A stretch of DNA of 64,000 bases from Candidatus Peregrinibacteria bacterium RIFOXYA2_FULL_41_18 (GTDB lineage: Bacteria; Patescibacteriota; Gracilibacteria; UBA1369; UBA12470), in NCBI GenBank assembly GCA_001788795.1, contig MFXH01000007.1:1-64000 (forward strand), in the 5' to 3' direction. The translations under genes were made by a program, and so were the position numbers. Under the pieces are notes generated by a model. It saw only the letters and a program-made list of their open reading frames with translations, searched no databases and was not told the DNA's origin. Below are positions 1-64,000 of this stretch, piece by piece (the first letter of the stretch is position 1; each line of letters opens with the position of its first letter).

Positions 1-378
1 TAACAGTATCGTAAAAAGATTGTATGTAAGCTGAGTTGAGCTTGCCCCTATTGCAACATTTTTGGCGTCCACGCCGGAAGCACCGTATAAATGTTTTTCC
101 ATTTGTACCAAAGCTTCTCTGCATTCTTGAGTACCGAGTGTCGGTGGATATCCGCCCGATGCATGAAACACGTCCTTGTCTTGCATTATTTTGAGATATG
201 CTTCTCTCAATCCTTCCGGTGAAGAATGATTTACCCAGCCGCCGGCGAATGAAATTATATCTTTAGGCTCGTATCCGTACTTTTTAAAAGTTTCAGGACT
301 CGCAAAGCTCATTATCTGCTTGACCGGAGATATGCTTCGCCTGAAATCTGCCGCTTTTTCCGAAATCAAAGGTTTCAT
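1..378 (-). CDS. PLP-dependent aminotransferase, class I/II (N-terminal part)
   Basis: The reading frame begins with ATG at 378 and runs off the left edge, giving about 126 residues. It reads like the N-terminal arm and first part of a fold-type I aminotransferase: an arm containing SPVKQIMSFA, then DIISFAGGWVNHSSPEGLREA, and a YPPTLGTQECREAL segment typical of the substrate/PLP entry region of AAT-like enzymes. The PLP lysine would lie outside the window. The start overlaps the stop of the upstream VOC gene as ATGA, so the two are translationally coupled. Substrate cannot be judged; the upstream GT2 and flippase-like genes make amino-sugar or lipid-carrier modification possible, but an ordinary amino-acid aminotransferase is equally possible. 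Confidence 0.75.
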   Translation of the reverse strand, partial: MKPLISEKAADFRRSISPVKQIMSFASPETFKKYGYEPKDIISFAGGWVNHSSPEGLREAYLKIMQDKDVFHASGGYPPTLGTQECREALVQMEKHLYGASGVDAKNVAIGASSTQLTYNLFTILL

Positions 379-752
379 GTTTTTAAGGAAAATTCTATAA
401 GTTCATGATTGCGCGTATATGCGAATACACCTTTTGCTCCTTGAGCGGCCGGAAGTTTCAACATTTTCCTAGCCCTGATCAATTCTTCCGCATGGTGCAT
501 GTCATCAACTTCAAAACAAATATGGTGCAAACCCTCCCCATTCTGCGCCAAAAATTTGAAAGCGAGAGCTTTTTCGCTTTTCGGCTCCAGAAGTTCCATT
601 TCTACGTTTTCTGTTTTTACAAAACATATGTCGGCATCTTGATGTTCATCATATGTTATCTTTTGATCCAATCCATAAATACTATTCTCAAGATATTTTT
701 TGATACTTTTTACGACTATTGCGATATGTTTTATTCTAAGTAGTTTATTCAA
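375..752 (-). CDS. VOC (glyoxalase/methylmalonyl-CoA epimerase-like) protein
   Basis: A 125-residue single-module vicinal-oxygen-chelate protein. It has the first-strand motif IKHIAIVVKSI with a metal-ligand His, and the second-half motif GEGLHHICFEVDD with another His, resembling methylmalonyl-CoA epimerases. The C-terminal HELIEFSLKT carries the usual closing Glu. The start codon is TTG (750-752), inside the last codons of the upstream glycosyltransferase (8-nt overlap); no ATG fits the domain start. It is the third gene of a four-gene minus-strand operon (flippase-like, GT2, VOC, aminotransferase). The substrate is unknown; an epimerase or lyase acting on a CoA- or sugar-derived intermediate is possible. 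Confidence 0.75.
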   Translation of the reverse strand: MNKLLRIKHIAIVVKSIKKYLENSIYGLDQKITYDEHQDADICFVKTENVEMELLEPKSEKALAFKFLAQNGEGLHHICFEVDDMHHAEELIRARKMLKLPAAQGAKGVFAYTRNHELIEFSLKT

Positions 753-1677
753 TTTTATCTTTTATTATGTATAACGGTCTGCCCAAGGATTGCTGATAAA
801 GCTTGCCTATATACAGGCCTACGACTCCCAGCGAGAACAATATCATGCCGCTAAAGAAAGATATAAACGTTACTGTTGACGCCCACCCAATAAGCCCAAC
901 ATCGTGAAACAGCTTTTGGTATATGATAAAAATACTGAAGATGATTGAACATACCGATATGAACATGCCGAACACGGATATGTAAATAAGCGGCTTGTTT
1001 GAAAAATTCATTATTGTTTCCGAGGCGAATCTTAAGGACTTCAGCAGTGTGTATTTCGTTTTACCTTTGGCCCGTTTTTGATGTCGTATCGGTAAAGTTC
1101 CTTGTTCAAAACCCATCCATGCCAAAAATGCTCCATTGTTTTGAGAGAGTTCTTGCATGTTTTTCAAGGTATTGAGTACTTTTTTATTAAAAATCCTCAA
1201 CATCGCCTGATTTTCTTGCATTTTGACTTTTGATAGCCCGTTCATCGTTTTGAAAAACAGGCTGGATGATATTTTCTTGAAAAACCCGTCTTGTCGATTT
1301 TCTCTTATACCTATAACCACGTCATAACCTTCTTTTAGTTTCCCATACAGGTCGTTTATGCTTGCCGGATCATCTTGCATATCTGCATCTGTTAATACCG
1401 TATAGTCTCCATCCGCCATATCTATACCGGCTTTAATAGCGATGTGCTGGCCAAAATTTTTGCTGAACTTAATTATTTTCACATTATTGTCCGTATCGTG
1501 GATACTTTTTAAAATCTCGAAAGATCCATCCTTACTGCCATCATCAACGAATATGATTTCGTACTCGAATCCGGCAAAAAATTCATTCATAATCTTCTTC
1601 AGCTTATTATAAAGTTCGTTTAAGTTATCCTTTTCGTTATAAACCGGAATGATTATTGAAATTTTTTCTTGGTTCAT
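745..1677 (-). CDS. GT2 glycosyltransferase, ArnC/GtrB/DPM1-like, membrane anchored
   Basis: 310 residues. The N-terminal GT-A domain shows ISIIIPVYNEKDNL, a nucleotide-binding IIFVDDGSKDGS, the TDADMQDDP metal-binding region and the acceptor-side RENRQDG. Two hydrophobic segments near residues 225-295 anchor it in the membrane, as in ArnC and GtrB, which transfer a sugar from a nucleotide donor to undecaprenyl phosphate. It lies 4 nt downstream of a small EamA-type transporter, the usual partner that flips such lipid-linked sugars. The sugar is unknown. It probably supplies a polyprenyl-phosphate sugar to a GT39-type transferase such as the one at 3526-5511 (inference). Confidence 0.85.
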   Translation of the reverse strand: MNQEKISIIIPVYNEKDNLNELYNKLKKIMNEFFAGFEYEIIFVDDGSKDGSFEILKSIHDTDNNVKIIKFSKNFGQHIAIKAGIDMADGDYTVLTDADMQDDPASINDLYGKLKEGYDVVIGIRENRQDGFFKKISSSLFFKTMNGLSKVKMQENQAMLRIFNKKVLNTLKNMQELSQNNGAFLAWMGFEQGTLPIRHQKRAKGKTKYTLLKSLRFASETIMNFSNKPLIYISVFGMFISVCSIIFSIFIIYQKLFHDVGLIGWASTVTFISFFSGMILFSLGVVGLYIGKLYQQSLGRPLYIIKDKIE

Positions 1678-1681
1678 AAAT

Positions 1682-2047
1682 TTAACTTCTTGAAATTAAT
1701 ACAACACCCAAGCAGATCAGTCCAACACCCGCCCATCTTGCCAACGATACGTTCTCGCCAAAAATCATCATCGACATCAATACTACAAAAACAAAGCTTA
1801 AACTCATGAACGGATATGCGAAACTCATCTCGAATTTGCTCAGCGCCAACACCCAACAGAAAGCCGCAATTAATCCGAATATACATCCGCCTATAAAATA
1901 GATGCTTGTTACCGCCTTCAAGAGATATGGAATTACTTCTTTTAATGATGTCGGCGATTGGCCAAATGTTTTGGTCCCATATTTCATTATAATTTGCCCG
2001 ACTGTTGTGAAAAGAACCGTGCCTACGATAAATAAATAATTTTTCAT
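1682..2047 (-). CDS. Small EamA/SMR-family transporter (ArnE/F-like flippase subunit)
   Basis: 121 residues with four predicted transmembrane helices and the family's features: an N-terminal VLFTTVGQIIMKYG, and a C-terminal MMIFGENVSLARWAGVGLICLGVVLI repeat-half typical of EamA/DMT and SMR proteins. Members of this size dimerise; ArnE/ArnF flip aminoarabinosyl-phosphoundecaprenol. Placement immediately before an ArnC/GtrB-like transferase supports a lipid-linked-sugar flippase, though a small multidrug-resistance exporter cannot be excluded. It is the first gene of the minus-strand operon and is divergent from the methyltransferase at 2126. Confidence 0.75.
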   Translation of the reverse strand: MKNYLFIVGTVLFTTVGQIIMKYGTKTFGQSPTSLKEVIPYLLKAVTSIYFIGGCIFGLIAAFCWVLALSKFEMSFAYPFMSLSFVFVVLMSMMIFGENVSLARWAGVGLICLGVVLISRS

Positions 2048-2083
2048 TGAATTTTTCGATATCTAAAACGGAGCGAATTATAC

Positions 2084-2089
2084 TATAAT
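2084..2089 (+). promoter_or_regulatory. -10 element for the methyltransferase/GT2 pair
   Basis: A perfect TATAAT lies 36 nt before the ATG at 2126, in the 78-bp divergent gap. No good -35 hexamer is visible at the usual spacing, so only the -10 is claimed. Confidence 0.45.
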
Positions 2090-2125
2090 CGAACTTGGAA
2101 TCCTAATTTACCAATCGATTCTCGA

Positions 2126-2863
2126 ATGAGACAAGACACCTACAAAACGATGCATGAATCGGAGAAGACTCACTGGTGGTTTTGCGGTAGGCGGGAAATT
2201 ATTAATCGTCTAGGCGAGCATTTTGTATGGAGAAATCGAGATAAGAAACTTCGAATACTGGCTCTCGGATGCGGGACCGGAGCGGAACTCGATTTCTTGT
2301 CCAAGCTTGGAGATGTAACAGGCATGGATTACTCTCTGGAAGCTGTGACGTTTTGTAAAATGTCTTCGCATAATGTCATGCAAGGCGATGCGGAGAACTT
2401 GTCCTTTTCTGATGAAAGCTTCGATTTGGTTGTCGCTTTCGACGTGCTTGAACATATTAAAAATGATCGCAAGGCCGTCACCGAAGTCTATAGGGTTTTG
2501 AAGCGTGAAGGGATTTTTTATCTTACCGTGCCGGCCTTTCAATTCCTCTGGAGTTATAATGATGATATTTCTTACCACCATAGACGTTATACCAAGAGGA
2601 CTCTTCTTGAATTACTTGACGGGTTCGGCATCGAGAAGATTTCATATTTCAATATGATATTTTTTCCTCTCGTAATGGCGGTAAGACGTCTTAATAAATC
2701 ATTCAAAAGGCGTGCCGTTTCGGATGGCGATATTAAAAAAACGAATACAATAATTAATTTTGTTTTGAGAAAAATTTTTGCTTTTGAAAAATACTTTTTG
2801 ACTCGTTTCAATTTTCCATTTGGGATATCTTTAATCTGTATCGCGAGAAAAAAACATGAATGA
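2126..2863 (+). CDS. Class I SAM-dependent methyltransferase
   Basis: 245 residues. Motif I is ILALGCGTGAELDFL, motif II lies near GMDYSLEAVTFCK, and motif IV is VVAFDVLEHIKND, followed by the EVYRVLKREGIFYLTVPA strand seen in Methyltransferase_11/23 families. The C-terminal third is basic with a hydrophobic stretch (FNMIFFPLVMAVRRL), suggesting membrane association. It overlaps the following GT2 gene by 8 nt, so the two are co-translated; methylation of a glycan or lipid intermediate is plausible. The acceptor cannot be read from the sequence. Confidence 0.85.
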   Translation: MRQDTYKTMHESEKTHWWFCGRREIINRLGEHFVWRNRDKKLRILALGCGTGAELDFLSKLGDVTGMDYSLEAVTFCKMSSHNVMQGDAENLSFSDESFDLVVAFDVLEHIKNDRKAVTEVYRVLKREGIFYLTVPAFQFLWSYNDDISYHHRRYTKRTLLELLDGFGIEKISYFNMIFFPLVMAVRRLNKSFKRRAVSDGDIKKTNTIINFVLRKIFAFEKYFLTRFNFPFGISLICIARKKHE

Positions 2864-3551
2864 GATTTCCGTAATAATTCCGGCCTACAATGAGGAGAAA
2901 ATTATAAGCGAAAATCTTCGCCATGTTTTCAGTTATCTCAAAAATAATTTCGGCAAATTTGAAATAATTGTCGTAAGCGACGGATCAAAAGACGGGACTC
3001 GCGATGAAGTGAAAAAAATAAATGAGTCTGCCATTCGCGTAATTGAATATCATCCGAATCGAGGGAAGGGTTTTGCGGTAAGAACCGGTGTTTTGGATGC
3101 GAAATACGGCCATGTTTTATTTATGGATGCGGATCTTTCTACCCCGATAGAAGAGCTTTCTTCTCTGTGGAAATATGCAAATTCGCATGATGTGGTAATA
3201 GCATCTAGGGCGCTTTTTGATTCCAAGATTGAGAATCCTCAGCCTTTTTTCAGAAGACTTTTCGGCCTTTTGGGTAAAAAGATCATAGGTTTATTTGTTG
3301 TGCGCGGGATAAAAGACACCCAATGCGGATTCAAATTGTTCAAGCTGGAGGCCGCCCGTAAGCTATTCGAAAAGCAGAAGATTAACAGATGGGGATTTGA
3401 CTTTGAAATAATGTTTTTGGCGCAAAAATTCGGCTATACGATAAAAGAAGTCCCTGTTGTTTGGTACGCAAGAATCGAGAGCAAATTAAAATTAAAAGAT
3501 TATATTACTACTCTATTTGAATTAATCAGTCTGAGACTTCGTAGATATTAA
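2856..3551 (+). CDS. GT2 glycosyltransferase, dolichyl-phosphate glucosyltransferase (ALG5)-like
   Basis: 231 residues of soluble GT-A fold. Motifs are ISVIIPAYNEEKII, IIVVSDGSKDGT, the GRGKGFAVRTG-like NRGKGFAVRTGVL loop, the FMDADLSTP metal site and the KDTQCGFKLF signature typical of ALG5/DPM1-type enzymes that load glucose or mannose on a polyprenyl phosphate. There is no C-terminal membrane anchor. It overlaps the methyltransferase gene (8 nt) and converges on the GT39-like gene, with which it shares 26 bp at their 3' ends. Confidence 0.85.
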   Translation: MNEISVIIPAYNEEKIISENLRHVFSYLKNNFGKFEIIVVSDGSKDGTRDEVKKINESAIRVIEYHPNRGKGFAVRTGVLDAKYGHVLFMDADLSTPIEELSSLWKYANSHDVVIASRALFDSKIENPQPFFRRLFGLLGKKIIGLFVVRGIKDTQCGFKLFKLEAARKLFEKQKINRWGFDFEIMFLAQKFGYTIKEVPVVWYARIESKLKLKDYITTLFELISLRLRRY

Positions 3552-5511
3552 ATCTTGGATTGCCGGCGATGTCGTTTATCGTCGTTATCAATTCGTAATC
3601 GAATGTTTTTTCGGCAACTGTAATTATATACCCCGCTTGCGGATCGACTAAAAACTCACTTAAAAAGATATTCTCGTATCTTTCGATGTACGCCGACCCC
3701 AAATAAAATTCTTTTGTGTACTCGTTTATATCCAGATACTGATTGATCATTTGAGAATCCAAATCGTCATCAATAATAAGCAAATCTTCTCGAGTTATAT
3801 TTCCAGACAAGAATATTTCAAGGTTTTTCCAGCCTCGATTTTCCGACCATACACGTGCCGAACGCGAATAATGATAAGTTAACGGTTGCGGTACCAATTC
3901 CACGTATCCGGTTCGTCCACTATCATTCCACTTGGAATCTACCGCATAAGCGCTGGAAATGTTGGTGTTGTATGTATAAAAAGATGCGTAAAATATTGTT
4001 GTTGCAAATATCAATACTGTCGGAATTTTCAGATATTTATTTTTGCAAACTTGTATCAAAAAACAAGAGGCTACCAATGCCAGCGGCACGGTAAGAAACG
4101 GCATATAATAAGCTCTTACACCGCTTAATGCGAAAAACCCCAAGATTGTGATTGTTAATAACATTTGAAATACGATATTTGGTTCTTTTAATGTTTTTTT
4201 AATGCGAGCCAATGCGTAAGCAATCGGCGCGAAAAACAACGCGAACAACCATATCGAATATTGGTCTATCAGCAATTCGAAAATCCCTTTTAAATCCGAA
4301 TAAAGGCTAACTCCCGCCGTATGAGATCTATCTCCGGTATAACCGTATGGGTGATAGAGTCCGAAAATGCGCGAGAAAAATATATCCATATATCCCGTCA
4401 TGACATATCCGCCGATGTTATAAATAATTACCGGCAGAAACATCAAAAATGCGGTTGTAAAAAGTGCCAGATTTTTTTTAATTTTAAATTCTTTTCCGTA
4501 TAAAATTATCCATAAAAACAAAACCGGCGCCAAGAATATCCCTGTCATCTTCGTAAGCAAAAGTGCTCCGAAGAAAATTCCGGTAATAATTGCGTACTTC
4601 ACTCCTCCATTCTTCAACAGTCTAAACAAGAAAAATATCGTTAAAATTATAAAAAACGTCATAAATACTTCACGTAAAAATATTCTACTTGTCCACACGT
4701 GATAATTCGAAACAGCAAGCAGTAGCGCCGCCAAAAGTCCGATTTTTTCATTAAAAATTTCCTTACCCAACATATAGAGTGCCAAAACGCATAATACTCC
4801 CGTTATCGCGCATGCGAATCTTATCATCCAGTCTTGTATATTTTGGAATCCCTCGTTTTCCAAAATCTGCATGGAAAAATGATTTATAAACATTGCCAGC
4901 GGGGTATGCCCCATCGTTGACAACATAAACCCATTTCTACCTGCTACCGTTCCATCAATCAGATCATAGGCTACGTATCCCATATCATATTCGTCTCCGT
5001 GCAGATCCGCTCGATTCAAATTGGCAAAATTGAAGAAGATGGAGATAAGAATTACAAAAAGCAGAATTACAGAAGGCAGAAGGGATGAGGCAGAAGGCAT
5101 GAGGGATGAGGAAGAAGAAGCGGGATGGATTTTCGATCTTCTCATCCATGCAATAACTATAGTCGCGAATACCAATCCTGTCAGCGCACCTAAACTATGC
5201 ATCAAATGCGGTCCGTATATTGCTTCTCCGGATTTTCCCTCTAATAATACCGTAATCAATCCGGCCGGATAAGTAAGCAACAAGCTGAAGCCGACGCTCA
5301 TAAGGAGTCTTTCACTTTTATCAATGGAATTCCTGATCGGAAAGAAAACCACGCTCATCGGATAACCGCTAAGTGAAAAAACAAATATCATCCCAAGTAT
5401 CCATCTTGCCGGATATAAGATTTCGATCTCACTAATAACAAGCAATATGATGCCGGCCAACAGGATTAAAATAAGATCTGTATTTTTTTTGATTAAATTT
5501 CTTATTTGCAA
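3526..5511 (-). CDS. GT39/PMT-ArnT-like membrane glycosyltransferase
   Basis: 661 residues, about a dozen hydrophobic helices and a C-terminal soluble region of about 130 residues. The first large extracytoplasmic loop holds NLNRADLHGDEYDMGYVAYDL with the acidic residues typical of GT39 (PMT/ArnT), which use polyprenyl-phosphate sugars to glycosylate proteins or lipids outside the membrane. The nearby GT2 enzymes would make the donor. The start is TTG (5509-5511), which also forms part of the -35 of the divergent metK promoter. Residues near 150-165 are a Ser/Leu/Pro tract encoded by simple purine-rich DNA (5068-5130), an apparent low-complexity insertion in a cytoplasmic loop. Confidence 0.8.
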   Translation of the reverse strand: MQIRNLIKKNTDLILILLAGIILLVISEIEILYPARWILGMIFVFSLSGYPMSVVFFPIRNSIDKSERLLMSVGFSLLLTYPAGLITVLLEGKSGEAIYGPHLMHSLGALTGLVFATIVIAWMRRSKIHPASSSSSLMPSASSLLPSVILLFVILISIFFNFANLNRADLHGDEYDMGYVAYDLIDGTVAGRNGFMLSTMGHTPLAMFINHFSMQILENEGFQNIQDWMIRFACAITGVLCVLALYMLGKEIFNEKIGLLAALLLAVSNYHVWTSRIFLREVFMTFFIILTIFFLFRLLKNGGVKYAIITGIFFGALLLTKMTGIFLAPVLFLWIILYGKEFKIKKNLALFTTAFLMFLPVIIYNIGGYVMTGYMDIFFSRIFGLYHPYGYTGDRSHTAGVSLYSDLKGIFELLIDQYSIWLFALFFAPIAYALARIKKTLKEPNIVFQMLLTITILGFFALSGVRAYYMPFLTVPLALVASCFLIQVCKNKYLKIPTVLIFATTIFYASFYTYNTNISSAYAVDSKWNDSGRTGYVELVPQPLTYHYSRSARVWSENRGWKNLEIFLSGNITREDLLIIDDDLDSQMINQYLDINEYTKEFYLGSAYIERYENIFLSEFLVDPQAGYIITVAEKTFDYELITTINDIAGNPRFNIYEVSD

Positions 5512-5534
5512 AAGAATTAAAGTAACAATAATAT
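5506..5534 (+). promoter_or_regulatory. Promoter of the SAM riboswitch-metK transcript
   Basis: TTGCAA (5506-5511), a 17-nt spacer and TAATAT (5529-5534) lie just upstream of the riboswitch aptamer, placing the start of transcription near 5541. Confidence 0.6.
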
Positions 5535-5544
5535 ATGCGTCGCA

Positions 5545-5674
5545 ATCAAAATCATCAAGAGTGGTGGAGGGAATCGGCCCTATGAAACCACAGCAACCGC
5601 TTAAGGTCAGCCTAGATCTAAGGAAGGTGCTAAATCCGACCGCTTCAATTTTAACAGGAGCGGAAGATGTCCAA
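5545..5674 (+). ncRNA. SAM-I (S-box) riboswitch aptamer
   Basis: The S-box core is readable in order: ATCATCAAGAG with the kink-turn side, GGTGGAGGGA, CGGCCC, TATGAAACCACAGCAACC, then AAGGTGCTAAATCC, and the closing GGAAGATG that pairs with ATCATC to form P1. These blocks match the conserved S-box elements that bind S-adenosylmethionine. It lies between a good promoter and metK (SAM synthetase), the expected negative-feedback target. The 3' P1 strand GATGTCC is also complementary to GGACATC of the downstream terminator, giving a clear mutually exclusive antiterminator. Confidence 0.92.
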
Positions 5675-5690
5675 AAGGCAAGCAGTAAAA

Positions 5691-5717
5691 GGACATCGTG
5701 GCACGGATGTCATTTTT
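5691..5717 (+). terminator. Riboswitch-controlled intrinsic terminator
   Basis: GGACATC and GATGTC form a stem around a GTGGCACG loop, followed by ATTTTT. The left arm can instead pair with GATGTCC at 5666-5672 of the aptamer. When SAM holds P1 closed the terminator should form, so SAM should turn metK off. Confidence 0.85.
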
Positions 5718-5739
5718 CAAAAATTAACTCATATATATC

Positions 5740-6873
5740 ATGGCAACAAATCTATTCACTTCCGAATCTGTTACGGAAGGTCATCCCGATAAGGTTGCGG
5801 ATCAAATATCCGATGCCGTACTGGATGCTCTCATTGCGCAAGATCCGAAGAGCCGCGTAGCTTGCGAAGTCCTTGTTACAACCGGACTTGTTTTATTGGC
5901 CGGCGAAATTACAACCCAAGGTTATGCTGATATCCCCGGAATAGCTCGACAAACAATTAAGGAAATCGGTTATGACGATTCTTCTTACGGTTTCGATTAC
6001 AAGGCCTGCAGCGTTCTAACTGCAATAGACGAACAGAGCCCTGATATCGCAATGGGTGTCGATACAGGAGGAGCGGGAGATCAAGGTATGATGTTCGGTT
6101 TCGCTGTTAATGAGACACCTGAACTCATGCCGATGCCTATTATGATGGCTCACAAGTTGGTACTGAAATTGGCCGAAGTTAGGCGCGCAAAAGGATTAAG
6201 TTATTTAAGACCGGATGGAAAAAGCCAAGTTACAGTCGAGTACGAAAACGGCAAGCCTAAGAGAATTCATACTGTTGTCGTCTCAACACAACATGGACCG
6301 GAAGCTAAACATGAACAAATCAAGGCGGATGTTATCGAACAAATCATCAAGCCCGTTTGCGGAAGCTTGGTTGATGATAAAACGGTTTTTCACGTCAATC
6401 CTACAGGTATGTTTATCATAGGAGGGCCTCCGGGAGACAGTGGTCTTACGGGAAGAAAAATCATAGTTGATACATACGGCGGAATGGGTCGCCACGGAGG
6501 CGGATGTTTCTCCGGCAAAGATCCTACGAAAGTTGATAGAAGCGCGGCTTATGCGTGCAGACACGTTGCAAAAAACATTGTTGCAGCAGGAATCGCAGAT
6601 AAATGCGAGGTTCAAATCGCTTACGCAATCGGTGTACGCGAACCTCTCAGTATTTTCGTTGAAACTTTTGGCACAGGAAAAATTCCGGACGAAAAAATCG
6701 CACAATTGATCCGCGAAAAATTCGACTTAACACCGGGTGGAATCATCGAGAAATATCAGCTTAGAAGGCCGATCTTCAAGAAGACTGCCGCTTACGGACA
6801 TTTCGGTAGAGATTTGCCGGAATTTACGTGGGAAAAGTTGGATATGGTGGATGTGTTGAAGGGTAGTTTATAG
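5740..6873 (+). CDS. metK: S-adenosylmethionine synthetase
   Basis: 377 residues, full length. It makes SAM from methionine and ATP. Visible motifs: the N-terminal [32 protein letters not shown] (ATP motif), [20 protein letters not shown], and the P-loop-like [19 protein letters not shown]. The ATG at 5740 is preceded by AT-rich sequence without a Shine-Dalgarno motif. It lies 22 nt after the riboswitch terminator and is followed by ahcY, so production of SAM and clearance of its demethylated product are adjacent. The 3' flank (6874-6930) is simple sequence of the AGAGATTAGAGA type. Confidence 0.97.
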
Positions 6874-6986
6874 GTAAGAGATTAGAGATAATAGATTACA
6901 GATGACAGATGAATTTTTCTATTATCTATAAACTATAAACTATTAGCTGTGCTATTATTCTCACGCTTAATTTCTAAAATAATTTT

Positions 6987-8306
6987 ATGGGTAATGAGTT
7001 TTGCGGAACAAAACCGCTTGATAATATTGCGCAAGGGAGCGCTAACGCTTCCAATGCGCTGTACGAAGTAAAAGATATTTCCCTCGCGAAACAAGGTCAT
7101 ATGAATATCGAAGTTGCCCGCAGGCAGATGGGCGCTCTTATGAAAGTTAAAGAAAGATTTGCTAAGGAAAAACCTCTTAAAGGTCTTCGAATCGGCATGG
7201 CTCTTCATGTCACAAAAGAAACTGCAAATCTTGTCGATACTTTAATCGCAGGTGGAGCGGAAGTTGCAATAACAGGTTGCAATCCTCTTTCTACGCAAGA
7301 TGATGTTGCGGCCGCACTCGCTGAAAACGGAGTTCGTGTTTATGGCTACAAGGGCGAGAACAAAGAAGATTATTACAAATATATAAATAAGATTATTGAC
7401 TTCAAACCTCAAATCACAATCGATGACGGCTGTGATTTAGTCTCTGAAATTCATCTCAAACATCCTGAACTTATAGCTGATATTATCGGCGGTTGCGAGG
7501 AAACAACAACGGGAGTAATCAGACTCAATTCGATGGCTCGCGATAACGCGCTCAAGTATCCGATGATCGCAGTAAATGACAATAAGACCAAGCATTTGAT
7601 GGACAATTATTACGGTACCGGCCAGTCAACACTTGATGGAATTATAAGAGCTTCAAACATATTATTTGCCGGCAAAACTCTTGTCGTTCTCGGATATGGA
7701 AGTTGTGGAAAAGGCTGTTCTCTCCGAGGTCGCGGAATGGGTGCAAATGTGATTGTTACCGAAGTTGACAATTTCTGCGCTCTTCAAGCGAAGATGGACG
7801 GTTTCCGTGTTATGAAAATGGAGGAAGCTTGCAAATTGGGCGATATTTTTATAACAGTTACCGGCGATAAAAACGTGATTCGTCCCGAGCACATGAAACA
7901 GATGAAGGAAGGCGCAATCATGGCAAATTCCGGACATTTCGATAATGAGATCGACATGAAAGGTCTCGAGAAAATCGCGACCGGAAAGAGACGCGTAAGA
8001 CATTATTTTGATGAATATATTGTTGATGGAAAAGTCTTGTATGTTGCCGGCGAGGGTCGCTTGGTTAATTTGGCTGCTGCTGAAGGACATCCGAGCGAGG
8101 TGATGTCACTTTCTTTCTGCGGACAGGCTTTGGCTTGTGAGTTTTTGGTAAAAAATAAAGGCAAATTGGAAGTTCGTGTTCATCAATTGCCAAAAGAAGT
8201 CGACGATTTCATCGCCGGACTGCAATTGGACGCTATGGGCGTAGAGATAGATGAATTAACGGAGGAACAGATTAAGTATTTGGCGGGGTGGCAGGAGGGG
8301 ACTTGA
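6987..8306 (+). CDS. ahcY: Adenosylhomocysteinase with repeat-derived N-terminal extension
   Basis: 439 residues. It hydrolyses S-adenosylhomocysteine to adenosine and homocysteine with bound NAD. Signatures: DDGCDLVSEIH, IAVNDNKTKHLMDNYYGTGQSTLDGI with catalytic Lys/Asp/Asn region, and the Rossmann VVLGYGSCGKGCSLRGRGMG. The conserved family N-terminus (YEVKDISLAKQGHMNIE) starts only at about residue 26; residues 4-25 are encoded by a copy of the 61-65 bp palindromic element (6997-7061). The next Met is inside the conserved domain, so the start codon must lie before the element. The last residues (LAGWQEGT) do not show the usual KPxxYRY end. Confidence 0.93.
   Translation: MGNEFCGTKPLDNIAQGSANASNALYEVKDISLAKQGHMNIEVARRQMGALMKVKERFAKEKPLKGLRIGMALHVTKETANLVDTLIAGGAEVAITGCNPLSTQDDVAAALAENGVRVYGYKGENKEDYYKYINKIIDFKPQITIDDGCDLVSEIHLKHPELIADIIGGCEETTTGVIRLNSMARDNALKYPMIAVNDNKTKHLMDNYYGTGQSTLDGIIRASNILFAGKTLVVLGYGSCGKGCSLRGRGMGANVIVTEVDNFCALQAKMDGFRVMKMEEACKLGDIFITVTGDKNVIRPEHMKQMKEGAIMANSGHFDNEIDMKGLEKIATGKRRVRHYFDEYIVDGKVLYVAGEGRLVNLAAAEGHPSEVMSLSFCGQALACEFLVKNKGKLEVRVHQLPKEVDDFIAGLQLDAMGVEIDELTEEQIKYLAGWQEGT
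6997..7061 (+). repeat. Double-hairpin palindromic element, copy D (inside ahcY)
   Basis: 65 bp matching the other three copies in order. GAGTTTTG pairs with CAAAAC as hairpin 1, then comes an ATAATATTGCGCAAG junction. Hairpin 2 is GCGCA..GGAGCG with CGCTTCC..TGCGC, ending in CTG. It is 4 bp longer than the other copies. It encodes residues 4-25 of AhcY in frame, directly after the start codon. Confidence 0.75.
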
Positions 8307-8333
8307 GGATGAATATCGAATTAAGAATTATGA

Positions 8334-9140
8334 ATGATTAAAATTCTAAACTCAAAAGATAAGAAAACTATCGTTGATTTTTGTATGAAAAACGAGCGAG
8401 AGAACCTTTTTGTCTTGGGAAGTTTTTTGTTATACAAAAATGGATTTAAATTAAATCGTTATATCGGCCATTTTGAAAACAACAAATTAACCGGATTAGC
8501 GGTTTATTTCCCTATGTACAAAAGTTTCGTAATAAACGCTTCTTCTGTTTCGACTATAAATAAGCTTGTCGATTTTGCGATTAATCAAGACTTTCATATT
8601 GAAACAATTCCCGTATTCAAAAAATATGCCGGACCGGCGATAAAAAGACTGAAAAATAAACATGGATTAATACCCAAAGAAATAAGTCGTCAAACCGTTT
8701 TCATGTTAGAGAAAAAGTTTTTTGTGAATTTATTAAAAGGAAATGAAGTTGTCGCGAAAGCTTATGATTTAAAAGAGTTGGTTATGATTGATCGTATCTT
8801 AAACAACAAAGATATAAACATGAGAATGTCTAAAGAAGATAAAGACAAAATAGATCCGAAAACAACTTTCATACTGAAACGATATGGCAAGATAAGCACA
8901 ACTGCAAAATTGCACGGCATGTCAGAAAACTATTTCCAAATCGGCGGAGTCATAACTCTTCCCGCATATCGTGGCAAAGGATATGCAAAAATGGTTGTCA
9001 GTAAATTATGCGAACATTATTTCGAAAAAGGTTTTAAATATGGTCTGCTTTTTACGGCCGATAAAAATATAGCCGCTCGTAAAGTTTATAAAAAGCTCGG
9101 GTTTAAACCTGTAGACAAGTTCATTATTGCGGAATATTGA
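8334..9140 (+). CDS. GNAT-family acetyltransferase
   Basis: 268 residues with a C-terminal GNAT domain (about 150-268). Motif A reads GGVITLPAYRGKGYAKMVVSKL, the acetyl-CoA-binding RGKGYA loop, and motif B is NIAARKVYKKLGFKPV. The N-terminal half has no recognised motif, but the two-part architecture is known in GNAT proteins. The substrate is unknown. It follows ahcY by 27 bp of AT-rich sequence and could be read from the same transcript. Confidence 0.8.
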   Translation: MIKILNSKDKKTIVDFCMKNERENLFVLGSFLLYKNGFKLNRYIGHFENNKLTGLAVYFPMYKSFVINASSVSTINKLVDFAINQDFHIETIPVFKKYAGPAIKRLKNKHGLIPKEISRQTVFMLEKKFFVNLLKGNEVVAKAYDLKELVMIDRILNNKDINMRMSKEDKDKIDPKTTFILKRYGKISTTAKLHGMSENYFQIGGVITLPAYRGKGYAKMVVSKLCEHYFEKGFKYGLLFTADKNIAARKVYKKLGFKPVDKFIIAEY

Positions 9141-9181
9141 TAAGTTTTATGCTAAAATACTCCCGATTTTAACGATCCTGC

Positions 9182-9862
9182 ATGAACAAATCTCAGGTCG
9201 GCATAATTATTCCGGCTTACAACGAGGGCAAGGCTATAGGCGCCGTATTGAAAATCCTGAAAGATAACGGATATGAAAACGTATTGGTTATTGATGATGG
9301 CAGCAGTGACAACACTTATCAGGTTGCACGAAAAGCCGGTGTGAATGCGGTAAGACATGGACTAAATAGAGGTCTTGGCGGAGCGCTGGGAACAGGTTTG
9401 AAGCTGGCCGTTGATATGAAATGGCCGATAATGGTGACTTTTGATGCAGATGGACAGCATGATGTTAATGATATAGAACGGGTTTGCGTTCCGATTTTGC
9501 AGAAAAAAGCTGATGTTGTTATAGGATCTAGGATGAAGGATTCAAAAGGAATGCCTTGGCACAGAAAAATCATGAATTTCCTTGGGAATTTGGCTACTTA
9601 TATTCTTTTTGGCATCTGGTGTTCGGATACGCAATCCGGACTTAGGGCTTTTTCGCTTGATTCGGCTAAAAGAATTCAGATTAAAACAAACCGTATGGAG
9701 GTAAGCTCTGAAATCATCCGCGAAATTCATGTTCGTGGGCTTAAAATGGTTGAAGTACCGATAAAAGCCATCTATACTGATTACTCCCTATCAAAGGGTC
9801 AAAGCCTCTATACTGGCATTAAGACATTTCTTAAGCTACTCTTACATCGACTAATGCACTGA
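9182..9862 (+). CDS. GT2 glycosyltransferase (DPM1/polyprenyl-phosphate type)
   Basis: 226 residues: VGIIIPAYNEGKAIGAV, VLVIDDGSSDNT, GLNRGLGGALGTGLKLA, the FDADGQHDVND metal site and DTQSGLRAFS. This is the compact DPM1-like form without membrane anchor. The next gene encodes a DUF2304 membrane protein, a pairing seen in many bacteria and probably supplying membrane localisation. A -10-like TAAAAT lies about 25 nt upstream. It opens a six-gene operon (9182-13885) that continues into ADP-heptose synthesis. Confidence 0.88.
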   Translation: MNKSQVGIIIPAYNEGKAIGAVLKILKDNGYENVLVIDDGSSDNTYQVARKAGVNAVRHGLNRGLGGALGTGLKLAVDMKWPIMVTFDADGQHDVNDIERVCVPILQKKADVVIGSRMKDSKGMPWHRKIMNFLGNLATYILFGIWCSDTQSGLRAFSLDSAKRIQIKTNRMEVSSEIIREIHVRGLKMVEVPIKAIYTDYSLSKGQSLYTGIKTFLKLLLHRLMH

Positions 9863-9866
9863 AAAT

Positions 9867-10199
9867 ATGACCTTAAAAATAGTAATCACGATTTTTGTTC
9901 TCTTCGCGATAAGCCGTACTTATTTACGCCTTAAAGATGGTGCTATAGATACATTGCAGTTCGTTTTCTGGCTTTTCGTCTGGGCGCTTGTCGGAGTAAT
10001 CGGATTTTGGCCGGGCGTGACACAGAGACTTGCGAATATTTTAGGTATAGAAAGAGGCATAGATTCTATCGTTTATTTTTCAATAGTTGTCCTTTTTTAC
10101 CTTATTTATCGCGCTTATGTTAAGATAGAAAATCTTGAACACGACATTACGAAGATCGTTCGCGATGAATCCTTAAATGAATTCAAGAAAAATGAATAA
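9867..10199 (+). CDS. DUF2304-family membrane protein
   Basis: 110 residues with three hydrophobic segments: an N-terminal helix, FVFWLFVWALVGVIGFWPG, and IVYFSIVVLFYLIYRAY. It has a charged C-terminal tail typical of DUF2304. It lies 4 nt after the GT2 gene and overlaps the start of gmhA, so it is an operon member. The role is unproven; as partner of a soluble polyprenyl-phosphate transferase it may anchor it or help flip the product. Confidence 0.8.
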   Translation: MTLKIVITIFVLFAISRTYLRLKDGAIDTLQFVFWLFVWALVGVIGFWPGVTQRLANILGIERGIDSIVYFSIVVLFYLIYRAYVKIENLEHDITKIVRDESLNEFKKNE

Positions 10200-10758
10200 A
10201 TCTTCAAGTCATTTCCAAAACTCCGCTGAACTCAAAAGCAAAATCGCTTCCGATAAAACAATTACCGATGCGATAGAGCATGCCGGAGAAACTATGGTCG
10301 CCACTCTCAAGTCTGGCAAAAAGATCCTTATTGCCGGCAACGGTGGAAGCGCCGACCAGAGCCAACATTTTGCCGCAGAGCTTATAGGCAGATATGAACG
10401 AAACCGCGCCCCTCAAAAAGCTATCAGCCTTGTTGCAGATATAGCCACTCTCACTTCCTTATCGAACGACTTCGGTTTTGATAAGGTTTTTTCCAAACAA
10501 ATCGAAGCACTCGGAAGCGAAGGAGATATATTCTTGGCAATTTCAACAAGCGGAAATAGCGCAAACATTCTGGAAGCTCTCACGGAGGCAAAAAAACTTG
10601 GATTGAAATGCGTCGGACTGGCTGGAAAAGATGGCGGACGCATGGTCGAAATGTGCGATGAAATCATAATCATACCAAGCGACAAAACTCCTCTTATTCA
10701 GGAAGCGCATTTGTCTGTTTTACATATCTGGGCGAATATAATCGAGGCATCTATTTAA
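10192..10758 (+). CDS. gmhA: Sedoheptulose-7-phosphate isomerase
   Basis: 188 residues from this ATG, which overlaps the previous stop as ATGAATAA; an in-frame ATG at 10177 would add five residues. The SIS-fold signatures are KKILIAGNGGSADQSQHFAAELIGR, AISLVADIATLTSLSNDFGFD, FLAISTSGNSANILEAL and the C-terminal PLIQEAHLSVLH metal/active-site region. It converts sedoheptulose 7-phosphate to D-glycero-D-manno-heptose 7-phosphate, the first step of ADP-heptose synthesis. The stop overlaps the next start (TAATG). Confidence 0.93.
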   Translation: MNKSSSHFQNSAELKSKIASDKTITDAIEHAGETMVATLKSGKKILIAGNGGSADQSQHFAAELIGRYERNRAPQKAISLVADIATLTSLSNDFGFDKVFSKQIEALGSEGDIFLAISTSGNSANILEALTEAKKLGLKCVGLAGKDGGRMVEMCDEIIIIPSDKTPLIQEAHLSVLHIWANIIEASI

Positions 10759-11744
10759 TGAAAGAAAGATTTTTGAAAATTTTTGAGCAGTTCAAGAAAA
10801 AAACCATTTTGGTCGTAGGCGACACGATGCTCGATCATTATTTGCATGGGACTGTTTCAAGACAATCGCCGGAAGCTCCCGTACCTGTTCTTCTCGCGGA
10901 GCGAGATGAATATAGGCTTGGCGGAGCTGCGAATGTTGCAAATAATTTGGCAAGAATCGGAGCTACTCCAATCCTTGTTTCCATAATCGGAAAAGATACG
11001 AATGGAGAAAAACTTGTGCAAATGCTCGATGCCGAAGGTATTTCGACTCGCGGATTGATAGTGACTGTTGATCGCCCGACAACCGAGAAGCTTCGCGTCA
11101 TTGATAATGGGAATAAACAGCTCATAAGACTCGATTTCGAGAAGACCGAAGAGATCGGCGAACGGCTCGAAGATGAACTTATTTCAAGATTCGACAAGTT
11201 GCTTAAGGAGGCTGACGGAGTATTGATTTCTGATTATGCAAAAGGTGTGATGAGTCCGAGTTTCATCAAGTATGTAATTGAAGAATGCGCTAAGACGAAA
11301 ACTCCCGTATTCATAGATCCTAAACCGCGCCATAAAGATTTCTACAAAAATTCTTTCTTGCTGACTCCTAACGAAAAAGAGGCGAGCGAAATGGCCGGCG
11401 TCGAAGCGATAACGGATGGGAATTGCAACGAGGTTGGCAAGCGTCTTGCCGACATGTTGTCTGCGAATATTGTACTTACGCGCGGAGCGAAAGGTATGAG
11501 AATTTTTTCGCGCGAGTCTCAAGTTTTTGATGTTCCGGCCAAAGCTCAATCGGTTTTTGATGTCACCGGTGCCGGCGATACCGTAATATCTTTTGTTGCT
11601 CTGGCTTGCTTGTCAGGACTGACAATCCTTGAATCGTGCCAATTGGCAAACTTCGCAGCTAGAATTGTTATTGAAAAATTTGGTACTGAGACTGTTAAGA
11701 GTGATGAGATTTTGAAAATTTTATCACAAGAATTTAATGATTAA
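10758..11744 (+). CDS. hldE1: D-glycero-beta-D-manno-heptose-7-phosphate kinase (HldE N-terminal domain type)
   Basis: 328 residues of PfkB/ribokinase fold, covering only the kinase half of the two-domain HldE of enterobacteria. Motifs: GDTMLDHYLHGTVSRQSPEAPVPVL, RLGGAANVANNLARIG, and the C-terminal DVTGAGDTVISFVALA anion hole and catalytic Asp. The cytidylyl/adenylyltransferase half is not here but is fused to the next gene. Starts and stops overlap both neighbours. Confidence 0.92.
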   Translation: MKERFLKIFEQFKKKTILVVGDTMLDHYLHGTVSRQSPEAPVPVLLAERDEYRLGGAANVANNLARIGATPILVSIIGKDTNGEKLVQMLDAEGISTRGLIVTVDRPTTEKLRVIDNGNKQLIRLDFEKTEEIGERLEDELISRFDKLLKEADGVLISDYAKGVMSPSFIKYVIEECAKTKTPVFIDPKPRHKDFYKNSFLLTPNEKEASEMAGVEAITDGNCNEVGKRLADMLSANIVLTRGAKGMRIFSRESQVFDVPAKAQSVFDVTGAGDTVISFVALACLSGLTILESCQLANFAARIVIEKFGTETVKSDEILKILSQEFND

Positions 11745-12753
11745 AGCGACTTTCTTAGACAGAGACGGAGTCATCAATCGCGACACCAATTATGTCCATA
11801 AGACTTCCGATTTCGAATTTATAACAGGTTCGAAAGAGGCAATACAAATGCTGACTCAAGCAGGATATAAGGTTTTTATAATATCAAATCAGTCCGGTAT
11901 CGGTCGCGGATTTTATACGGCGGAAGATGTCGAGATTTTGCATAAATATATGATTGATGAGATTGAAAAATACGGCGGAAAAATTGAACGCATCTATTAC
12001 TGCCCTCATACCGCTGAAATGAATTGCGAGTGCAGGAAACCTAAACCTTATTTTGTTTTACAAGCGGCACATGAGTTTGATATCGATCTGCGAGCGAGTT
12101 TTTTTATCGGCGATCATGATTCCGATATCGCGTGCGGAAAAAACGCCGGAGTCCATACGATAAGAGTTCTCTCGGGTCATGAAGCAAATGGAGTTTCGCA
12201 TTCGCGAAACAACTTATATTATGGCGCACGAACCGCTTCGCTTTCTTGCGCTGAAGGAAATCCAAAAGCGGATTTCGTATGTGCCGATTTGATGGCCACA
12301 ACCAAGGCTATTTTGAAAATAAAAACTCTTCAAGAGCTCGAAAAAATCGACTTCACCGGAAAGAAAATTGTAACTACTAACGGATGTTTCGACGTCATCC
12401 ACGAAGGTCATCTAAAAGCGCTTCGCGAGTCCAAAGAGCAAGGCGACATCTTGATTGTCGGATTGAATAGCGATGAGTCTGTCCGAAAGTTGAAAGGACC
12501 AACTCGACCTATTAATAATGAGTTTTCACGCGCTTGTGCTCTAGCCGCAATTGATTATGTTGATTATGTTTTTATATTTGGCGAAGACAATCCGATTGCG
12601 TTTCTCGAGATTCTAAAACCTGATGTACATACCAATTCCGAAGAGTATGGTGAGAATTGCGTGGAGGCTTCCACGGTTAAGAAAAATGGTGGGAAAATTT
12701 ATTTGATTAAAAAAATTCCGGGCATCTCAACAACCAACATCTTGAATGGCTAA
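11737..12753 (+). CDS. Fusion: heptose-1,7-bisphosphate phosphatase (GmhB) + heptose-1-phosphate adenylyltransferase (HldE C-terminal domain)
   Basis: 338 residues. Residues 1-190 form a HAD phosphatase of the GmhB/HisB-N type: FLDRDGVINRD, VFIISNQSGIGRG, zinc ligands in CPHTAEMNCECRKPKP, and GDHDSDIACGKNAG. Residues 198-338 form a nucleotidyltransferase: VTTNGCFDVIHEGHLKAL with the HxGH motif, GLNSDESVRKLKG and the end GISTTNIL. The usual fusion joins kinase and nucleotidyltransferase; here phosphatase and nucleotidyltransferase are joined. About 20 residues (152-172) near the end of the HAD domain are encoded by a palindromic repeat copy (12192-12252). Confidence 0.9.
   Translation: MIKATFLDRDGVINRDTNYVHKTSDFEFITGSKEAIQMLTQAGYKVFIISNQSGIGRGFYTAEDVEILHKYMIDEIEKYGGKIERIYYCPHTAEMNCECRKPKPYFVLQAAHEFDIDLRASFFIGDHDSDIACGKNAGVHTIRVLSGHEANGVSHSRNNLYYGARTASLSCAEGNPKADFVCADLMATTKAILKIKTLQELEKIDFTGKKIVTTNGCFDVIHEGHLKALRESKEQGDILIVGLNSDESVRKLKGPTRPINNEFSRACALAAIDYVDYVFIFGEDNPIAFLEILKPDVHTNSEEYGENCVEASTVKKNGGKIYLIKKIPGISTTNILNG
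12192..12252 (+). repeat. Double-hairpin palindromic element, copy A (inside gmhB-hldE2)
   Basis: 61 bp. Hairpin 1 is GTTTCGC/GCGAAAC, the spacer is AACTTATATTATG, and hairpin 2 is GCGCACG with CTTGCGC. It is read in frame as part of a loop late in the phosphatase domain, in the opposite orientation (relative to the coding strand) from the dprA copy. Confidence 0.88.
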
Positions 12754-13885
12754 TATCGCATTACAAAGAGCTGTAGATAAATATATCGGAGGCGCTATGT
12801 GCCTCGGGTACTCATTTTTGCAACACGACAAAAAACCTCTTGTTAAAGAAGAGGTTAAGGAGATCTTGATTATCAGATTGTGGACGCTCGGCGAGACAAT
12901 TCTGACCTTGCCGATGATTGAGCGCATACGAAAAGAGTATCCGCACGCCAAAATCACCGTCTTGGCAAGGAATGCAAATAAGGCGATATTTAAGAATATT
13001 GATTTCATTGACGATGTTTTGCTTTTTGAACGTGAGAATTTTCGCATTCTTTGGGGTCTGCGAGGGCGTTTCGATCTCGCCATCGACACGGAGCCGTACT
13101 TGCGAGTTTCGGGCTTGCTGGCGCGATTCTTGGGCAAAAAACAAATTGGCTTCGACCATGGAGTTCGCGGCAAGATTTATAGTCAGAAGGTTAGATACGA
13201 TGATCACAAGCACGCTGCGGAATTATTTTGCGATTTACTCAAACCGATTGGTATCGAATATAAGCCAAATACCCTAGTACGACTTAAATCTACGGACATT
13301 TCCGCGAAAATCGAATCCATGATCGGTAAATCCCTCAATGAAGCACGTGTTATCGGTATGCATGCTTCTACTGCCGACTCCGCCAAATACAGAGCGTGGC
13401 CGATAAAGAATTTTGCCGAGCTTGCTTCCAAGATTATAGATGAGAATGCGAATGCATCTGTCGTTTTAACAGGTTCGCCTTCCGAACATAAGCTCAATGA
13501 AGAGATTATCAAGATGTGCGCTGGTGATCGAAAAAGAATTTTCAATCTTGCAGGAGTTTTAAGCTTTGAAGAATTTATAGGACTTTTTGACTGCTTGGAC
13601 GTATTCGTATCAAACGATACTGGGCCTATGCATCTTTCAGCCGCACAAGGCTGCAAGACAATAGGTTTATTTGGACCAAATTTACCTTCCAGATTCGGAC
13701 CTTATCCGCTTGATAACGGAACGAATTTTGCTATATATCACGGCGATCGCGTTCCATGTTCTCCTTGTATAAATGTACATACCGGATGCTTCAAGAAGTG
13801 TCGCAGGATGAAAGACGGCACAGGAGAATGTATGGCGTTGATTGGGATGGAGGAAGTGTATGAACAGGTGAAGAAAACGATTTGA
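12746..13885 (+). CDS. GT9 heptosyltransferase-like glycosyltransferase
   Basis: 379 residues with GT-B fold of the WaaC/WaaF/RfaF type. Seen are ILIIRLWTLGETILTLPMIERIRKEYPHAKITVLA at the N-terminus, GMHASTADSAKYRAWPIKNFAELA, VVLTGSPSEHKLNEEI, and the donor-site FVSNDTGPMHLSAAQGCKTIGLFGPN. It is the final gene of the ADP-heptose operon (8-nt overlap with the preceding gene) and probably transfers heptose from ADP-heptose. The C-terminus has a Cys cluster (CSPCINVHTGCFKKC), also found in some relatives. The acceptor could be a surface or S-layer glycan rather than LPS (inference). Confidence 0.88.
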   Translation: MANIALQRAVDKYIGGAMCLGYSFLQHDKKPLVKEEVKEILIIRLWTLGETILTLPMIERIRKEYPHAKITVLARNANKAIFKNIDFIDDVLLFERENFRILWGLRGRFDLAIDTEPYLRVSGLLARFLGKKQIGFDHGVRGKIYSQKVRYDDHKHAAELFCDLLKPIGIEYKPNTLVRLKSTDISAKIESMIGKSLNEARVIGMHASTADSAKYRAWPIKNFAELASKIIDENANASVVLTGSPSEHKLNEEIIKMCAGDRKRIFNLAGVLSFEEFIGLFDCLDVFVSNDTGPMHLSAAQGCKTIGLFGPNLPSRFGPYPLDNGTNFAIYHGDRVPCSPCINVHTGCFKKCRRMKDGTGECMALIGMEEVYEQVKKTI

Positions 13886-14021
13886 GTTTTCTACTCGGTG
13901 CTCTTCGATCAACATGCCATCGTACGAGCTCAGGTTTGTTATAACTACTTCAATAGGGAAATCCTCGCCTTATTGGTAATTTTGTTTTCTGTTCTTACGA
14001 AACGGATTTCTCGCTACTACT
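13886..14021 (+). other. Gap with imperfect inverted repeats
   Basis: No gene is seen. GAAATCC (near 13957) and GGATTTC (near 14004) form a 7-bp stem. TTTTCTACTCGG near 13890 is the complement of the CCGAGTAGAAAA found in the structured element at 60965-61105, suggesting a decayed relative. Confidence 0.35.
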
Positions 14022-14053
14022 AAAAAAGACCCCCTCTTTCGAGGGGGTCTTTC
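14022..14053. terminator. Bidirectional intrinsic terminator
   Basis: AAAAAGACCCCCTC, loop TTTC, GAGGGGGTCTTT: a strong GC-rich stem flanked by A and T runs. It lies between the convergent GT9 operon and the large SLH gene and can stop transcription from either side. Confidence 0.92.
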
Positions 14054-14089
14054 TGTTGTGAGATTAAATACTCACGCTCTTAAATCGAA

Positions 14090-17000
14090 CTACTTGCTCA
14101 ATGTTACATAAGAAACCGGCATTCCGGATACTTTGTAAGCATTGTGCCATTCTGTAATACCTAAGCCGTGGTTTCCACCAGTAGCTCCGTTGTCAGACCA
14201 TAACATACCTGTTGCAGTGTATGTGTCTGTTAAGTTGTAGTTATCCAATAAGCCTGCTCTTGCATCGTAAGATGCACCTACCAAGTAAGTCGTATCCTCG
14301 TGCAACTTAACACTCAATGAAGAACTTGTTGATGTATCTGTATCTTCATATACATCAGCGAAGACTTTGAATGTTTGTGTTTCGCCGGCAGCGACTTCAA
14401 CGCCACTCGTACCAACACCTTCTGTATAACTTGAATCGCTTACTTGCATTTCGATAATCGCCTTGTTGTTTCCAGCATCATAACAACCTGTACCGACAAT
14501 TACTCCGTTTGCATTCTTAACATACCATGGAGCTGTTGAGTAAACGGCTGTACCGAAACATACACCTGTACCTGTGCCGTAATCAACGTTGTCTTGTGTA
14601 CTTATGTTGTTAGTCAAGCTGTTTGTAGCGTTACCCGTTACAAGACCCGATGGGTTAACGTCCAATGTGATCAAGCCCAAATGCATTGTCTTCTCTCCGG
14701 CTGTTACAGTAAATCTGTAAACCTCCGAATCTTGTTGAGCATACAATGTTGAGCCCAATGCTGTTGAATTAGCTACAGTTGGAACCGTTCTGTAAACGTA
14801 TGTGTAATTCGTTGTCGTAACATCGCTTACATCCGCTTCCGTCTTAACTGTACCTGAACCTTGACCTGTCGCTTCAAAATCACCACCTAGTCCTACACCT
14901 GCGTCGTCCGTAAGCATTCTGAATACCAATCCGTCATCGCTATCCAAACCACCACCATCATTAGCATGAGATGTGAAGTTTGCGTAAAGTTCAATGTAGC
15001 AATAATCATCCTTCGGTACCATAGCAGTCAAACTGCTGAATGTAACCGCTGATCCTGACATAGTTACAGTTGATTCACCATCGAGCGTGCTTGATGCATC
15101 CGCATCTGTTGGGTATTTCAATGTAAACGAAGCGATATTGTCAACAAGTTGGTTTGTTGCAGATGTATCTACAGCGCCCGCAACTGTACCTGTAGCTGTA
15201 AACGCCATCTTAGAGATCAACCAATCTTCATCTGTTGATGTAGCCTTGAATCTTCCAACCAAGACTTCTACCGCATTTTGCTCTGTGATCTGGCTTTGCA
15301 ATGGGCTTGCAGTAGCTTCCGCCATTGTCAATGTTCCACTGCTTGAAACTGTCATGAAAACAGATGGAGAATCTGCGCTTGTAGATGCGTTAACACCTGT
15401 TGCGCCACCTCCAGTTTCCGTTACATCGTTTCCTTCTTCGTCTTCAGACGTGATATCTGATGAAATAGTTCCACCAGAACCTATATCCATATATACATAG
15501 TCGCTATTGCTGTTAAACGGAGCTGACGTGCTGATATTTCCGTAAACATACAATACTTCAGTTGCACCTGCAGCAACCGTGAACGACAAACTGTTGAATG
15601 TCGCGTCTCCGCTGCTGAAAGTCTCTGTACCGCCAACTTGATTTCCATCAGCATCTTCCAACCATACAGATGTAACTACGTTCTTGATATCGATTGAGTT
15701 ATCGGTACCTTGCGTGAAGTCTGTACCTGTATTGTTGTCATCCAACCAACCAGCTACAACAAGCTGTGTAACTTCTACATCCATTGCGCTGCCTGCTGAG
15801 AATGCGAATGTTGCGAAGTTAACATTTGATGAACCTTTCACAAATGTATCTGATTGAGGAGTTGAAGCCAATGCGACAGACAAGCTTGCAGCTCTGACTG
15901 TCATTGTATAAGCAGTGATTGTAGGATCAGATGATGGAACGATATCTGTAATATATTCGTTCGTATCTGTATCAAGCAATCCTTCTGTTGTACTGATTCC
16001 ATCCAAGTTCGCAGTAATAGTTGAACCGGTCAAGCTTGCATAGTTGGCAATATCTACCGCAATACCAACTATTATGCTATCGCCGGCATCCATCGTCCAT
16101 GAATCAGTTAAGCTGAGACTCTGCGTATCAGTTGCGTCTGTTAATGTCGTGATTTCCACAGGACCCATTAATGTATCAACAATGTTTCCGTCCGCATCAA
16201 GCTCTACCAACTTGATATCCGTGAAGTTTGCAACTACACCGTCGGTAAGACCGCTACCGGTACCCACCAATTCGACATTAAGCTTCTTCACTTCTATGTT
16301 TCTCTCTGAATAGAATGTCATTTCATTCAATACCACGTCCTTTGCATTAATAGCTACATCCGCAGCCGATGGTCCTTCATGACTAACCGTGAATTGACCA
16401 CCTTGTACAGTGACAGATGTTGCATCCGTTGGGGATCCTGTACCGTTATCATAGCTTCCGTATGAAACTTGCGCGCCATAACCGTAAACTAGACCCGTAG
16501 CCTCAAGATCCGTAGATTCTTCAAGGTATGAAATGATTGTGTCGTTAGGATCGGCAGCAGCACCTACGTCTGCAGTTACGCTAAACGTCTTTGAATTACC
16601 CTTCGAGATGCAGAATCCCGCATCCGTATATGAAGATGAGCAGCTATAGTTACCGTCAATTACGAATGTAACCAATTCATCTTCTGATACTGCGTCAGCA
16701 GTAGCAATTGCAGTACCTCCTTGGTACAAAACAAAGTTGCTAAGAGCCTCGCTATTGATAGTACCTTTTACAGTCAAAGAAAGTCTTACAAGCGCCATAT
16801 CTTCGCTTGCAGCAGTCAATTGGAATTCAGTGATTTCAGCATCTACATCTCCAATTGTTGGGTTTGGCGTTGAGCCATGAACCGCAATCGTCATGCTACC
16901 TGCGCTTGAACCACTTATTGAGAATATCTCACCGCTAATAGGAGATGTTCCTGTGACTTCCGTAGCGTTTGAATCGACACTATCAACGCTTACTTCCAAT

Positions 17001-18085
17001 GCATTTTCATCACCGGTAGTAGCAGTTGTTGACATGTCTGCAACGATTGTCAACGTTACAGATTCTCCATCTGCAATCGTAAGGTTCAATGAACCGAATG
17101 TTGCTTCATTTGTATCGCTGGCAATAGTCTTGCCTGTCGTTACGCGCTCAGCGTCCTGGTATATGTATAGGTATGAGAAATCTGTTGAAGCACCTACTCC
17201 CGTCCTAGATACCGTGAATCCATCAAGTTCGACATCGCCGCCATTGGCTTCGAAAACCAAGTTAAGCATGTCAACTGATGTAGCACCCTTTGGAAGAGTT
17301 ACGCCGTCGATTTCATCACCCATACTGACGGACAATGTTCCGTCGCTTGTTGTCTCGTCTGTCGTTTCATCTGTTGTCTCGTCTGTCGTTTCATCTGTTG
17401 TTTCGTCTGTTGTCTCTTCGTATCTCAACGTTGGAGTCTCGCCGAGTACAACCAACTTGCAAGCTTCTGCGCGGTTGACGTTGTTAGCAGGCTTGTATGT
17501 GCCATCGCTATAACCGTCAACAACAGAGTTGTTGTAAGCTGTTTCTACGTAATCGTAGTACCATGCACCATCTTCAACATCGCTGAAGTGTGGAGCATCT
17601 GTAGTATCTGTATCGAGAGCAGCAGCGTTTACAACCATTTTTGCGAATCCAGCGCGGTTGATGTAATCATCCGGTCCGAACTCACCAGTTGCATCGCCGT
17701 CCTCATTTGTATATCCAGCTACAACGCCCAATTTAGCAGCTGTATTGACATAGACTGCATACCATGCGTCTGCATCAACGTCGCTGAATCCGGCATCATA
17801 GTCGTAATCCAACTCATCCTCGCCGAAGTAAGCCAAAACCATGATTTTGGCAGCCTGTCCGCGAGTTAAATAATCAGCAGGTCCAAATGTTCCGTCGTCA
17901 TACCCAGCAACTGCGCCTTGTTCTACGAGTGTTTCAACATATTCGTAGTACCAAGCGTCTGAGTCGACGTCCGAGAACGTCTGGGCTTTAGCTACGCCTG
18001 CAAAGCTCATCGTAACGAGCACTGCTAGCAAGCTAAGTCCCGCGATGGTTCTGCGAAGTGATCGCAGACTTAAAGAAATATCCAT
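14090..18085 (-). CDS. Large S-layer-like protein with N-terminal SLH domains
   Basis: 1331 residues. A signal peptide (residues 1-34, ending GVAKAQ) precedes three SLH domains at about 35-210, each with the FSDVDSDAWYYEYV and GYDDGTFGPADYLTR patterns. A DETT tandem repeat at about 218-242 joins them to about 1090 residues of Thr/Ser/Ala/Val/Asp-rich beta-type sequence with regularly spaced TVAAG- and DITVGD-like strands. No catalytic motif is visible. Size, composition, few cysteines and very smooth codon use fit an abundant surface-layer protein held to a wall polymer by SLH domains. The gene stands alone, with a strong terminator behind it. Confidence 0.85.
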   Translation of the reverse strand: MDISLSLRSLRRTIAGLSLLAVLVTMSFAGVAKAQTFSDVDSDAWYYEYVETLVEQGAVAGYDDGTFGPADYLTRGQAAKIMVLAYFGEDELDYDYDAGFSDVDADAWYAVYVNTAAKLGVVAGYTNEDGDATGEFGPDDYINRAGFAKMVVNAAALDTDTTDAPHFSDVEDGAWYYDYVETAYNNSVVDGYSDGTYKPANNVNRAEACKLVVLGETPTLRYEETTDETTDETTDETTDETTDETTSDGTLSVSMGDEIDGVTLPKGATSVDMLNLVFEANGGDVELDGFTVSRTGVGASTDFSYLYIYQDAERVTTGKTIASDTNEATFGSLNLTIADGESVTLTIVADMSTTATTGDENALEVSVDSVDSNATEVTGTSPISGEIFSISGSSAGSMTIAVHGSTPNPTIGDVDAEITEFQLTAASEDMALVRLSLTVKGTINSEALSNFVLYQGGTAIATADAVSEDELVTFVIDGNYSCSSSYTDAGFCISKGNSKTFSVTADVGAAADPNDTIISYLEESTDLEATGLVYGYGAQVSYGSYDNGTGSPTDATSVTVQGGQFTVSHEGPSAADVAINAKDVVLNEMTFYSERNIEVKKLNVELVGTGSGLTDGVVANFTDIKLVELDADGNIVDTLMGPVEITTLTDATDTQSLSLTDSWTMDAGDSIIVGIAVDIANYASLTGSTITANLDGISTTEGLLDTDTNEYITDIVPSSDPTITAYTMTVRAASLSVALASTPQSDTFVKGSSNVNFATFAFSAGSAMDVEVTQLVVAGWLDDNNTGTDFTQGTDNSIDIKNVVTSVWLEDADGNQVGGTETFSSGDATFNSLSFTVAAGATEVLYVYGNISTSAPFNSNSDYVYMDIGSGGTISSDITSEDEEGNDVTETGGGATGVNASTSADSPSVFMTVSSSGTLTMAEATASPLQSQITEQNAVEVLVGRFKATSTDEDWLISKMAFTATGTVAGAVDTSATNQLVDNIASFTLKYPTDADASSTLDGESTVTMSGSAVTFSSLTAMVPKDDYCYIELYANFTSHANDGGGLDSDDGLVFRMLTDDAGVGLGGDFEATGQGSGTVKTEADVSDVTTTNYTYVYRTVPTVANSTALGSTLYAQQDSEVYRFTVTAGEKTMHLGLITLDVNPSGLVTGNATNSLTNNISTQDNVDYGTGTGVCFGTAVYSTAPWYVKNANGVIVGTGCYDAGNNKAIIEMQVSDSSYTEGVGTSGVEVAAGETQTFKVFADVYEDTDTSTSSSLSVKLHEDTTYLVGASYDARAGLLDNYNLTDTYTATGMLWSDNGATGGNHGLGITEWHNAYKVSGMPVSYVTLSK
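17349..17414 (-). repeat. DETT-coding tandem repeat
   Basis: A 12-bp unit (Asp-Glu-Thr-Thr), with a 24-bp higher-order period visible as alternating TCGTCTGTCGTT and TCATCTGTTGTC on the plus strand. About five units form the spacer between the SLH domains and the body of the surface protein. Copy number could vary by slippage. Confidence 0.85.
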
Positions 18086-18417
18086 ACGGTTCTTTTCCGT
18101 TAAGAAATAAAAATTGAAATAATGTTTTGCCCATTCCTTATCAGGTCAGGGCATATATATTAAATTAGTTATTGCACGATATTGTTTGTTTTCGTGTTCG
18201 CCCGCCTAGTTTTCAAGGAGCTTATATATAAAGGTGTTGCGTGTCAGTTTATTCGCGAGCTTTCAACTCATTGTTTTAAACCTTTCTTGACGCATTTCGT
18301 TTCACAGATGCAGATGACAGAATTTCTTTTTGTTTTAAGCGTTTGCTTTTTCTCTTTTCTTACCCCTATCATCATTGATATGATTAAGGTTTTGCGACTC
18401 CTCTTCGTCAGGCTATT

Positions 18418-18493
18418 TGGTAGTCCCAACGGGTTTCGAACCCGTGTTTCCGCCGTGAGAGGGCAGTGTCCTGGACCACTAGACGATGGGACC
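18418..18493 (-). tRNA. tRNA-Glu (CTC)
   Basis: A full cloverleaf read on the minus strand: acceptor GGTCCCA/TGGGACT (one G-U pair), anticodon stem CTGCC/GGCGG with loop CTCTCAC (anticodon CTC), T-loop GGGTTCGAAACCC, discriminator A and an encoded CCA. It lies in the long noncoding gap between the SLH gene and dnaJ. Confidence 0.95.
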
Positions 18494-18499
18494 TCAACG

Positions 18500-19090
18500 G
18501 GATACAAATACAAATCTTATTTGGCCCCGGTCGTACTTCCTGTCTGCAAAAACTTTTACCGGTTTGCTTAACCTGTGGGATTCTACAAAATAGCCAAACC
18601 CATTTCAACCCTTTTTGGCTTATACAAGCGTATAAAAGCCATGCCGTTTTCTAAAAACCACATGTTGCCTACTCAAATACTAAAAATAGCCGACTAGACA
18701 ACACACCACCAACGGATTAAACGTTGCCTAGTCAGTCAGCTAATCAGAAATAACAAAACGCCTTACGACTACACAAGCTTTCGCAAATACAGTTTTGACT
18801 AGCCGCAATTCCGACTACACGACTTTTCCACCTTTTACGCACAGCTTTTGCACGCTTTTTCAACATTCCGACTAGTCACCAATCTTCCGACTATCTTACG
18901 CCTATACACGCCGCCTACACACGAGCCACTTAACGGCTTCAAAAAGCCATTTCTGATACACGCCGCCTATACACCCAAAAATGCGTTTTACTTATGCGGC
19001 ATTTGTTTCGTAATAGCACTTTCTTGTGTTTTAATGTGCAAAACCTGTCCAAACTTGATAATATTCGCTTAAAGTTTTTAATGTTTTTCT
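18500..19090 (+). other. Long noncoding region with clustered CGACTA-type motifs
   Basis: About 590 bp without a convincing gene. The plus strand carries many short related words: GCCGACTAGAC, GCCTAGTCAG, ACGACTACAC, TTGACTAGCC, CCGACTACAC, CCGACTAGTC, CCGACTATC. It also carries CGCCTATACACGCCGCC, repeated near 18900 and, as ACGCCGCCTATACACC, near 18960. Spacing is irregular, so this is not a CRISPR array. Possible dnaJ control region or decayed repeat cluster. Confidence 0.5.
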
Positions 19091-19096
19091 TATCTT

Positions 19097-20221
19097 ATGA
19101 AGGATTTATACGAAGTTCTAGGTGTTCCGAAAACAGCAACGGATGCGGAAATCAAGAAGGCATACAGGAGGCTTGCACAAAAATATCATCCTGATCTTAA
19201 TAAAAGCGATAAAAGCGCTGAAGCAAGGTTTAAAGAGGTTAATCAAGCCTATGAGGTGCTTTCGGACAAGCAAAAACGTGGTCAGTATGATCAATTTGGA
19301 AATGCTTCGTTCAACGGAGGCGCCGGTGGATTTAACGGATTCCAAGGGTTTGATTTCGGTTCTTTTTCCGGTGGGAATGGCGGATTTTCAGATATATTCG
19401 AAGCTTTTTTTGGAGGAGATATGGGTGGGAGGCGATCTGGTGGTAGAACACGAAAGACAAGTATAAGAGGAGATGATATTGAGTTCGAGTTGAAACTGAC
19501 TTTTGAAGAGGCTGTGCATGGAATAGAAAAAAGTTTTGAAATAACCAAATCCGATACCTGTCCGACTTGTGGCGGAAAAGGCCATGAATCAAGTTCGAAA
19601 ATAATCACATGTTCGAGTTGCAATGGGGCAGGTCAAATCAGATCTGTTAGACAAACTATTTTGGGACAAATCAGCACTTCTCATATATGCAGTAATTGCA
19701 ATGGCGAAGGACGTATACCTGAGAAAAAATGTCCTGAATGCCATGGAACAACTCGAACGCGCCAGAAATCAAAAATAACTGTTAAGATCCCTGCAGGAGT
19801 GGATGATGGCGGTATTATAAAGTTATCCGGAAAAGGAGAGGCCGGAATACGCTCAGGAGGATATGGAGATGTTTATTTGCATTTAAGGGTAATGTCTCAT
19901 AATAAATTTTCTCGAGAAGGAACATATATCAAATCTAATGAAGAGATCGATCTTTTACAGGCAGTTCTCGGGGATCAAATCAAGGTCTCAACGGTATATG
20001 GAGATATTGATCTTAAAATTCCGGCAGGTACTCAGGGCGGGCAGGTATTTACTCTTAAAGGATATGGGGTGAAGCCTCATAACGGTTCAAGCACCGGAGA
20101 TCATCTTGTTAAGGTTTCCGTACGTATTCCCAAGAAGCTTTCTAACAAAGAAAAGCAATTATATGAACAGTTGGCTCAGGAGAAAGGTAAACATGGAGGA
20201 TTTTTCGGTAAAATATTCTAG
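19097..20221 (+). CDS. dnaJ: Chaperone DnaJ
   Basis: 374 residues with every domain in order. The J domain (1-70) has the HPD in YHPDLNK. A Gly/Phe-rich region (75-110) follows. The zinc domain holds four CxxCxGxG-type motifs ([32 protein letters not shown]), followed by the C-terminal substrate-binding domains. It stimulates DnaK ATPase and presents unfolded clients. It stands alone, without dnaK or grpE in the window. A strong hairpin follows the stop. Confidence 0.96.
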
Positions 20222-20230
20222 GTAAATAGC

Positions 20231-20379
20231 ATGAGGGGAACAGCTGGTTCCCCTCATGAACTCCCCTCCAAGCTGTTGTTCGCAAAATAGTCCTCTCGAA
20301 GGCTCGCAAAACGTGCCTTCGGGACCCACAAGACTCCAAGTACGTTTTTCTACGCGACGCTCGGACTGTTTTGCTCACC
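20231..20379. repeat. Structured repeat family S1, copy 1 (downstream of dnaJ)
   Basis: About 150 bp, shared with 36787-36936. Hairpin I is ATGAGGGGAAC/GTTCCCCTCAT (20231-20257), which may also end the dnaJ transcript. After ACTCCCCTCCAAGCTG comes outer stem II, GCAAAATAGTCC (20282-20293) with GGACTGTTTTGC (20363-20374). Inner stem III is AAAACGT (20308-20314) with ACGTTTT (20342-20348). The second copy has different bases but the same pairings. Confidence 0.82.
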
Positions 20380-20463
20380 TTTTTGATTTTTCGACATGTT
20401 GTAATATTCTAGTTGTCAGCAGGTCGAGATTGTAATAGGATGGATTTGAAATAAAAACAAATT

Positions 20464-21009
20464 ATGGACATCAGGCTTTCATGGGATCTGTTCATTATCG
20501 TATTTTTCGCAGTAATAATCGCTTATAGCTTTATTATAGGAAAAGACCGAACCTTGAAGGTTGTAATCGGTACGTATTTGGCAATACTGACCGCTGATGG
20601 CATTGGTAATCTTTTTCAGCAGTATTTACTCCCGTCAATACCGTCTTTGCAGGGAGATATCGGAGTCCAAGTTCTTGTTTTGCTGAAAATTCTCGTTTTT
20701 ATCGCTGTTATAGTAGTAATAGCGGTCAAAGGGAGCTTCTCAGTATCAATATTCGCCAATAAAGAATTGTTTGCGAAGGTTTTTGTTACATTCTTGTTTG
20801 GATTTCTGAATGCAGGTCTTATCGTAAGCACTATACTTGTTTTCATATCCGGCTTCTCGTTTGTTAACGGATTTTATGGAATGATGACTACAACGAGTTT
20901 TTATTATGAATCGGAATTGGTTAGATTGATGGTAGATAACTATAATATATGGTTCGCGCTTCCAGCGATTGCGTTTACAGGAGTAAGCATATTCGAGGAG
21001 AATGCGTGA
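20464..21009 (+). CDS. Membrane protein of unknown function
   Basis: 181 residues with about five hydrophobic segments: LFIIVFFAVIIAYSFII, VVIGTYLAILTADGIG, VLVLLKILVFIAVIVVIAV, VFVTFLFGFLNAGLIVSTILVFISGF and WFALPAIAFTGVSIF. The overall pattern resembles CvpA-type small membrane proteins, but no defining motif can be claimed. It lies between dnaJ and tRNA-Lys and is followed at its stop codon by a copy of the purine-rich post-stop repeat. Confidence 0.65.
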   Translation: MDIRLSWDLFIIVFFAVIIAYSFIIGKDRTLKVVIGTYLAILTADGIGNLFQQYLLPSIPSLQGDIGVQVLVLLKILVFIAVIVVIAVKGSFSVSIFANKELFAKVFVTFLFGFLNAGLIVSTILVFISGFSFVNGFYGMMTTTSFYYESELVRLMVDNYNIWFALPAIAFTGVSIFEENA

Positions 21010-21055
21010 AGAAGTATGGGGAAGTAGAAGAAGTTGGAGAAGTGACATAGTGACA
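21009..21055 (+). repeat. Purine-rich post-stop repeat, copy 1
   Basis: It begins at the stop codon of the membrane protein: GAAGAAGTATGGGGAAG, then GTTGGAGAAGTGACATAGTGAC. It belongs to a family of six copies that directly follow plus-strand genes. Confidence 0.75.
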
Positions 21056-21127
21056 GATTTTTTCGTTATTCGAATTAAATTGCTTGCTTAAGGGAAGGTT
21101 TATACATAAAATGTCCCTGCTTTGTAC

Positions 21128-21203
21128 GGGTCAGTAGCTCAGTTGGTAGAGCGGCGGCCTTTTAAGCCGACGGTCCCGAGTTCGATTCTCGGCTGACCCA
21201 CCA
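21128..21203 (+). tRNA. tRNA-Lys (TTT)
   Basis: Cloverleaf with acceptor GGGTCAG/CTGACCC, D-arm GCTCAGTTGGTAGAGC, anticodon loop CTTTTAA (anticodon TTT), T-arm CCGAGTTCGATTCTCGG, discriminator A and encoded CCA. Pair 27-43 is a G-A mismatch; all other stems are intact. Confidence 0.95.
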
Positions 21204-21384
21204 TGTAGAAAGCAGACAGCAGAGGGAGATACACAGAAGACAGAAGAAGTTTTGTGTTTGGCTTTTTGCGCATACGACAACCTTTCGCTTATACACGTCA
21301 TACGCTTGGCTTGCCTAAGCCTAGAAAACCGATTTGACTAGTCGGCGTTTTTCTGATAAAAGTTGTGTACTCTAAATCGTTTTA

Positions 21385-21984
21385 ATGGTTAATCAACTCA
21401 TCACGATCGGAGAAGCCGCAGATCTTGTGAATAAGTCGGCGCAGACGATAAGACGGCTAATCAAAGGCAATAAGATAAAATTCAAGAGGAAAAGGACTCC
21501 TCAAGGGTTTAATTATGTTGTTGATAAGGCAAGTTTGCTTGAATTTTTCCAACTACTGAAGAATTCTGCTGAAATTGCTGATGCGCCTATACAAACGCCT
21601 GTACAGATGGTTACCCAAATTACTAACCCAACAGATGAGATTCGTTCAACCGTTTCTCTTCCTAGGGCTTCAAATGAAATTTATCTACTTGAAGCAGAAG
21701 ATGTTGTAATGCGTGAAGAGCTTCCTGACGAATCGGACAATGAGACCCCTATGGTTAGTCAACAGCCTATACAGACTCCTGTTACGACTACTCAGCCTTC
21801 GCAACCGGTACAGACTGTTGATTATACAAATGTCATCGAAAAACTAATTGACCAGCACCGTCAAGACAAAGAAAAGCTTTATCAACTTCTTGAAGTTTTC
21901 CAAGGCAGAATAGTCGGATTGGAAGAACATATAAGGTTGTTGCAATCTCCTAAGAAAAAATGGTGGGAGAGATTTTTTAAATAG
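21385..21984 (+). CDS. Excisionase/MerR-like helix-turn-helix protein with C-terminal coiled coil
   Basis: 199 residues. The N-terminus (2-55) reads as a winged-helix DNA-binding domain of the excisionase/MerR type: ITIGEAADLVNKSAQTIRRLIKGNKIKFKRK, then NYVVDKASLLEFFQLL. A Thr/Pro/Gln-rich linker with two IQTPV units follows (60-150). A short coiled coil (IEKLIDQHRQDKEKLYQLLEVFQGRIVGLEEHIRLL) ends in basic/aromatic KKKWWERFFK, possibly membrane-contacting. No recombinase is nearby, so a chromosomal regulator or architectural protein is more likely than a phage excisionase. A GACTAGTC palindrome lies 42 bp upstream. Confidence 0.7.
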   Translation: MVNQLITIGEAADLVNKSAQTIRRLIKGNKIKFKRKRTPQGFNYVVDKASLLEFFQLLKNSAEIADAPIQTPVQMVTQITNPTDEIRSTVSLPRASNEIYLLEAEDVVMREELPDESDNETPMVSQQPIQTPVTTTQPSQPVQTVDYTNVIEKLIDQHRQDKEKLYQLLEVFQGRIVGLEEHIRLLQSPKKKWWERFFK

Positions 21985-22045
21985 CTTTCACTGCTTGTAA
22001 TCAGGATTGAATTGATTTTATGAAATAAAATTTGTTTTTTAGCCA

Positions 22046-22079
22046 TGCAAGTTGGCGTTGCACTCCGTGAATGCGAGTG
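22046..22079 (+). promoter_or_regulatory. Two small hairpins in the gdhA leader
   Basis: TGCAA (22046-22050) pairs with TTGCA (22058-22062), and CACTC (22061-22065) pairs with GAGTG (22075-22079). The two overlap by 2 nt and may be alternatives. No known riboswitch consensus is recognised. Confidence 0.35.
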
Positions 22080-22122
22080 GTAGAAATATTTGCGTACGTC
22101 AATTTTTTAACATAAAAATCCC

Positions 22123-23367
22123 ATGTCTCTGTTCGAAAACACGCTTGCGCAAATCAAGCAGGCATCCGAAATCATGAAACTGAATCCAACAGTAGAGAAA
22201 ATCCTTAGCAATCCGCACAGGATTCTTGAGGTTACTTTCCCTGTGAAAATGGATAATGGACAAGTTGAAGTTTTCAAAGGTTTCCGAGTACAACATAACA
22301 ATGCAAGAGGACCATATAAGGGAGGCATCCGTTTCCATCCGCAAGTTGATATGGGAGAGGTAATGGCTCTTTCTACATGGATGACTATCAAATGCGCAGT
22401 TGCAGATATCCCGTTGGGAGGAGGCAAAGGCGGTGTTATCGTAGATCCTAAGAAATTGTCCGTCTCCGAACTTGAGAGATTAAGTCGTGCTTATATTAGA
22501 GCAATCAGCAGAATTGTCGGACCTGATGAAGATGTACCTGCTCCGGATGTTTATACAACTCCTCAAATCATGGCTTGGATGGTTGATGAATATTCCAAGA
22601 TCCAAGGTCGCAATGTTCTAGGGATGCTTACGGGCAAGCCACTATCTGTTGGCGGATCACTTGGGCGCGCAGATTCAACTAGCCAAGGTGGAATTTATGT
22701 CCTAGAAGAAGTTTGCAGAGAAAAAGGAATCGATCCTAAGAAGGCTACAGTTGCCGTTCAAGGATTCGGAAATGCAGGTAGCAATGTTGCTCACATGCTT
22801 ATGGATATGGGTTTCAAGGTTATTGCCGTTTCAGATTCAAAAGGCGGACTATATTCTGCTGATGGACTTGATACTCGCGCTACAGATAAATGCAAAATGG
22901 AAAAAGGTTCTGTCATCAATTGCGCTACCGGAAATGCGAAGGCTATTTCAAATGCCGATCTTCTTGCTCTTCCATGCGACGTTCTATTCTTGTGCGCTAT
23001 GGAGAATCAAGTTACGGCTGAAAATGTCGACAAGGTACAAGCTAAGATGATTCTCGAGCTTGCAAACGGACCTGTTACTCCTGAAGCTGATACGGTTTTG
23101 GCTAAAAAAGGAATCGCCGTTATACCTGATATTTTGGCTAACTCAGGCGGAGTCACGGTAAGCTATTTCGAACTTGTACAAAACAAGGCTAACTTCTATT
23201 GGACAGCTGAAGAGGTCGATACAAGGTTGCGAAAAATTATGGTTGACGGATGGAAGAACGTCTCTGCAAATGCCTCTAAATACTCATGCACTTATAGACA
23301 GGCTGCGTTTATTACAGCTTTGAAGAGACTTGAGGATGCGATTTTGGCACGCGGTTTCGAAAACTAG
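22123..23367 (+). CDS. gdhA: Glutamate dehydrogenase
   Basis: 414 residues. It interconverts glutamate and 2-oxoglutarate plus ammonia with NAD(P). Motifs: VFKGFRVQHNNARGPYKGGIRFHP, the catalytic-Lys region PLGGGKGGVIVDP, PAPDVYTTPQIMAW, and the Rossmann AVQGFGNAGSNVAHML followed by AVSDSKGG. Cofactor preference is not certain. It stands alone, with a hairpin-containing leader, and is followed by a structured repeat and a terminator. Confidence 0.96.
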   Translation: MSLFENTLAQIKQASEIMKLNPTVEKILSNPHRILEVTFPVKMDNGQVEVFKGFRVQHNNARGPYKGGIRFHPQVDMGEVMALSTWMTIKCAVADIPLGGGKGGVIVDPKKLSVSELERLSRAYIRAISRIVGPDEDVPAPDVYTTPQIMAWMVDEYSKIQGRNVLGMLTGKPLSVGGSLGRADSTSQGGIYVLEEVCREKGIDPKKATVAVQGFGNAGSNVAHMLMDMGFKVIAVSDSKGGLYSADGLDTRATDKCKMEKGSVINCATGNAKAISNADLLALPCDVLFLCAMENQVTAENVDKVQAKMILELANGPVTPEADTVLAKKGIAVIPDILANSGGVTVSYFELVQNKANFYWTAEEVDTRLRKIMVDGWKNVSANASKYSCTYRQAAFITALKRLEDAILARGFEN

Positions 23368-23373
23368 TCTTTT

Positions 23374-23480
23374 ATTTTGAATCATCTCGCAAACGGCTTC
23401 GCTTTCTGTTTTTCTCGAGCTAGCATGTACGCTCTCGAAAAACCAGAAGCGCTGCAGATGTTTGCTCGATAATTCAAAAT
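23374..23480 (+). repeat. Structured element S2, copy 1 (TAGCATGTAC loop)
   Basis: Outer stem ATTTTGAAT/ATTCAAAAT (23374-23382, 23472-23480), next stem GCAAAC/GTTTGC, then GCTTC/GAAGC. The terminal arm is TTTTTCTCGAGC with GCTCTCGAAAAA, closing a TAGCATGTAC loop with GAGC/GCTC. Loop and architecture recur at 57543-57641 with different stem bases. Confidence 0.75.
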
Positions 23481-23497
23481 TAGTAATTATGAATTCT

Positions 23498-23534
23498 GAA
23501 AAAGCTCCCCTTGCAATCGCGGGAGCTTTTTTTT
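23498..23534 (+). terminator. Intrinsic terminator
   Basis: AAAAAGCTCCC, loop, GGGAGCTTTTTTTT. It ends transcription of gdhA and the structured element before the SLH/C39 gene. Confidence 0.92.
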
Positions 23535-23565
23535 AAGGTGTATTTATAAATAAAAACCAATTCTT

Positions 23566-24744
23566 ATGACTTATGCCTTACGACTTACGACCATTCTAAT
23601 TTCTACACTTCTACTTCTCCCCCTCGCCCACGCCTCGACTTTTTCAGACATCTACTCTTCCGATCCGCTAAACGAATCTATCGATTATCTTGTAAGCAAT
23701 AATGTTGTCGAAGGATATGATGATTCGACTTTCCGCCCGCTCAATCTTATAAACAGAGCCGAATTCACGAAGATGATAGTGGAGGGAGTTGTCGGGGAGA
23801 CACCGGATGCAACCTTGTATTATGACTGTTTTGATGATGTGACGAATGAGTGGTTTGCCAAATATATCTGTTATGCGGAGGATCAAGGTTGGGTGCAAGG
23901 ATATGATGGAATCAACTTCAAGCCTGCCGATAATATAACTCGCGCCGAAGCTGTTAAAATTCTTGCCGAGGCTTATGCGTGGGAATTGTCTGGGGATACA
24001 TATTGGAGCGAGTTTGGAGATAATGAAAAAGACGTTTGGTATTACGATTATCTTCTGATGGCGGAAGAGAGAGGGATTTTTGACGAATTAAGTTCCTATA
24101 TCTCCCCTAATGAACTTATTTCAAGAAGACAGATGTCTACACTGCTTTATCGCGCTATGAAATATGAGGCCGGAGAAGAGTTCGAGATTTGGAGTATTGA
24201 TGATCGCGAGATGTCTTATACTGATGTCTTGGCGACAGGGATCGCCGCCGCTTATCCGTCCGATATGGATATGACCGTCTATTCGCAATCCGGCTGGCCG
24301 TATGGGTGTTATGGCTTTGCGGTTAAGAATGTTACTGCGTGGAAGTATGGCGAGGTAATCGATATGACGGATTTGGCGGATACTATTGGGTGGGACGGAT
24401 CTTATATTTGGAGCCCCGAGCAATTCAGTTCTTTTGCGAAAAATTATGATACGGATTTGGTAATGACTTATTACGGGTCGGCTGAATTTTTGTTTAAAAA
24501 ATTGGCTGCCGGTGAACCGGTTGTTCTCTATATCCCCTATTATATAGGAGAAAACAATGTCGGACATCAGGTTATGGCTTACTCATTTGATGAGGATGGA
24601 GTGTGGATTGCGGATAGCTTATATGGAGGAGTCCAGTCACAGGTCGGATATGATGAGGTTTTCTTCGAGGATGATTCTTATACGACAAACATCACCGACT
24701 TGAGGAGAGTTAAGGATGGCGGAGAGTATAAGATGGAGTGGTGA
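23566..24744 (+). CDS. SLH-domain protein with C-terminal C39-like (papain-fold) domain
   Basis: 392 residues: a signal peptide (1-23, ending LAHAS), SLH modules at about 24-205 (FSDIYSSDPLNESIDYL, GYDDSTFRPLNLINR; a second with GYDGINFKPADNITR; a third, weaker, with ISRRQMSTLLYRA), then a papain-like domain at about 235-392. In the latter, WPYGCYGFAVKN carries a candidate catalytic Cys and NNVGHQVMAYSFDEDGVWIADS the His followed by an Asn/Asp-type strand, as in Peptidase_C39_2 proteins. It probably sits in the wall through SLH and cleaves surface peptides or proteins. Activity is inferred from motifs only. Confidence 0.78.
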   Translation: MTYALRLTTILISTLLLLPLAHASTFSDIYSSDPLNESIDYLVSNNVVEGYDDSTFRPLNLINRAEFTKMIVEGVVGETPDATLYYDCFDDVTNEWFAKYICYAEDQGWVQGYDGINFKPADNITRAEAVKILAEAYAWELSGDTYWSEFGDNEKDVWYYDYLLMAEERGIFDELSSYISPNELISRRQMSTLLYRAMKYEAGEEFEIWSIDDREMSYTDVLATGIAAAYPSDMDMTVYSQSGWPYGCYGFAVKNVTAWKYGEVIDMTDLADTIGWDGSYIWSPEQFSSFAKNYDTDLVMTYYGSAEFLFKKLAAGEPVVLYIPYYIGENNVGHQVMAYSFDEDGVWIADSLYGGVQSQVGYDEVFFEDDSYTTNITDLRRVKDGGEYKMEW

Positions 24745-24780
24745 GGAAGAAGTTGAAGAAGTATGGGAAGTGACTTAGTA
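24744..24780 (+). repeat. Purine-rich post-stop repeat, copy 2
   Basis: It starts at the stop codon of the SLH/C39 gene: GAGGAAGAAGTTGAAGAAG, then TATGGGAAGTGACTTAGTAG. Confidence 0.72.
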
Positions 24781-24868
24781 GATTTAGCTATGAGTATTCC
24801 CGTTTTGATATTTTTGTCAAAATTTGGTTTAATGGTTTTGCACTAATCAAATCCTTAATTTCATATAT

Positions 24869-27811
24869 ATGCCGCATCGAATTGAAGTTGGCTCGCGAGT
24901 TGCAGACACGAGAGCGTTAGTTCGCAAAAAACGTTTCCCGAAAATGAAGGACGTCTTTTTGCTTGATGTTTATACGATTGACAAGGATTTGTCCGCTGCA
25001 AATCTTGAGAAGGCTGGAGATGCGCTTGCGAATCCCGTTACTCAATATTTTTCAGTTGATAAGCCATGCAAAACGCCTGTGTTTGACTGGGCGCTTGAAA
25101 TCGGTTTTCTTCCGGGTGTTACAGACAACGTCGGGCATACCGCCAAGGAGATAGTACAGGATTTGTTGAAGGTAAAATTTCACGAACAAGAGGCTGTTTA
25201 TACTTCTCAGGTAACTCTTATAAAAGGCAAGTTCACTAGAGAAGAGGTGCGTACGATCGGCGAGTCTCTTGCGAATCCTTTGATACAAAGAATTTATGTT
25301 AAGAGTGCGGAGGAATATAAGCGCGATGGCGGCATGGGCATAATTGTTCCGCGCGTTAAATTGGCGCATGAGCCATCTGTTGACGAAGTGAATCTTGATT
25401 TGAGCGATGATGAACTCGCGAAAATCGGCAAGGCCGGAATTGCAAATAAAGACGGAACGAGAAGAGGACCTTTGGCGCTCGATTTGGATTCTATGAAGGT
25501 TATCAAAAACCATTTCGATAAAGAAGGTCGCAAACCGACCGATATAGAACTGGAATCTCTCGCTCAAACGTGGTCCGAGCATTGCAAGCACACAATTTTT
25601 GCGGCGAGCATGGATGAAATCAAAGATGGAATTTATAAATATTACATCAAGCGAGCTACCAACGAGATTCGTGCAAAAAAAGGCAAGAAAGATTTTTGCG
25701 TTTCGGTTTTCAAAGACAATTCAGGCGGAATCGAATTCGATGATAAATGGATTGTTACCGATAAAGTCGAGACTCACAACAGCCCTTCGGCTCTTGATCC
25801 ATTCGGTGGCGCTATTACCGGAATTGTTGGCGTAAACCGCGACTCAATCGGTTTCGGCATGGGTGCAAAGCCTGTCGCTAACAGATATGGATTTTGCTTC
25901 GCCGATCCTAACGACGAAGACCCGATATACAAAGGCGCAAACAACACTCAGAAAATGTTGTCGCCACGAAGAATTATGAACGGTGTAATAGATGGCGTTA
26001 ATTCAGGTGGAAATTGCAGCGGCATTCCGACTCCTCAGGGGTTCATGTATTTCGATAAAAGATATAAAGGCAAACCTCTCGTATTCGTAGGAACAGTCGG
26101 CTTGATACCAAAAAAAGTTTGCGGTGCACCTTCTTGGGAAAAGGAAGCTCAACCCAGTGATAAAATAGTTGTAATAGGCGGACGAGTAGGTCTAGATGGC
26201 ATTCATGGCGCAACATTCTCTTCTGAAGCTATGGACTCCGGAAGCCCTTCTACTGCAGTTCAAATCGGAGATCCGATCACTCAGAAAAAATTAAGCGACG
26301 CCGTTGTGAAAGAAGCGCGCGATATGGGACTCTATAACAGTATTACGGATAATGGAGCCGGCGGACTGTCTTGTTCCGTTGCCGAAATGGCTAAAGAGTG
26401 CGGAGGTTGTTACGTAAATCTCGACGAAGTCCCTTTGAAGTATCCCGGACTTGATCCTTGGCAGATTTGGATTAGCGAATCTCAGGAGAGAATGACTCTC
26501 GCTGTCCCACCGAAGAAACTTAAACAGTTTATCGACTTGATGGATAGGCGTGGAGTTGAAACAACTGTAATTGGAGATTTCAACGCTTCAGGCAAATGCG
26601 AAGTTATTTATAAGGGTAAGAAAATAATGAATATAGACTTGGGATTCTTGCACGATGGGTTGCCGGAGAAATCGCTTACTACGGTTTACACGAAGGTTAA
26701 ACACGCGGAACCAGAAGAGCAAGACACAAGACACAAGACACAGACAGCAGACTTGACGAAGGTTTTGCATGACATGATGGCGAGACAAAATACCGGAAGT
26801 TTTGATTTTGTTTCTCATCAATTCGATCATGTTGTTCAAGGCGAGACGATCGTCGGACCTCTTCATGGCAAGGGTCGCGTTAACGGAAGGGCGAGCGTTA
26901 TAGCGCCGGTTCTCACTTCCGAAAAAGGTGTTGTTTTGTCACAAGGTCTCAATCCGAAATACAGCGACATAGACACTTATCATATGTCTTCTTGCGCAAT
27001 AGACACGGCTATCAGAAATGCCGTTTCCGTTGGTGGAGATATCGATAAATTGGCGATTCTGGATAACTTCTGTTGGTGCAGTTCGGATGATCGCGAGAGG
27101 CTTGGACAATTGAAAGAAGCTGCGCGCGCTTGCTATGATTATGCAACAACTTACGGAACACCTTTTGTATCTGGAAAAGATAGCATGTTCAACGACTTCA
27201 AAGGTTATGATTCTTGCGGAAATAAGGTTCTTATTTCAGTACCCCCGACCTTGCTGATTTCATCATTCGGCGTAATCGATGACTACTCGAAATGCGTGAC
27301 TCTCGATGCCAAATTTGCGGGAGATCTTGTATATATAATCGGAGATACCGCGGACGAAACCGGTGGAAGCGAATATTTCGATTATCTTGGATTTATCGGG
27401 AATAAAATCCCTCATGTCGATGCGAAAAAAGCCTTGAAGATTTATCGTGTAATGAGAGATGCCATGAAAAAAGATTTGATCGCATCTTGCGAGAGCGTTT
27501 GGCTCGGCGGGCTTGGCGTGTCATTCGCAAGAGTTGCAGTGGCCGGACAGATGGGTCTAGACATCGACCTCAAGACATCCTTAAGTCCGGACAGCGCTCT
27601 GTTCTCAGAGAGTCAGACGAGGTTTGTCGTCACTATCAACCCTAAGAATAAGAGTTCTTTTGAAAATATGTTCAAAGGATTGCCGATTCATTTGGCCGGA
27701 CAAGTTAGAAAAGATGATAAATTCTCGATCAAGATGAATGGCAAAAACATTGTTAAATCCGATGTAAAGACACTTGATAAGTTTTACCGATTACCATTTA
27801 AAAACTATTAA
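24869..27811 (+). CDS. purL: Phosphoribosylformylglycinamidine synthase, large (PurS-like + PurL) subunit
   Basis: 980 residues. It makes FGAM from FGAR, ATP and ammonia supplied by PurQ. The first 190 residues hold two PurS-like halves (DVFLLDVYTIDKD; then TSQVTLIKGKFTREEV), as in the long PurL, followed by the linker and TWSEHCKHTIF. The two AIRS-type halves follow, with ETHNSPSALDPFGGAITG, GGNCSGIPTPQG, ITDNGAGGLSCSVAEMA and FVSGKDSMFND. The glutaminase domain is absent and is the next gene. Residues about 611-625 (EEQDTRHKTQTAD) are a linker made from ACAAGACAC simple sequence. Confidence 0.95.
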   Translation: MPHRIEVGSRVADTRALVRKKRFPKMKDVFLLDVYTIDKDLSAANLEKAGDALANPVTQYFSVDKPCKTPVFDWALEIGFLPGVTDNVGHTAKEIVQDLLKVKFHEQEAVYTSQVTLIKGKFTREEVRTIGESLANPLIQRIYVKSAEEYKRDGGMGIIVPRVKLAHEPSVDEVNLDLSDDELAKIGKAGIANKDGTRRGPLALDLDSMKVIKNHFDKEGRKPTDIELESLAQTWSEHCKHTIFAASMDEIKDGIYKYYIKRATNEIRAKKGKKDFCVSVFKDNSGGIEFDDKWIVTDKVETHNSPSALDPFGGAITGIVGVNRDSIGFGMGAKPVANRYGFCFADPNDEDPIYKGANNTQKMLSPRRIMNGVIDGVNSGGNCSGIPTPQGFMYFDKRYKGKPLVFVGTVGLIPKKVCGAPSWEKEAQPSDKIVVIGGRVGLDGIHGATFSSEAMDSGSPSTAVQIGDPITQKKLSDAVVKEARDMGLYNSITDNGAGGLSCSVAEMAKECGGCYVNLDEVPLKYPGLDPWQIWISESQERMTLAVPPKKLKQFIDLMDRRGVETTVIGDFNASGKCEVIYKGKKIMNIDLGFLHDGLPEKSLTTVYTKVKHAEPEEQDTRHKTQTADLTKVLHDMMARQNTGSFDFVSHQFDHVVQGETIVGPLHGKGRVNGRASVIAPVLTSEKGVVLSQGLNPKYSDIDTYHMSSCAIDTAIRNAVSVGGDIDKLAILDNFCWCSSDDRERLGQLKEAARACYDYATTYGTPFVSGKDSMFNDFKGYDSCGNKVLISVPPTLLISSFGVIDDYSKCVTLDAKFAGDLVYIIGDTADETGGSEYFDYLGFIGNKIPHVDAKKALKIYRVMRDAMKKDLIASCESVWLGGLGVSFARVAVAGQMGLDIDLKTSLSPDSALFSESQTRFVVTINPKNKSSFENMFKGLPIHLAGQVRKDDKFSIKMNGKNIVKSDVKTLDKFYRLPFKNY

Positions 27812-27815
27812 TCAT

Positions 27816-28622
27816 ATGAAACCAAAGGTTATTGTACTTACGGGTTACGGAATCAATTCTGAAGAGGAAACCAAGTTCGTTTTTGAAAAGTCCGGTGCCG
27901 ATGCCGAAATCGTTCATATAAATGATCTCGTCGATGGAACTAAGAAACTATCAAACTATCAGATCATGGCATTTCCGGGTGGATTCGCTCACGGAGACGA
28001 CACCGGTTCCGGCAACGCTTATGCGAATAAAATGCGTAATAACATTTGGGAGCAGGTTCAGAAATTCCTCACTCAAGACAAGTTGGTAATCGGCGTATGT
28101 AACGGATGCCAAATCATTGCGAATCTCGGGCTCGTTCCCGGATTTGACGGCAAGTACGGCGAGAGGCTTATCGCTCTAAGACATAATGCTTCTGCAAGAT
28201 ACGAATGCAGATGGGTTAATATAAAAACCGATTCGAAAAAATGCGTTTGGACGCGCGACATAGACACTATCAGATGCCCTGTATCACATGGCGAGGGAAA
28301 TTTTTATATGGAGAAAGATGTGCTGAAAAAATTAAATCGCGATGACCAAGTCGTGTTCAGATATGTTGATGATAACGGCAAACCTGCCAAGGGGAAGTTC
28401 CCTGTAAATCCGAACGGCGCAGTCGAAGATATTGCAGCCGTTTGCGATCCTACCGGAAGGGTTTTGGCAATCATGCCTCACCCTGAAAGGAACTGGAATT
28501 TCTATAATGAAGACGACTGGGGACTTCTTAAGGAAAAAGCTCTTCGTGAAGGTGGCAAGCTACCAAAAGAAGGGCAAGGCATGAAGATGTTCAGAAATGG
28601 GGTGGAGTATTTCATGAAGTAG
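27816..28622 (+). CDS. purQ: FGAM synthase glutaminase subunit
   Basis: 268 residues from ATG 27816, 4 nt after the purL stop. This class I glutamine amidotransferase supplies ammonia to PurL. Seen are VIVLTGYGINSEEETKFVF, MAFPGGFAHGDDTGSGNAYA, the nucleophile loop VIGVCNGCQIIANLGLVPG with its Cys, HGEGNF, and the His-Glu pair in IMPHPERNWNF. It is longer than the small-type PurQ of about 225 residues and resembles the C-terminal domain of the single-chain PurL, consistent with a split of that protein. Confidence 0.95.
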   Translation: MKPKVIVLTGYGINSEEETKFVFEKSGADAEIVHINDLVDGTKKLSNYQIMAFPGGFAHGDDTGSGNAYANKMRNNIWEQVQKFLTQDKLVIGVCNGCQIIANLGLVPGFDGKYGERLIALRHNASARYECRWVNIKTDSKKCVWTRDIDTIRCPVSHGEGNFYMEKDVLKKLNRDDQVVFRYVDDNGKPAKGKFPVNPNGAVEDIAAVCDPTGRVLAIMPHPERNWNFYNEDDWGLLKEKALREGGKLPKEGQGMKMFRNGVEYFMK

Positions 28623-28658
28623 GGGAAGTATTGGAAGTGACATAGTAACGTAGTGAAG
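28620..28658 (+). repeat. Purine-rich post-stop repeat, copy 3
   Basis: It begins in the purQ stop codon: TAGGGGAAGTATTGGAAG, then TGACATAGTAACGTAGTGAAG. Confidence 0.7.
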
Positions 28659-28757
28659 AGAGCTTGCAATTTGCAACTTGAAGAAAATTTAATTCCTGTT
28701 AAAATTTTCTCTCTAATCTCCTAGTGCCTAAAGCCCTAACATCCTAACTTCCTTCTT

Positions 28758-29843
28758 ATGACAACTTATGCGGATTCCGGCGTAAATATCGAACTTGGCG
28801 ATGATTCGTCTAAGATAATGTACGAAGCTGCCAAAGCGACCTGGGTAAATCGCAAAGGTAGACTTGGCGAGATCGTTTCCCCGAAAGATGATTTCTCCGG
28901 TGTACGCGCCGTTAATGTAAGCGGACTTCCGGAAGGATCTTTTATGTCTATGGGATTCGATGGAATAGGCACAAAGGTTGAGATTGCGGAAAGGATGCAA
29001 AATCACGAAACCGCCGCTTATGATCTTTTTGCTATGGTTTGCGATGATGCGGTTGTTTGCGGAGGCGAGCCGGTGTTGGTCGGTTCGATTTTTGATGTAA
29101 ATACTCTCGGGACATTGGATGTCGACTCTTTCCTGCCGTTCATGAAGCAGTTGGCGAAGGGGTATGTAGAGGCGGCAAAAGCTGCGCGAGTCGCGGTTAT
29201 AAATGGGGAAATTGCGGAGCTTGGCGGAAGAATAGGCGGTTATGGAAATTTTAATTACAACTGGGGGGCGGGACTTATTTGGTTTGCCCGAAAAGACAGA
29301 CTTTTTACGGGAGATCAGATTAAGGTTGGCGACAAGATAGTTACGCTGCGCGAAAAAGGTTTTCGCTCCAACGGAATTTCTTTGTTGCGAAAAATCATGA
29401 AAGATAATTATGGCGAAAAATGGCATGAGGCGAAATTGGACGGAAAACTTATCGGAGAATTGGCAATGGTTCCTTCAACGATTTATTGTGCCGCTGTTTG
29501 CGATATGTTCGGAGGATTTGACGGCAAGCCCGCGTGTGAAGTCCACGGAGTTGCTCATATAACGGGTGGTGGGATCCCTGGAAAACTTGGGCGTGTTTTA
29601 AAAAGAGCCGGACTTGGTGCGAAATTGGACTCATTATTCGAACCTTGCGATTTGATGAAACATGCGATTGAGATCGGTAACGTATCTCGCGATGAGGCTT
29701 ATAGGACTTGGAATATGGGGAATGGAATGGTAGTTGTCGTGAAACACGGAGAAGAGGCTAAGGCGATTGAAATTGCCGGCAAGCATGGCATCGAAGCGAA
29801 AGTTTGCGGAGAGATAACCGAAGGTCAAAATATCGTTTTTTAA
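28758..29843 (+). CDS. purM: Phosphoribosylformylglycinamidine cyclo-ligase (AIR synthetase)
   Basis: 361 residues. It closes the imidazole ring of FGAM with ATP to give AIR, the step after PurLQ. Seen are YADSGVNIELGDDSSKIMYEA, MGFDGIGTKVEIAERM, AMVCDDAVVCGGEPVLVG, LGGRIGGYG, VHGVAHITGGGIPGKLGRVL and the end GNGMVVVV. It sits 135 nt after purQ, separated by repeat and simple sequence, and converges with nadK 12 nt beyond its stop. Confidence 0.94.
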   Translation: MTTYADSGVNIELGDDSSKIMYEAAKATWVNRKGRLGEIVSPKDDFSGVRAVNVSGLPEGSFMSMGFDGIGTKVEIAERMQNHETAAYDLFAMVCDDAVVCGGEPVLVGSIFDVNTLGTLDVDSFLPFMKQLAKGYVEAAKAARVAVINGEIAELGGRIGGYGNFNYNWGAGLIWFARKDRLFTGDQIKVGDKIVTLREKGFRSNGISLLRKIMKDNYGEKWHEAKLDGKLIGELAMVPSTIYCAAVCDMFGGFDGKPACEVHGVAHITGGGIPGKLGRVLKRAGLGAKLDSLFEPCDLMKHAIEIGNVSRDEAYRTWNMGNGMVVVVKHGEEAKAIEIAGKHGIEAKVCGEITEGQNIVF

Positions 29844-29855
29844 TGCGCTTCCGGT

Positions 29856-30752
29856 CTACTCACCCCATCCGAGTTTATCTCTTAGTGTTTTGTAGTATTT
29901 CTTATTCGACATCCTTATAAGCCTAATATTTCTTGCTGAACGGCGAATTTTAATTTCATCTCCATATTTGAGAGGCACAATTATTTGGCCATCCATTGTA
30001 AGTCCAATGTCGTTGTCCTCAAACCTTCTTTCCGTTCTTATCTTTATGTTTAATTGGCGATTATTTGGAATGGCTATCGGCCTGTTTGAAAGAGTTGACG
30101 GGCATATAGGAGTTAGGATGAATGCTTCAAGTTTTGGGTGAATGATTGGACCTCCTGCAGAAAGTGAATGGCCTGTTGAACCTGTAGGAGTTGCGACTAT
30201 TACACCATCTGCCTTGAAATCTATCATTTTGCGTTGATCAATTTTTATTGAAAGTTCGATTAATCGGGCGAAATTTCCTTGATTAATCACCGCATCGTTT
30301 AAAGCGAGAAAAGTCTTATATTTCTGATTGTTCCTATAAACCGTAACTCTTAGAAGCGCCCTGTCATCAACATAATATTTATTCTTTAATACTTTTTTAA
30401 TAACAGGCATCAAATTGTCGTGGTCGCGCACTTCCGTCAAAAACCCGAGAGTTCCTAGGTGCACGCCAAGTACTACCGGTTGATTTGCTTTGTCCACTTC
30501 TCTTACAGCCTTCAACAATGTTCCATCTCCTCCAAGAGTTATCACCATATCCATTTCTTTCATCATGCCCTTAACTGTCATATGGTTGCGCTCATCCTGT
30601 ATACATTCTGCAACCCTGTTGTCGTACTTAACTTCCATTCCCTGCCCATGCAAAAATGCGATCACGCTCTTGATGTAAGACGATCTGCCTTCCAGATTTT
30701 TTCTTCCTATGATACCTACTCTGCTTATGTTCTTATGTGTTTTTGGAGACAT
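29856..30752 (-). CDS. nadK: NAD kinase
   Basis: 298 residues. It phosphorylates NAD to NADP. Motifs: VITLGGDGTLLKAVREV (the GGDG ATP/NAD site), GVHLGTLGFLTEV, ALNDAVINQG (the NE/ND site) and DGVIVATPTGSTGHSLSAGGPIIHP. The start ATG at 30752 gives a short basic leader before VGIIGRK. The gene is convergent with purM and divergent from the membrane protein at 31077. Confidence 0.94.
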   Translation of the reverse strand: MSPKTHKNISRVGIIGRKNLEGRSSYIKSVIAFLHGQGMEVKYDNRVAECIQDERNHMTVKGMMKEMDMVITLGGDGTLLKAVREVDKANQPVVLGVHLGTLGFLTEVRDHDNLMPVIKKVLKNKYYVDDRALLRVTVYRNNQKYKTFLALNDAVINQGNFARLIELSIKIDQRKMIDFKADGVIVATPTGSTGHSLSAGGPIIHPKLEAFILTPICPSTLSNRPIAIPNNRQLNIKIRTERRFEDNDIGLTMDGQIIVPLKYGDEIKIRRSARNIRLIRMSNKKYYKTLRDKLGWGE

Positions 30753-31076
30753 GTGAGTAAGGAATAGATAGTAGACAGTAGACGGTAGAATTGTACAAGA
30801 CGGAAGGCATAATTAAAAGTCTCAAAGCGAAAACAACTCAGAGTTTCACCGTGGACACAATTTGATAAGGCAAAACTCGGCTTTAACAAGCCCAAGTATA
30901 AGATTCGACTAGTCAAGCCGCCACGATTAAGCAACATGACTAGTCGACGTACTAATTACGATGCTGATAAATTTCTTCTTGTTTCCGCCTTCTGTGTTCT
31001 GTGTTCTGTGTTCTATTTGCCTATTGCCTTCTGCCTTCTGCCTTGCTTTAATGTTATTAGTTTTAATTTTAAAAAT
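30753..31076 (+). other. Noncoding gap with two GACTAGTC palindromes and a pyrimidine simple repeat
   Basis: GACTAGTC occurs at 30907-30914 and 30938-30945. A TTCTGTG triple repeat (about 30988-31010) and CTTCTGC repeats (31027-31044) follow. An open frame runs through 30936-31076 into the downstream gene, but it is made of this simple sequence and is probably not translated. Confidence 0.5.
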
Positions 31077-31856
31077 ATGCTTACTCAAGACATAAAACAT
31101 GGCTTTGCGAGATTATCGCGCTCCAAAAAGGTTGTTTTGATATCCGCTATTTTGACCTCCTTCAGCTGTTTACTTCCTTGGTATCATGACCTGAGTGTTT
31201 ACGGCGTCGCTGATTCGTATCTGGGCATCAATGGACCTCTTTTCTTAGCTGGAATATTTATATTTGCAATGAATGCGTTTTTGACTCTATCAATCGCTAT
31301 GCCGATGATTGGAAAAAGATTTGTAAAACTTCCTCTGAAAGGATCTGTTGCGGGAATGCTGGTTGGGTTGCAATCTTTATTTTTGTTGCTAATCGCAAAT
31401 TCGGTTTTTTATCATGCTAAATTCGGTATCAGTATTTCTCAAAAAACCGCTGGGTTCGGTATGGCAATCGCGATGTTTTCCGTATTGGCGCTAATTGGCG
31501 GAAGTTATTTTTGGTATAAAGAAGAATCTGTTGACCGAGGTTTTGACGAGGCTGTAGGAAGAAAAGAACCTCTTATAAAAATTCCGGAAGTGGCTCCTGT
31601 TAGACAGCACACCAATTTAACTCCTAAGACTCCCGTTGAACCTCCGATCGCACCTCAACAACAAAAAAACGAGCCTAATAAATTAAGAGGATTCGGGTTT
31701 AGAGATTCCGGAAGAGGCGACACCATTGAGAGTTTACTTAAAAAACATCAAAATCTTACAGGAGAATCTCAGCCGTCCACCGTTTCGGAGACGAACATAA
31801 GAAGTGGCGAAGATAGAGGTAAAATTGAGAATATGAGGATTAGGATGGACTTGTAG
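31077..31856 (+). CDS. Membrane protein of unknown function
   Basis: 259 residues from ATG 31077, chosen because MLTQDIKHGFARLSRSKK gives a normal cytoplasmic start. Four hydrophobic helices follow (VVLISAILTSFSCLLPWYH, GPLFLAGIFIFAMNAFLTLSIAM, GMLVGLQSLFLLLIANSVFY, GFGMAIAMFSVLALIGGSYFWY). The tail of about 110 residues is Pro/Gln-rich and charged (PVEPPIAPQQQKNEPNK, then RGFGFRDSGRGDTIESLLKKHQ), probably cytoplasmic and disordered. No family is recognised. A post-stop repeat copy follows directly. Confidence 0.65.
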   Translation: MLTQDIKHGFARLSRSKKVVLISAILTSFSCLLPWYHDLSVYGVADSYLGINGPLFLAGIFIFAMNAFLTLSIAMPMIGKRFVKLPLKGSVAGMLVGLQSLFLLLIANSVFYHAKFGISISQKTAGFGMAIAMFSVLALIGGSYFWYKEESVDRGFDEAVGRKEPLIKIPEVAPVRQHTNLTPKTPVEPPIAPQQQKNEPNKLRGFGFRDSGRGDTIESLLKKHQNLTGESQPSTVSETNIRSGEDRGKIENMRIRMDL

Positions 31857-31903
31857 GAGGGAAGTTGAAGAAGTATGGGAAGTATGAGAAGTGACATAGT
31901 GAA
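31857..31903 (+). repeat. Purine-rich post-stop repeat, copy 4
   Basis: Immediately after the stop: GAGGGAAGTTGAAGAAG, TATGGGAAGTATGAGAAG, TGACATAGTGAA. Confidence 0.75.
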
Positions 31904-31926
31904 ATATATTATCTATAAATCTTTAT

Positions 31927-32166
31927 ATGACAGACGAATCTAAACCAAATGGAGAATTGCCAAGTATCATATTTTTCTGCAGGGATTGCCAGAAGGTTAT
32001 TTCCAATCCTCAGAAACAAGGTGCAAAATACGAATATAAATGTGGCGTGTGCAAAGGTACTGACGTAGCGTTTGGAACAAGAAAAAGCATCATGGATTAT
32101 TTCAGACTGAAGGAGAAGGACTTGGTGGCAGAGAGCAAGGAGCAGGTGGCGGAGAGCAGAGGGTAG
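31927..32166 (+). CDS. Small zinc-ribbon protein
   Basis: 79 residues. Two CxxC knuckles, FFCRDCQK and YKCGVCKG, 21 residues apart, form a likely zinc ribbon. The last 13 residues (DLVAESKEQVAES) are encoded by GGCAGAGAGCAAGGAGCAG-type simple repeats and look like a slippage-derived tail. It lies between the membrane protein and recA. Function is unknown; nucleic-acid or ribosome contact is usual for such ribbons. Confidence 0.65.
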   Translation: MTDESKPNGELPSIIFFCRDCQKVISNPQKQGAKYEYKCGVCKGTDVAFGTRKSIMDYFRLKEKDLVAESKEQVAESRG

Positions 32167-32341
32167 GTTGCAGGTTGCAGATGGCAGATGGTGATTTGAG
32201 GTTTGCTATTTTCCACTTTTTTTTAATGTCCATGTGATACTTTTCCTGTACCGTCAAATACTTTTCGCAAAGATGAGTTTTGCTATCACAAAATGGTCGA
32301 TCATAACGTCGCGGAAGAACAAAGTTTTTTCCAATCGAATG

Positions 32342-32402
32342 AGTTTTGTTGTCGCAAAACAAATTATAATATGGCGCAAGGAATACTTCGCGTCCTTGCG
32401 CT
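32342..32402 (+). repeat. Double-hairpin palindromic element, copy B (upstream of recA)
   Basis: 61 bp: GTTTTGT..GCAAAAC as hairpin 1, an AAATTATAATATG spacer, then GCGCAAG (32374-32380) with CTTGCGC (32395-32401). Hairpin 1 differs from copies A and C on both arms at the matching position (C-G to T-A), so pairing is kept. Confidence 0.9.
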
Positions 32403-32410
32403 GAAAAAGA

Positions 32411-32439
32411 TTGACGGTGAGCATTAGCTCACCTACCAT
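32411..32439 (+). promoter_or_regulatory. recA promoter with an internal inverted-repeat operator
   Basis: TTGACG (32411-32416), a 17-nt spacer and TACCAT (32434-32439). The spacer is filled by GGTGAGC-ATTA-GCTCACC (32416-32433), a perfect 7-bp inverted repeat where a repressor would block polymerase. It is not the E. coli or Bacillus LexA box sequence. Confidence 0.5.
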
Positions 32440-32467
32440 GTCATTAGAATTTAACCAAAAATAAAAA

Positions 32468-33553
32468 ATGACTGACGAAATCAAAAACGAGGGGAAGGCC
32501 AGAGCCCTTGATTTGGCAATCGATCAAATCGAAAAAAGTTATGGCAAAGGCGCGATCATGCGCATGGGTGAAGCCAAGAAGATCAATATCGAAACAATCC
32601 CTACTGGATCTCTTTCTCTCGACATTGCGCTTGGCGGAGGCATACCGAAAGGAAGAGTTATTGAGATTTTCGGCCCAGAAAGCAGCGGTAAAACAACTCT
32701 CGCTCTTCATGTGATAGCGGAATGCCAGAAGAAAGGCGGACAAGCTGCATTCATAGACGCAGAGCATGCACTCGATCCAGAATACGCAAGAAAAATCGGC
32801 GTCAAGGTTGATGACTTATTGATTTCTCAACCTGATACCGGAGAACAAGCTCTTGAGATCACAGAGACTCTTGTCAGATCAAACGCTGTCGATGTAATCG
32901 TAGTAGATTCCGTCGCCGCGTTAACGCCACGCGCAGAAATAGAGGGCGAAATGGGAGACTCTCACATGGGCTTGCAAGCTCGCCTGATGAGCCAAGCTCT
33001 TCGCAAGCTTACAGCCGCAATATCCAAGTCTAAGGCGACAGTTATTTTCATCAATCAAATAAGAATGAAAATCGGCGTGATGTTCGGCAATCCTGAGACA
33101 ACAACAGGCGGTAATGCACTTAAGTTCTACTCTTCAGTCAGAATGGATATCCGTGGAATCGGCAAGATCGAAGGACTTAATACCGAAGGCAAAGAGTTTG
33201 TCGGTAATCGCGTGGTTGTGAAAGTTGTGAAGAATAAGGTCGCTCCTCCGTTCAAGACTGCCGAATTCGACATCATGTATAACAAAGGGATTTCAGCAAG
33301 CGGAGATGTCATAGATCTTGGAGTTAAGTACGAGCTTATAAGAAAATCCGGCGCATTCTTCAGCTATGGAGATCTCAGGCTCGGACAAGGCAGGGAAAAT
33401 GCCAAGTCGTTCCTAGAAGCTGACAGGAAACTCATGATTGAAATCGAGAAGAAGGTAAAAGATTTCTGTATAGCAAGGCAACTTGAACATGACGGCATTA
33501 AGCCTGTTGAGAAACAAGCGTTGCCTGTTCAAAAAATAATTGCAAAGAAATAA
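32468..33553 (+). CDS. recA: Recombinase RecA
   Basis: 361 residues. ATP-dependent strand-exchange protein and coprotease. Motifs: [31 protein letters not shown] (Walker A), [39 protein letters not shown] (Walker B and loop L1), [31 protein letters not shown] (loop L2). The ATG follows CAAAAATAAAAA, with no Shine-Dalgarno. recX follows 53 bp later. Confidence 0.98.
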
Positions 33554-33560
33554 TTCATTT

Positions 33561-33588
33561 CGAGCCTTCTGTCACGGCGGAAGGCTCG
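33561..33588 (+). other. Hairpin between recA and recX
   Basis: CGAGCCTTC pairs with GAAGGCTCG around a 10-nt loop. No T-run follows, so it may reduce recX expression or protect the recA 3' end rather than terminate fully. Confidence 0.6.
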
Positions 33589-33606
33589 CCTTCTAAAATA
33601 AAAACC

Positions 33607-34119
33607 ATGGCTACAGACTTATATTCACGCTTGATGAACTATGCTTTCAATGCGCTTTCAAGACGAGCTCTGACTGAGTTCGAGATGCGTGATAAATTAC
33701 TCAAAAGATACGCCAAGATTCAAGGATCTTCCGGCAGTACTTCAGAGCTTTCTGTGGATCAAGATATTATTGCGGATGTGTGCAGCAGACTTAGAGAGTT
33801 AAACCTAATAAATGACGAAAAATATCTTGAAAACTTCATAAGCACAAAAACCAACTTACAGGCTATCGGCAAGTTCGGAGTATTTAATAAGTTGCGCGGA
33901 AAAGGGATTTCGAAAGAGATTTTCGATAGAGTCTGGGAATCTTCCGATATTTCGGAAAGTGCGATTCTGGACAGAGCTTGTGAGGATTTTGAACGAAAAA
34001 AAGGTGCCATAAATGGATCTCAAAAGCAGAAAGAGAGACTTATGCGTTACTTGGCCGCAAGAGGGTTGCCGCCAGCGTTGATATATAAGAAAATCCGAGA
34101 GGGATTACAAGAAGAATGA
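33607..34119 (+). CDS. recX: RecA regulator RecX
   Basis: 170 residues, all helical, made of three-helix RecX repeats: NYAFNALSRRALTEFEMRDKLLKR, ELNLINDEKYLENFISTKTNLQAIGKFGVFNKLRGKGISKEIFDRVW and a third ending in YLAARGLPPALIYKKIRE. It modulates RecA filaments. Position after recA supports the call. It overlaps the convergent TrmB-like gene by 15 bp. Confidence 0.9.
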   Translation: MATDLYSRLMNYAFNALSRRALTEFEMRDKLLKRYAKIQGSSGSTSELSVDQDIIADVCSRLRELNLINDEKYLENFISTKTNLQAIGKFGVFNKLRGKGISKEIFDRVWESSDISESAILDRACEDFERKKGAINGSQKQKERLMRYLAARGLPPALIYKKIREGLQEE

Positions 34120-34851
34120 CCAGAGTTGTTCGAATAATACTCTTTGCGTATTCGCTAAAATTTCGTTTTTTATTTCAACTCCGGACATTTCATTTTTATC
34201 GTAAGAAATCATATAGATTTTGTTTTCGAATATAATAGTATCTGAATTTATGCGAATATTTTTAGGGAAGATTTTTATCTGATGAAGTATTGATTCATAC
34301 ATGCTCTTGTACTCATTCGCTTCTTCACAGGCCACAATTATTTCTCTCGCATGTAGCTTGTTTTTTCTTAGCGTATCGGGGATGACGAAGTGGTATTCCG
34401 GCATTAATGTCTTGACTAATTTCGGATTAAAAATCGCATAAAAACCTTGTTTCTCTTGTAGCATCTCGTCATACATCTTTGTAACCGATTTTTTACCCTC
34501 GAAAAGCCTTATCAATGGGGTTGCGCTTAATTTGTTTTCAATCATAGAAAGTTCCGGCAATTTAAGATTCAGCTCTGAAATCGCCAATGTTTTTTGATGC
34601 ATCTGTTCATCAAAAACGCTTGTGAGATTTTCAATCGGGATACATTTCACGTATCTGATTTTGCTTCTTTCAAACTCTTCTATTAAATTGTTTTTTTTAA
34701 GCCTTTCGATTATCGAATACATTGTTGTTCGCGGTATGTTTGTGTATTTCGCCAGAACGCTTATCGGCTGAGCCCCCAACTTCAAGAGTTCGAGGAAAAC
34801 TTCCGCTTCTTTCTGCTCAATTCCGAGCTCTTTAAATATTTTTATTATCAT
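34105..34851 (-). CDS. TrmB-family transcriptional regulator
   Basis: 248 residues. The N-terminal winged helix reads FKELGIEQKEAEVFLELLKLGAQPISVLAKYTNIPRTTMYSIIERLKKNNLIEEF, the TrmB pattern, followed by a helical linker and a C-terminal effector domain (PLIRLFEGKKSVTKMYDEML ... IFENKIYMISYDKNEMSGVEI) as in other TrmB-like proteins. The TrmB fold is common in archaea and also occurs in CPR bacteria. Its own promoter carries an inverted repeat at the transcription start, suggesting autoregulation. The divergent radical SAM gene may be a target. Confidence 0.82.
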   Translation of the reverse strand: MIIKIFKELGIEQKEAEVFLELLKLGAQPISVLAKYTNIPRTTMYSIIERLKKNNLIEEFERSKIRYVKCIPIENLTSVFDEQMHQKTLAISELNLKLPELSMIENKLSATPLIRLFEGKKSVTKMYDEMLQEKQGFYAIFNPKLVKTLMPEYHFVIPDTLRKNKLHAREIIVACEEANEYKSMYESILHQIKIFPKNIRINSDTIIFENKIYMISYDKNEMSGVEIKNEILANTQRVLFEQLWSFFL

Positions 34852-34856
34852 ACTGT

Positions 34857-34874
34857 TGTCGAATTATGTCGACA
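34857..34874 (-). promoter_or_regulatory. Candidate operator of the TrmB-like regulator
   Basis: TGTCGA-N6-TCGACA lies 5-23 nt before the start codon and covers the predicted transcription start (about 34874). This is a typical site for autorepression. Confidence 0.55.
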
Positions 34875-34880
34875 GTAAGA

Positions 34881-34909
34881 ATTATAACATTCTTATCTGT
34901 AATTTTCAA
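34881..34909 (-). promoter_or_regulatory. Promoter of the TrmB-like regulator
   Basis: On the minus strand TTGAAA (34904-34909), a 17-nt spacer and a perfect TATAAT (34881-34886). Confidence 0.75.
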
Positions 34910-34974
34910 CACCATTACCGTGACTAGACGCATGAACTGGACAAGTCGCCGTTTTTATCGTACCATCGCTTCTT

Positions 34975-36456
34975 ATGAAGCATTTAGAATTACAATCCGG
35001 TTCCGACCAGCGCGTCTTATCTCAAGAGAGAGAAACTGACATATTGAATGCGGTAAACAGCGACCGTGTCGCATTTGCTCGATATAAAATCCGGTATCAA
35101 CATAAAACCTCTGCGAGACGCAATCCTAGGGAACCTCAATGGGCATCGATAGCCACTTCTCCAGATGGCGTAAGGGGAGTAATTGCGTTTGCAAAAAGAC
35201 CTTGTTCTTATAAAACAGATAATTCCGGCGGAGGGTGCACTTTTTGTAATTTATCTATCGGCAATAGAGACTATCGAGATGTCACAACGGATGATCAGCT
35301 TGTCGCGCTTGAATCCGCCCTTGCAACAATACTGCCATATAGCCCTTCGGTTATTGAATTGCTTCCGGATGGTTCATTTCTAAATGATGACGAATTATCT
35401 GTAGATACTCAAATCGGCGTTATGAAGAGGCTTGCCCGCGAGCCGAATGTGAAAAAAGTTGCGATAGAAACAAGGCCTGAATTCTGCCAAGCGGATAAAG
35501 TACGTAATTTGGTTGAAGAATTACGAGAAGATCAATCGCTGGAAATATATTTCGGGCTTGAGACAACCGATGAATTCATATCTGAAACTATTCACAACAA
35601 AGGCTATGGAGTCGAAGAATTCAAAGATGCTTTATGCAGAATTGCCCAATTGGACGAATCGCTTCGCAGGCGCATTAATATTTCCGTTTATTCAATTATA
35701 AAACCCGGATATCTTTCTGAAAAAGAGGCGATAGCCTCCGCTATAAAAACCGCTTTAGATATAAAAGCTCTTTCCGATGATATGGGTATTCCGATAATGA
35801 TAAAATTTGAGCCTGCCGTTGTTTCGGACGGAACTCTGCAAGGGTATTTGTATTCGCAACATCGCTACGAACCATTGTCTTATTTTTCTGTTGCCGAGGT
35901 AATCGCAAAACTATCCGAACACGAGACTCAAGACCGTGCTAAGTTCGGTCAACGAGACGATATAGATTCTTTTAGTCATGTAGCCATGATTCCCGATGCC
36001 GCCAATCCGGATATGTTCTCATCGGCTGACGTTGTTATTTATAATGCCGTTCAGATGTTTAATGTACATCGAGATATTCGCAGGTTTACATCTGAAATCG
36101 CATGCGTAATAGACTCTCCTGAATTCAAAGACTGGGAAAGCAGGGTTTGCGGAGATTCCGGTAGCTCGATTAGAAATCTCGCTCATGCAGATAACGGAGC
36201 AAGGGCGAACGATTTTCAACAAAGAATGTTGTCTGTATTTAATCAGATACAATCCTTAAATCCTTCATGTAACGATTTTCAAAATGAGGCTTCTACGATT
36301 TGTGCTAATAATGCGCTTCGCCTAGTTAACATCAGGAACATAAAAAGTATAATCGGAGACAAAACCAACTCTTCATATTTTCAAGCAGAAATCGTTATAC
36401 TTAACGACGAAAACTTCCCTCAATCGATCTGGATCAGAATCCCTATTTGTACCTGA
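34975..36456 (+). CDS. Radical SAM protein (Elp3/RaSEA-like, CX10CX2C cluster)
   Basis: 493 residues. The 4Fe-4S motif is RPCSYKTDNSGGGCTFCNL (Cys77, Cys88, Cys91: C-x10-C-x2-C), longer than the canonical CX3CX2C and similar to Elp3, YhcC and archaeosine-type radical SAM enzymes. The barrel continues with IELLPDGSFLNDDELS, KKVAIETRPEFCQADKV and EIYFGLETTDEFISETIHNKGY, typical of this clade. The last 100 residues lack a recognised domain. It is divergent from the TrmB-like regulator. A tRNA- or nucleoside-modifying role is possible, not shown. Confidence 0.75.
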   Translation: MKHLELQSGSDQRVLSQERETDILNAVNSDRVAFARYKIRYQHKTSARRNPREPQWASIATSPDGVRGVIAFAKRPCSYKTDNSGGGCTFCNLSIGNRDYRDVTTDDQLVALESALATILPYSPSVIELLPDGSFLNDDELSVDTQIGVMKRLAREPNVKKVAIETRPEFCQADKVRNLVEELREDQSLEIYFGLETTDEFISETIHNKGYGVEEFKDALCRIAQLDESLRRRINISVYSIIKPGYLSEKEAIASAIKTALDIKALSDDMGIPIMIKFEPAVVSDGTLQGYLYSQHRYEPLSYFSVAEVIAKLSEHETQDRAKFGQRDDIDSFSHVAMIPDAANPDMFSSADVVIYNAVQMFNVHRDIRRFTSEIACVIDSPEFKDWESRVCGDSGSSIRNLAHADNGARANDFQQRMLSVFNQIQSLNPSCNDFQNEASTICANNALRLVNIRNIKSIIGDKTNSSYFQAEIVILNDENFPQSIWIRIPICT

Positions 36457-36694
36457 CCTTGAGCGTCAAAAGCGTTAATGCGAGCAATCCTTCTATCCCC
36501 ATCATTATCGCGACGGGGTAATTTTTTATACTAAATCCGTAAATTACCCACAAAATTATTCCGAATAAATAAATCGAATTCCATGTTATTGAAATATCTT
36601 TCGTGGACTTGGTTTTCCATGCCTTAACCACTTGTGGCATCAATGAAATCGAAACTATTATGCCGGCTATATATCCTAATAATTCTATATTCAT
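36443..36694 (-). CDS. SemiSWEET/PQ-loop transporter
   Basis: 83 residues forming one three-helix PQ-loop repeat: LLGYIAGIIVSISLMPQVVKAWKTKSTKDIS with the PQ motif, WNSIYLFGIILWVIYGFSIK, and VAIMMGIEGLLALTLLTLKV. Bacterial SemiSWEETs dimerise to move sugars. It overlaps the 3' end of the radical SAM gene by 14 bp on the opposite strand. Confidence 0.85.
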   Translation of the reverse strand: MNIELLGYIAGIIVSISLMPQVVKAWKTKSTKDISITWNSIYLFGIILWVIYGFSIKNYPVAIMMGIEGLLALTLLTLKVRYK

Positions 36695-36786
36695 AATAAA
36701 ACTTTAACAGACCTTGCGCAAAATCACAAAATATCGTTATAATTGATATGTTTGAAGGTACAGGATTTTTTAATCCTGTGTTTTTC

Positions 36787-36936
36787 GTGAGTTGAACCTT
36801 GGGTTCCCCTCACGCACTCCCCTCCAAGCTGATGTTCATAAAATAGCTCTCGCGAAGGCTCGCAAAATGCTAATTTTGGACCCAGCGAGACCCAAACTAG
36901 CATTTGGCTACGCGGGCTCAAGCTATTTTACTCACC
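36787..36936. repeat. Structured repeat family S1, copy 2 (upstream of nusA)
   Basis: The second copy of the element found after dnaJ. Hairpin I is GTGAG..GAACC with GGTTC..CTCAC. Shared ACTCCCCTCCAAGCTG follows. Stem II is AAAATAGCT (36840-36848) with AGCTATTTT (36921-36929), and stem III is AAATGCTA (36865-36872) with TAGCATTT (36898-36905). Stem bases differ from copy 1 while pairing is kept. Confidence 0.82.
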
Positions 36937-36965
36937 TAGTTTAAGAAATATTTAACAATATACCT

Positions 36966-38213
36966 ATGCAAACACAATTTATGGCAGCTATCAATCAGCT
37001 CGCCGATGAAAAAAATATCCCGAGAGATGTCGTCCTTGATATCGTCAAGGCGGCCCTCCGAACAGCTTATAGAAAAGATTTCGGGAATAAGGATCAGAAT
37101 GTCGAAGTTGAAATAGACGACAAGACTGAGACTACTACCGTGTTCCTTATCAGAGAAGTTGTGAAAAAAGTTGAAGACGAAAATCTTCAGATTTCTCTAA
37201 CAGATGCGAAAAAACTAAAAAAGACTGCAAAGCTTGGCGACATGATTAAGATGGATGTCACACCTATCGGATATGGCCGCATAGCCGCTCAATCCGCTAA
37301 ACAAGTTATCATCCAGAGACTCCAAGAGGCTGAACGTGATCTTATGTACGAAAACTTCAAGGATCGTGAAAACGAGCTTATCAATGCGCTTGTACACCGA
37401 GTTGAAGACAATCAGGTGTTTGTTGATTTGGGTAAAATTACGACTATCCTTCCTTATGATCATCAGATTCCGGGAGAGAGATATTACGGCGGCCAGAGAA
37501 TTAAGATTTACTTGGACAGAGTAATCAAAACTACAAAAGGACCTCAACTTCTCATTTCAAGAACTCATCCGAGTTTGATTAAGAAATTGATGGAGCTTGA
37601 AATTCCGGAAGTAAAAGACAAGATCGTTGAAATAAAAGGCGTTGCGCGCGATCCTGGAGTAAGATGCAAGATTGCAGTTTCCTCGAAAGACGAAAAGATC
37701 GACCCGATCGGTGCTTGCGTAGGTCAAAAAGGTGTTCGCGTACAAAATGTTACAAACGAACTTCACGGTGAAAGAATCGACGTTATCGAATGGTCACAAG
37801 ATCAACAGGAGTACATCAAGAGAGCCCTTGCTCCAGCTGAAACATCTCGAATAGTTCTCAATGATCATGAAAGACGAGCTTACGTTTATGTCACACCCGA
37901 ACAAAGAGCACTTGCAATCGGCAAACGTGGACAAAATGTCAGACTCGCTTCAATTTTGACAGGTTGGGAATTGGATATCATGGATGTTTCCGAGATGCCT
38001 GAAGCAAAACAAAAGGCTGCCGAGGCTAAACAAGAAGTTCTTGAGATCAAGAGCTTACCAATTTCTCCTGAATCTGTTGAAAAACTTGCAAAAGCTAACT
38101 TAACACTTGTTTCTCAGGTACAAGGTTTGAGCATTAAGGACTTCCAAGATGTTGAAGGAATTACAGAAGATGAAGCGAAGACGATTGTGGAGTCGTTGAA
38201 GAAGGTGAAGTAA
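36966..38213 (+). CDS. nusA: Transcription termination/antitermination factor NusA
   Basis: 415 residues. The N-terminal RNA-polymerase-binding domain begins QFMAAINQLADEKNIPRDVVLDIVKAALRTAYRKDFG. The S1 domain is near NALVHRVEDNQVFVDLG, with two KH domains (DPIGACVGQKGVRVQNVTNELHGERIDVIEW; EQRALAIGKRGQNVRLASILTGWELDI), and a short helix-hairpin-helix tail follows. The structured repeat lies between its putative promoter and the start. A post-stop repeat and a terminator follow. Confidence 0.95.
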   Translation: MQTQFMAAINQLADEKNIPRDVVLDIVKAALRTAYRKDFGNKDQNVEVEIDDKTETTTVFLIREVVKKVEDENLQISLTDAKKLKKTAKLGDMIKMDVTPIGYGRIAAQSAKQVIIQRLQEAERDLMYENFKDRENELINALVHRVEDNQVFVDLGKITTILPYDHQIPGERYYGGQRIKIYLDRVIKTTKGPQLLISRTHPSLIKKLMELEIPEVKDKIVEIKGVARDPGVRCKIAVSSKDEKIDPIGACVGQKGVRVQNVTNELHGERIDVIEWSQDQQEYIKRALAPAETSRIVLNDHERRAYVYVTPEQRALAIGKRGQNVRLASILTGWELDIMDVSEMPEAKQKAAEAKQEVLEIKSLPISPESVEKLAKANLTLVSQVQGLSIKDFQDVEGITEDEAKTIVESLKKVK

Positions 38214-38262
38214 CAGGGAAGAAGAAGAAGTTGGGGAAGTATGAGAAGTGACGTAGTTACAG
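38214..38262 (+). repeat. Purine-rich post-stop repeat, copy 5
   Basis: Directly after the nusA stop: CAGGGAAGAAGAAGAAG, TTGGGGAAGTATGAGAAG, TGACGTAGTTAC. Confidence 0.78.
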
Positions 38263-38265
38263 AGT

Positions 38266-38299
38266 GAAACCGCGGATCGAGGGATCTGCGGTTTTTTTA
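38266..38299 (+). terminator. Intrinsic terminator after nusA
   Basis: AAACCGCGGATC, loop GAGG, GATCTGCGGTTT followed by a T-run. Confidence 0.93.
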
Positions 38300-38304
38300 T
38301 CTAT

Positions 38305-38332
38305 TTGACTTTTCAGAAGAACTTGCTATAAT
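38305..38332 (+). promoter_or_regulatory. Promoter of the Cys-rich secreted protein gene
   Basis: TTGACT (38305-38310), a 16-nt spacer and TATAAT (38327-38332); the ATG is 27 nt further on. Confidence 0.8.
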
Positions 38333-38359
38333 CGCTTTCTATTTTCTAACACTCTCTAC

Positions 38360-39574
38360 ATGGCTAGGTTAGGTACAGCTGTTGCTGTCGGATTGTTTGC
38401 AGTAAGTACAAATGCGAATGCTGGTGAATTGAGTACGAAATCGACAGATGATACGAGGATTGAGGCTTGTGTTAATCTTGTTCCGAAACAAAGCATGCCT
38501 TCTACAGGTGGTGAGAATGTATCAATATCCATTAATTGGCGGGATAATTTTTTAGATAGATTAAGAGATGTTGTCGCTGATGCTTCTGATAATCCTCGCG
38601 AAGGCAACTTATGCCGTAATGTCGTGGTTGCAGTAGACCCACCGGCTGATGTCTCCTGTTTATATCCTACTTCCCAAGATTATTTTTGCAAAAAAGGACT
38701 AAAAATTCCTTGTGCCGATGAGAATACCACGGCCTTAACCGTATCCGCAGGTGAATATGGATCTCATAAATTTACACTAGGCGAGCTTGGATTGCAGTGT
38801 GGATATGATGGATATTCCGAACTTACTCACGAAGCTTATAGTATCGCCAATATCGCTCCTGCTCTGCGGTCTGAGTTTAAGGATCCGGCTCTCGAAAAGT
38901 ACCGCCAAGAAATTGCAGACGGGAAGGTAGAATGCGTGGTACCTGATGTATCATGGGAAAATGTCGGAGGCTATAATTCTTTTGTGGTCGATGGTAGTCC
39001 GCTACCTTGTCGCAATAAAGATGCGGGTGTTGACTCTGTTTGCACCGGCGTATTTCTTCCCGTAAAACAGGCTTTGCCATGGCTAAGGGAAGACAAAAGC
39101 CCTTACGCCGTTCGAAGGGAGTTTGTTGTAAATTGGCTTCAAGGAATTGGTGATGATAGCTGTTATAAAAAAGGACCGCTCTTCTCGGTAAGTGATAAGG
39201 CTACAGGTAATGCCGTTGTTGTGGGGCTTCCAGAAAAAACTTGTCTGAGAGCTGATGAACTTACTATGCTTTCCAGTAATGCGGCGAAGGCACTGCATTG
39301 GCAGACTTTGAGAGAGGGTCCGTATCAGGGTCCTAAGTGTGGGGAGATTTTTGATGCCAATGGTGGGACACTGGAACAATCACCCGTAGCAAGTGGAGAT
39401 GTGCCGACCGCACAAGAAGGAGGCTGCAAGAAATTAGCATTCAACGTAGGTGGTGTAGTCGATGGAATTCCGGTAGGGGTTGGGTATGGAGATCTCGAGG
39501 CTTGCAAAAATAGTTTTAGAGCAAATGCCGGCCCTTTTAAGCTAGAGGTTGCTGTTCCTCCTAAAAAAAGATAA
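38360..39574 (+). CDS. Secreted cysteine-rich protein of unknown function
   Basis: 404 residues. A signal peptide (MARLGTAVAVGLFAVSTNANA) ends near residue 21. The mature part has 14 cysteines, well spread (for example VSCLYPTSQDYFCKKGLKIPC and GPKCGEIFDANGG), which fits disulfide bonding outside the membrane. No SLH, sorting signal or membrane anchor is seen. The C-terminal third contains two alike Cys segments (GCKKLAFNVGG, ACKNSFRANAG). No known family is recognised. It has its own strong promoter and lies between nusA and pilB. Confidence 0.7.
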   Translation: MARLGTAVAVGLFAVSTNANAGELSTKSTDDTRIEACVNLVPKQSMPSTGGENVSISINWRDNFLDRLRDVVADASDNPREGNLCRNVVVAVDPPADVSCLYPTSQDYFCKKGLKIPCADENTTALTVSAGEYGSHKFTLGELGLQCGYDGYSELTHEAYSIANIAPALRSEFKDPALEKYRQEIADGKVECVVPDVSWENVGGYNSFVVDGSPLPCRNKDAGVDSVCTGVFLPVKQALPWLREDKSPYAVRREFVVNWLQGIGDDSCYKKGPLFSVSDKATGNAVVVGLPEKTCLRADELTMLSSNAAKALHWQTLREGPYQGPKCGEIFDANGGTLEQSPVASGDVPTAQEGGCKKLAFNVGGVVDGIPVGVGYGDLEACKNSFRANAGPFKLEVAVPPKKR

Positions 39575-39689
39575 AGATTTGTGTATGTAACCAGGCTCTG
39601 TGCAGACTAAACGACTGGCCTCCTGAAGGCGCTCTTCCTTTGGCATGCTTTTTATGGTACAATAATATGATTAATTTGACTCTAATTTC

Positions 39690-41390
39690 ATGGCTGACGA
39701 ACAATCTGCTGCACAATCTGGTGGACAACAGTCTCAATCCGGCACGCCTTCGGGAGCCGATGCTCAAGCGAATCACCTTGAACAGATTAACAGACTTTTT
39801 AAGGAAAAAGCTGTTGCCGCAAGCGCGAAGGCGATGAATATGAATTATCTGAATATCGGTACTATGCCGATAAATCCGGATTACTTGGCTTTGATCCCGA
39901 AAGAACAGGCCCAAAAAGCTCTTGTTATTCCTTTTTTCAGAATAGGGAAAAAAGTTCGTGTTGCGATCGCGCATCCTACGAATCCGGAAACTTTAACCAT
40001 AATCAAGGGATTGAAAGAGGCCGGTTATCAGATAAACATCAATCTTGCCAGCGAAGAGGGCATAAAAGAGGCGCTTCAATCTTATGAAGTTTCAACCTAC
40101 AAAGAAGAGGTTGGCGAGGTTGAAAATATTGTCGATGAGTCGCAGATTGAGGCTTATGAAAAAGAGATCGAGGGATTACAACAGCTCAAACAAAAACTTA
40201 CAGACGTCACTGCCGAAGAGGCGCTCAACCTTATCAATGTGGGTGCCGTGAAGACGCATGCATCAGACATCCATTATCAGCCCGAAGAGAAAATCGTAAA
40301 CATCAGATTTAGAATCGATGGCGTTTTGCAAAATATTTTCCAGATGGACAGGAAGACTTTTGAATATTTAACGAATCAGTTGAAGTATAAATGCAAAATG
40401 AAATTGAACGTGATGAGCGAACCTCAGGACGGAAGATTTTATTTTAATTACAATAAACGAAAAATCGACGTGAGAGTTTCCGCCATACCGACTGAATACG
40501 GCGAATCGTTCGTGCTTCGTCTTCTCGACAGCGGGAAGAAAGCGCTTGATTTCACCGATATGGGCTATCATGGCAAAAATCTCGATTTGGTTAATGCCGC
40601 TACGGGAATTGCGAATGGCATGATCCTTGTTACAGGTCCTACCGGATCAGGTAAGACAACAACTCTTTATGCGATGCTGCGTCGTTTCAATAAACCGGAA
40701 ACCAAGATCATCACCCTTGAAGATCCGATCGAATATCATCTTGAAAACGTCACTCAAAGTCAGGTTAATGATAAACGCGGATATACTTTCGGAGGTGGAT
40801 TGCGCGCTATTTTGAGACAAGATCCCGACATCATAATGATCGGTGAAATTCGTGATATGGAAACCGCTGAAACCGCTGCTCAAGCTGCGCTTACGGGTCA
40901 TGTGCTTCTTAGCACTCTTCATACGAATAGTGCCGTTGAGACGATCCCGAGATTGATTAATATAGGACTTCAGCCTTACATGATTGCGCCTGCAATTCAC
41001 ACGATTATCGCGCAGAGGCTTATAAGGGTTTTGTGTAAAAATTGTTCGATCAAGAAACAGATTACCGAGTCGGAAAAGGATGAAATTGCAAAAGTTGCGG
41101 CTTCAATAAAATCGGTCGCGCCCGATACTCAAGTCGACATTCCGTCCGAGCTTTATCAATCTGTTGGGTGTCCGAAATGCAGTCATACCGGATATTCCGG
41201 ACAGACTTGTATCGCGGAAGTTTTTGCTTTTGATGACGAAATAAAAGATTTGATTCTTGGCAATAAAAGCACGCATGAAATTTTTGAAGCGGCTAGACGC
41301 AAAGGTATGTTAACTCTCAAAGAAGATGGCGTACTCAAGGTTATTCAAGGAGTGACGACGTTGAATGAGGTGTATAGGATAGTGGAATGA
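39690..41390 (+). CDS. pilB: Type IV pilus/type II secretion assembly ATPase (PilB/GspE family)
   Basis: 566 residues. The N-terminal T2SSE_N domain (MNMNYLNIGTMPINPDYLALIP), a linker, then the ATPase: FRIDGVLQNIF, ILVTGPTGSGKTTTLYAML (Walker A), ITLEDPIEYHLENVTQSQVN (Asp box), LRQDPDIIMIGEIRDMETAETAAQAALTGHVLLSTLHTN (Walker B/His box). A zinc site follows (CKNCSIKK..CPKCSHTGYSGQTC). It powers pilin polymerisation. Other pilus genes are not in the window; dprA is the next neighbour, so a DNA-uptake role is plausible. Confidence 0.93.
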   Translation: MADEQSAAQSGGQQSQSGTPSGADAQANHLEQINRLFKEKAVAASAKAMNMNYLNIGTMPINPDYLALIPKEQAQKALVIPFFRIGKKVRVAIAHPTNPETLTIIKGLKEAGYQININLASEEGIKEALQSYEVSTYKEEVGEVENIVDESQIEAYEKEIEGLQQLKQKLTDVTAEEALNLINVGAVKTHASDIHYQPEEKIVNIRFRIDGVLQNIFQMDRKTFEYLTNQLKYKCKMKLNVMSEPQDGRFYFNYNKRKIDVRVSAIPTEYGESFVLRLLDSGKKALDFTDMGYHGKNLDLVNAATGIANGMILVTGPTGSGKTTTLYAMLRRFNKPETKIITLEDPIEYHLENVTQSQVNDKRGYTFGGGLRAILRQDPDIIMIGEIRDMETAETAAQAALTGHVLLSTLHTNSAVETIPRLINIGLQPYMIAPAIHTIIAQRLIRVLCKNCSIKKQITESEKDEIAKVAASIKSVAPDTQVDIPSELYQSVGCPKCSHTGYSGQTCIAEVFAFDDEIKDLILGNKSTHEIFEAARRKGMLTLKEDGVLKVIQGVTTLNEVYRIVE

Positions 41391-41462
41391 TGAATTTTTA
41401 TTATGGAATTCCAGATAATTTCCGCATCTAAAAAAGATCTGGCATTGTTTTTCAAGAAAGAT

Positions 41463-42545
41463 TTATAGTTTCACATAGCACATTCCACCGACATTTTTCA
41501 CCTTCCCCATCATTTCCAGATCGAGAAGATTGGAGATTAGAGATTGGGGATTTGAGTTTAGAGACTTTGCTATGGTGTTTATGTGAGTCGGCTCGTGTGT
41601 TAGAGCGCCGAGTAAGTTCGCGAGTTGATTGTTTTCGCGTGAAAATTCCAATTTAAGTTGAGTCGGCGTTATGTCGTCTATTACTTGACTCGGATCATCT
41701 AGCAATACCGCTTTTTGCGACTTGATCAGCTTGTGGCAGCCCGATTGTCTGTAAGAATCGAATTCACCTGGGACCGCATATACAAGCCTGTTTTCGGAGA
41801 ACGCATAGTCTGCCGTAATCAGCGCACCCGACTTCTGCGGTGCTTCGACGACAATCGTTGCATCGGAAATACCCGCGATAATTCTGTTGCGAATCGGGAA
41901 CATGAACTTCTGAGAAGGAACGCCGGGTGGAGATTCGGAGATAATCAGTCCGCCGCGTGCGATTATCTCGTCGGCAAGATGTTTGTTTTCGGTTGGATAT
42001 ATCTGATCGAGTCCGTTTGCGAGAACGGCGATATTCGGCATGTTTTTCTTGAGAGATTTAGTATGCGCATCGGTATCGATTCCATAAGCAAGACCGCTTA
42101 CAACTGTGATTTTATATTCGGCGAGTTTATCTGTTATTGCTGAAACTGCACGCTTGCCGTAAGTTGAAATTTTTCTTGTACCGACTATGGCGATTCGTGG
42201 ATTTTTCAGACATTCGAGTTCACCCTTGTAATAGAGAATTACCGGTGGGCAAGATGTGTTTTTCAGATTTTCCGGATAGTTCGCATCTGTGATTGCAAGA
42301 ATTTTCATGCCGAGTTTTTGCAGGCGTTCGTAATCTTTCTCAGGATCGAGATTTTTATTTTTGATTTCGCTAATGAGTTTCGCTTCCGCGAAACAACTTA
42401 TATTATTGCGCAAGGAATGCTTTGCGTCCTTGCGCTGTTCATAAGCTCGGCGGGCATTGAAATTATGTTTTTTCAAAATCGCGATAAGCGTACGAGGCCT
42501 GTCGTAGAGGTGATTCTGAAGGGCGTTGAGATAAATTAAATCCAT
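41463..42545 (-). CDS. dprA: DNA processing protein DprA
   Basis: 360 residues. It loads RecA on incoming single-stranded DNA during transformation. The Rossmann core shows IAIVGTRKISTYGKRAV, VVSGLAYGIDTDAHTKSL, AVLANGLDQIYPTENKHL, PPGVPSQKFMFPIRNRIIAG, VVEAPQKSGALITADYA and GCHKLIKSQKAVLL, with a winged helix at the C-terminus. Residues about 37-58 (QRKDAKHSLRNNISCFAEAK) are encoded by a palindromic element between the N-terminal helical region and the core. Another stretch (SKSLNSNPQSLISNLLDLE) comes from GATTGGAGATTAGAGA-type simple sequence. Confidence 0.94.
   Translation of the reverse strand: MDLIYLNALQNHLYDRPRTLIAILKKHNFNARRAYEQRKDAKHSLRNNISCFAEAKLISEIKNKNLDPEKDYERLQKLGMKILAITDANYPENLKNTSCPPVILYYKGELECLKNPRIAIVGTRKISTYGKRAVSAITDKLAEYKITVVSGLAYGIDTDAHTKSLKKNMPNIAVLANGLDQIYPTENKHLADEIIARGGLIISESPPGVPSQKFMFPIRNRIIAGISDATIVVEAPQKSGALITADYAFSENRLVYAVPGEFDSYRQSGCHKLIKSQKAVLLDDPSQVIDDITPTQLKLEFSRENNQLANLLGALTHEPTHINTIAKSLNSNPQSLISNLLDLEMMGKVKNVGGMCYVKL
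42376..42436 (+). repeat. Double-hairpin palindromic element, copy C (inside dprA)
   Basis: 61 bp: GTTTCGC (42377-42383)/GCGAAAC (42388-42394), spacer AACTTATATTATT, GCGCAAG (42408-42414)/CTTGCGC (42429-42435). It is in frame in dprA (minus strand) and translates to a peptide also seen, untranslated, in the reverse frames of copies A and B. Confidence 0.92.
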
Positions 42546-42630
42546 AATGCCTCCGAGAATAACATGGAGACATTAAATTTTTGTGGAAAAGAGCGCATTA
42601 TTCTGCTGTCTGTGTCTTGCTCCTTGTGTC

Positions 42631-43347
42631 TTACTCCAGCTCCACCCTCTCCACCTCTTCCACTTCTTTCGGCATCCCATATCCGGATTCTTCGCGATCG
42701 CCAACGATCATACCCGCTTTCATAACAACAACTCTCTTCATCAGTCTATCGACGAGATGCTTGTTGTGAGTCGCCAGTATGACTGTTGCGCCGTTTATGT
42801 GAATCTTTTGCAGTAAATTTAAAATCTCAATACTGCTCTCCGGATCTAGATTCCCCGTCGGTTCATCGGCTATAAATAATTTCGGGTTATGCACGAGAGC
42901 TCGAGCGATTGCCGCACGCTGTTTTTCACCGCCCGATAATTGATTTGGGAATTGGCCGGATTGATTTTGCAAACCTACCATTTCAAGAACCTCTCTTGTT
43001 CGCTTTCTTGTGGCAGCTTCTTCCGTACCACAAACCTCCATTGCGAATGCTACATTTTCATAAACGGTTTTTTTCGGAAGGAGTTTGAAGTCTTGAAAGA
43101 CCATGCCGATTCCCCTTCTGTAATCTTGCAACTGTTCGCGTGTAAACTTGGTGATATCGCTTCCATTTACTGTTATAGAGCCTCTGTCGATTGATGTTGC
43201 GCCTATAAGCGCATGAATCAGTGTTGATTTGCCGGCACCGGAAGGACCGATCAAGGTCATGAATTCGCCTTTGTCTATCTGCAGTTCTATCGAATTAAGA
43301 ACCGTATGCTCATCATATCTTTTTGTAACCGATTGGAAGAGGATCAT
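42631..43347 (-). CDS. ftsE: FtsE-like ABC ATPase
   Basis: 238 residues: [28 protein letters not shown], Walker [40 protein letters not shown], signature [33 protein letters not shown] and the H-loop ATHNKHL. The [15 protein letters not shown] stretch is typical of FtsE, which acts with FtsX to switch on peptidoglycan hydrolases at division. No ftsX-like gene is next to it; it sits between the xer and dprA genes on the same strand. The last residues ([11 protein letters not shown]) are a low-complexity tail encoded by CCACCTCTTCCACTTC-type repeats. Confidence 0.85.
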
Positions 43348-43389
43348 GTGTTTTGATTTTGACCTTGAGATATTATGCGTGAAACACTG

Positions 43390-44304
43390 CTAGCGCAAAT
43401 ATTTCCTGTGTATCTCCTTCAGCCTCTGATTCGTTACGTGCGTATAAATTTGCGTAGTCGTAATTGAAGCGTGCCCGAGCATTTCTTGAACAGCCCTTAT
43501 ATCTGCGCCATTTGTTAGCAATTCAGTTGCGAAACTGTGCCTGAGAACATGCGGAGTTACTGTCTTTGCGATCCCCGCATGAAGTGCAGTGCGCCTTACC
43601 ATTTCTTGAATCGTATATGTTGTAAGTCTGCGTTTTTCATCAAGTCCAATTCCTTCTTCCGCTCTTCCGCGTCCGTAATTTATAAATATCGGCTCGAGAT
43701 TGTCGGCTCGCGAATTAAGATATTCCGTCAGCCATTTCACACACCTTTCAGACAAGAAAACCACTCGCGGCTTGCGACCTTTTCCTCTCACCATAAACTC
43801 TTTTCTCGTAAGATCCACCTGCTTGCGATTAAGCGATCTGAGTTCGCTTACACGAAGACCTGTCGAATATAATGTTTCGAGTATTGCGCGGTCGCGTAGG
43901 CCGGTTTTGGACTTGAGATTTATAGTTTCAAAAAGCCTCTCAACCTCTTCGCGCGTTATGAACTCGACTGTCCGTTCGGGAATTTTCGAGAGCTCTATCT
44001 TTTCCGGTGGGAGAGTCTCGTAATCATTCTTGATAAGATATTTCAGAAATGCGCGCAAGGCGATAATGTGATAATTTTGAGTTTTTTTGCCTAAATTCTC
44101 CCCGTGCTCCGGAACAAGTCTGTTTAGATTGAGTTGATATTTCTGAATTGTTGCCAGCGTAATTTCGCGCGGATTAATGTCTCCTGCGAAGTCGGAAAAA
44201 CGAGTCAGATAGTGCTTGTAATTCTCGATCGTTTTTGGAGATTGGTTTTTTGCAATCTCGGCGTGTTCAAGAAAATCGATGATCAGAGGCTTGAGAGTTT
44301 TCAT
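43390..44304 (-). CDS. xer: Tyrosine recombinase XerC/XerD-like
   Basis: 304 residues. The N-terminal SAM-like core-binding domain starts LIIDFLEHAEIAKNQSPKTIENYKHYLTRF. The catalytic domain has TLYSTGLRVSELRSLN (first Arg), a Lys in the GKGRKPRVVFL hairpin, TPHVLRHSFATELLTNGAD (HxxR), MLGHASITTTQIYTHV (His and nucleophile Tyr). Full length for chromosome-dimer resolution Xer enzymes. With only one seen here, a single-Xer system cannot be told from XerC/D. Confidence 0.88.
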   Translation of the reverse strand: MKTLKPLIIDFLEHAEIAKNQSPKTIENYKHYLTRFSDFAGDINPREITLATIQKYQLNLNRLVPEHGENLGKKTQNYHIIALRAFLKYLIKNDYETLPPEKIELSKIPERTVEFITREEVERLFETINLKSKTGLRDRAILETLYSTGLRVSELRSLNRKQVDLTRKEFMVRGKGRKPRVVFLSERCVKWLTEYLNSRADNLEPIFINYGRGRAEEGIGLDEKRRLTTYTIQEMVRRTALHAGIAKTVTPHVLRHSFATELLTNGADIRAVQEMLGHASITTTQIYTHVTNQRLKEIHRKYLR

Positions 44305-44343
44305 GATTTGATTTTACATCAAGTTGTGCGAAACTCAATTGAC

Positions 44344-44383
44344 GACTAAAAGCCCCCGCGAACGGAAGCTTCGTATTTTAGTC
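44344..44383. other. Inverted repeat between xer and the SLH gene
   Basis: GACTAAAA (44344-44351) and TTTTAGTC (44376-44383) form a perfect 8-bp stem with a smaller CG-rich hairpin inside. It may act as a weak terminator. The rest of 44305-44507 shows no gene. Confidence 0.45.
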
Positions 44384-44507
44384 TCTCCGCCGGCTAGATT
44401 ACTCCATGCGATCTTGAATTACAACATCTTCTTGTTGTCAGTGTCTCAGCTTTCTAACCTTGTTTTTGAATATCGAATTCCGAATTACGAATACCGGCAG
44501 AACTTTG

Positions 44508-46244
44508 TCATTCAATGTTCATTATCCTGTATATCGCTTCCGCAACCTCTCCCCTCGTAATAGCGTTTGCCGGATAGAACATATTGTCCAAACCGACATC
44601 GATTAAATTATTGTCTTTTGAATACTGGACATAAGGCGCATACCAAACTAATGCATCGGTATCGGTATAGATTCCCGTGACTGCATAGTCCGACAGATCA
44701 ATGCCGTATATTCTCGTAAGTATTTTCAAAAATTCCACTCTATTGACGTTTTGATCAGGCTTGTAAGTGGCATCTGCATAACCATCTACAAATCCAGATT
44801 CGGCAGCATAAACAATATATTTCTCGTACCAACTTCCAGCCTCGACGTCTGCGAAAAACGTTTCTTCCGTGCCTTCCAATTCCGGCACTTCATATCCGAA
44901 TCCAAGTAGAAGCATTTTTAGAATTTCCGCCCTGTTTATTTCTTGATCCGGCTTAAAACTTCCATCGTCATATCCGCTTATCATGCCGGCATCTCTCAGG
45001 TACTCTATCGCTTCTGCGTATTTATAATCCGATCCGACATCCGTAAAAATCATCTCCGCTTGAACAGAATCAGTCGTCGAACCATCTTCGTTTTTTGAAT
45101 AAACAGTTTTGAATCCTTTTATATATCCGACGAAACTTTCTTCAATTATGTCTCCGACATAATCTCCGAGGTACAACGGCTGACCACTTCTACTCCGGTA
45201 AGCTTCGCAATGTTCCTGTAATCTTCCATTCAAGTAGATGTTCATGCCTGTCTTGGCGCCATATTCTATTTTAATATTCGACCATTCATAAATATCTATA
45301 GGCTCTTCCGAATATATCCTCTGCCATCCTGACGAATCTGAACATGCCGATTTCGTATAAGGATCGTAAATGTTGAAATCCAAAATCGCGTTTTCGTTTA
45401 TACCTAGCGTCATTGATCCGTACTGTGGTGTATCAACCCCTGTTGAGTCCAAGATCGTACCGACCTCCGAACCGTCGTCTAGATAAACAGAAAATTCAAT
45501 CGATCCATTGAGAGGGACTGAATAAATTTCATCCAAATCCATGCTGTATTCTGCGGACGAAGCATAATAGTCATAATCATCAGGTCCTGTCCCCGATGTG
45601 ATATTGTCCAAATAAAAATCTACAGACTCTTTTATATAAGATCCAACTCCTTTCAATACATCAAGCGTGTCGTCGTAATTCAAAACATAATCTTCATAAG
45701 CCAAAACATTCCCTCTGTTGTACTCACCTCCCGTTCTATAAAAATTCACAGCTATCAGAAGGTTGTCTTTTCGCGTTATATAGTGCAGCGTATTTGATTC
45801 CGATGAATAATCCATCATGATATCGCTCTCGGTTCCGGCTCCCGTCTTATAACTAAAATTATAAACTCCTTGATCCAATAAACTCCATGCTCCGGTCGTA
45901 AACTTATCGCTATTAATCCATGTTTCGAATTCACTCTCAAGCGACTCCTCGGAAGAATATGGAATTACATATGCATAGATCGTTGGCAGTTCAGAACTCA
46001 GAGTGTAATTCTCGTCATAAAGCGCATGATAAACAGCTTCTATCCCATAATAAGTTTCTGTCATTTCCACCTCCTGCCAATTAGAATGCTCGGCAAGTCC
46101 GCTTATAGATGTTGCTTGCGGTAAAATCAGATCCATATTCGTGGCGAGCTCTTCATATGTTATTGCATCCGATGCAAAAACCATTCCGACTTGTGAAGTC
46201 GAAAACAGTATGGACGTGACAATTACAATTGGTAGTTTTTTCAT
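44508..46244 (-). CDS. SLH-domain surface protein with LamG-like middle region
   Basis: 578 residues from ATG 46244; an upstream in-frame ATG at 46277 would precede the signal peptide by 11 residues and is less likely. A signal peptide (MKKLPIVIVTSILFSTSQVGMVFA) is followed by about 200 residues with no match, then a beta-rich stretch at about 260-400 that resembles concanavalin/LamG folds (NAILDFNIYDPY, IDIYEWSNIKIEYG, MNIYLNGRLQEHCE, FVGYIKGFKTVY). Three SLH domains end it (about 405-578: GYDDGSFKPDQEINR, GYADATYKPDQNVNR, LDNMFYPANAITR). Probably a wall-bound adhesin or glycan-binding protein. It is divergent from the dGTPase gene. Confidence 0.78.
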   Translation of the reverse strand: MKKLPIVIVTSILFSTSQVGMVFASDAITYEELATNMDLILPQATSISGLAEHSNWQEVEMTETYYGIEAVYHALYDENYTLSSELPTIYAYVIPYSSEESLESEFETWINSDKFTTGAWSLLDQGVYNFSYKTGAGTESDIMMDYSSESNTLHYITRKDNLLIAVNFYRTGGEYNRGNVLAYEDYVLNYDDTLDVLKGVGSYIKESVDFYLDNITSGTGPDDYDYYASSAEYSMDLDEIYSVPLNGSIEFSVYLDDGSEVGTILDSTGVDTPQYGSMTLGINENAILDFNIYDPYTKSACSDSSGWQRIYSEEPIDIYEWSNIKIEYGAKTGMNIYLNGRLQEHCEAYRSRSGQPLYLGDYVGDIIEESFVGYIKGFKTVYSKNEDGSTTDSVQAEMIFTDVGSDYKYAEAIEYLRDAGMISGYDDGSFKPDQEINRAEILKMLLLGFGYEVPELEGTEETFFADVEAGSWYEKYIVYAAESGFVDGYADATYKPDQNVNRVEFLKILTRIYGIDLSDYAVTGIYTDTDALVWYAPYVQYSKDNNLIDVGLDNMFYPANAITRGEVAEAIYRIMNIE

Positions 46245-46323
46245 AGCGCTATACTGAAATTTAGCATTTTTGAGCATTTTATGGAATAATTATTTGCTGA
46301 CTAGTCCAAAAATATATTGTTTT

Positions 46324-47448
46324 ATGGAATTAGACCTTGAAAAACATCTCGCGCCATACGCGGCCAAAAGTATTTTATCTCGAAGAGAACACCCTGAACC
46401 GATAGATCCAAACAGGCCTGCTTTCAAAGTTGATTGCCATAGAATAAGAAATTGCAATACGTCTCTTCGCCTTGGCGGCAAAACACAAGTACTGCCCGCC
46501 AGAACAGGCGATCATTATAGAACTCGAGCTTCTCATACCGATTCCGTTGTCACGGCTGCAAGAGATATCGCTGAACGCCTTAATTTGAATCCTTATCTCG
46601 CCGAAGCTATTTCTCTCGCGCATGATCTCGGACATACGCCTTTCGGACATGCCGGAGAAGAGGCTCTTGATAAATGCATGGCGCGATTCGGCGAAAAGTT
46701 CGAGCACAATGAACAGAGTGTTCGCGCCGTAACCATACTTGAAGGAGGATACCCTAATTTCAGAGGTCTGAATCTCACAATTGAAGTTCTTGATGGTCTC
46801 AAAAAACACCAAACTCCTTGGGATCATCCAAGTTCTACAGATAAGTTCACCTATCCAACCCTTGAGGCTCAAGTGGTGAATTTTGCCGATCAAATCGCTT
46901 ATGTTTATCATGACTTCGTTGATGCATTCAGAAGGAGCGCGATTGATATTCAAGACGCTTTGCAATTCCGATTATTTGAACAAGCTGCATCTCAAGCCAA
47001 GAAGCGTTATGGAGATGATATTTCCGGCGATATTCTTGTCTCAAGGATACTGAGTGCGCTCCATGGAATTACGGTTGCCGATTTAGTCGCGCAAACGAAT
47101 CTTAATATTGATTCCGCAGGCATAAAAACGATCTCCGACGTTTACAAGTATGGCACTCCACTTGTTTCTTTTTCTCCCGATGTTGCTGGTGGTGTATCTG
47201 AATTGCAAAAATTTCTACATGACTCTTTTTACAAAAGTGATGATGTGCGAACATCTAATGCGCGCGGGCAAAAAATCATAGAAACTTTATTTGATTATTA
47301 CCTTGAGCACTACGAAGAGATCCCCGAAAAATTCCGAAAAATCGCTGGAGACGTTAAGCATATTGCCGTTAAGGATTTTATCGCAGGGATGACTGATGCT
47401 TATGCGGAAGAAAGAAGCTTGATTGCGAATGCAATCTCCTTGCATTAA
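46324..47448 (+). CDS. dgt: Deoxyguanosinetriphosphate triphosphohydrolase-like HD protein
   Basis: 374 residues from ATG 46324, the start that places MELDLEKHLAPYAAKS like other Dgt-type 2 proteins; the frame is open upstream to 46270. HD-domain ligands: RASHTDSVV, ISLAHDLGHTPFGHAGEEAL (HD pair plus second His), and NFADQIAYVYHDFVDA (final Asp). It removes triphosphate from dNTPs and so affects dNTP pools. It is next to nrdR, the repressor of ribonucleotide reductase genes, which fits a nucleotide-balance unit. A GACTAGTC palindrome lies 18 bp before the start. Confidence 0.9.
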   Translation: MELDLEKHLAPYAAKSILSRREHPEPIDPNRPAFKVDCHRIRNCNTSLRLGGKTQVLPARTGDHYRTRASHTDSVVTAARDIAERLNLNPYLAEAISLAHDLGHTPFGHAGEEALDKCMARFGEKFEHNEQSVRAVTILEGGYPNFRGLNLTIEVLDGLKKHQTPWDHPSSTDKFTYPTLEAQVVNFADQIAYVYHDFVDAFRRSAIDIQDALQFRLFEQAASQAKKRYGDDISGDILVSRILSALHGITVADLVAQTNLNIDSAGIKTISDVYKYGTPLVSFSPDVAGGVSELQKFLHDSFYKSDDVRTSNARGQKIIETLFDYYLEHYEEIPEKFRKIAGDVKHIAVKDFIAGMTDAYAEERSLIANAISLH

Positions 47449-47457
47449 AATCAAATC

Positions 47458-47907
47458 ATGAGATGTCCCAAATGCCATAATCAGGATACCAAAGTCGTAG
47501 ATTCTCGAGATACGAACGACAACAAAGAAACTCGCCGAAGGCGCGAATGCGAGAAGTGTACGCATCGTTTCACTACATTTGAACGTGTTGAAACTTCTAA
47601 TTTCATAGTTATTAAAAAGAACGGTACTCGTGAAGCTTATGACCGAGAAAAAGTCGAGCGCGGTATTTGGAAAGCGTGTGAAAAACGCCCCGTTACCCAA
47701 GAACAAGTAAAACATCTTATCGATGTCTTGGAAGAACAATGGAGCTCTCTTTCAAAAGAAGTCTCCTCTAATCAGATCGGAGAGGATGTAATGGATAGCC
47801 TGAAAAATTTAGACGAAGTTGCGTATATCCGATTCGCTTCCGTTTATCGCCAGTTCAAGGATGTCGAATCCTTCAAGAAGGAGTTGTCGAAATTATTGGA
47901 ACGGTAG
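47458..47907 (+). CDS. nrdR: Transcriptional repressor NrdR
   Basis: 149 residues. The zinc ribbon at the N-terminus has MRCPKCHNQDTKVVDSR and CEKCTHRFTTFE. The ATP-cone follows: VIKKNGTREAYDREKVERGIWKACEKRPV. It senses ATP/dATP and represses ribonucleotide reductase operons. It starts 10 nt after dgt, so they are co-transcribed, and is ended by a strong terminator. Confidence 0.95.
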   Translation: MRCPKCHNQDTKVVDSRDTNDNKETRRRRECEKCTHRFTTFERVETSNFIVIKKNGTREAYDREKVERGIWKACEKRPVTQEQVKHLIDVLEEQWSSLSKEVSSNQIGEDVMDSLKNLDEVAYIRFASVYRQFKDVESFKKELSKLLER

Positions 47908-47916
47908 ATTTGTAAC

Positions 47917-47950
47917 AAAAAAAGAGCCCCCGCATGCGGGGGCTCTTTTA
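47917..47950. terminator. Bidirectional intrinsic terminator
   Basis: AAAAAGAGCCCCCGCATGCG with GGGGCTCTTTT: a long GC stem, A-run on one side and T-run on the other. It serves nrdR and the convergent Tyr/Cys-rich SLH gene. Confidence 0.94.
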
Positions 47951-47958
47951 ATTTCAGC

Positions 47959-50900
47959 TTATTGCTGTTGGAATACGCGGTTCGTTGTTACGCCGCTGTC
48001 GTCATAGAGATATAACTGGTCTGCAAATCTGTAAACCAACTCTGCAATCTCACCTCTGGTCATGTATTCACCAGGGTTGAAGTTGTCGCTCAACAACAAG
48101 TCATAGTAAATACCCATTTCGTTCGCAAGTTGTACATATGTTGCATACCAAGCCGTTTCGTCCACATCCGCATACAATGTCGTAGTAATTTCATCTTTCA
48201 AATTGCCATCAAGACCAAACGCCTCGATAACCATCTTAAGGATTTCCACTTTGTTTACCGTGCTTCCCGGTTGGAACGAGCCATCAGGATAACCCTCAAC
48301 GATTCCTTGCTCATAAGCTTCCTGCAAATAAGGAATATACCATGAACCGTCCATTACATCCGAGAAGTTCATGTTTCCGGTAATTGATGTTTGAGTCTCG
48401 TCTACGTCATAGATATCGAATACATTATCCAATGTTGCGAATATGATTTTGAGAGCCTCAACGCGATTAACATCTGCATTTGGCTTATACGTACCATCTG
48501 AATATCCTTCGATAACTCCTTCCTCGCTTAGGTAGTTAATAGCTTCGGCATATGGATTCCATGGTTCGACGTCCGAATATCCGGTTTCAGGGGCGTATTC
48601 GCCATAGCTGTCATAGTACCAGTCATCATAGTATCCGGTTTCACTGCACTCATACCAATAATCGTAGTAGTAGCATCCGTCATCTGGGCAGTAGTAGTAA
48701 TCTCCATATACCGTATCATGTCCCGCCGTACAACCAGCCCACTCGTCATCTGTCGTGTAATCGTAGTAGTAATAATACTCTCCGTCGCAATAATAGTAAT
48801 CGTCGAAGTACCAGCATCCATCGTCAGAACAATAATAGTAGTAGCCTAGGTATTCATCATAATATTCCGTGCAGTAATCATCCCAATAGTTAGAGTCATA
48901 TCCTTCTGTAGTGTCCCAATAATCATACTGGTAATCATCATAGTAGTATTGGTACCCGTCGCAATAATAGTAGTAATCATAGTAGTAACATCCGTCATCG
49001 CAGACGTAGTAACCGTTCTCGTCATACCAGCAGCTGTATTCGTTATCTTCATAATCCCAGTAATAGTAGTCACTATAATCTCCTTCGTAGTCTGATGAAC
49101 ACCATGAATATCCATCATCGTAGTAATAACATCCATCGTCACAGTAATAATATCCGCCGTACCATGGATCGTTATAGTAGTAGCAGTTTGAATCCCACCA
49201 TGTCGAACCTTGTTCGTCATAGTATCCATCCCAATCATAGAAATACCTATACCCGTCGCAATAATAGTACTCGTCATAGTAATAGCATCCATCATCGCAA
49301 ACGTAGTAGCCGTTTTCGTCGTACGAACAATCGTTTTGATATCCTACGTCATAACTATCTTCACACCATGTGTATCCATCCGAGTAGTAGTAGCATCCAT
49401 CATCTGGGCAGTAATAATATGTTCCATAGTCATAACATCCCTCCCAGTAGCTGTAGCTATCCCAATAATCCCCATACCAGTCGGTGTAATAATCTTCATA
49501 GTAGTAGTAATACCCATCGCAATAGTAATAATCCTCGTAGTAATAACATCCATCATCACAATAATAGTATGTTCCATACCATTGATCTGTGTAATCTGAA
49601 CAGTCTGAGCTCAACCAATAATTTGTCTCGTAGTAACCGTAGGTATATTGGCTACAGTCATAAGTTCCATCATAGTAGTAGTAGCATCCTGTGCTTGAAT
49701 CATAGGCGTAGTCATCGTAATAGACGTAGCTATCGTAATAGCTCCAGTATTGGTCGTAATTGTCGTAATCGTAGTTGTCATAATAGTAATAGTATCCATC
49801 ATCGCACCAATACATGTAGCTGTTGTAATAACATCCGTTACTGCACATGTAATATCCATATCTTGAATCATACTGACAGTCGTCGCTGTAATAGTAGTAG
49901 CTATAGCTTCCTTCACACCAATAGTATCCGTAATAGCTTGCATCGTAGTAATAACACCCGTCTGGGCAGTAGTAATAATACGTACCGCTATAGCTGTCAT
50001 AATACGAAGTACATGATGAATTGTAGTCGTAGTCAGGTTCGAAATATCCTTCGTCGTATGTGTAATACGAGTCTGCGCCGTAATAGTAATAGCTCATGCT
50101 ATCTTCGCAGTAATAGTATCCGTAATAACTTTCATCATAGTAGTAACATCCATCTGCACAGTAGTAATAATAGGTGTAAGAATCCCTATCATAGTATGCG
50201 GTGCATGATGAATTGTATGAATAATCCCATTCGAAATATCCGTCGTAGTAACTATCGTAGTCGTAATCGTATGTTGTGTAGTAATAGCTTGAGCCGCTAT
50301 AGCTGCAATAGTAGTAGCCATAGTAGCTTTCGTCGTAATACCAACATCCATCCGGACAATAGTAATAATATGTTCCGGAATAGTTATCGTAATAACTTAC
50401 GCAAGCGCTGTTGTAATAGTAATCCGATTCGAAATATCCTTCGTCGTAACTGTAATCTACGCTGTAATCATCATAGTAGGTGTATTCGCCACTACCCGAA
50501 CACCAATAATACCCATAGTCGTATTCATCATAGTAATAACATCCATCCGTACAGTAGTAATAATAGCTGCCATAATAGCTGTCATAGTACGCATCGCACG
50601 ATGAATTATAACTGTAATCATATTCGAAATAACCTTCCGAATAAGAATATGTGCTTTCCGCATAGTAGTAATAATAGCTACCACTGTTGTCGCAATAATA
50701 ATAGCCGTAATAGTACGGATCGTAATACCAACAGCTGTCCGGACAGGAATAATAATAAGTATAAGAATAGCTGTCGTAATAATAATCGCACAATCCGTTA
50801 TACGAATAATCATCTTCGAAATAGCCTTCTGAATAATCGGAGCTGCTATCGTCATAGTAATAAGACATGCCACTACCCGAACACCAATAATCTCCATAAT

Positions 50901-51357
50901 AATCCGGATCATAGTAAGAACATTCATCAGGACAGTAATAATAATAAGTCCCCGAATAACTATCATAATTCGCCGTACATAACGAATTGTATGAATAATC
51001 TTCTTCAAAATATCCTTCATAATAACTGTCAGTACTTGAACCTCCATAATAGAAATAATTTCCAGTACCGTAGCAGTAATAATAGCCATAAGCATCCTCA
51101 TCGTAATAGTAACAACCATCCGGACAATAATAGTAGTACCCTCCGGTATAGTAGTCGCTGTATGCATAGCATGATGAACTTGAAGAGTAGCTGTCTTCGA
51201 AATACCCTTCGGAATATGAGTAAGCTATCTCTCCAACAGAGTTTTTGAGCTCTTGAGTAGGCGCAGCGGATGCGAGCTGGATGCTCATCACTACGACCAA
51301 CAGTGCTATTCCGCATACTAACAAACGGGATAGCTTTTGAGCCATTTGGTTTACCAT
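47959..51357 (-). CDS. Tyrosine/cysteine-rich repeat surface protein with C-terminal SLH domains
   Basis: 1132 residues. A signal peptide (1-32, ending LASAAP) is followed by seven repeats of 63-66 residues. Their EGYFE starts lie at residues 50, 114, 177, 241, 306, 372 (DGYFE) and 436. Each unit reads EGYFE, DYSYNSxC, a YYD..YYYYCPDGCYYYD block and YYGYYYC, giving four Cys per unit. Shorter units (DGCYYYDxYYYC) continue to about 930, then three SLH domains (GYSDGTYKPNADVNR, GYPDGSFQPGSTVNK, and a third). Tyr is by far the commonest residue, with Asp, Ser, Gly and Cys; Lys, Arg, Leu and Val are nearly absent from the repeats. No family is recognised. A disulfide-bonded or dityrosine-crosslinked surface fibre is the inference. 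Confidence 0.85.
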   Translation of the reverse strand: MVNQMAQKLSRLLVCGIALLVVVMSIQLASAAPTQELKNSVGEIAYSYSEGYFEDSYSSSSSCYAYSDYYTGGYYYYCPDGCYYYDEDAYGYYYCYGTGNYFYYGGSSTDSYYEGYFEEDYSYNSLCTANYDSYSGTYYYYCPDECSYYDPDYYGDYWCSGSGMSYYYDDSSSDYSEGYFEDDYSYNGLCDYYYDSYSYTYYYSCPDSCWYYDPYYYGYYYCDNSGSYYYYYAESTYSYSEGYFEYDYSYNSSCDAYYDSYYGSYYYYCTDGCYYYDEYDYGYYWCSGSGEYTYYDDYSVDYSYDEGYFESDYYYNSACVSYYDNYSGTYYYYCPDGCWYYDESYYGYYYCSYSGSSYYYTTYDYDYDSYYDGYFEWDYSYNSSCTAYYDRDSYTYYYYCADGCYYYDESYYGYYYCEDSMSYYYYGADSYYTYDEGYFEPDYDYNSSCTSYYDSYSGTYYYYCPDGCYYYDASYYGYYWCEGSYSYYYYSDDCQYDSRYGYYMCSNGCYYNSYMYWCDDGYYYYYDNYDYDNYDQYWSYYDSYVYYDDYAYDSSTGCYYYYDGTYDCSQYTYGYYETNYWLSSDCSDYTDQWYGTYYYCDDGCYYYEDYYYCDGYYYYYEDYYTDWYGDYWDSYSYWEGCYDYGTYYYCPDDGCYYYSDGYTWCEDSYDVGYQNDCSYDENGYYVCDDGCYYYDEYYYCDGYRYFYDWDGYYDEQGSTWWDSNCYYYNDPWYGGYYYCDDGCYYYDDGYSWCSSDYEGDYSDYYYWDYEDNEYSCWYDENGYYVCDDGCYYYDYYYYCDGYQYYYDDYQYDYWDTTEGYDSNYWDDYCTEYYDEYLGYYYYCSDDGCWYFDDYYYCDGEYYYYYDYTTDDEWAGCTAGHDTVYGDYYYCPDDGCYYYDYWYECSETGYYDDWYYDSYGEYAPETGYSDVEPWNPYAEAINYLSEEGVIEGYSDGTYKPNADVNRVEALKIIFATLDNVFDIYDVDETQTSITGNMNFSDVMDGSWYIPYLQEAYEQGIVEGYPDGSFQPGSTVNKVEILKMVIEAFGLDGNLKDEITTTLYADVDETAWYATYVQLANEMGIYYDLLLSDNFNPGEYMTRGEIAELVYRFADQLYLYDDSGVTTNRVFQQQ
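49878..51210 (-). repeat. Seven tandem ~190-200 bp repeats coding Tyr/Cys units
   Basis: The DNA behind residues 50-493 of the surface protein. Units are 189-198 bp and differ at many synonymous and some amino-acid positions, so they are not recent duplicates; the Cys and EGYFE positions are kept by selection. Confidence 0.85.
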
Positions 51358-51528
51358 TTTGTGGTGGTTAGGAGTTTTTATTTTTATTTTAAATTTTGGC
51401 TATTACCCAGACGGATCGGTATCAACTTTACTTTTTATCGATTTTCACACCAAGTTGTATTTTATTTCTCCTTGCAGTTTCATGTCAAACCACTTGACCC
51501 CCATTTCGGTTAAACACGTCTATTCGAC

Positions 51529-51557
51529 TTGCTTTATCCGCTCTTTTGTTTTATAAT
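51529..51557 (+). promoter_or_regulatory. Promoter of the L,D-transpeptidase gene
   Basis: TTGCTT (51529-51534), a 17-nt spacer and TATAAT (51552-51557). The ATG at 51585 is 28 nt beyond. Confidence 0.8.
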
Positions 51558-51584
51558 TGTGTATTAAAATTAAAAATAAACAAC

Positions 51585-52748
51585 ATGAATAAAAAGGCTA
51601 ATATCGTCACTGCGGCGTTCTCTCTAGTTGCGTTTTTCGGATCTCTTTCGCTTGGGCATTTTTATTCAAAAGACCCCATTTCTGATGTTGATAAACATTT
51701 TTCGAGACATTTCTATACCAGTTTTTTTGCTTTTGATACCGAAGACGAGGATATATCGATAAAATACAGTACTCGCTTGTTTTTGGTAAAAGCTGATGAT
51801 TCCGAATTGCATGACTCGGCAGATGAAAATGTAATTTACGTTTCGGCAAAAGAGGGAGTCAAGTCCGTATGTCTCTACACTCCGCCTACTGATGCGACTT
51901 ACGGCGGTGAAGTTTCTTCTGTAACAGTCTCCGATCTTATCACTCCGGGGGAAGAATTCACTGTTGATGTTTTGGTGAAAAATACCGGAACTGCGGCTTG
52001 GTTTTCCTTCGATTCGGGATGCACAAATCAAACTTATGTAAATCTTGGCACGTGGAATGACCAAGATCGTTCAAGTATATTCGGCCAAGGCTCTTCTGTT
52101 GTCGACGGATGGATTTCCGACAGCCGAGTCGCAATGGTTGAAGATATGGTTTATCCGGGTGAAATTGGAACATTTAGGTTTATAAGTGTTGCTCCTGCAA
52201 CAGATGCTTGGTACAAGGAGTACTTTGCCCCTGTAGCTGAAAACATCAGGTGGATGGACGAAGCTGTAGCGGAAGTTAAGTTTGTAGCCGACTCAAGCGG
52301 CTCCTTGAGCACTACGTTAATGGATGTTGTGACAACTTCTACGAACAGCACATTGCTGACAGGTGAAAAATGGATAGGTGTAGATCTTTCTGATCAGATG
52401 ATGTATCTGCACGTAGGCGATACTGTTATAAGAGAGTTTCAAATAAGCTCCGGTAAGGCCTCAACCCCAACTCCAACCGGAAGCTATTCTATATTAAACA
52501 AGCAGGAGTTGAGAGTCGGCGGCGAATGGCCTCACTACTCAATGCCTAACTGGATGGCCTTCACGTCTGTCGGACATGGTATTCACGCCCTTCCTTATCT
52601 CGCAAACGATGGTGGCGCGTTCTGGTACGAAGCGCTTGAACATATCGGCACTCCTGTAAGCCATGGATGCATAAGAGTTCTTCCTGAAGAGGCTAAGATT
52701 GTTTATGCGTTTGGAGAGGTTGGGATGAGGGTGGAGATACAGAGGTAG
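51585..52748 (+). CDS. L,D-transpeptidase (YkuD) with N-terminal Ig-like region
   Basis: 387 residues from ATG 51585. The N-terminal membrane anchor or signal (MNKKANIVTAAFSLVAFFGSLSLG) is followed by a beta-rich region at about 110-250, with LITPGEEFTVDVLVKNTGTAAWFSFDSG, like NBR1/CARDB Ig-type modules. The YkuD domain covers about 265-387: KWIGVDLSDQMMYLHVGD, TPTPTGSYSI, HGIHALPYL and the catalytic HIGTPVSHGCIRVLPEEA. It forms 3-3 peptidoglycan crosslinks or attaches proteins to the wall. It is divergent from the Tyr/Cys-rich SLH gene, which may be a partner at the wall. A post-stop repeat follows. Confidence 0.9.
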   Translation: MNKKANIVTAAFSLVAFFGSLSLGHFYSKDPISDVDKHFSRHFYTSFFAFDTEDEDISIKYSTRLFLVKADDSELHDSADENVIYVSAKEGVKSVCLYTPPTDATYGGEVSSVTVSDLITPGEEFTVDVLVKNTGTAAWFSFDSGCTNQTYVNLGTWNDQDRSSIFGQGSSVVDGWISDSRVAMVEDMVYPGEIGTFRFISVAPATDAWYKEYFAPVAENIRWMDEAVAEVKFVADSSGSLSTTLMDVVTTSTNSTLLTGEKWIGVDLSDQMMYLHVGDTVIREFQISSGKASTPTPTGSYSILNKQELRVGGEWPHYSMPNWMAFTSVGHGIHALPYLANDGGAFWYEALEHIGTPVSHGCIRVLPEEAKIVYAFGEVGMRVEIQR

Positions 52749-52800
52749 TAGGAGAAGTTGGGGAAGTATGAGAAGTGACGTAGTGACGTAGTGATGTAGT
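52749..52800 (+). repeat. Purine-rich post-stop repeat, copy 6
   Basis: Directly after the transpeptidase stop: TAGGAGAAGTTGGGGAAG, TATGAGAAGTGACGTAG, with TGACGTAG tandemly repeated. Confidence 0.8.
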
Positions 52801-52855
52801 TAGGAATAAAAACCTAAACATATATAAATCCATAAAATTTTAACCAAAACAAAAA

Positions 52856-53278
52856 ATGATGGAAAACATGAAAAAAAAGGAATGGGTCAAGCTTCTTGGC
52901 GCATTCGTGGTCGGTGCATTACTTATGCTCGCGGTTACTGGTGCGGGCGGTGCTCTATGGCAGGGTAAACTTACTACTACTACGACACCTCCTCCGTTTA
53001 CTGTCTCGGAAACTGTCGTAACTGCCGGATCATGTACTACTACGGCTTGTGACTTGGCAACTCAACTAAGCTCAGTTTCATCTTCATTGGCCGGAGCTAT
53101 TGACACGACAAACACACACTATATCCCTACGGCAGTAACTACATTGTCAGATCAGATAGACATGGTTTCTTCCGCATTGGCAATTGGGATTTCCGGATCA
53201 CAAGTAAGCTTGTCGACCCAAATGGACATGATTTCTCGCGGTTTGTTAAACCTTATTCGCGACACTTGTGGCGAATAA
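52856..53278 (+). CDS. Small exported/anchored protein of unknown function
   Basis: 140 residues. A basic start and hydrophobic segment (WVKLLGAFVVGALLMLAVTGAGGALW, about 10-36) indicate an exported or membrane-anchored protein. A Thr/Pro spacer (TTTTTPPP) leads to a small domain with three cysteines (SCTTTACD and a terminal CGE) and two alike helices (LSDQIDMVSSALAIGI, LSTQMDMISRGLLNLI). No family is recognised. A second ATG 12 nt into the gene is an equally good start. It is followed by a terminator. Confidence 0.65.
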   Translation: MMENMKKKEWVKLLGAFVVGALLMLAVTGAGGALWQGKLTTTTTPPPFTVSETVVTAGSCTTTACDLATQLSSVSSSLAGAIDTTNTHYIPTAVTTLSDQIDMVSSALAIGISGSQVSLSTQMDMISRGLLNLIRDTCGE

Positions 53279-53304
53279 ATAAACTCATATATTTTAGTAT
53301 TTCG

Positions 53305-53337
53305 AAAATAGCCTCTCTTAAAAAGGGAGGCTATTTT
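53305..53337. terminator. Bidirectional intrinsic terminator
   Basis: AAAATAGCCTC with GAGGCTATTTT around a TCTTAAAAAGG loop. It overlaps the last codons of the convergent O-antigen-ligase-like gene. Confidence 0.88.
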
Positions 53338-55208
53338 AATTTGTCCATAATCTCTTCGGCTTTTGCATCTTGTCCTGTCGCGGCATAAGAATCTATCGCA
53401 TTTTGCAATGTATCCAAGAAGTCCGAATGAACTTTCCAAAATATTCTTTCCCCCTCTGATGGTTCCGAGCCGCTTAATAATGGCGCAGCCCAATCTTCAG
53501 GCATAACCTCCAAAAGTTCATCATAAACAATAGCCGCTTCCGCATATTTTCCTTCTGCGAAATACGCATTGCCCCATTTTTCATACAAGAATGGATTGAA
53601 TCCGATATTTTCGTATGCGCTTAAATATATTTCCTGAGCAGATTCATAATCTCCGGCGAGTATATAAATTCGCGCCTCGTCGAGAAGAGACTGAAGGCTC
53701 CCAGCGCTAATTTCTATAGCTTTTTGGTTGGCATCTGCAGCAAGCAATAAATAAGAGGCATCTTGTGTCGCGGAAGCGATATAACAATAAAGAGTCGATG
53801 CTGATGAATATATCTCCGAATAAAACGGCATTGAATTGGTAGCTTTTTCCATCTCGTTAACAGACATTTCATTTTCTCCTGCGTTATAAGCAAGATATGC
53901 TTTTGTAATATAAAAATCTGACAGAAAAGTCCGAACGGTTATTGTCATACTTGCAATTATTAATAAGATTGCGAATCCTATAATTGTTTTTTTCAATAGA
54001 CTGTTTTTTACAATCAGTTTCATTTTCCTATCCAATAGGATTATTGCTACAAATACCGCTAGGAATGAATAATGTGTTACGAGTGAAAAACTAAAAATAT
54101 TACTTGCGATTAACGACAATACTGCAAGCGAAGCAAAAACGACCTCTTTGTTTTCTGACAACCAGTATTTTTTAAAACAAAAAAATACAAATCCCAAATA
54201 CATCAAAGCCCCCAGCAATCCCAAGTGTATCCACGATTCAATAAATTCGTTGTGCGGACGATCGGCAAGATTCTTATAATCTTCGTAATCAAAAAAATCT
54301 TCTCTGACATATCTCTCGAAAACATACGGGAAAGATTCGAGTCCGTATCCGGCTATCGGATTGTCGGCGATAATTTCAAAACTACTTTTCCATGTTGAAA
54401 TTCGCGAATTAAACGAGCGCAAGTTGTCACCGTATATACCAACGAATAACACTCCCAAAACAGCTGTACCTGTCAATATCCCGATTAACGCTTTTTTGTT
54501 ACCCTTAAATTGTCTAAGCATGTAAAGAAATCCCGTTCCAATCAATGCGAGCATGCTTGCCCTGTTTGCGGTTAAGACCAATGCGATTACCAATAAAATC
54601 AGCATTGAAAAAGATGCGATTCTTCTTTTTTTATTAACATTTAATAAATACATTTCGCTCCAAATCGGGAACAATAGAAATGCACCAAATGATGTTGGAT
54701 TCCCCATTGTGGAAAAACTTCTACCTGCAAATAAAGCGGTAATTTCCTCGGGAAAAATGTCGTATCCGAGTTTCTGCAATATCGCATATACACTCATAAT
54801 TACGCCTACCGCAGATATTCCTTTAAATAGAATTATTATATTTTCTTTTTTGCTTAAAATTTTCAGCGAAGCGAGAAATAGTAGTAGGTAAAAAAGCATA
54901 TTGATAATGCCGCCTTGCCTAGAGTAACTCCCCCAGAAGCTCACGTTCGGCCTTATCGCGACTATTAATGACATCGCTAGGACGAGCAAGAAAAAACATA
55001 TTGCGTAAATCTGGGTTTTGCTCAAATTAATCGCGATTTTCTTCGCCTTAAAAAGCGGTAATAAAAGTGCTATACAGAGGATTCCCACTCCAATTTTCAG
55101 AAATGTATTTTTCGGAAGTTCATACATATCGAAACCCCACTTGTTAAAGACAAGAGGGAGCAGGAAGATAATCGCGAAGAAGATTGTTTTTTGTATTTTT
55201 TTGAGCAT
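53331..55208 (-). CDS. O-antigen ligase/polymerase-like membrane protein with C-terminal TPR region
   Basis: 625 residues. About eleven hydrophobic helices lie in residues 10-440. A large external loop contains ISTWKSSFEIIADNPIAGYGLESFPYVF and DRPHNEFIESWIHLGLLG, the Wzy_C/O-antigen-ligase signature with the conserved His. The last 180 residues are helical TPR-like repeats (AYLAYNAGENEMSVNEMEKA; AYENIGFNPFLYEKWGNAYFAEGKYAEAAIVYDELL). Such proteins join lipid-linked glycans or transfer them to proteins; the window's heptose and GT genes could supply the glycan. It is divergent from the helicase gene. Confidence 0.82.
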   Translation of the reverse strand: MLKKIQKTIFFAIIFLLPLVFNKWGFDMYELPKNTFLKIGVGILCIALLLPLFKAKKIAINLSKTQIYAICFFLLVLAMSLIVAIRPNVSFWGSYSRQGGIINMLFYLLLFLASLKILSKKENIIILFKGISAVGVIMSVYAILQKLGYDIFPEEITALFAGRSFSTMGNPTSFGAFLLFPIWSEMYLLNVNKKRRIASFSMLILLVIALVLTANRASMLALIGTGFLYMLRQFKGNKKALIGILTGTAVLGVLFVGIYGDNLRSFNSRISTWKSSFEIIADNPIAGYGLESFPYVFERYVREDFFDYEDYKNLADRPHNEFIESWIHLGLLGALMYLGFVFFCFKKYWLSENKEVVFASLAVLSLIASNIFSFSLVTHYSFLAVFVAIILLDRKMKLIVKNSLLKKTIIGFAILLIIASMTITVRTFLSDFYITKAYLAYNAGENEMSVNEMEKATNSMPFYSEIYSSASTLYCYIASATQDASYLLLAADANQKAIEISAGSLQSLLDEARIYILAGDYESAQEIYLSAYENIGFNPFLYEKWGNAYFAEGKYAEAAIVYDELLEVMPEDWAAPLLSGSEPSEGERIFWKVHSDFLDTLQNAIDSYAATGQDAKAEEIMDKLK

Positions 55209-55337
55209 GACTTTTTGATATTACCTATTTATGTCGTTGTGAGGGAAGTGGTTTTTGCGTTTTTGTAAATCCAGAATTCTTATTGGTACAATTACGTCTT
55301 GGCACTTTTCACCCCTCGACATTATAATGCGAGTCCA

Positions 55338-57542
55338 ATGGACGATTTAATCTTCAAAAACCTGAACGAAAAACAGCACGAAGCTGTCACGACGACGGAC
55401 GGTCCGGTTTTGATAATCGCAGGTGCCGGTTCCGGCAAGACGAGGGCTCTTACGCATAGAATTGCGCATATAATTAAGCATAATAATATAAGCCCTTGGA
55501 ATCTTTTGGCGGTGACTTTTACGAATAAGGCTGCCAACGAAATGCTAAAAAGGGTTTTCAAACTTCTTCATCCTGAAGCGGTTGTGCCGGCCAAGGTGGA
55601 TGCCACTTTTTTGAGACAATATGACTTGCCTTTGATGGGGACTTTTCACTCCATATGCGCGAGGATATTACGCAAGGAAGCGCACGTCATGGGATATGAA
55701 AATAATTTCACGATTTATGACACTACCGATTGCGAGGCTCTTGTTAAGCAAATCATGAAAGAGCTCGGATTTGATCCGGCAAAAGTAAATCCCAAGGCGA
55801 TTTTGTCGCATATTTCGGGTGCGAAAAACGAGCTGATTGAAGCTTCCGATTTTTCCGACAGAGCTCATAATTTTTTTACACAAAAAGTCTCGCAAATTTA
55901 CGAAATTTATCAAAAAAGACTCAAGCAAAATCAAGCTATGGACTTCGACGATTTGCTTATGCAGATGGTTTTATTATTCAAAAACTTCCCCGAAGTTCTC
56001 GCGAAATATCAGGAGAGATTCAAATATATTCTAGTCGATGAGTATCAGGACACGAACCACTCGCAATACATGTTGGTGAAGATGCTTGCGGCCAAATATA
56101 AAAACATTTGCGTGGTCGGCGATAGCGATCAGTCGATTTATTCTTGGAGAGGTGCCAATATGCAGAATATTTTGGATTTCGAGAAGGATTATCCTGCCGC
56201 GAAAGTCATATTACTCGAGCAGAATTACAGATCTACGCCTGTAATTTTGAATGCGGCGCATGAAGTTATTTCCAGAAACAAATCCAGAAAAGAAAAGAAG
56301 ATGTGGACAACGCGCGAGGGTGGAGAAAAAATCCGAGTTTGGCGTGCTCGAGATGAGAAAGACGAATCCGAACTGGTTGCCCGAGAGATTGAGAATAGGA
56401 TTCGCGGATATGAGCATCCCGAATATAACGATTTCGTTGTTCTATATAGAACGAATGCGCAGTCGCGCGTGCTTGAGGAGGTTTTTATGAGATATGGGAT
56501 CCCTTATAGAATTGTAGGTGGTCTGAAATTTTATCAAAGAAAAGAGATCAAGGATCTTGTTGCTTATTTGAGAGTTGTAAACAATCCGAACGATACGGTC
56601 AGCATGCTTAGAATTATAAATATACCCGTCAGGAATTTGGGAGAAAAAACCATTCAAACGATTCAAGAATATGCGGCACGACATCAGATGAGCTTCTGGG
56701 ATGTAATTGAAAACATAGATGAACTTGCCGAAGAGCTTCCGGATGCAAAAATCAATTCGCTCAAAAAATTTGCAAAAATAATTCGCGACGGACAGGACTC
56801 TGCCCTTAAATATCCTGCGAGCGGCGTTATCAAGGATGTTCTTATGGCAAGCGGTTATAAAGATTTCCTTCTCGACGGCTCGGAAGAAGGACAGATCAGA
56901 TATGAAAACGTGCTTGAAATCATATCGGTTGCAACTAAATATGACGGTCTTGAACCCGGAGTAAGCTTGGCGACTTTCTTAGAGGAAGTTGCTCTGATTT
57001 CGGATCTCGATTCGATCGAGGAGGGTCATAATGTTGTTACGTTGATGACCTTGCATAGTGCGAAAGGTCTTGAGTTCCCTTGCGTGTTTATTTGCGGAGT
57101 TGAGGACGGCGTCTTCCCGCATTCGCGAAGCATGCTCGATCCGCAAGAGATGGAAGAAGAGCGCAGGCTTATGTATGTCGGAATGACGCGCGCGATTGAT
57201 GATCTCTATTTATTGCATGCCGGACAGAGAATGTTATATGGAGATTTTAAATCAAATTCTCCTTCGCAATTCCTGATGGATATCCCAGAAGGATTGATGG
57301 AAACAAATTATGGAGAACCGAGGGTTCAAAGGATGAATGCGTTTGGAGAGCGTCCGATTCCGGTCGAGGCGGAAGAGTCTTTCGTTGTCGATCTTGAGAC
57401 CGGCGATCGAGTGTCGCATAAGATTTTTGGAGAAGGAATTGTCGTGAATGTAACAGGAGGAATTGCTACAGTTTCGTTCAAGGATAGGAAGTATGGTGTG
57501 AAGAAGTTGGCGATTAATGTGGCGCCGATGGAGAGAATTTGA
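55338..57542 (+). CDS. pcrA: UvrD/PcrA-type superfamily 1 DNA helicase
   Basis: 734 residues from ATG 55338, which gives the family start LNEKQHEAV; the frame is open to 55299. Motifs: PVLIIAGAGSGKTRALTHRIA (I), AVTFTNKAANEM (Ia), ILVDEYQDTN (II), VVGDSDQSIYSWRGAN (III), LEQNYRST (IV), VVTLMTLHSAKGLEF (V) and RLMYVGMTRA (VI). The C-terminal Tudor-like module (VSHKIFGEGIVVNVTGGIATVSF) is typical of PcrA. It acts in repair and in clearing RecA filaments. A structured repeat follows the stop. Confidence 0.95.
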   Translation: MDDLIFKNLNEKQHEAVTTTDGPVLIIAGAGSGKTRALTHRIAHIIKHNNISPWNLLAVTFTNKAANEMLKRVFKLLHPEAVVPAKVDATFLRQYDLPLMGTFHSICARILRKEAHVMGYENNFTIYDTTDCEALVKQIMKELGFDPAKVNPKAILSHISGAKNELIEASDFSDRAHNFFTQKVSQIYEIYQKRLKQNQAMDFDDLLMQMVLLFKNFPEVLAKYQERFKYILVDEYQDTNHSQYMLVKMLAAKYKNICVVGDSDQSIYSWRGANMQNILDFEKDYPAAKVILLEQNYRSTPVILNAAHEVISRNKSRKEKKMWTTREGGEKIRVWRARDEKDESELVAREIENRIRGYEHPEYNDFVVLYRTNAQSRVLEEVFMRYGIPYRIVGGLKFYQRKEIKDLVAYLRVVNNPNDTVSMLRIINIPVRNLGEKTIQTIQEYAARHQMSFWDVIENIDELAEELPDAKINSLKKFAKIIRDGQDSALKYPASGVIKDVLMASGYKDFLLDGSEEGQIRYENVLEIISVATKYDGLEPGVSLATFLEEVALISDLDSIEEGHNVVTLMTLHSAKGLEFPCVFICGVEDGVFPHSRSMLDPQEMEEERRLMYVGMTRAIDDLYLLHAGQRMLYGDFKSNSPSQFLMDIPEGLMETNYGEPRVQRMNAFGERPIPVEAEESFVVDLETGDRVSHKIFGEGIVVNVTGGIATVSFKDRKYGVKKLAINVAPMERI

Positions 57543-57641
57543 TGTTTGTTTCTCGTTAGTCCTCGCTTCCTGTTTTCTTTCGGGCTAGCATGTACGCCCT
57601 CAAGAAAACTTGAGCACTGCGGAATCACTCGAAACAAAAAC
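57543..57641 (+). repeat. Structured element S2, copy 2 (TAGCATGTAC loop)
   Basis: Outer pairing TTTGTTTC (57545-57552)/GAAACAAA (57631-57638). The terminal arm TTTTCTT/AAGAAAA carries GGGC-TAGCATGTAC-GCCC at its tip. Compared with the copy after gdhA, the tip stem changes GAGC/GCTC to GGGC/GCCC while the ten-base loop is unchanged. The rest of the gap (57642-57833) shows no gene. Confidence 0.75.
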
Positions 57642-57833
57642 AAATTCTTCACGTTCCAGAATCAAGGTCGTTCGAAACACATATTAAATCCTTGCTGTTT
57701 CGTAATCAGAATTAAGAGGAGTTTGTATACGCAAACATTCTTATAATAACGTCCATCCACGTAAACTCCCTCGGAGCAGTTTGACGACGCTGTTTTTTTA
57801 TGTTATTGTCATTTTCATTAATTTGCCATTGAA

Positions 57834-58739
57834 ATGACAGAAGTAAAAAAATATTTACCACGTATTAATAGGATATCGCTCCGCAAGACTGACATAATGG
57901 ATACCGCCTCTAGATTGGCGCCATTAATACGCAGGAAACTTGGCGCTTTCTTATTCAGACTTCGAACCGGAGAACCTCACGAAACCGAATTGGCAGACTG
58001 GAGCTTGGATACAAATGCTAGGATAGATACCGCTTTGCATGAAGCTGGACATTTACTCTTGGACTTTATTGCTGGTCACGAAATACAAGATGTTTATATT
58101 TCACGAATCCCTTTGGATATTAGAGAGGCCATACGTTCTACACTTGATATACAGGATGGACTTGTTTTAGCAGATAAAAATCTTGAGCTCGACGAAATAG
58201 ACACGCTGACAACTCCCTGTGATACGCAAGAAGAACCGCTCGAGATAACTATTAAGCGGCTGGAATTAATTAATTCCTTTATCGCCGGTCTTGCCTCTGA
58301 AAACACTTCGCCAACAAGAGCTCTTGGCAAGCGCGACTTCACAACTCTGACTTGTGATGACAGGATCAAATGGGGGGATATAAGAATCCCACTTCGGTTA
58401 ATTGCATATTTCTTGGGCGTTTCAACCGAAGATGATCGTTCAAAGGTTTGTTTGGGTATTATATATGATGACTTGTCTGCGTTTCTCTCTGAAAATCTCG
58501 ATGTACTTAATTTGTTTTGGGATTTCGTACTGGAGCACTCTGCTCATGATAACGACATCAATCATCAAATAGGCGAGTATATTTCAGCTAATGGATATGA
58601 TGAACGCATGGTAAAACTTCGAACTGATTATGAAAAGTTCATAAGAAAAACTGCATCTCGTATGCTTACGTATAGGGATCTTAATGTATATGGTGGACGC
58701 GAAAAATTATTTCAGCAGTTAAGAAATTTAGGATTATAA
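57834..58739 (+). CDS. Stand-alone FtsH (M41)-like HEAGH metalloprotease-like protein
   Basis: 301 residues. At 66-80 it reads DTALHEAGHLLLDFIAG, an HExxH zinc motif in the HEAGH form used by FtsH/M41 peptidases, followed by the strand IQDVYISRIPL and, near 150, INSFIAGLASENTSP, which aligns in position with the FtsH GGRAAEE helix. There is no AAA+ ATPase domain and no membrane segment, unlike FtsH. The C-terminal 120 residues are helical and charged and not recognised. It may be a cytoplasmic peptidase or an inactive regulator. It is followed by ymdB after 24 bp. Confidence 0.6.
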   Translation: MTEVKKYLPRINRISLRKTDIMDTASRLAPLIRRKLGAFLFRLRTGEPHETELADWSLDTNARIDTALHEAGHLLLDFIAGHEIQDVYISRIPLDIREAIRSTLDIQDGLVLADKNLELDEIDTLTTPCDTQEEPLEITIKRLELINSFIAGLASENTSPTRALGKRDFTTLTCDDRIKWGDIRIPLRLIAYFLGVSTEDDRSKVCLGIIYDDLSAFLSENLDVLNLFWDFVLEHSAHDNDINHQIGEYISANGYDERMVKLRTDYEKFIRKTASRMLTYRDLNVYGGREKLFQQLRNLGL

Positions 58740-58749
58740 CCTTGTTTGG

Positions 58750-58755
58750 TATAAT
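58750..58755 (+). promoter_or_regulatory. -10 element of ymdB, implying a leaderless mRNA
   Basis: A perfect TATAAT ends 8 nt before the ATG at 58764. Transcription would start at or beside the start codon. The -35 (TTTAGG, 58727-58732) is weak. Confidence 0.5.
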
Positions 58756-58763
58756 GTATTCAT

Positions 58764-59555
58764 ATGAGAATCATTTTTATCGGTGACATCGTAGGCAGGC
58801 CCGGAAGAGAGGCAACGAAAAAGCTCATTCCGAAACTTAAAAAAGAGTTCGAGCCTCATTTGATAATCGCGAATGGTGAGAATATATCTGGAGGAAAAGG
58901 GCTTACATCCGATCATTTGGACGAGATGCGTCATGCCGGAATAGATTTTTTCACTTCCGGAAATCATATCTGGCATAATCGTGATTTGTTTCCGCGAATG
59001 GATGAGAAAGATCCGCACGTTATCAGACCTGCAAATTTTCCTTCAAATAATCCCGGAAGAGGGTGGCGGATCGTTGAGACGGCTCTCATGAAAAGGATTC
59101 TTGTGATTAATTTGCACGGACGAGTTTTTATGCATAGAGATTACGAATGTCCTTTTTTGGCGGTTGATAAGATTTTGCGCGAGACGGCGCACGAATATCT
59201 TGATGGAATTTTTGTGGATTTTCATGCGGAGGCGACCAGTGAAAAAGTTGCTATGGGTAAATATTTGGATGGACGCGTTGGTGCGATTTTCGGAACGCAC
59301 ACGCATGTACCGACTGCAGATTTGCAGATATTGCCCAAGGGGACCGCGTATTTAACAGATACGGGAATGGTTGGACTTAAGGATTCGATAATTGGAGTTG
59401 ATAAAGAACCTATTTTGAAAAACTTCCTAACGCAGATGCCGGTGAAGCATGAAATTTCTTCACATGGGCTCGTCAGTTTTTCTGCGGTTTATGCGGATAT
59501 CGGAAAAGAAGGTGCGACCGAAGTGAAGCAGATTTTGCGTGAAATAGAAGTTTAG
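58764..59555 (+). CDS. ymdB: YmdB-family metallophosphoesterase
   Basis: 263 residues, full length for the family (TIGR00282). Metal ligands: IIFIGDIVGRPGREA, IIANGENISGGKGLT, DFFTSGNHIWHNRD, VDFHAEATSEKVAMG and IFGTHTHVPTADLQILPKGTAYLTDTGMVG. Bacillus YmdB is a cyclic-nucleotide phosphodiesterase that affects biofilm and RNA processing. Here the substrate is unproven. The downstream ctpA-like gene is on the same strand. Confidence 0.94.
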   Translation: MRIIFIGDIVGRPGREATKKLIPKLKKEFEPHLIIANGENISGGKGLTSDHLDEMRHAGIDFFTSGNHIWHNRDLFPRMDEKDPHVIRPANFPSNNPGRGWRIVETALMKRILVINLHGRVFMHRDYECPFLAVDKILRETAHEYLDGIFVDFHAEATSEKVAMGKYLDGRVGAIFGTHTHVPTADLQILPKGTAYLTDTGMVGLKDSIIGVDKEPILKNFLTQMPVKHEISSHGLVSFSAVYADIGKEGATEVKQILREIEV

Positions 59556-59596
59556 AGTATTTTTATCCGCGCAAAAACAAACACTAACCTTCTTAT

Positions 59597-60811
59597 ATGA
59601 TGTATCAAACGCGTAGTAGCTTGATTAAGTTTTCCGTATGGATGATGGTGTTCTTCATGGTCGGGTGGCTGACTTCTTATTTTTATAATGATATCGGCGA
59701 TTTCCAGACTGAAGTTGTTGCAGTTGATGAGTCCGATTCGCAAGACGAAATTGATTTGGGACTTTTTTGGGACGTGAAAGATTTGCTCGATTCCGCATAT
59801 GTCGACTTGAGCAAAGTCAATAGCGAGGAGATGCTTTATGGCGCAATCGATGGATTGGTTGATTCTGTTGATGATCCTTATACAGTTTTCATGGATCCGG
59901 AAGAGACAAAAGAGTTTCAAGAAAATATGGGAGGAGAGCTTGAAGGCATCGGCGCAGAATTGACTATAGAAAATGGCGAACTTGTAATTGTCACCCCTTT
60001 TAAGGGTTCTCCTGCCGAAACAAAAGGTCTTCTTCCGAATGATATTATTTATTTGATAGATGGCGAACGTGCGAATGAAATGTCGGTTTTTGATGCAATT
60101 ATGGCTATACGAGGCGAGGCCGGAACAACCGTTAACCTTACGATAGTCAGAGAGGGTGAAGGTGAGCCTCTTGTTTTTGACATAGAGAGAGCGAAAATCG
60201 AAATCGATAGTGTTGAATGGGAAGTTATAGATGGCGAAAATGGCAAAAGTATTGGATATATAAGCATTTATCAATTTGGCGATAAAACGGAGGATGAATT
60301 CCAAGAAGCGGTAAACGATATTGTTCTGGCAAATGTTGACGGCGTAATTCTGGACATGCGAAATAATGGAGGCGGATATCTCGATACAGCAGTTGCTGTT
60401 ATTTCCGAATTCGCTTCAGGTCAAAACAAGGCTGTTGCCGTAAAAATGAGGGATGATGTAAATAATGAAATCTACTATACAACCGGTGATGCAAGTTTCG
60501 CCGGATTGCCGCTTGTTGTTCTTGTTAATTCCGGCTCCGCTTCCGCTTCGGAAATTGTCGCAGGAGCGTTGCAGGATTACGAAACCGGCATAATTATGGG
60601 CGAGCAGACTTTCGGGAAAGGAAGCGTTCAAACGGTTGAGCCGTTAAGCGACGGATCCAGTCTTCGCATGACCGTAGCAAAATGGTATACGCCATCTGAT
60701 AGAAGCATAGACGATGTCGGAATTACTCCTGATATTACAGTAACCGACGTTTATGAAACCGAAGAGGATGAGCAATTGGACGAAGCTATTTCTTATCTGT
60801 CTGGCATGTAA
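59597..60811 (+). CDS. ctpA: S41 C-terminal processing peptidase (CtpA-like)
   Basis: 404 residues. An N-terminal membrane anchor (SVWMMVFFMVGWLTSYFY), the helical Ctp N-domain with DDPYTVFMDPEETKEFQENMGGELEGIGAEL, the PDZ domain (VTPFKGSPAETKGLLPNDIIYLIDG) and the S41 core (GVILDMRNNGGGYLDTAV). The catalytic Ser lies in VLVNSGSASASEIVAGALQD and the Lys in GEQTFGKGSVQT. It is an extracytoplasmic serine protease that trims exported proteins. The short spacing to tRNA-Ser has its own promoter. Confidence 0.95.
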   Translation: MMYQTRSSLIKFSVWMMVFFMVGWLTSYFYNDIGDFQTEVVAVDESDSQDEIDLGLFWDVKDLLDSAYVDLSKVNSEEMLYGAIDGLVDSVDDPYTVFMDPEETKEFQENMGGELEGIGAELTIENGELVIVTPFKGSPAETKGLLPNDIIYLIDGERANEMSVFDAIMAIRGEAGTTVNLTIVREGEGEPLVFDIERAKIEIDSVEWEVIDGENGKSIGYISIYQFGDKTEDEFQEAVNDIVLANVDGVILDMRNNGGGYLDTAVAVISEFASGQNKAVAVKMRDDVNNEIYYTTGDASFAGLPLVVLVNSGSASASEIVAGALQDYETGIIMGEQTFGKGSVQTVEPLSDGSSLRMTVAKWYTPSDRSIDDVGITPDITVTDVYETEEDEQLDEAISYLSGM

Positions 60812-60825
60812 TACTCAATTATAAG

Positions 60826-60853
60826 TTGATTTATGTCTGGCTTTTAATATAAT
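60826..60853 (+). promoter_or_regulatory. tRNA-Ser promoter
   Basis: TTGATT (60826-60831), a 16-nt spacer and TATAAT (60848-60853), 18 nt before the tRNA. Confidence 0.8.
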
Positions 60854-60871
60854 TCCTGTGCGTCGCAGTAC

Positions 60872-60961
60872 GGAGAGGTGGCAGAGCGGTTGAACGCGGC
60901 GGTCTTGAAAACCGTTAGACCCCTCGGGGTCTCGTGAGTTCGAATCTCACCCTCTCCGCCA
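60872..60961 (+). tRNA. tRNA-Ser (TGA)
   Basis: 90-nt class II tRNA. Acceptor GGAGAGG/CCTCTCC, anticodon stem GCGGT/ACCGT, loop CTTGAAA (anticodon TGA), variable arm GACCCCTCGGGGTC, T-arm GTGAGTTCGAATCTCAC, discriminator G and encoded CCA. Confidence 0.96.
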
Positions 60962-60964
60962 GTT

Positions 60965-61132
60965 ATGTTGCGAGGTTTGCGGTCTGGAGCAAAGCGAAGA
61001 CGAGCTCCGTCGAGTTTTCGCGTAGCGTAAGACTCCGAGTAGAAAATTCTCATATTCTGTTCGTAAGAACAGACATGAAATTTTCTAACGAGAAGAGCAA
61101 ACCCCTACCTGAATGTTGCGAGGCTTGCGGTC
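60965..61132 (+). repeat. Structured element S3 with 20-bp flanking direct repeats
   Basis: ATGTTGCGAGG(T/C)TTGCGGTC occurs at 60965-60984 and 61113-61132. Between them outer stem GGTTTGC (60974-60980)/GCAAACC (61097-61103) encloses two arms. One is GCGAAGACG..CGTC..TTTCGC. The other is AGAAAATT (61041-61048)/AATTTTCT (61079-61086), tipped by TCTGTTC-GTAA-GAACAGA. No gene is seen in 60962-61203. Confidence 0.7.
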
Positions 61133-61203
61133 CGTAGCGATATCTTTTCGCTTTATACAGATAATAAGCTATAATTTTCCCATCTACTTCCTAATCCACT
61201 CAT

Positions 61204-61443
61204 ATGAAATGCAATTGCTGCATTGTTCATAAGGTCACGGCCGTTTTGGTCTTGATTGGCGCACTCAACTGGGGGCTTGTTGGAGCTTTTCAGGTAAATC
61301 TTGTAGAACTTCTTCTGAGCAACTGGCCGGCTGTCGTCAAGGCTGTATATATCCTTGTTGGGCTTTCCGCATTGGCTATGCCGCTAACAATGTTTTGTAA
61401 AAAATGCAAAGACGGCGGATGCTGCTGCAAAACAGAAAAGTAA
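61204..61443 (+). CDS. DUF378 (YuzA-like) membrane protein
   Basis: 79 residues. Two helices with the family pattern VTAVLVLIGALNWGLVGAFQVNLVE and VVKAVYILVGLSALAM. Unusual extra cysteines sit at both ends: KCNCC at the N-terminus and CKKCKDGGCCCK at the C-terminus, suggesting metal binding or redox chemistry on the cytoplasmic side. It is followed by a strong terminator. Function unknown. Confidence 0.82.
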   Translation: MKCNCCIVHKVTAVLVLIGALNWGLVGAFQVNLVELLLSNWPAVVKAVYILVGLSALAMPLTMFCKKCKDGGCCCKTEK

Positions 61444-61457
61444 TATTTTCGTTTTCT

Positions 61458-61490
61458 AAAAAAGACCTTCGACGTTGGGGGTCTTTTTTT
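61458..61490 (+). terminator. Intrinsic terminator
   Basis: AAAAAAGACC, loop TTCGACGTTGGG, GGTCTTTTTTT after the DUF378 gene. Confidence 0.85.
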
Positions 61491-61541
61491 GTTTAGATCT
61501 TGGTGTTATCCTGTAACTACTATCACTTAACACAAAACTCC

Positions 61542-61772
61542 ATGTACCAGCTACAATCGCTCGAAGCGATTATCGATAAGTTTTGGTGGGTATTGCCGAT
61601 ATTCATCTTGTGTATAACTTGGAGCGTTATTTGGAAAGGCATCGCTCTATGGAAATCTGCTCGCAACGGAAGCAAGGCGTGGTTTATCGTTTTGCTTCTT
61701 GTGAATACGATTGGAATTCTTGAGATAATTTATGTATTTGTGTTTTCGAAAAAAGAGAAGAATGCCGATTAG
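61542..61772 (+). CDS. DUF5652-like small membrane protein
   Basis: 76 residues from ATG 61542; the frame is open upstream to 61500 but MYQLQSLEAIIDKFWW is the better start. Two helices: FWWVLPIFILCITWSVIWKGIALWKSAR and AWFIVLLLVNTIGILEIIYVFVF, then a charged KKEKNAD tail. The WKGIALWKSARNGSKAWFIVLLLVNTIGILEI pattern matches the DUF5652 type common in CPR genomes. Function unknown. Confidence 0.75.
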   Translation: MYQLQSLEAIIDKFWWVLPIFILCITWSVIWKGIALWKSARNGSKAWFIVLLLVNTIGILEIIYVFVFSKKEKNAD

Positions 61773-61810
61773 ATTGAAAATACGTTAAGAATCTTTTCAT
61801 TTAAACCGTC

Positions 61811-62143
61811 ATGGAAATCGTATTAAAAAGCCTAGCCTCAGCTGTTGTAACTGCGATTATTCTTGTAATCGCCAAGTATTCTGGTCCAAAACTCGCCGGT
61901 GCTATAGGCGGAATCCCTATAGTATTTGCGATATCGTACATTTTGATAACGATGGATGATAAAAACTTGGCGAGGGAGTTTCTTATTGGAGGAATTTACG
62001 GAGCGATCGCGGCGATTTTCTTCAGCATTGTTTTGATATGGTTAAATGCCGAGTTTATAAAAATGCATTGGGTTAATTTTGCCGTTGCTTATATCGCATG
62101 TTTCTTATTAGCATTCGGATTGGCTCATTTTACGACAAAGTAA
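61811..62143 (+). CDS. DUF3147-like membrane protein
   Basis: 110 residues with four helices: LASAVVTAIILVIAKYSGPKLAGAIGGIPIVFAISYIL, GGIYGAIAAIFFSIVLIWL, and HWVNFAVAYIACFLLAFGLAHF. The conserved GGIPIVFAIS loop between helices 1 and 2 fits DUF3147/GlpM-like proteins. It follows the DUF5652-like gene by 38 bp, on the same strand. Function unknown. Confidence 0.65.
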   Translation: MEIVLKSLASAVVTAIILVIAKYSGPKLAGAIGGIPIVFAISYILITMDDKNLAREFLIGGIYGAIAAIFFSIVLIWLNAEFIKMHWVNFAVAYIACFLLAFGLAHFTTK

Positions 62144-62177
62144 TTCGGAGACTATTTCAAGAGACAGCGTGATGCGA

Positions 62178-62207
62178 TTGACAAATCCCCTCGTCTAGGC
62201 GTATAGT
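62178..62207 (+). promoter_or_regulatory. Strong promoter of the RRM protein gene
   Basis: A consensus TTGACA (62178-62183), an 18-nt spacer and TATAGT (62202-62207). It gives a leader of about 130 nt before the ATG at 62344. The leader contains repeated TCTCGCAGGA and CCCTCAAGGG/CAGGGG segments able to pair. Confidence 0.8.
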
Positions 62208-62343
62208 TCGCGTGCAGTTTTCTCAAGGAAGCTTCTCGCAGGATTCTCGCAGGACAGTAAGATGCGCTTATAACGTCCCTCAAGGGTTTCTCAGTCGAAA
62301 GCAGTCAGGGGAAAAGGCACATAAATTTTAATCCCCATTCAAA

Positions 62344-62670
62344 ATGGCAAAGAAGTTGTACGTAGGCGGATTGCCTTACTCAACCACAGAGGATGCGTTA
62401 AAAGCAGCATTCGAAGCTGTCGGTGCAGTCGAAGAAGTGAAGATCATCACTGATAGAATGACCGGAAGGTCAAGAGGTTTCGGTTTCGTAACAATGGCTA
62501 ACGATGACGATGCTCCAAAGGCAATCGACATGTTCCATGGCAAAGACTTCGAAGGAAGGACTTTGACAGTTAACGAGGCTAAGCCTTTAGAAGACAGACC
62601 ACCAAGAAGAAGCTTCGGTGGCGGTGGATCAAGAGGTGGTTTCGGCGGAGGACGCAGAGACCAGTTCTAA
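62344..62670 (+). CDS. RRM-type glycine-rich RNA-binding protein
   Basis: 108 residues: one RRM with RNP2 KLYVGGLPYS and RNP1 RSRGFGFVTM, then an Arg/Gly-rich tail (FGGGGSRGGFGGGRRDQF). Bacterial RRM proteins of this form are often cold induced and act as RNA chaperones. A consensus promoter and a long structured leader suggest high, perhaps temperature-controlled, expression (inference). A terminator follows 56 nt after the stop. Confidence 0.94.
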   Translation: MAKKLYVGGLPYSTTEDALKAAFEAVGAVEEVKIITDRMTGRSRGFGFVTMANDDDAPKAIDMFHGKDFEGRTLTVNEAKPLEDRPPRRSFGGGGSRGGFGGGRRDQF

Positions 62671-62725
62671 TTCCACAGTCTTGCCGGTTTGCGCAAGCAA
62701 GCAGGCATCAAACGAACATTTCTAA

Positions 62726-62754
62726 ACAGGGCACGCGCATCGGCCCTGTTTTTT
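62726..62754 (+). terminator. Intrinsic terminator
   Basis: ACAGGGC, loop ACGCGCATCG, GCCCTGT followed by TTTTTA, after the RRM gene. Confidence 0.9.
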
Positions 62755-62764
62755 AGTGAAGAGT

Positions 62765-62905
62765 AGCGAGCTCGACGGTCCGTAGCGAAGCGTGAGCGGA
62801 ACGCTTCACGCGTAGCGGAGGAGGATTCTCAAGAAATAAGGAGTGTCGTCGAAGACGACCGACTTATTTCGTAGAGAATCAAGTCGAGCCCTATTGAAGT
62901 AGCGA
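62765..62905. repeat. Structured element S4 (three-arm junction)
   Basis: Outer stem GCTCGAC (62770-62776)/GTCGAGC (62883-62889). Arm 1 is GAAGCGT with ACGCTTC (62801-62807). Arm 2 is stacked: GATTCTC (62824-62830)/GAGAATC (62874-62880), AAATAAG (62834-62840)/CTTATTT (62863-62869) and GTCGTC-GAA-GACGAC. Both S3 and S4 have GTAGCG between the arms. No gene is seen in 62755-62931. Confidence 0.72.
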
Positions 62906-62931
62906 GGATGGCGATCGGCCTAGGTAAAATC

Positions 62932-63264
62932 TTAGAACGAAAGCCCAGCTCTGCGGACTTCATCTCCAGTTAAGCCTCTGAATTTTTGGAGCTCTTCGGC
63001 TAATTCGGGATCCTTAAATGTTTTCGCAAGAAAACTCCTCATTGTATCTCTTACTATTTGGGTTTCCGGATGTATAACACCTGAAATCCATCCACGACTA
63101 TTAATTATCTCTTCCCTTAATTCTTCAGGAGTTGCCGTTCCGCAAATATGATAAAGCCTGCCTCCTGCAGCTTGCTTTATTTGATATGCTTCTGCCCCTC
63201 TTATTTCTTCGTAAACAAACGCGAATTTTTCATTCCCCATGCTCAGCGCTTCTAAAGTTGGCAT
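62932..63264 (-). CDS. Hypothetical protein, 110 residues
   Basis: A soluble, charged alpha/beta protein (MPTLEALSMGNEKFAFVYEE, GGRLYHICGTATPEELREEI, GWISGVIHPETQIVRDTMRSFLAKTF, LRGLTGDEVRRAG-like end). No signal peptide, membrane segment or catalytic motif. Its composition and codon use match neighbouring genes and the frame fills the gap well, so it is probably real. The family is not recognised. It is on the same strand as the DUF296 gene, 42 bp downstream of it. Confidence 0.6.
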   Translation of the reverse strand: MPTLEALSMGNEKFAFVYEEIRGAEAYQIKQAAGGRLYHICGTATPEELREEIINSRGWISGVIHPETQIVRDTMRSFLAKTFKDPELAEELQKFRGLTGDEVRRAGLSF

Positions 63265-63306
63265 TTTTTTGATTTAACAATAAGATGGCATACTACCACT
63301 TATCGA

Positions 63307-63726
63307 CTAGAAGTCAAGCAGGTTCACACCAAGCTCAGCATCCAGCTTCCTCCCTATATCCGCGTCCATTTCCGTAATTATCACCTCGCAGGTCACGCCA
63401 ACTTCACCCATAAATAGATGCCCACCCATCGTATTGCAATCGTCATCGCTAAGCGTGATATGTATGTGAAGGCGAACTTCGTCGTTCATAATCGTTATAT
63501 TTCCGAGAAGAGATGTCACTTCGTAAATGCCTTCCAGTTTTCGCGTCTTATACTGCTTGGTTTTAAGGTCTATCAGCCCGATTTCCGCCTTGCTGAGAGC
63601 GCCGATTCCCTGAACCGTGCCTGCGCGAATAGAATTGTCTTCGCAAACTTTTTTCAAGATCGAGAGAACGTCTTCGCCTTTGTCGATTCTTACCACTATT
63701 TTGTCGCCGAACTTCTTGGATTTCAT
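63307..63726 (-). CDS. PPC/DUF296-domain protein
   Basis: 139 residues making one PPC (DUF296) domain: VVRIDKGEDVLSILKKVCEDNSIRAGTVQGIGALSKAEIGL, YEVTSLLGNITIMNDEVRLHIHITLSDDDCNTMGGHLFMGEVGVTCEVII. The paired His in HIHITLS and the GGHL turn are conserved in this family, whose bacterial members form trimers; plant versions are in AT-hook proteins. The role is unknown; DNA binding cannot be assumed without an AT-hook. It is divergent from the tspO start. Confidence 0.88.
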   Translation of the reverse strand: MKSKKFGDKIVVRIDKGEDVLSILKKVCEDNSIRAGTVQGIGALSKAEIGLIDLKTKQYKTRKLEGIYEVTSLLGNITIMNDEVRLHIHITLSDDDCNTMGGHLFMGEVGVTCEVIITEMDADIGRKLDAELGVNLLDF

Positions 63727-63765
63727 GTTTTTGGCTTAGTAATGCGCAAATTATACAGATGTTCA

Positions 63766-63795
63766 TTGCGAAGGCAAAATGTTTCAGGCTATAAT
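63766..63795 (+). promoter_or_regulatory. tspO promoter
   Basis: TTGCGA (63766-63771), an 18-nt spacer and TATAAT (63790-63795), 26 nt before the ATG at 63821. Confidence 0.65.
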
Positions 63796-63820
63796 CTTTG
63801 CGTAATTTAATAAAATAAAA

Positions 63821-64000
63821 ATGAAAAAAATCCTGAAGTTGGCTGCATGTATTCTTGGATCCGAAATCGCCGGTAACATACCGACGATTGTTACCGTTGG
63901 AGCCATAACAGATTGGTATGTTGTATTGAACAAGCCTTCCTTCAATCCTCCGAACTGGATTTTCGGGCCCGTTTGGACGCTGCTTTTTGCACTTATGGGA
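63821..64000 (+). CDS. tspO: TspO/MBR-family membrane protein (N-terminal part)
   Basis: 60 residues up to the window edge. They match the N-terminus of TspO: a first helix (AACILGSEIAGNIPTIVTVGAI), then DWYVVLNKPSFNPPNWIFGPVWTLLFALMG, the very conserved Pro/Trp loop of this porphyrin/tryptophan-rich sensory protein family. The remainder lies outside. It starts without a Shine-Dalgarno (TAAATAAAATAAAA-like leader). Confidence 0.93.
   Translation, partial: MKKILKLAACILGSEIAGNIPTIVTVGAITDWYVVLNKPSFNPPNWIFGPVWTLLFALMG

Follow-up and report, generated by a model that had tools for sequence, protein, structure and literature searches.

A dispersed family of short structured repeats, probably mobile DNA elements, at gene 3' ends in one class of Patescibacteria

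The stretch of DNA analysed here (the window) comprises 64,000 nucleotides of contig MFXH01000007.1 from Candidatus Peregrinibacteria bacterium RIFOXYA2_FULL_41_18. An initial sequence-only reading had placed two copies of a structured repeat in it, one after dnaJ and one before nusA, with three stems that differ between the copies by compensatory changes. Both locations were confirmed in the sequence and by the Pfam domains of the neighbouring genes (DnaJ, DnaJ_C, NusA_N and KH_5), and all three stem pairs were found, namely CATGAGGGGAAC/GTTCCCCTCATG, GCAAAATAGTCC/GGACTGTTTTGC and AAAACGT/ACGTTTT in copy 1 and CGTGAG..CTCACG, TAAAATAGCT/AGCTATTTTA and AAATGCTA/TAGCATTT in copy 2. A search of the 1.24 Mb genome (20 contigs) located a third copy outside the window, between pdxT and folE. 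Elsewhere in the window, an Rfam search identified a SAM riboswitch (RF00162) at 5549-5673, upstream of the ORF at 5740-6873.

Both copies in the window lie on the forward strand, and their hairpins, named H1, P2 and P3, are supported by sequence and covariation. Copy 1 begins with H1 at 20230-20258 (5' arm CATGAGGGGAAC at 20230-20241, loop at 20242-20246, 3' arm at 20247-20258), followed by a linker at 20259-20281, in which ACTCCCCT at 20260-20267 mirrors part of the H1 3' arm and may be the third strand of a triplex. The 5' strand of P2, GCAAAATAGTCC at 20282-20293, pairs with GGACTGTTTTGC at 20363-20374, after which comes CTCACC-TTTTT. Between the two strands lies P3 at 20306-20348 (GCAAAACGT .. 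ACGTTTT), carrying at 20321-20336 the class-specific apical motif GGGACCCACAAGACTC, with 1 mismatch to the family pattern. The copy is flanked by a direct repeat, AATATTCTAG, whose left occurrence at 20212-20221 is the end of dnaJ including its stop codon and whose right occurrence at 20403-20412 runs directly on into native leader sequence.

Copy 2 has the same layout, with H1 at 36786-36814 (CGTGAGTTGAACC-TTG-GGTTCCCCTCACG), a linker at 36815-36838 containing CACTCCCCT at 36815-36823, which mirrors the H1 3' arm, P2 strands TAAAATAGCT at 36839-36848 and AGCTATTTTA at 36921-36930, the latter followed by CTCACC, and P3 at 36865-36905 (AAATGCTA .. TAGCATTT). The variant apical sequence of this hairpin, GGACCCAGCGAGACCC, departs from the family pattern. 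Copy 2 starts where a terminator-like hairpin with a T run, at 36760-36785 on the same strand (ACAGGATTTTTTAATCCTGT-GTTTTT), comes to its end. This nusA-leader hairpin is found in at least three related genomes (loci L342 and L343 among them) and possibly serves autoregulatory attenuation of nusA.

Each of the two copies folded better than 200 of 200 shuffled sequences, both as DNA and as sense RNA. In the energy minimum of copy 1 a competing GAAGGC/GCCTTC hairpin replaces the third stem, so that support for this stem comes from comparison and not from energy. Across the family the anatomy from 5' to 3' is H1, the linker, the long hairpin P2 with an inner stem P2b, P3, whose apex carries the conserved motif GGGRCCYACNAGACCC, and a terminal stretch of CTCAC and T-rich sequence; full copies measure about 150-165 nt, form several hairpins and contain no coding sequence. 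In an alignment of ten homologues, 83% of paired cells were complementary, compared with 39-52% in slid controls, and two-sided changes numbered 71 versus 23.5 after shuffling. With 38 homologues the values were 84% versus 41-55% and 402 versus 128, figures biased towards the structure because this alignment was fitted to it and the shuffles disregard relatedness; the ten-copy MAFFT alignment, which was not fitted to the structure, agrees with them. H1 is paired in 94.5% of cells over the 38 copies, with two-sided changes in 12 of its 12 pairs, and conserved unpaired blocks are also present. The claim that the covariation reflects a selected structure thus held in the larger alignment, and the covariance-model search and covariation test proposed for checking it yielded further homologues with pairing above chance.

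Two covariance models were used for searching, the first built from ten copies in six genomes and the second from 38 copies. The first detected the element in 25 of the 89 genomes of the order and the second in 37 of the 353 genomes of the class, whereas in a 286-genome sample of the phylum the second model was positive only for the genome under study and one genome of the same family, and for none outside the class. Most positive genomes carry 1-9 copies (9 in genome G013) and about 72% of the genomes of the order have none. The apical motif GGGRCCYACNAGACCC has 41 occurrences across 18 of the 89 genomes of the order, against 0 matches for the reversed control pattern, and was restricted to members of the class in a 379-genome sample of the phylum. 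In other families of the class, a compact form made of H1, linker and P3 without P2 is found 3' of stop codons and tRNAs, and solitary P3 modules adjoin tRNA genes. At one locus (L234, 3398-3600), the P3 module and its flanks form three tandem units beside a tRNA gene, the unit also holding CTGCGCGCTCGCACCGTGTGCTCGC. Rfam 15 gave no family at gathering score for copies 1 and 2 or for ten loci with other copies or flanks, and none that was convincing at E<=10. Viral contigs sharing the core 16-mer were dismissed as chance coding matches, and a covariance-model search matched none of the 80 loci retrieved for 86 viral stretches that contain the apical motif. Plasmid and phage records yielded no relative of the element, and no published description of it was found in the open-access PMC literature searched.

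Comparison with related genomes shows that the copies are insertions. The dnaJ site is without the element in G001, of the same family, and both the nusA-leader and the pdxT-folE sites are without it in G001 and G002, also of the same family; a similar nusA-leader hairpin with its T run stands without the element in sister genomes. A site between HIT and rsmI is occupied in G342 and G346 and empty in G343 and G344. The last genome, G344, contains at least 17 copies with 76-93% identity to the G342 copy, and all six of the G344 sites tested are empty in its congeners (G342 and/or G343); these copies represent a recent burst. Several sites are filled in more than one genus and could hold ancient, retained copies. 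The pdxT-folE copy parts an overlapping gene pair, and PdxT of the genome under study reads into the element and has an altered C-terminus. Both flanks of this copy carry ATAAATATCGCGA, the right one running on into the native ATGA stop/start overlap. At the dnaJ site the 10-nt repeat taken alone could be due to chance, since about 2% of control pairs share a repeat at least this long.

Flank repeats or second partial copies shared at least 10 bases in 12 of 41 pairs, compared with 2.3% of control pairs. About one third of the examined copies have either a direct flank repeat or a downstream partial second copy; the direct repeats, of 10-23 nt, concern a minority of copies, and the partial second copies retain the 5' part without the 3' part. 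Such partial copies and repeats suggest a copying step. The recent G344 copies showed no convincing target duplication, and inspection of the aligned copies by eye revealed no consistent terminal inverted repeats. Three G344 copies (L326, L329 and L337) share an identical extra hairpin, CGATCGC..GCGTATCCA, at one common point in the H1 3' arm, which may be a nested insertion or a subfamily mark. The 3' flank of another copy (L133) contains, 34 nt after the element and before the right direct repeat, a near-perfect AT-rich palindrome, CAATCTCGAAATTTTTTAAATTTCGAGATTG.

The insertions are concentrated at gene ends. Among 77 copies, 29 have their start no more than 12 nt from the stop codon of a co-directional CDS, 16 lie at tRNA 3' ends, 5 at 5S 3' ends and 10 after terminator-like hairpins, while 17 are located elsewhere, several of these following tRNAs or hairpins missed by the simple rules applied. 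Between co-directional genes, 33 copies are in sense and 5 in antisense orientation relative to the upstream gene (p=4e-6). In compact genomes the 3' ends of genes are the least harmful sites, which accounts for the location of the copies but not for their orientation. The gene contexts vary from copy to copy, and recurrent protein neighbours were rejected as partner genes, being mostly housekeeping genes at shared sites. Recognition of the target by pairing with the outer H1 3' arm, in the manner of EBS/IBS interactions, was hinted at by three loci (L129, L133 and L161) and was also rejected, since the outer arm of the G344 copies is constant whatever the target. At four copies (L325, L335, L336 and L200) the upstream gene ends in frame at a stop codon provided by the CTGA of H1. 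Copies of family f34 (L192, L200, L324 and others) have, past CTCACTCA, a TATTATA-like element end situated 8-15 nt upstream of the following start codon; it resembles a -10 box and may provide the downstream gene with a promoter.

Read in reverse, the linker corresponds to the H1 3' arm, except that C takes the place of arm G. The arm GTTCCCCTCATG and the linker ACTCCCCT are thus related in copy 1, as are the arm GGTTCCCCTCACG and the linker CACTCCCCT in copy 2. When 79 distinct copies were scored for this mirror relation, the mean z relative to composition-preserving shuffles was 3.2, with 77% of copies at p<=0.05, versus a mean z of 1.1 and 19% for the direct-order control, these copies being related and the trials accordingly not independent. 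Within-type permutations matched the mirror relation in 0 of 5000 cases, and it persists across very different arms (CTCCCC, CTCTCTTTT, CTTTC, CTTCC and CCCCTTTTCC). A pyrimidine third strand mirroring a pyrimidine arm, with arm G read as linker C, is the sequence pattern of a Y-type motif, and its occurrence throughout the family suggests a pyrimidine-motif intrastrand triplex in which the linker would be the third strand. G-rich versions would require protonated third-strand C, a difficulty at neutral pH, and arm positions with A or G fit the canonical triplets poorly. As comparative evidence, the mirror covariation would indicate a role for an intrastrand triplex in living cells, for which support has so far come chiefly from in vitro experiments and the counting of motifs.

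G-U pairs and A-C mismatches were counted in the stems, since structural selection on a sense RNA should strongly favour G-U over A-C. There were 3 G-U versus 24 A-C cells in H1, 34 versus 40 in P3 and 23 versus 22 in P2, a comparison that depends on how well P2 and P3 are aligned. The control, 50 tRNA genes from the same loci, had 80 G-U in 1098 pairs and 0 A-C, this zero being partly built in, as aragorn predicts only paired stems. Since the expected preference was not seen, selection on the fold probably acts at the DNA and not the RNA level. Such a count offers a simple way to tell selection on DNA structure from selection on RNA structure. Of the two possibilities raised in the sequence-only reading, a noncoding RNA or a cruciform mobile element, the mobile element is supported by the empty sites, the burst, the shifting contexts and the lack of G-U preference, and the RNA is less favoured, although the co-orientation with the upstream gene leaves room for an additional RNA role that the element may have alongside its mobility.

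We consider it likely that these copies form a family of short, non-autonomous, REP-like mobile DNA elements limited to one class, probably the Gracilibacteria, and mobilised in trans. The class is inferred from the nearest named dnaJ, which comes from Peregrinibacteria. One strand would fold into H1, with the pyrimidine linker lying as third strand in the H1 groove, and into the branched P2/P2b/P3 structure. This fold would be read as single-stranded or cruciform DNA by a recombinase or a copying enzyme acting in trans, so that copies would have to retain it in order to remain mobile, and the preference for 3' ends would reflect either tolerance or targeting of insertion at these sites. A more specific version, in which the transposition substrate is a three-stranded DNA hairpin with a mirror-covarying third strand, directed by a mobilising machinery to mRNA stops, tRNA, 5S and terminators, is conceivable but doubtful.

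The mobilising enzyme was not found among the candidates checked, RVT_1 and Y1_Tnp. At the threshold used, RVT_1 was absent from the genome under study and from G013, despite the nine copies of the latter, and showed no association with the element across the 89 genomes. Y1_Tnp (PF01797, E<=1e-5) was likewise absent from both genomes, and it occurred in 9 of the 25 element-bearing and 12 of the 64 element-free genomes of the order. Neither reverse transcriptase nor Y1 transposase tracks the element, and both were rejected as partners. The failure to find an enzyme weighs against a mobile element, as do the want of a convincing target duplication in the recent G344 copies, the want of consistent terminal inverted repeats and the sites filled in more than one genus. 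An element that is class-wide and apparently still active, without an obvious enzyme, points to a mobilising system yet to be found. Insertion sequences and repeats have been little described in the reduced genomes of Patescibacteria (CPR).

Other explanations account for part of these observations. The element could be a cis-acting 3'-end RNA, a transcribed trailer that blocks exonucleases or aids termination or processing and has spread through its usefulness, as would fit a fold maintained by compensation, copies that begin where a CDS, tRNA or 5S gene ends or past a terminator, the co-orientation with the upstream gene and an end made of CTCAC and T-rich sequence. However, a useful trailer agrees poorly with a load of 1-9 copies in most positive genomes and 0 in about 72% of the order, many copies are placed after an already existing terminator, G-U pairs are not preferred, and the pdxT-folE copy splits overlapping genes and changes the PdxT C-terminus; we regard this explanation as unlikely. 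A family of trans-acting small RNAs, represented in each genome by several paralogues, would explain the conserved unpaired blocks and the strong covariation, but its gene context is not conserved, no own promoter is evident, G-U pairs are again not preferred and the copy number in one genome is burst-like, so that we give it hardly any credence.

The same insertion sites, at transcript 3' ends and even just past terminators, together with the variable 10-23 nt flank repeats and the partial second copies, would also be expected of a retroposed element, that is a small RNA copied into DNA at transcript 3' ends in a group II- or SINE-like manner. Against this stand the absence of reverse transcriptase from the genome under study and G013 and its lack of association over the 89 genomes, the truncated copies, which hold the 5' and not the 3' part, and the lack of an Rfam group II intron match; retroposition thus appears very unlikely.

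Considered as a mobile DNA element, the family shares features with several known systems. Group IIC introns prefer sites just past terminator hairpins, as the element does, but the element is far too short, matches no domain V or intron family of Rfam and resides in a genome without reverse transcriptase. bcr1 of the Bacillus cereus group, BOX and MITE-like repeats are non-coding, foldable and intergenic sequences of about 100-200 nt. The element resembles them in all these respects and differs in having no sequence or Rfam match, no consistent terminal inverted repeats by eye, no apparent constant short target duplication and other hosts. The repeats bcr1-bcr18 are cited in PMC4666352. Like REP elements, the element is short, non-coding, palindromic and dispersed, sits just downstream of coding regions and supplies stop codons (PMC3733652). 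Unlike REPs, which are single palindromes of 20-40 bp with a GTAG or CGTC tag, it is 150-165 nt long with multiple hairpins, a linker mirroring H1 and an apical motif; no conserved GTAG or CGTC tag was noticed in the aligned copies and, in contrast to REP/RAYT systems, no dedicated Y1 (RAYT) transposase was found in the genome under study. The intrastrand triplex motifs TM/TMECO and ITxF are dispersed bacterial repeats that have been linked with genome instability (PMC4666352), and in them too the purine arm of a hairpin can accept a third strand formed by the hairpin's own DNA strand (PMC4666352). The putative third strand of the element differs in being pyrimidine-rich and parallel, its triplex is suggested by a covarying mirror relation, and it would be one module of a larger element. 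The element thus belongs with the dispersed structured mobile repeats and is a member of neither the REP nor the triplex-motif family.

Follow-up and report, generated by a model that had tools for sequence, protein, structure and literature searches.

Short double-hairpin elements in Peregrinibacteria, with in-frame insertions in genes and junctions at tRNA 3' ends

Palindromic sequences inserted in frame into proteins are best known from Rickettsia. Miniature elements of the IS200/IS605 group (PATE) and REPINs are non-autonomous sequences with hairpins at both ends and strand-related insertion. The Rickettsia palindromic elements are ~150 nt long (PMC10969869). Double-hairpin elements (DHE) of fungal mitochondria consist of two adjacent hairpins within tens of bp and are dispersed and potentially mobile; they are organellar and GC-rich, and in fission yeasts they lie mainly in intergenic regions and rRNA genes (PMC10085805).

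Here we analyzed a window of 64,000 nucleotides (positions 1-64,000 of contig MFXH01000007.1, assembly GCA_001788795.1) from Candidatus Peregrinibacteria bacterium RIFOXYA2_FULL_41_18, whose assembly (hereafter G000) comprises 1.24 Mb in 20 contigs and is 99% complete. An initial annotation of the window had proposed four copies of a palindromic element with two hairpins, three of them equal in length, and all four were recovered, three at 63 nt each and one at 66 nt (Table 1). It had also placed three copies inside conserved genes. This holds for gmhB-hldE2, where the insert lies well inside the gene and splits it between the HAD and cytidylyltransferase domains, but not fully for the other two: the dprA copy is located in a variable, poorly conserved N-terminus ahead of the Pfam domain, and the ahcY copy is an N-terminal extension. 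Both orientations are used relative to the genes, as annotated, but all four copies are on the contig + strand. Like the Rickettsia palindromic elements, to which the copies had been likened, these are short palindromic repeats found in frame in unrelated genes of a small genome; unlike them, they are 63 nt long (half the length), have two separate hairpins, form exact junctions with tRNA 3' ends and occur in a different phylum. The analogy may be drawn for the in-frame behavior only, and neither a relationship nor a common sequence has been shown. With the mitochondrial DHE they share two hairpins and evidence of mobility, which is a similarity of form only. We found no such element described for Peregrinibacteria or the candidate phyla radiation in the open literature (subscription papers were outside the scope).

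Table 1. Element copies, parts of copy 1 and host genes in the window
Feature	Position	Strand	Description
Element copy 1	42375..42437	+	63 nt, GAG...CTG; antisense within dprA; top covariance-model match, 92.1 bits
Hairpin 1 of copy 1	42377..42394	+	GTTTCGC/GCGAAAC; from folding
AT-rich spacer of copy 1	42395..42407	+	AACTTATATTATT; consensus RRCTTATAATATNG; from alignment
Hairpin 2 of copy 1	42408..42435	+	GCGCAAGG...CCTTGCGC; from folding
Element copy 2	12191..12253	+	63 nt; 85.2 bits; sense, in frame within the gmhB-hldE2 fusion gene
Element copy 3	32341..32403	+	63 nt; 83.6 bits; intergenic, between ORFs 30936-31856 and 32468-33553
Element copy 4	6996..7061	+	66 nt, diverged; 42.8 bits; forms the ahcY N-terminal extension
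Host gene gmhB-hldE2 fusion	11737..12753	+	HAD and cytidylyltransferase domains flank the insert
Host gene dprA	41463..42545	-	PF02481, E 6e-79, residues 75-281, downstream of the insert
Host gene ahcY	6987..8306	+	PF05221 and PF00670; Pfam AdoHcyase begins at residue 26

The family unit of ~63 bp reads GAG, hairpin 1, AT-rich linker, hairpin 2 and CTG (consensus GAGTTTCGCATTCGCGAAACGACTTATAATATGGCGCAAGGAATGCTTCGCGTCCTTGCGCTG). Alignment and folding bore out the annotated order of hairpin, AT-rich spacer and hairpin. Single-strand folding of the window copies gave z-scores of -3.0 to -6.1, well under the energies of shuffled sequences, and the linker motif has three matches in the window vs 0.07 expected. 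Among 69 aligned copies, 96.1% of cells pair, and double-sided changes were found in 15 of 17 pairs, in agreement with the earlier remark that paired bases change together; compensated cells numbered 140, vs 30.5 after shuffling and 4-15 in controls that were slid. In the same alignment, hairpin 1 is paired in 98.7% of cells (6/7 pairs compensated) and the outer helix of hairpin 2 in 93.3% (7/8 pairs compensated). The 69-copy alignment was fitted to the structure and is biased towards it; an unfitted 13-copy alignment agrees in direction. Pairing is kept while the loops and the hairpin 2 sequence vary freely (GTTTCGC/GCGAAAC, GTTTTGC/GCAAAAC, GATTGC/GCAATC). The end positions are settled only to ~3 nt, because the FemAB site described below can be read either as 66 inserted nt with no duplication or as 63 nt plus 3. 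No solitary hairpins were recognizable in G000, where exact-pattern matches of hairpin 1 or hairpin 2 coincide with model hits, and no longer parent carrying the two hairpins at separate ends was found, all 32 hairpin-1 matches being in short copies. Several hairpin loops bear a CCTGCCTGCCGGCAGGCAGG-type palindrome.

BLASTN of the window's own assembly detected 23 places, 13 of which were used to build a covariance model. The model recovered 58 copies in G000 at E<=0.01 and 72 places at E<=1, with E-values down to 2e-17, in intergenic, tRNA-flanking and coding contexts. Pattern searches of the same genome gave 32 matches for hairpin 1 and 12 for hairpin 2 (<=3 mismatches), vs 0 for either reversed control. 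In a class-wide search of 353 genomes, the element occurred in only 3, belonging to three genera of one family, and the other 350 were without it; besides G000 these are Candidatus Peregrinibacteria GW2011_GWF2_43_17 (G002), with 23 copies, and a third genome (G001), with one. A pattern scan of 84,980 species returned several GW2011_GWF2_43_17 contigs and five single matches in other phyla; we attribute the latter to chance, as ~5-6 are expected by our own estimate and none repeats. There was no element match in viral contigs and no Rfam match at the element places in the window. Canonical copies diverge 8-30% from one another, and the copies at C18:41799 of G000 and C9:26462 of G002, both beside the same tRNA-Arg, are probably one shared old copy. 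This divergence and the probably shared copy suggest that the family has existed for long and has moved little in recent times, most copies being now old and decaying; recent activity has not been shown, given the divergence. At C2:88717 (L063) of G002, one copy is nested in the second-hairpin loop of another.

After assignment of the copies to ORFs, orthologues from G001, G002 and other families served for comparison. Insert-free orthologues revealed in-frame inserts of 51-69 nt in genes for a FemAB/GNAT-like protein, a radical-SAM protein, transketolase, nfo, pabB and a glycosyltransferase. The FemAB/GNAT-like gene of G000 reads TAT-AAT-[66 nt]-GGC-AGA-ATG, where G001 has TAT-AAC-GGC-AGG-ATG and G002 has TAT-AAC-GGG-CGG-ATG. 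The radical-SAM gene is longer by 69 nt than in G002, the transketolase N-terminal subunit by 69 nt than in G001, and the glycosyltransferase of G002 by 63 nt than in both G000 and G001. In nfo (endonuclease IV), G000 and G002 carry copies at different sites, each site being empty in the other genome. The pabB gene of G002 has two in-frame inserts, ilvD is ~60 nt longer than a distant orthologue, and the murD copy retains the linker and hairpin 2 only (net +33 nt). For the window genes, an allele without the insert was found for gmhB-hldE2 in G002, where the alignment is weaker; orthologue comparison of dprA gave no clean empty site. The same holds for coaBC. The empty sites in sister genera, in part reciprocal, show that the element was mobile and that copies were inserted after the genera split. 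The annotated insertion would have been refuted by orthologues bearing the same residues or by a lack of further copies; the sister genera are without the insert and conserve its flanks, and the 58 copies remove the second objection.

In-frame insertion, as first proposed from the window, is real and recurs in ~nine proteins, with sense and antisense frames both used. Several frames are in use and no conserved peptide is encoded in a preferred one, although a sense frame reading GVSH-SRN is seen five times. In the 66-nt consensus, four frames out of six can be read through, and of the two that are closed, the sense frame has no stop other than the linker TAA. By our count, five or more frames are open in variants without this TAA, and most versions of the consensus have five open; 1% of shuffles reach five. 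A linker TAA or TAG was present in 0/5 in-gene copies read in that sense frame vs 12/20 other copies (p 0.024), so loss of the linker stop in in-frame copies is suggestive only. Insertions in genes survive if they lengthen the gene by a multiple of three and are read in an open frame.

Two features of the family had not been noted in the initial annotation, junctions at tRNA 3' ends and a contig-wise strand bias. In six copies of G000 and three of G002, the CTG (right) end meets the 3' CCA of a tRNA gene exactly or to within one base, and all nine copies are antisense to the tRNA; this is new in the present analysis. Eight of the tRNA genes were identified by ARAGORN and the ninth (G002 C6:35286) was recognized by eye. 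A rough model, in which each genome has ~45 tRNA genes and insertion is restricted to a non-coding target of 10%, gives ~0.03 as the chance expectation. Away from tRNA genes, the right flank is TNG in 10/37 copies with a canonical end (5.9% background, p 4e-5), and the left flank shows AWK before GAG in 47/69 copies vs 9% background. Copies in G002 and G001 (L062, L106, L054) have a conserved right flank, TGGTAACAC..TTTCTACTTATTT..TGT, the opposite strand of which ends in CCA.

Target-site duplication, a check suggested for the window copies, gave a mixed answer: it is clear in only a few copies, and in most it is absent or short and variable, the tRNA copies having no clear one. With GAG and CTG taken as the junctions, adjacent direct repeats are in excess over permuted pairings (p 0.0002-0.0004), but the p-value depends on junction placement and rises up to 0.28. 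Long flanking repeats are few (TTGGATAAGTA/TTGGATAAATA, CACCCGGACGATT/CATCCGGGCGATT, CTAGAAACA); in the window, copy 2 is flanked by AAGCAAAT/AAGGAAAT. Within contigs of G000, copies agree in strand more often than expected (p 0.0016 after removing neighbors); the bias was not significant in G002 (p 0.27). Neither local GC skew nor the direction of neighboring genes accounts for the strand agreement, the latter being if anything opposite.

We consider these sequences most likely to be a family of non-autonomous mobile elements of ~63 bp that were moved in trans via a folded single strand. Against this reading, the search of G000 revealed no mobilizing enzyme. A trans-acting enzyme would recognize the folded strand, either RNA or one strand of DNA, a form that we infer from the covariation and the fixed ends. 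The fixed right end would then be joined to a 3' end that is free, with a preference for CNA termini, CNA being the complement of the TNG right flank. Of the candidate enzymes, a reverse transcriptase that uses CCA-like ends as primers would explain the tRNA junctions best; this cDNA route is the best fit to them and is unproven.

A retroposon is a possibility, if a tentative one: cDNA would be made from the folded RNA with a 3' end as primer (tRNA CCA or a DNA nick), leaving the right end fixed, target duplications variable or missing and some copies truncated at the 5' end. The tRNA CCA junctions, the TNG preference elsewhere (that is, CNA-ending primers), the direct repeats, of differing length, that flank some copies and the shortened murD copy all agree with it. 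Against it, reverse transcriptase RVT_1 (PF00078) is absent from G000 and G001, and the single enzyme of G002 (L177 1300-2238) resembles those of diversity-generating retroelements and has a candidate variable protein encoded upstream; moreover, there is no A tail, most copies are full length and the tRNA copies are without clear duplication. A lost reverse transcriptase cannot be excluded. The narrower idea of a bacterial SINE-like retroposon is unlikely on present evidence. In it, a reverse transcriptase would copy a 63-nt double-hairpin RNA into DNA with CCA 3' ends as primers, mature tRNAs among them; if true, this would explain both insertion exactly behind the tRNA CCA and unrestricted spread into genes.

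Doubtful, too, but worth weighing is an IS200/IS605- or REPIN-type miniature element with two subterminal hairpins. Its mobilization in trans would have relied on an HUH Y1 transposase that works on single-stranded DNA at replication forks and was lost later. The hairpin at each end, the within-contig strand agreement in G000, the AWK before GAG (resembling a left target motif), the lack of a clear duplication at most sites and the Y1 transposase fragments in G001 would all suit it. Elements of this group should show no target duplication and have a conserved tetra- or pentanucleotide 5' of the left end; here the AWK motif is found, yet direct repeats accompany some copies. An HUH enzyme would account for two hairpins and for strand agreement; it leaves the exact CCA junctions unexplained, and these are not expected of PATE or REPINs. 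Y1 transposase (PF01797) is absent from the copy-rich G000 and G002, whereas G001, in which fragments of it are present, has one element copy only. TnpB (PF07282) is absent from G000, and no full-length parent sharing the ends, or with the hairpins at separate ends, was found there. Unlike REP/REPIN sequences, the element ends in GAG and CTG without a GTAG tag and has two different hairpins rather than an inverted pair of one. It is small, non-autonomous and dispersed like classical MITEs, but its left end GAGTTTCG does not match the reverse complement of its right end, CAGCGCAA, so there are no terminal inverted repeats, nor is there a fixed-length duplication, the repeats being variable or absent. 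The element fails the tests for a classical MITE, a REPIN and a currently supported IS200/IS605 satellite.

That the copies are not selfish but a functional RNA or DNA signal under selection (for tRNA 3'-end formation, as a terminator or as a mark of replication polarity) appears improbable. Nine copies at tRNA 3' ends, strand agreement within contigs and a maintained structure could be read in this way, but in-frame inserts at unrelated sites of metabolic genes that are missing in sister genera argue otherwise, and the confinement to one family, the lack of an Rfam match in the window and the lack of a U-run past the hairpin on the tRNA strand also speak against it. Chance palindromes in variable protein loops deserve practically no credence: variability is indeed seen at some host sites, the dprA N-terminus being one, but the genome-wide search, with its 58 places, low E-values, varied contexts and empty reversed-pattern control, refutes this explanation. 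Integron attC sites were dropped as a candidate, as GTTRRRY/RYYYAAC boxes are missing and there are two hairpins instead of one.

Peregrinibacteria, which belong to the candidate phyla radiation, provide an independent case with empty sites in sister genera, and this shows that small genomes can acquire parts of proteins in this manner more than once. The exact tRNA CCA junctions offer a concrete mechanistic handle, by which the question of the mobilizing enzyme for short palindromic elements becomes testable.

Other repeats were observed in the window. A second dispersed repeat, G-rich and ~50 nt long (GAAGT..GAAGT..GAAGTGACRTAG), occurs at 21011-21061, 24739-24789, 28606-28656, 31860-31910, 38217-38267 and 52744-52794, each time starting only a few bases from the stop codon of a + strand ORF. 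Further copies are present on other contigs (L042, L043, L074, L082, L100, L154 and others), and most of these lie on the strand that also carries the double-hairpin element. A 97-nt repeat (20232-20328 and 36788-36884, 78% identical) contains a hairpin and a conserved CTCCCCTCCAAGCTG core, precedes ORFs 20464 and 36966 and has no Rfam match; it is possibly an undescribed leader RNA. On the - strand, a 1132-aa ORF (47959-51357) contains six copies of a repeat unit of ~190-198 nt and many shorter related repeats.
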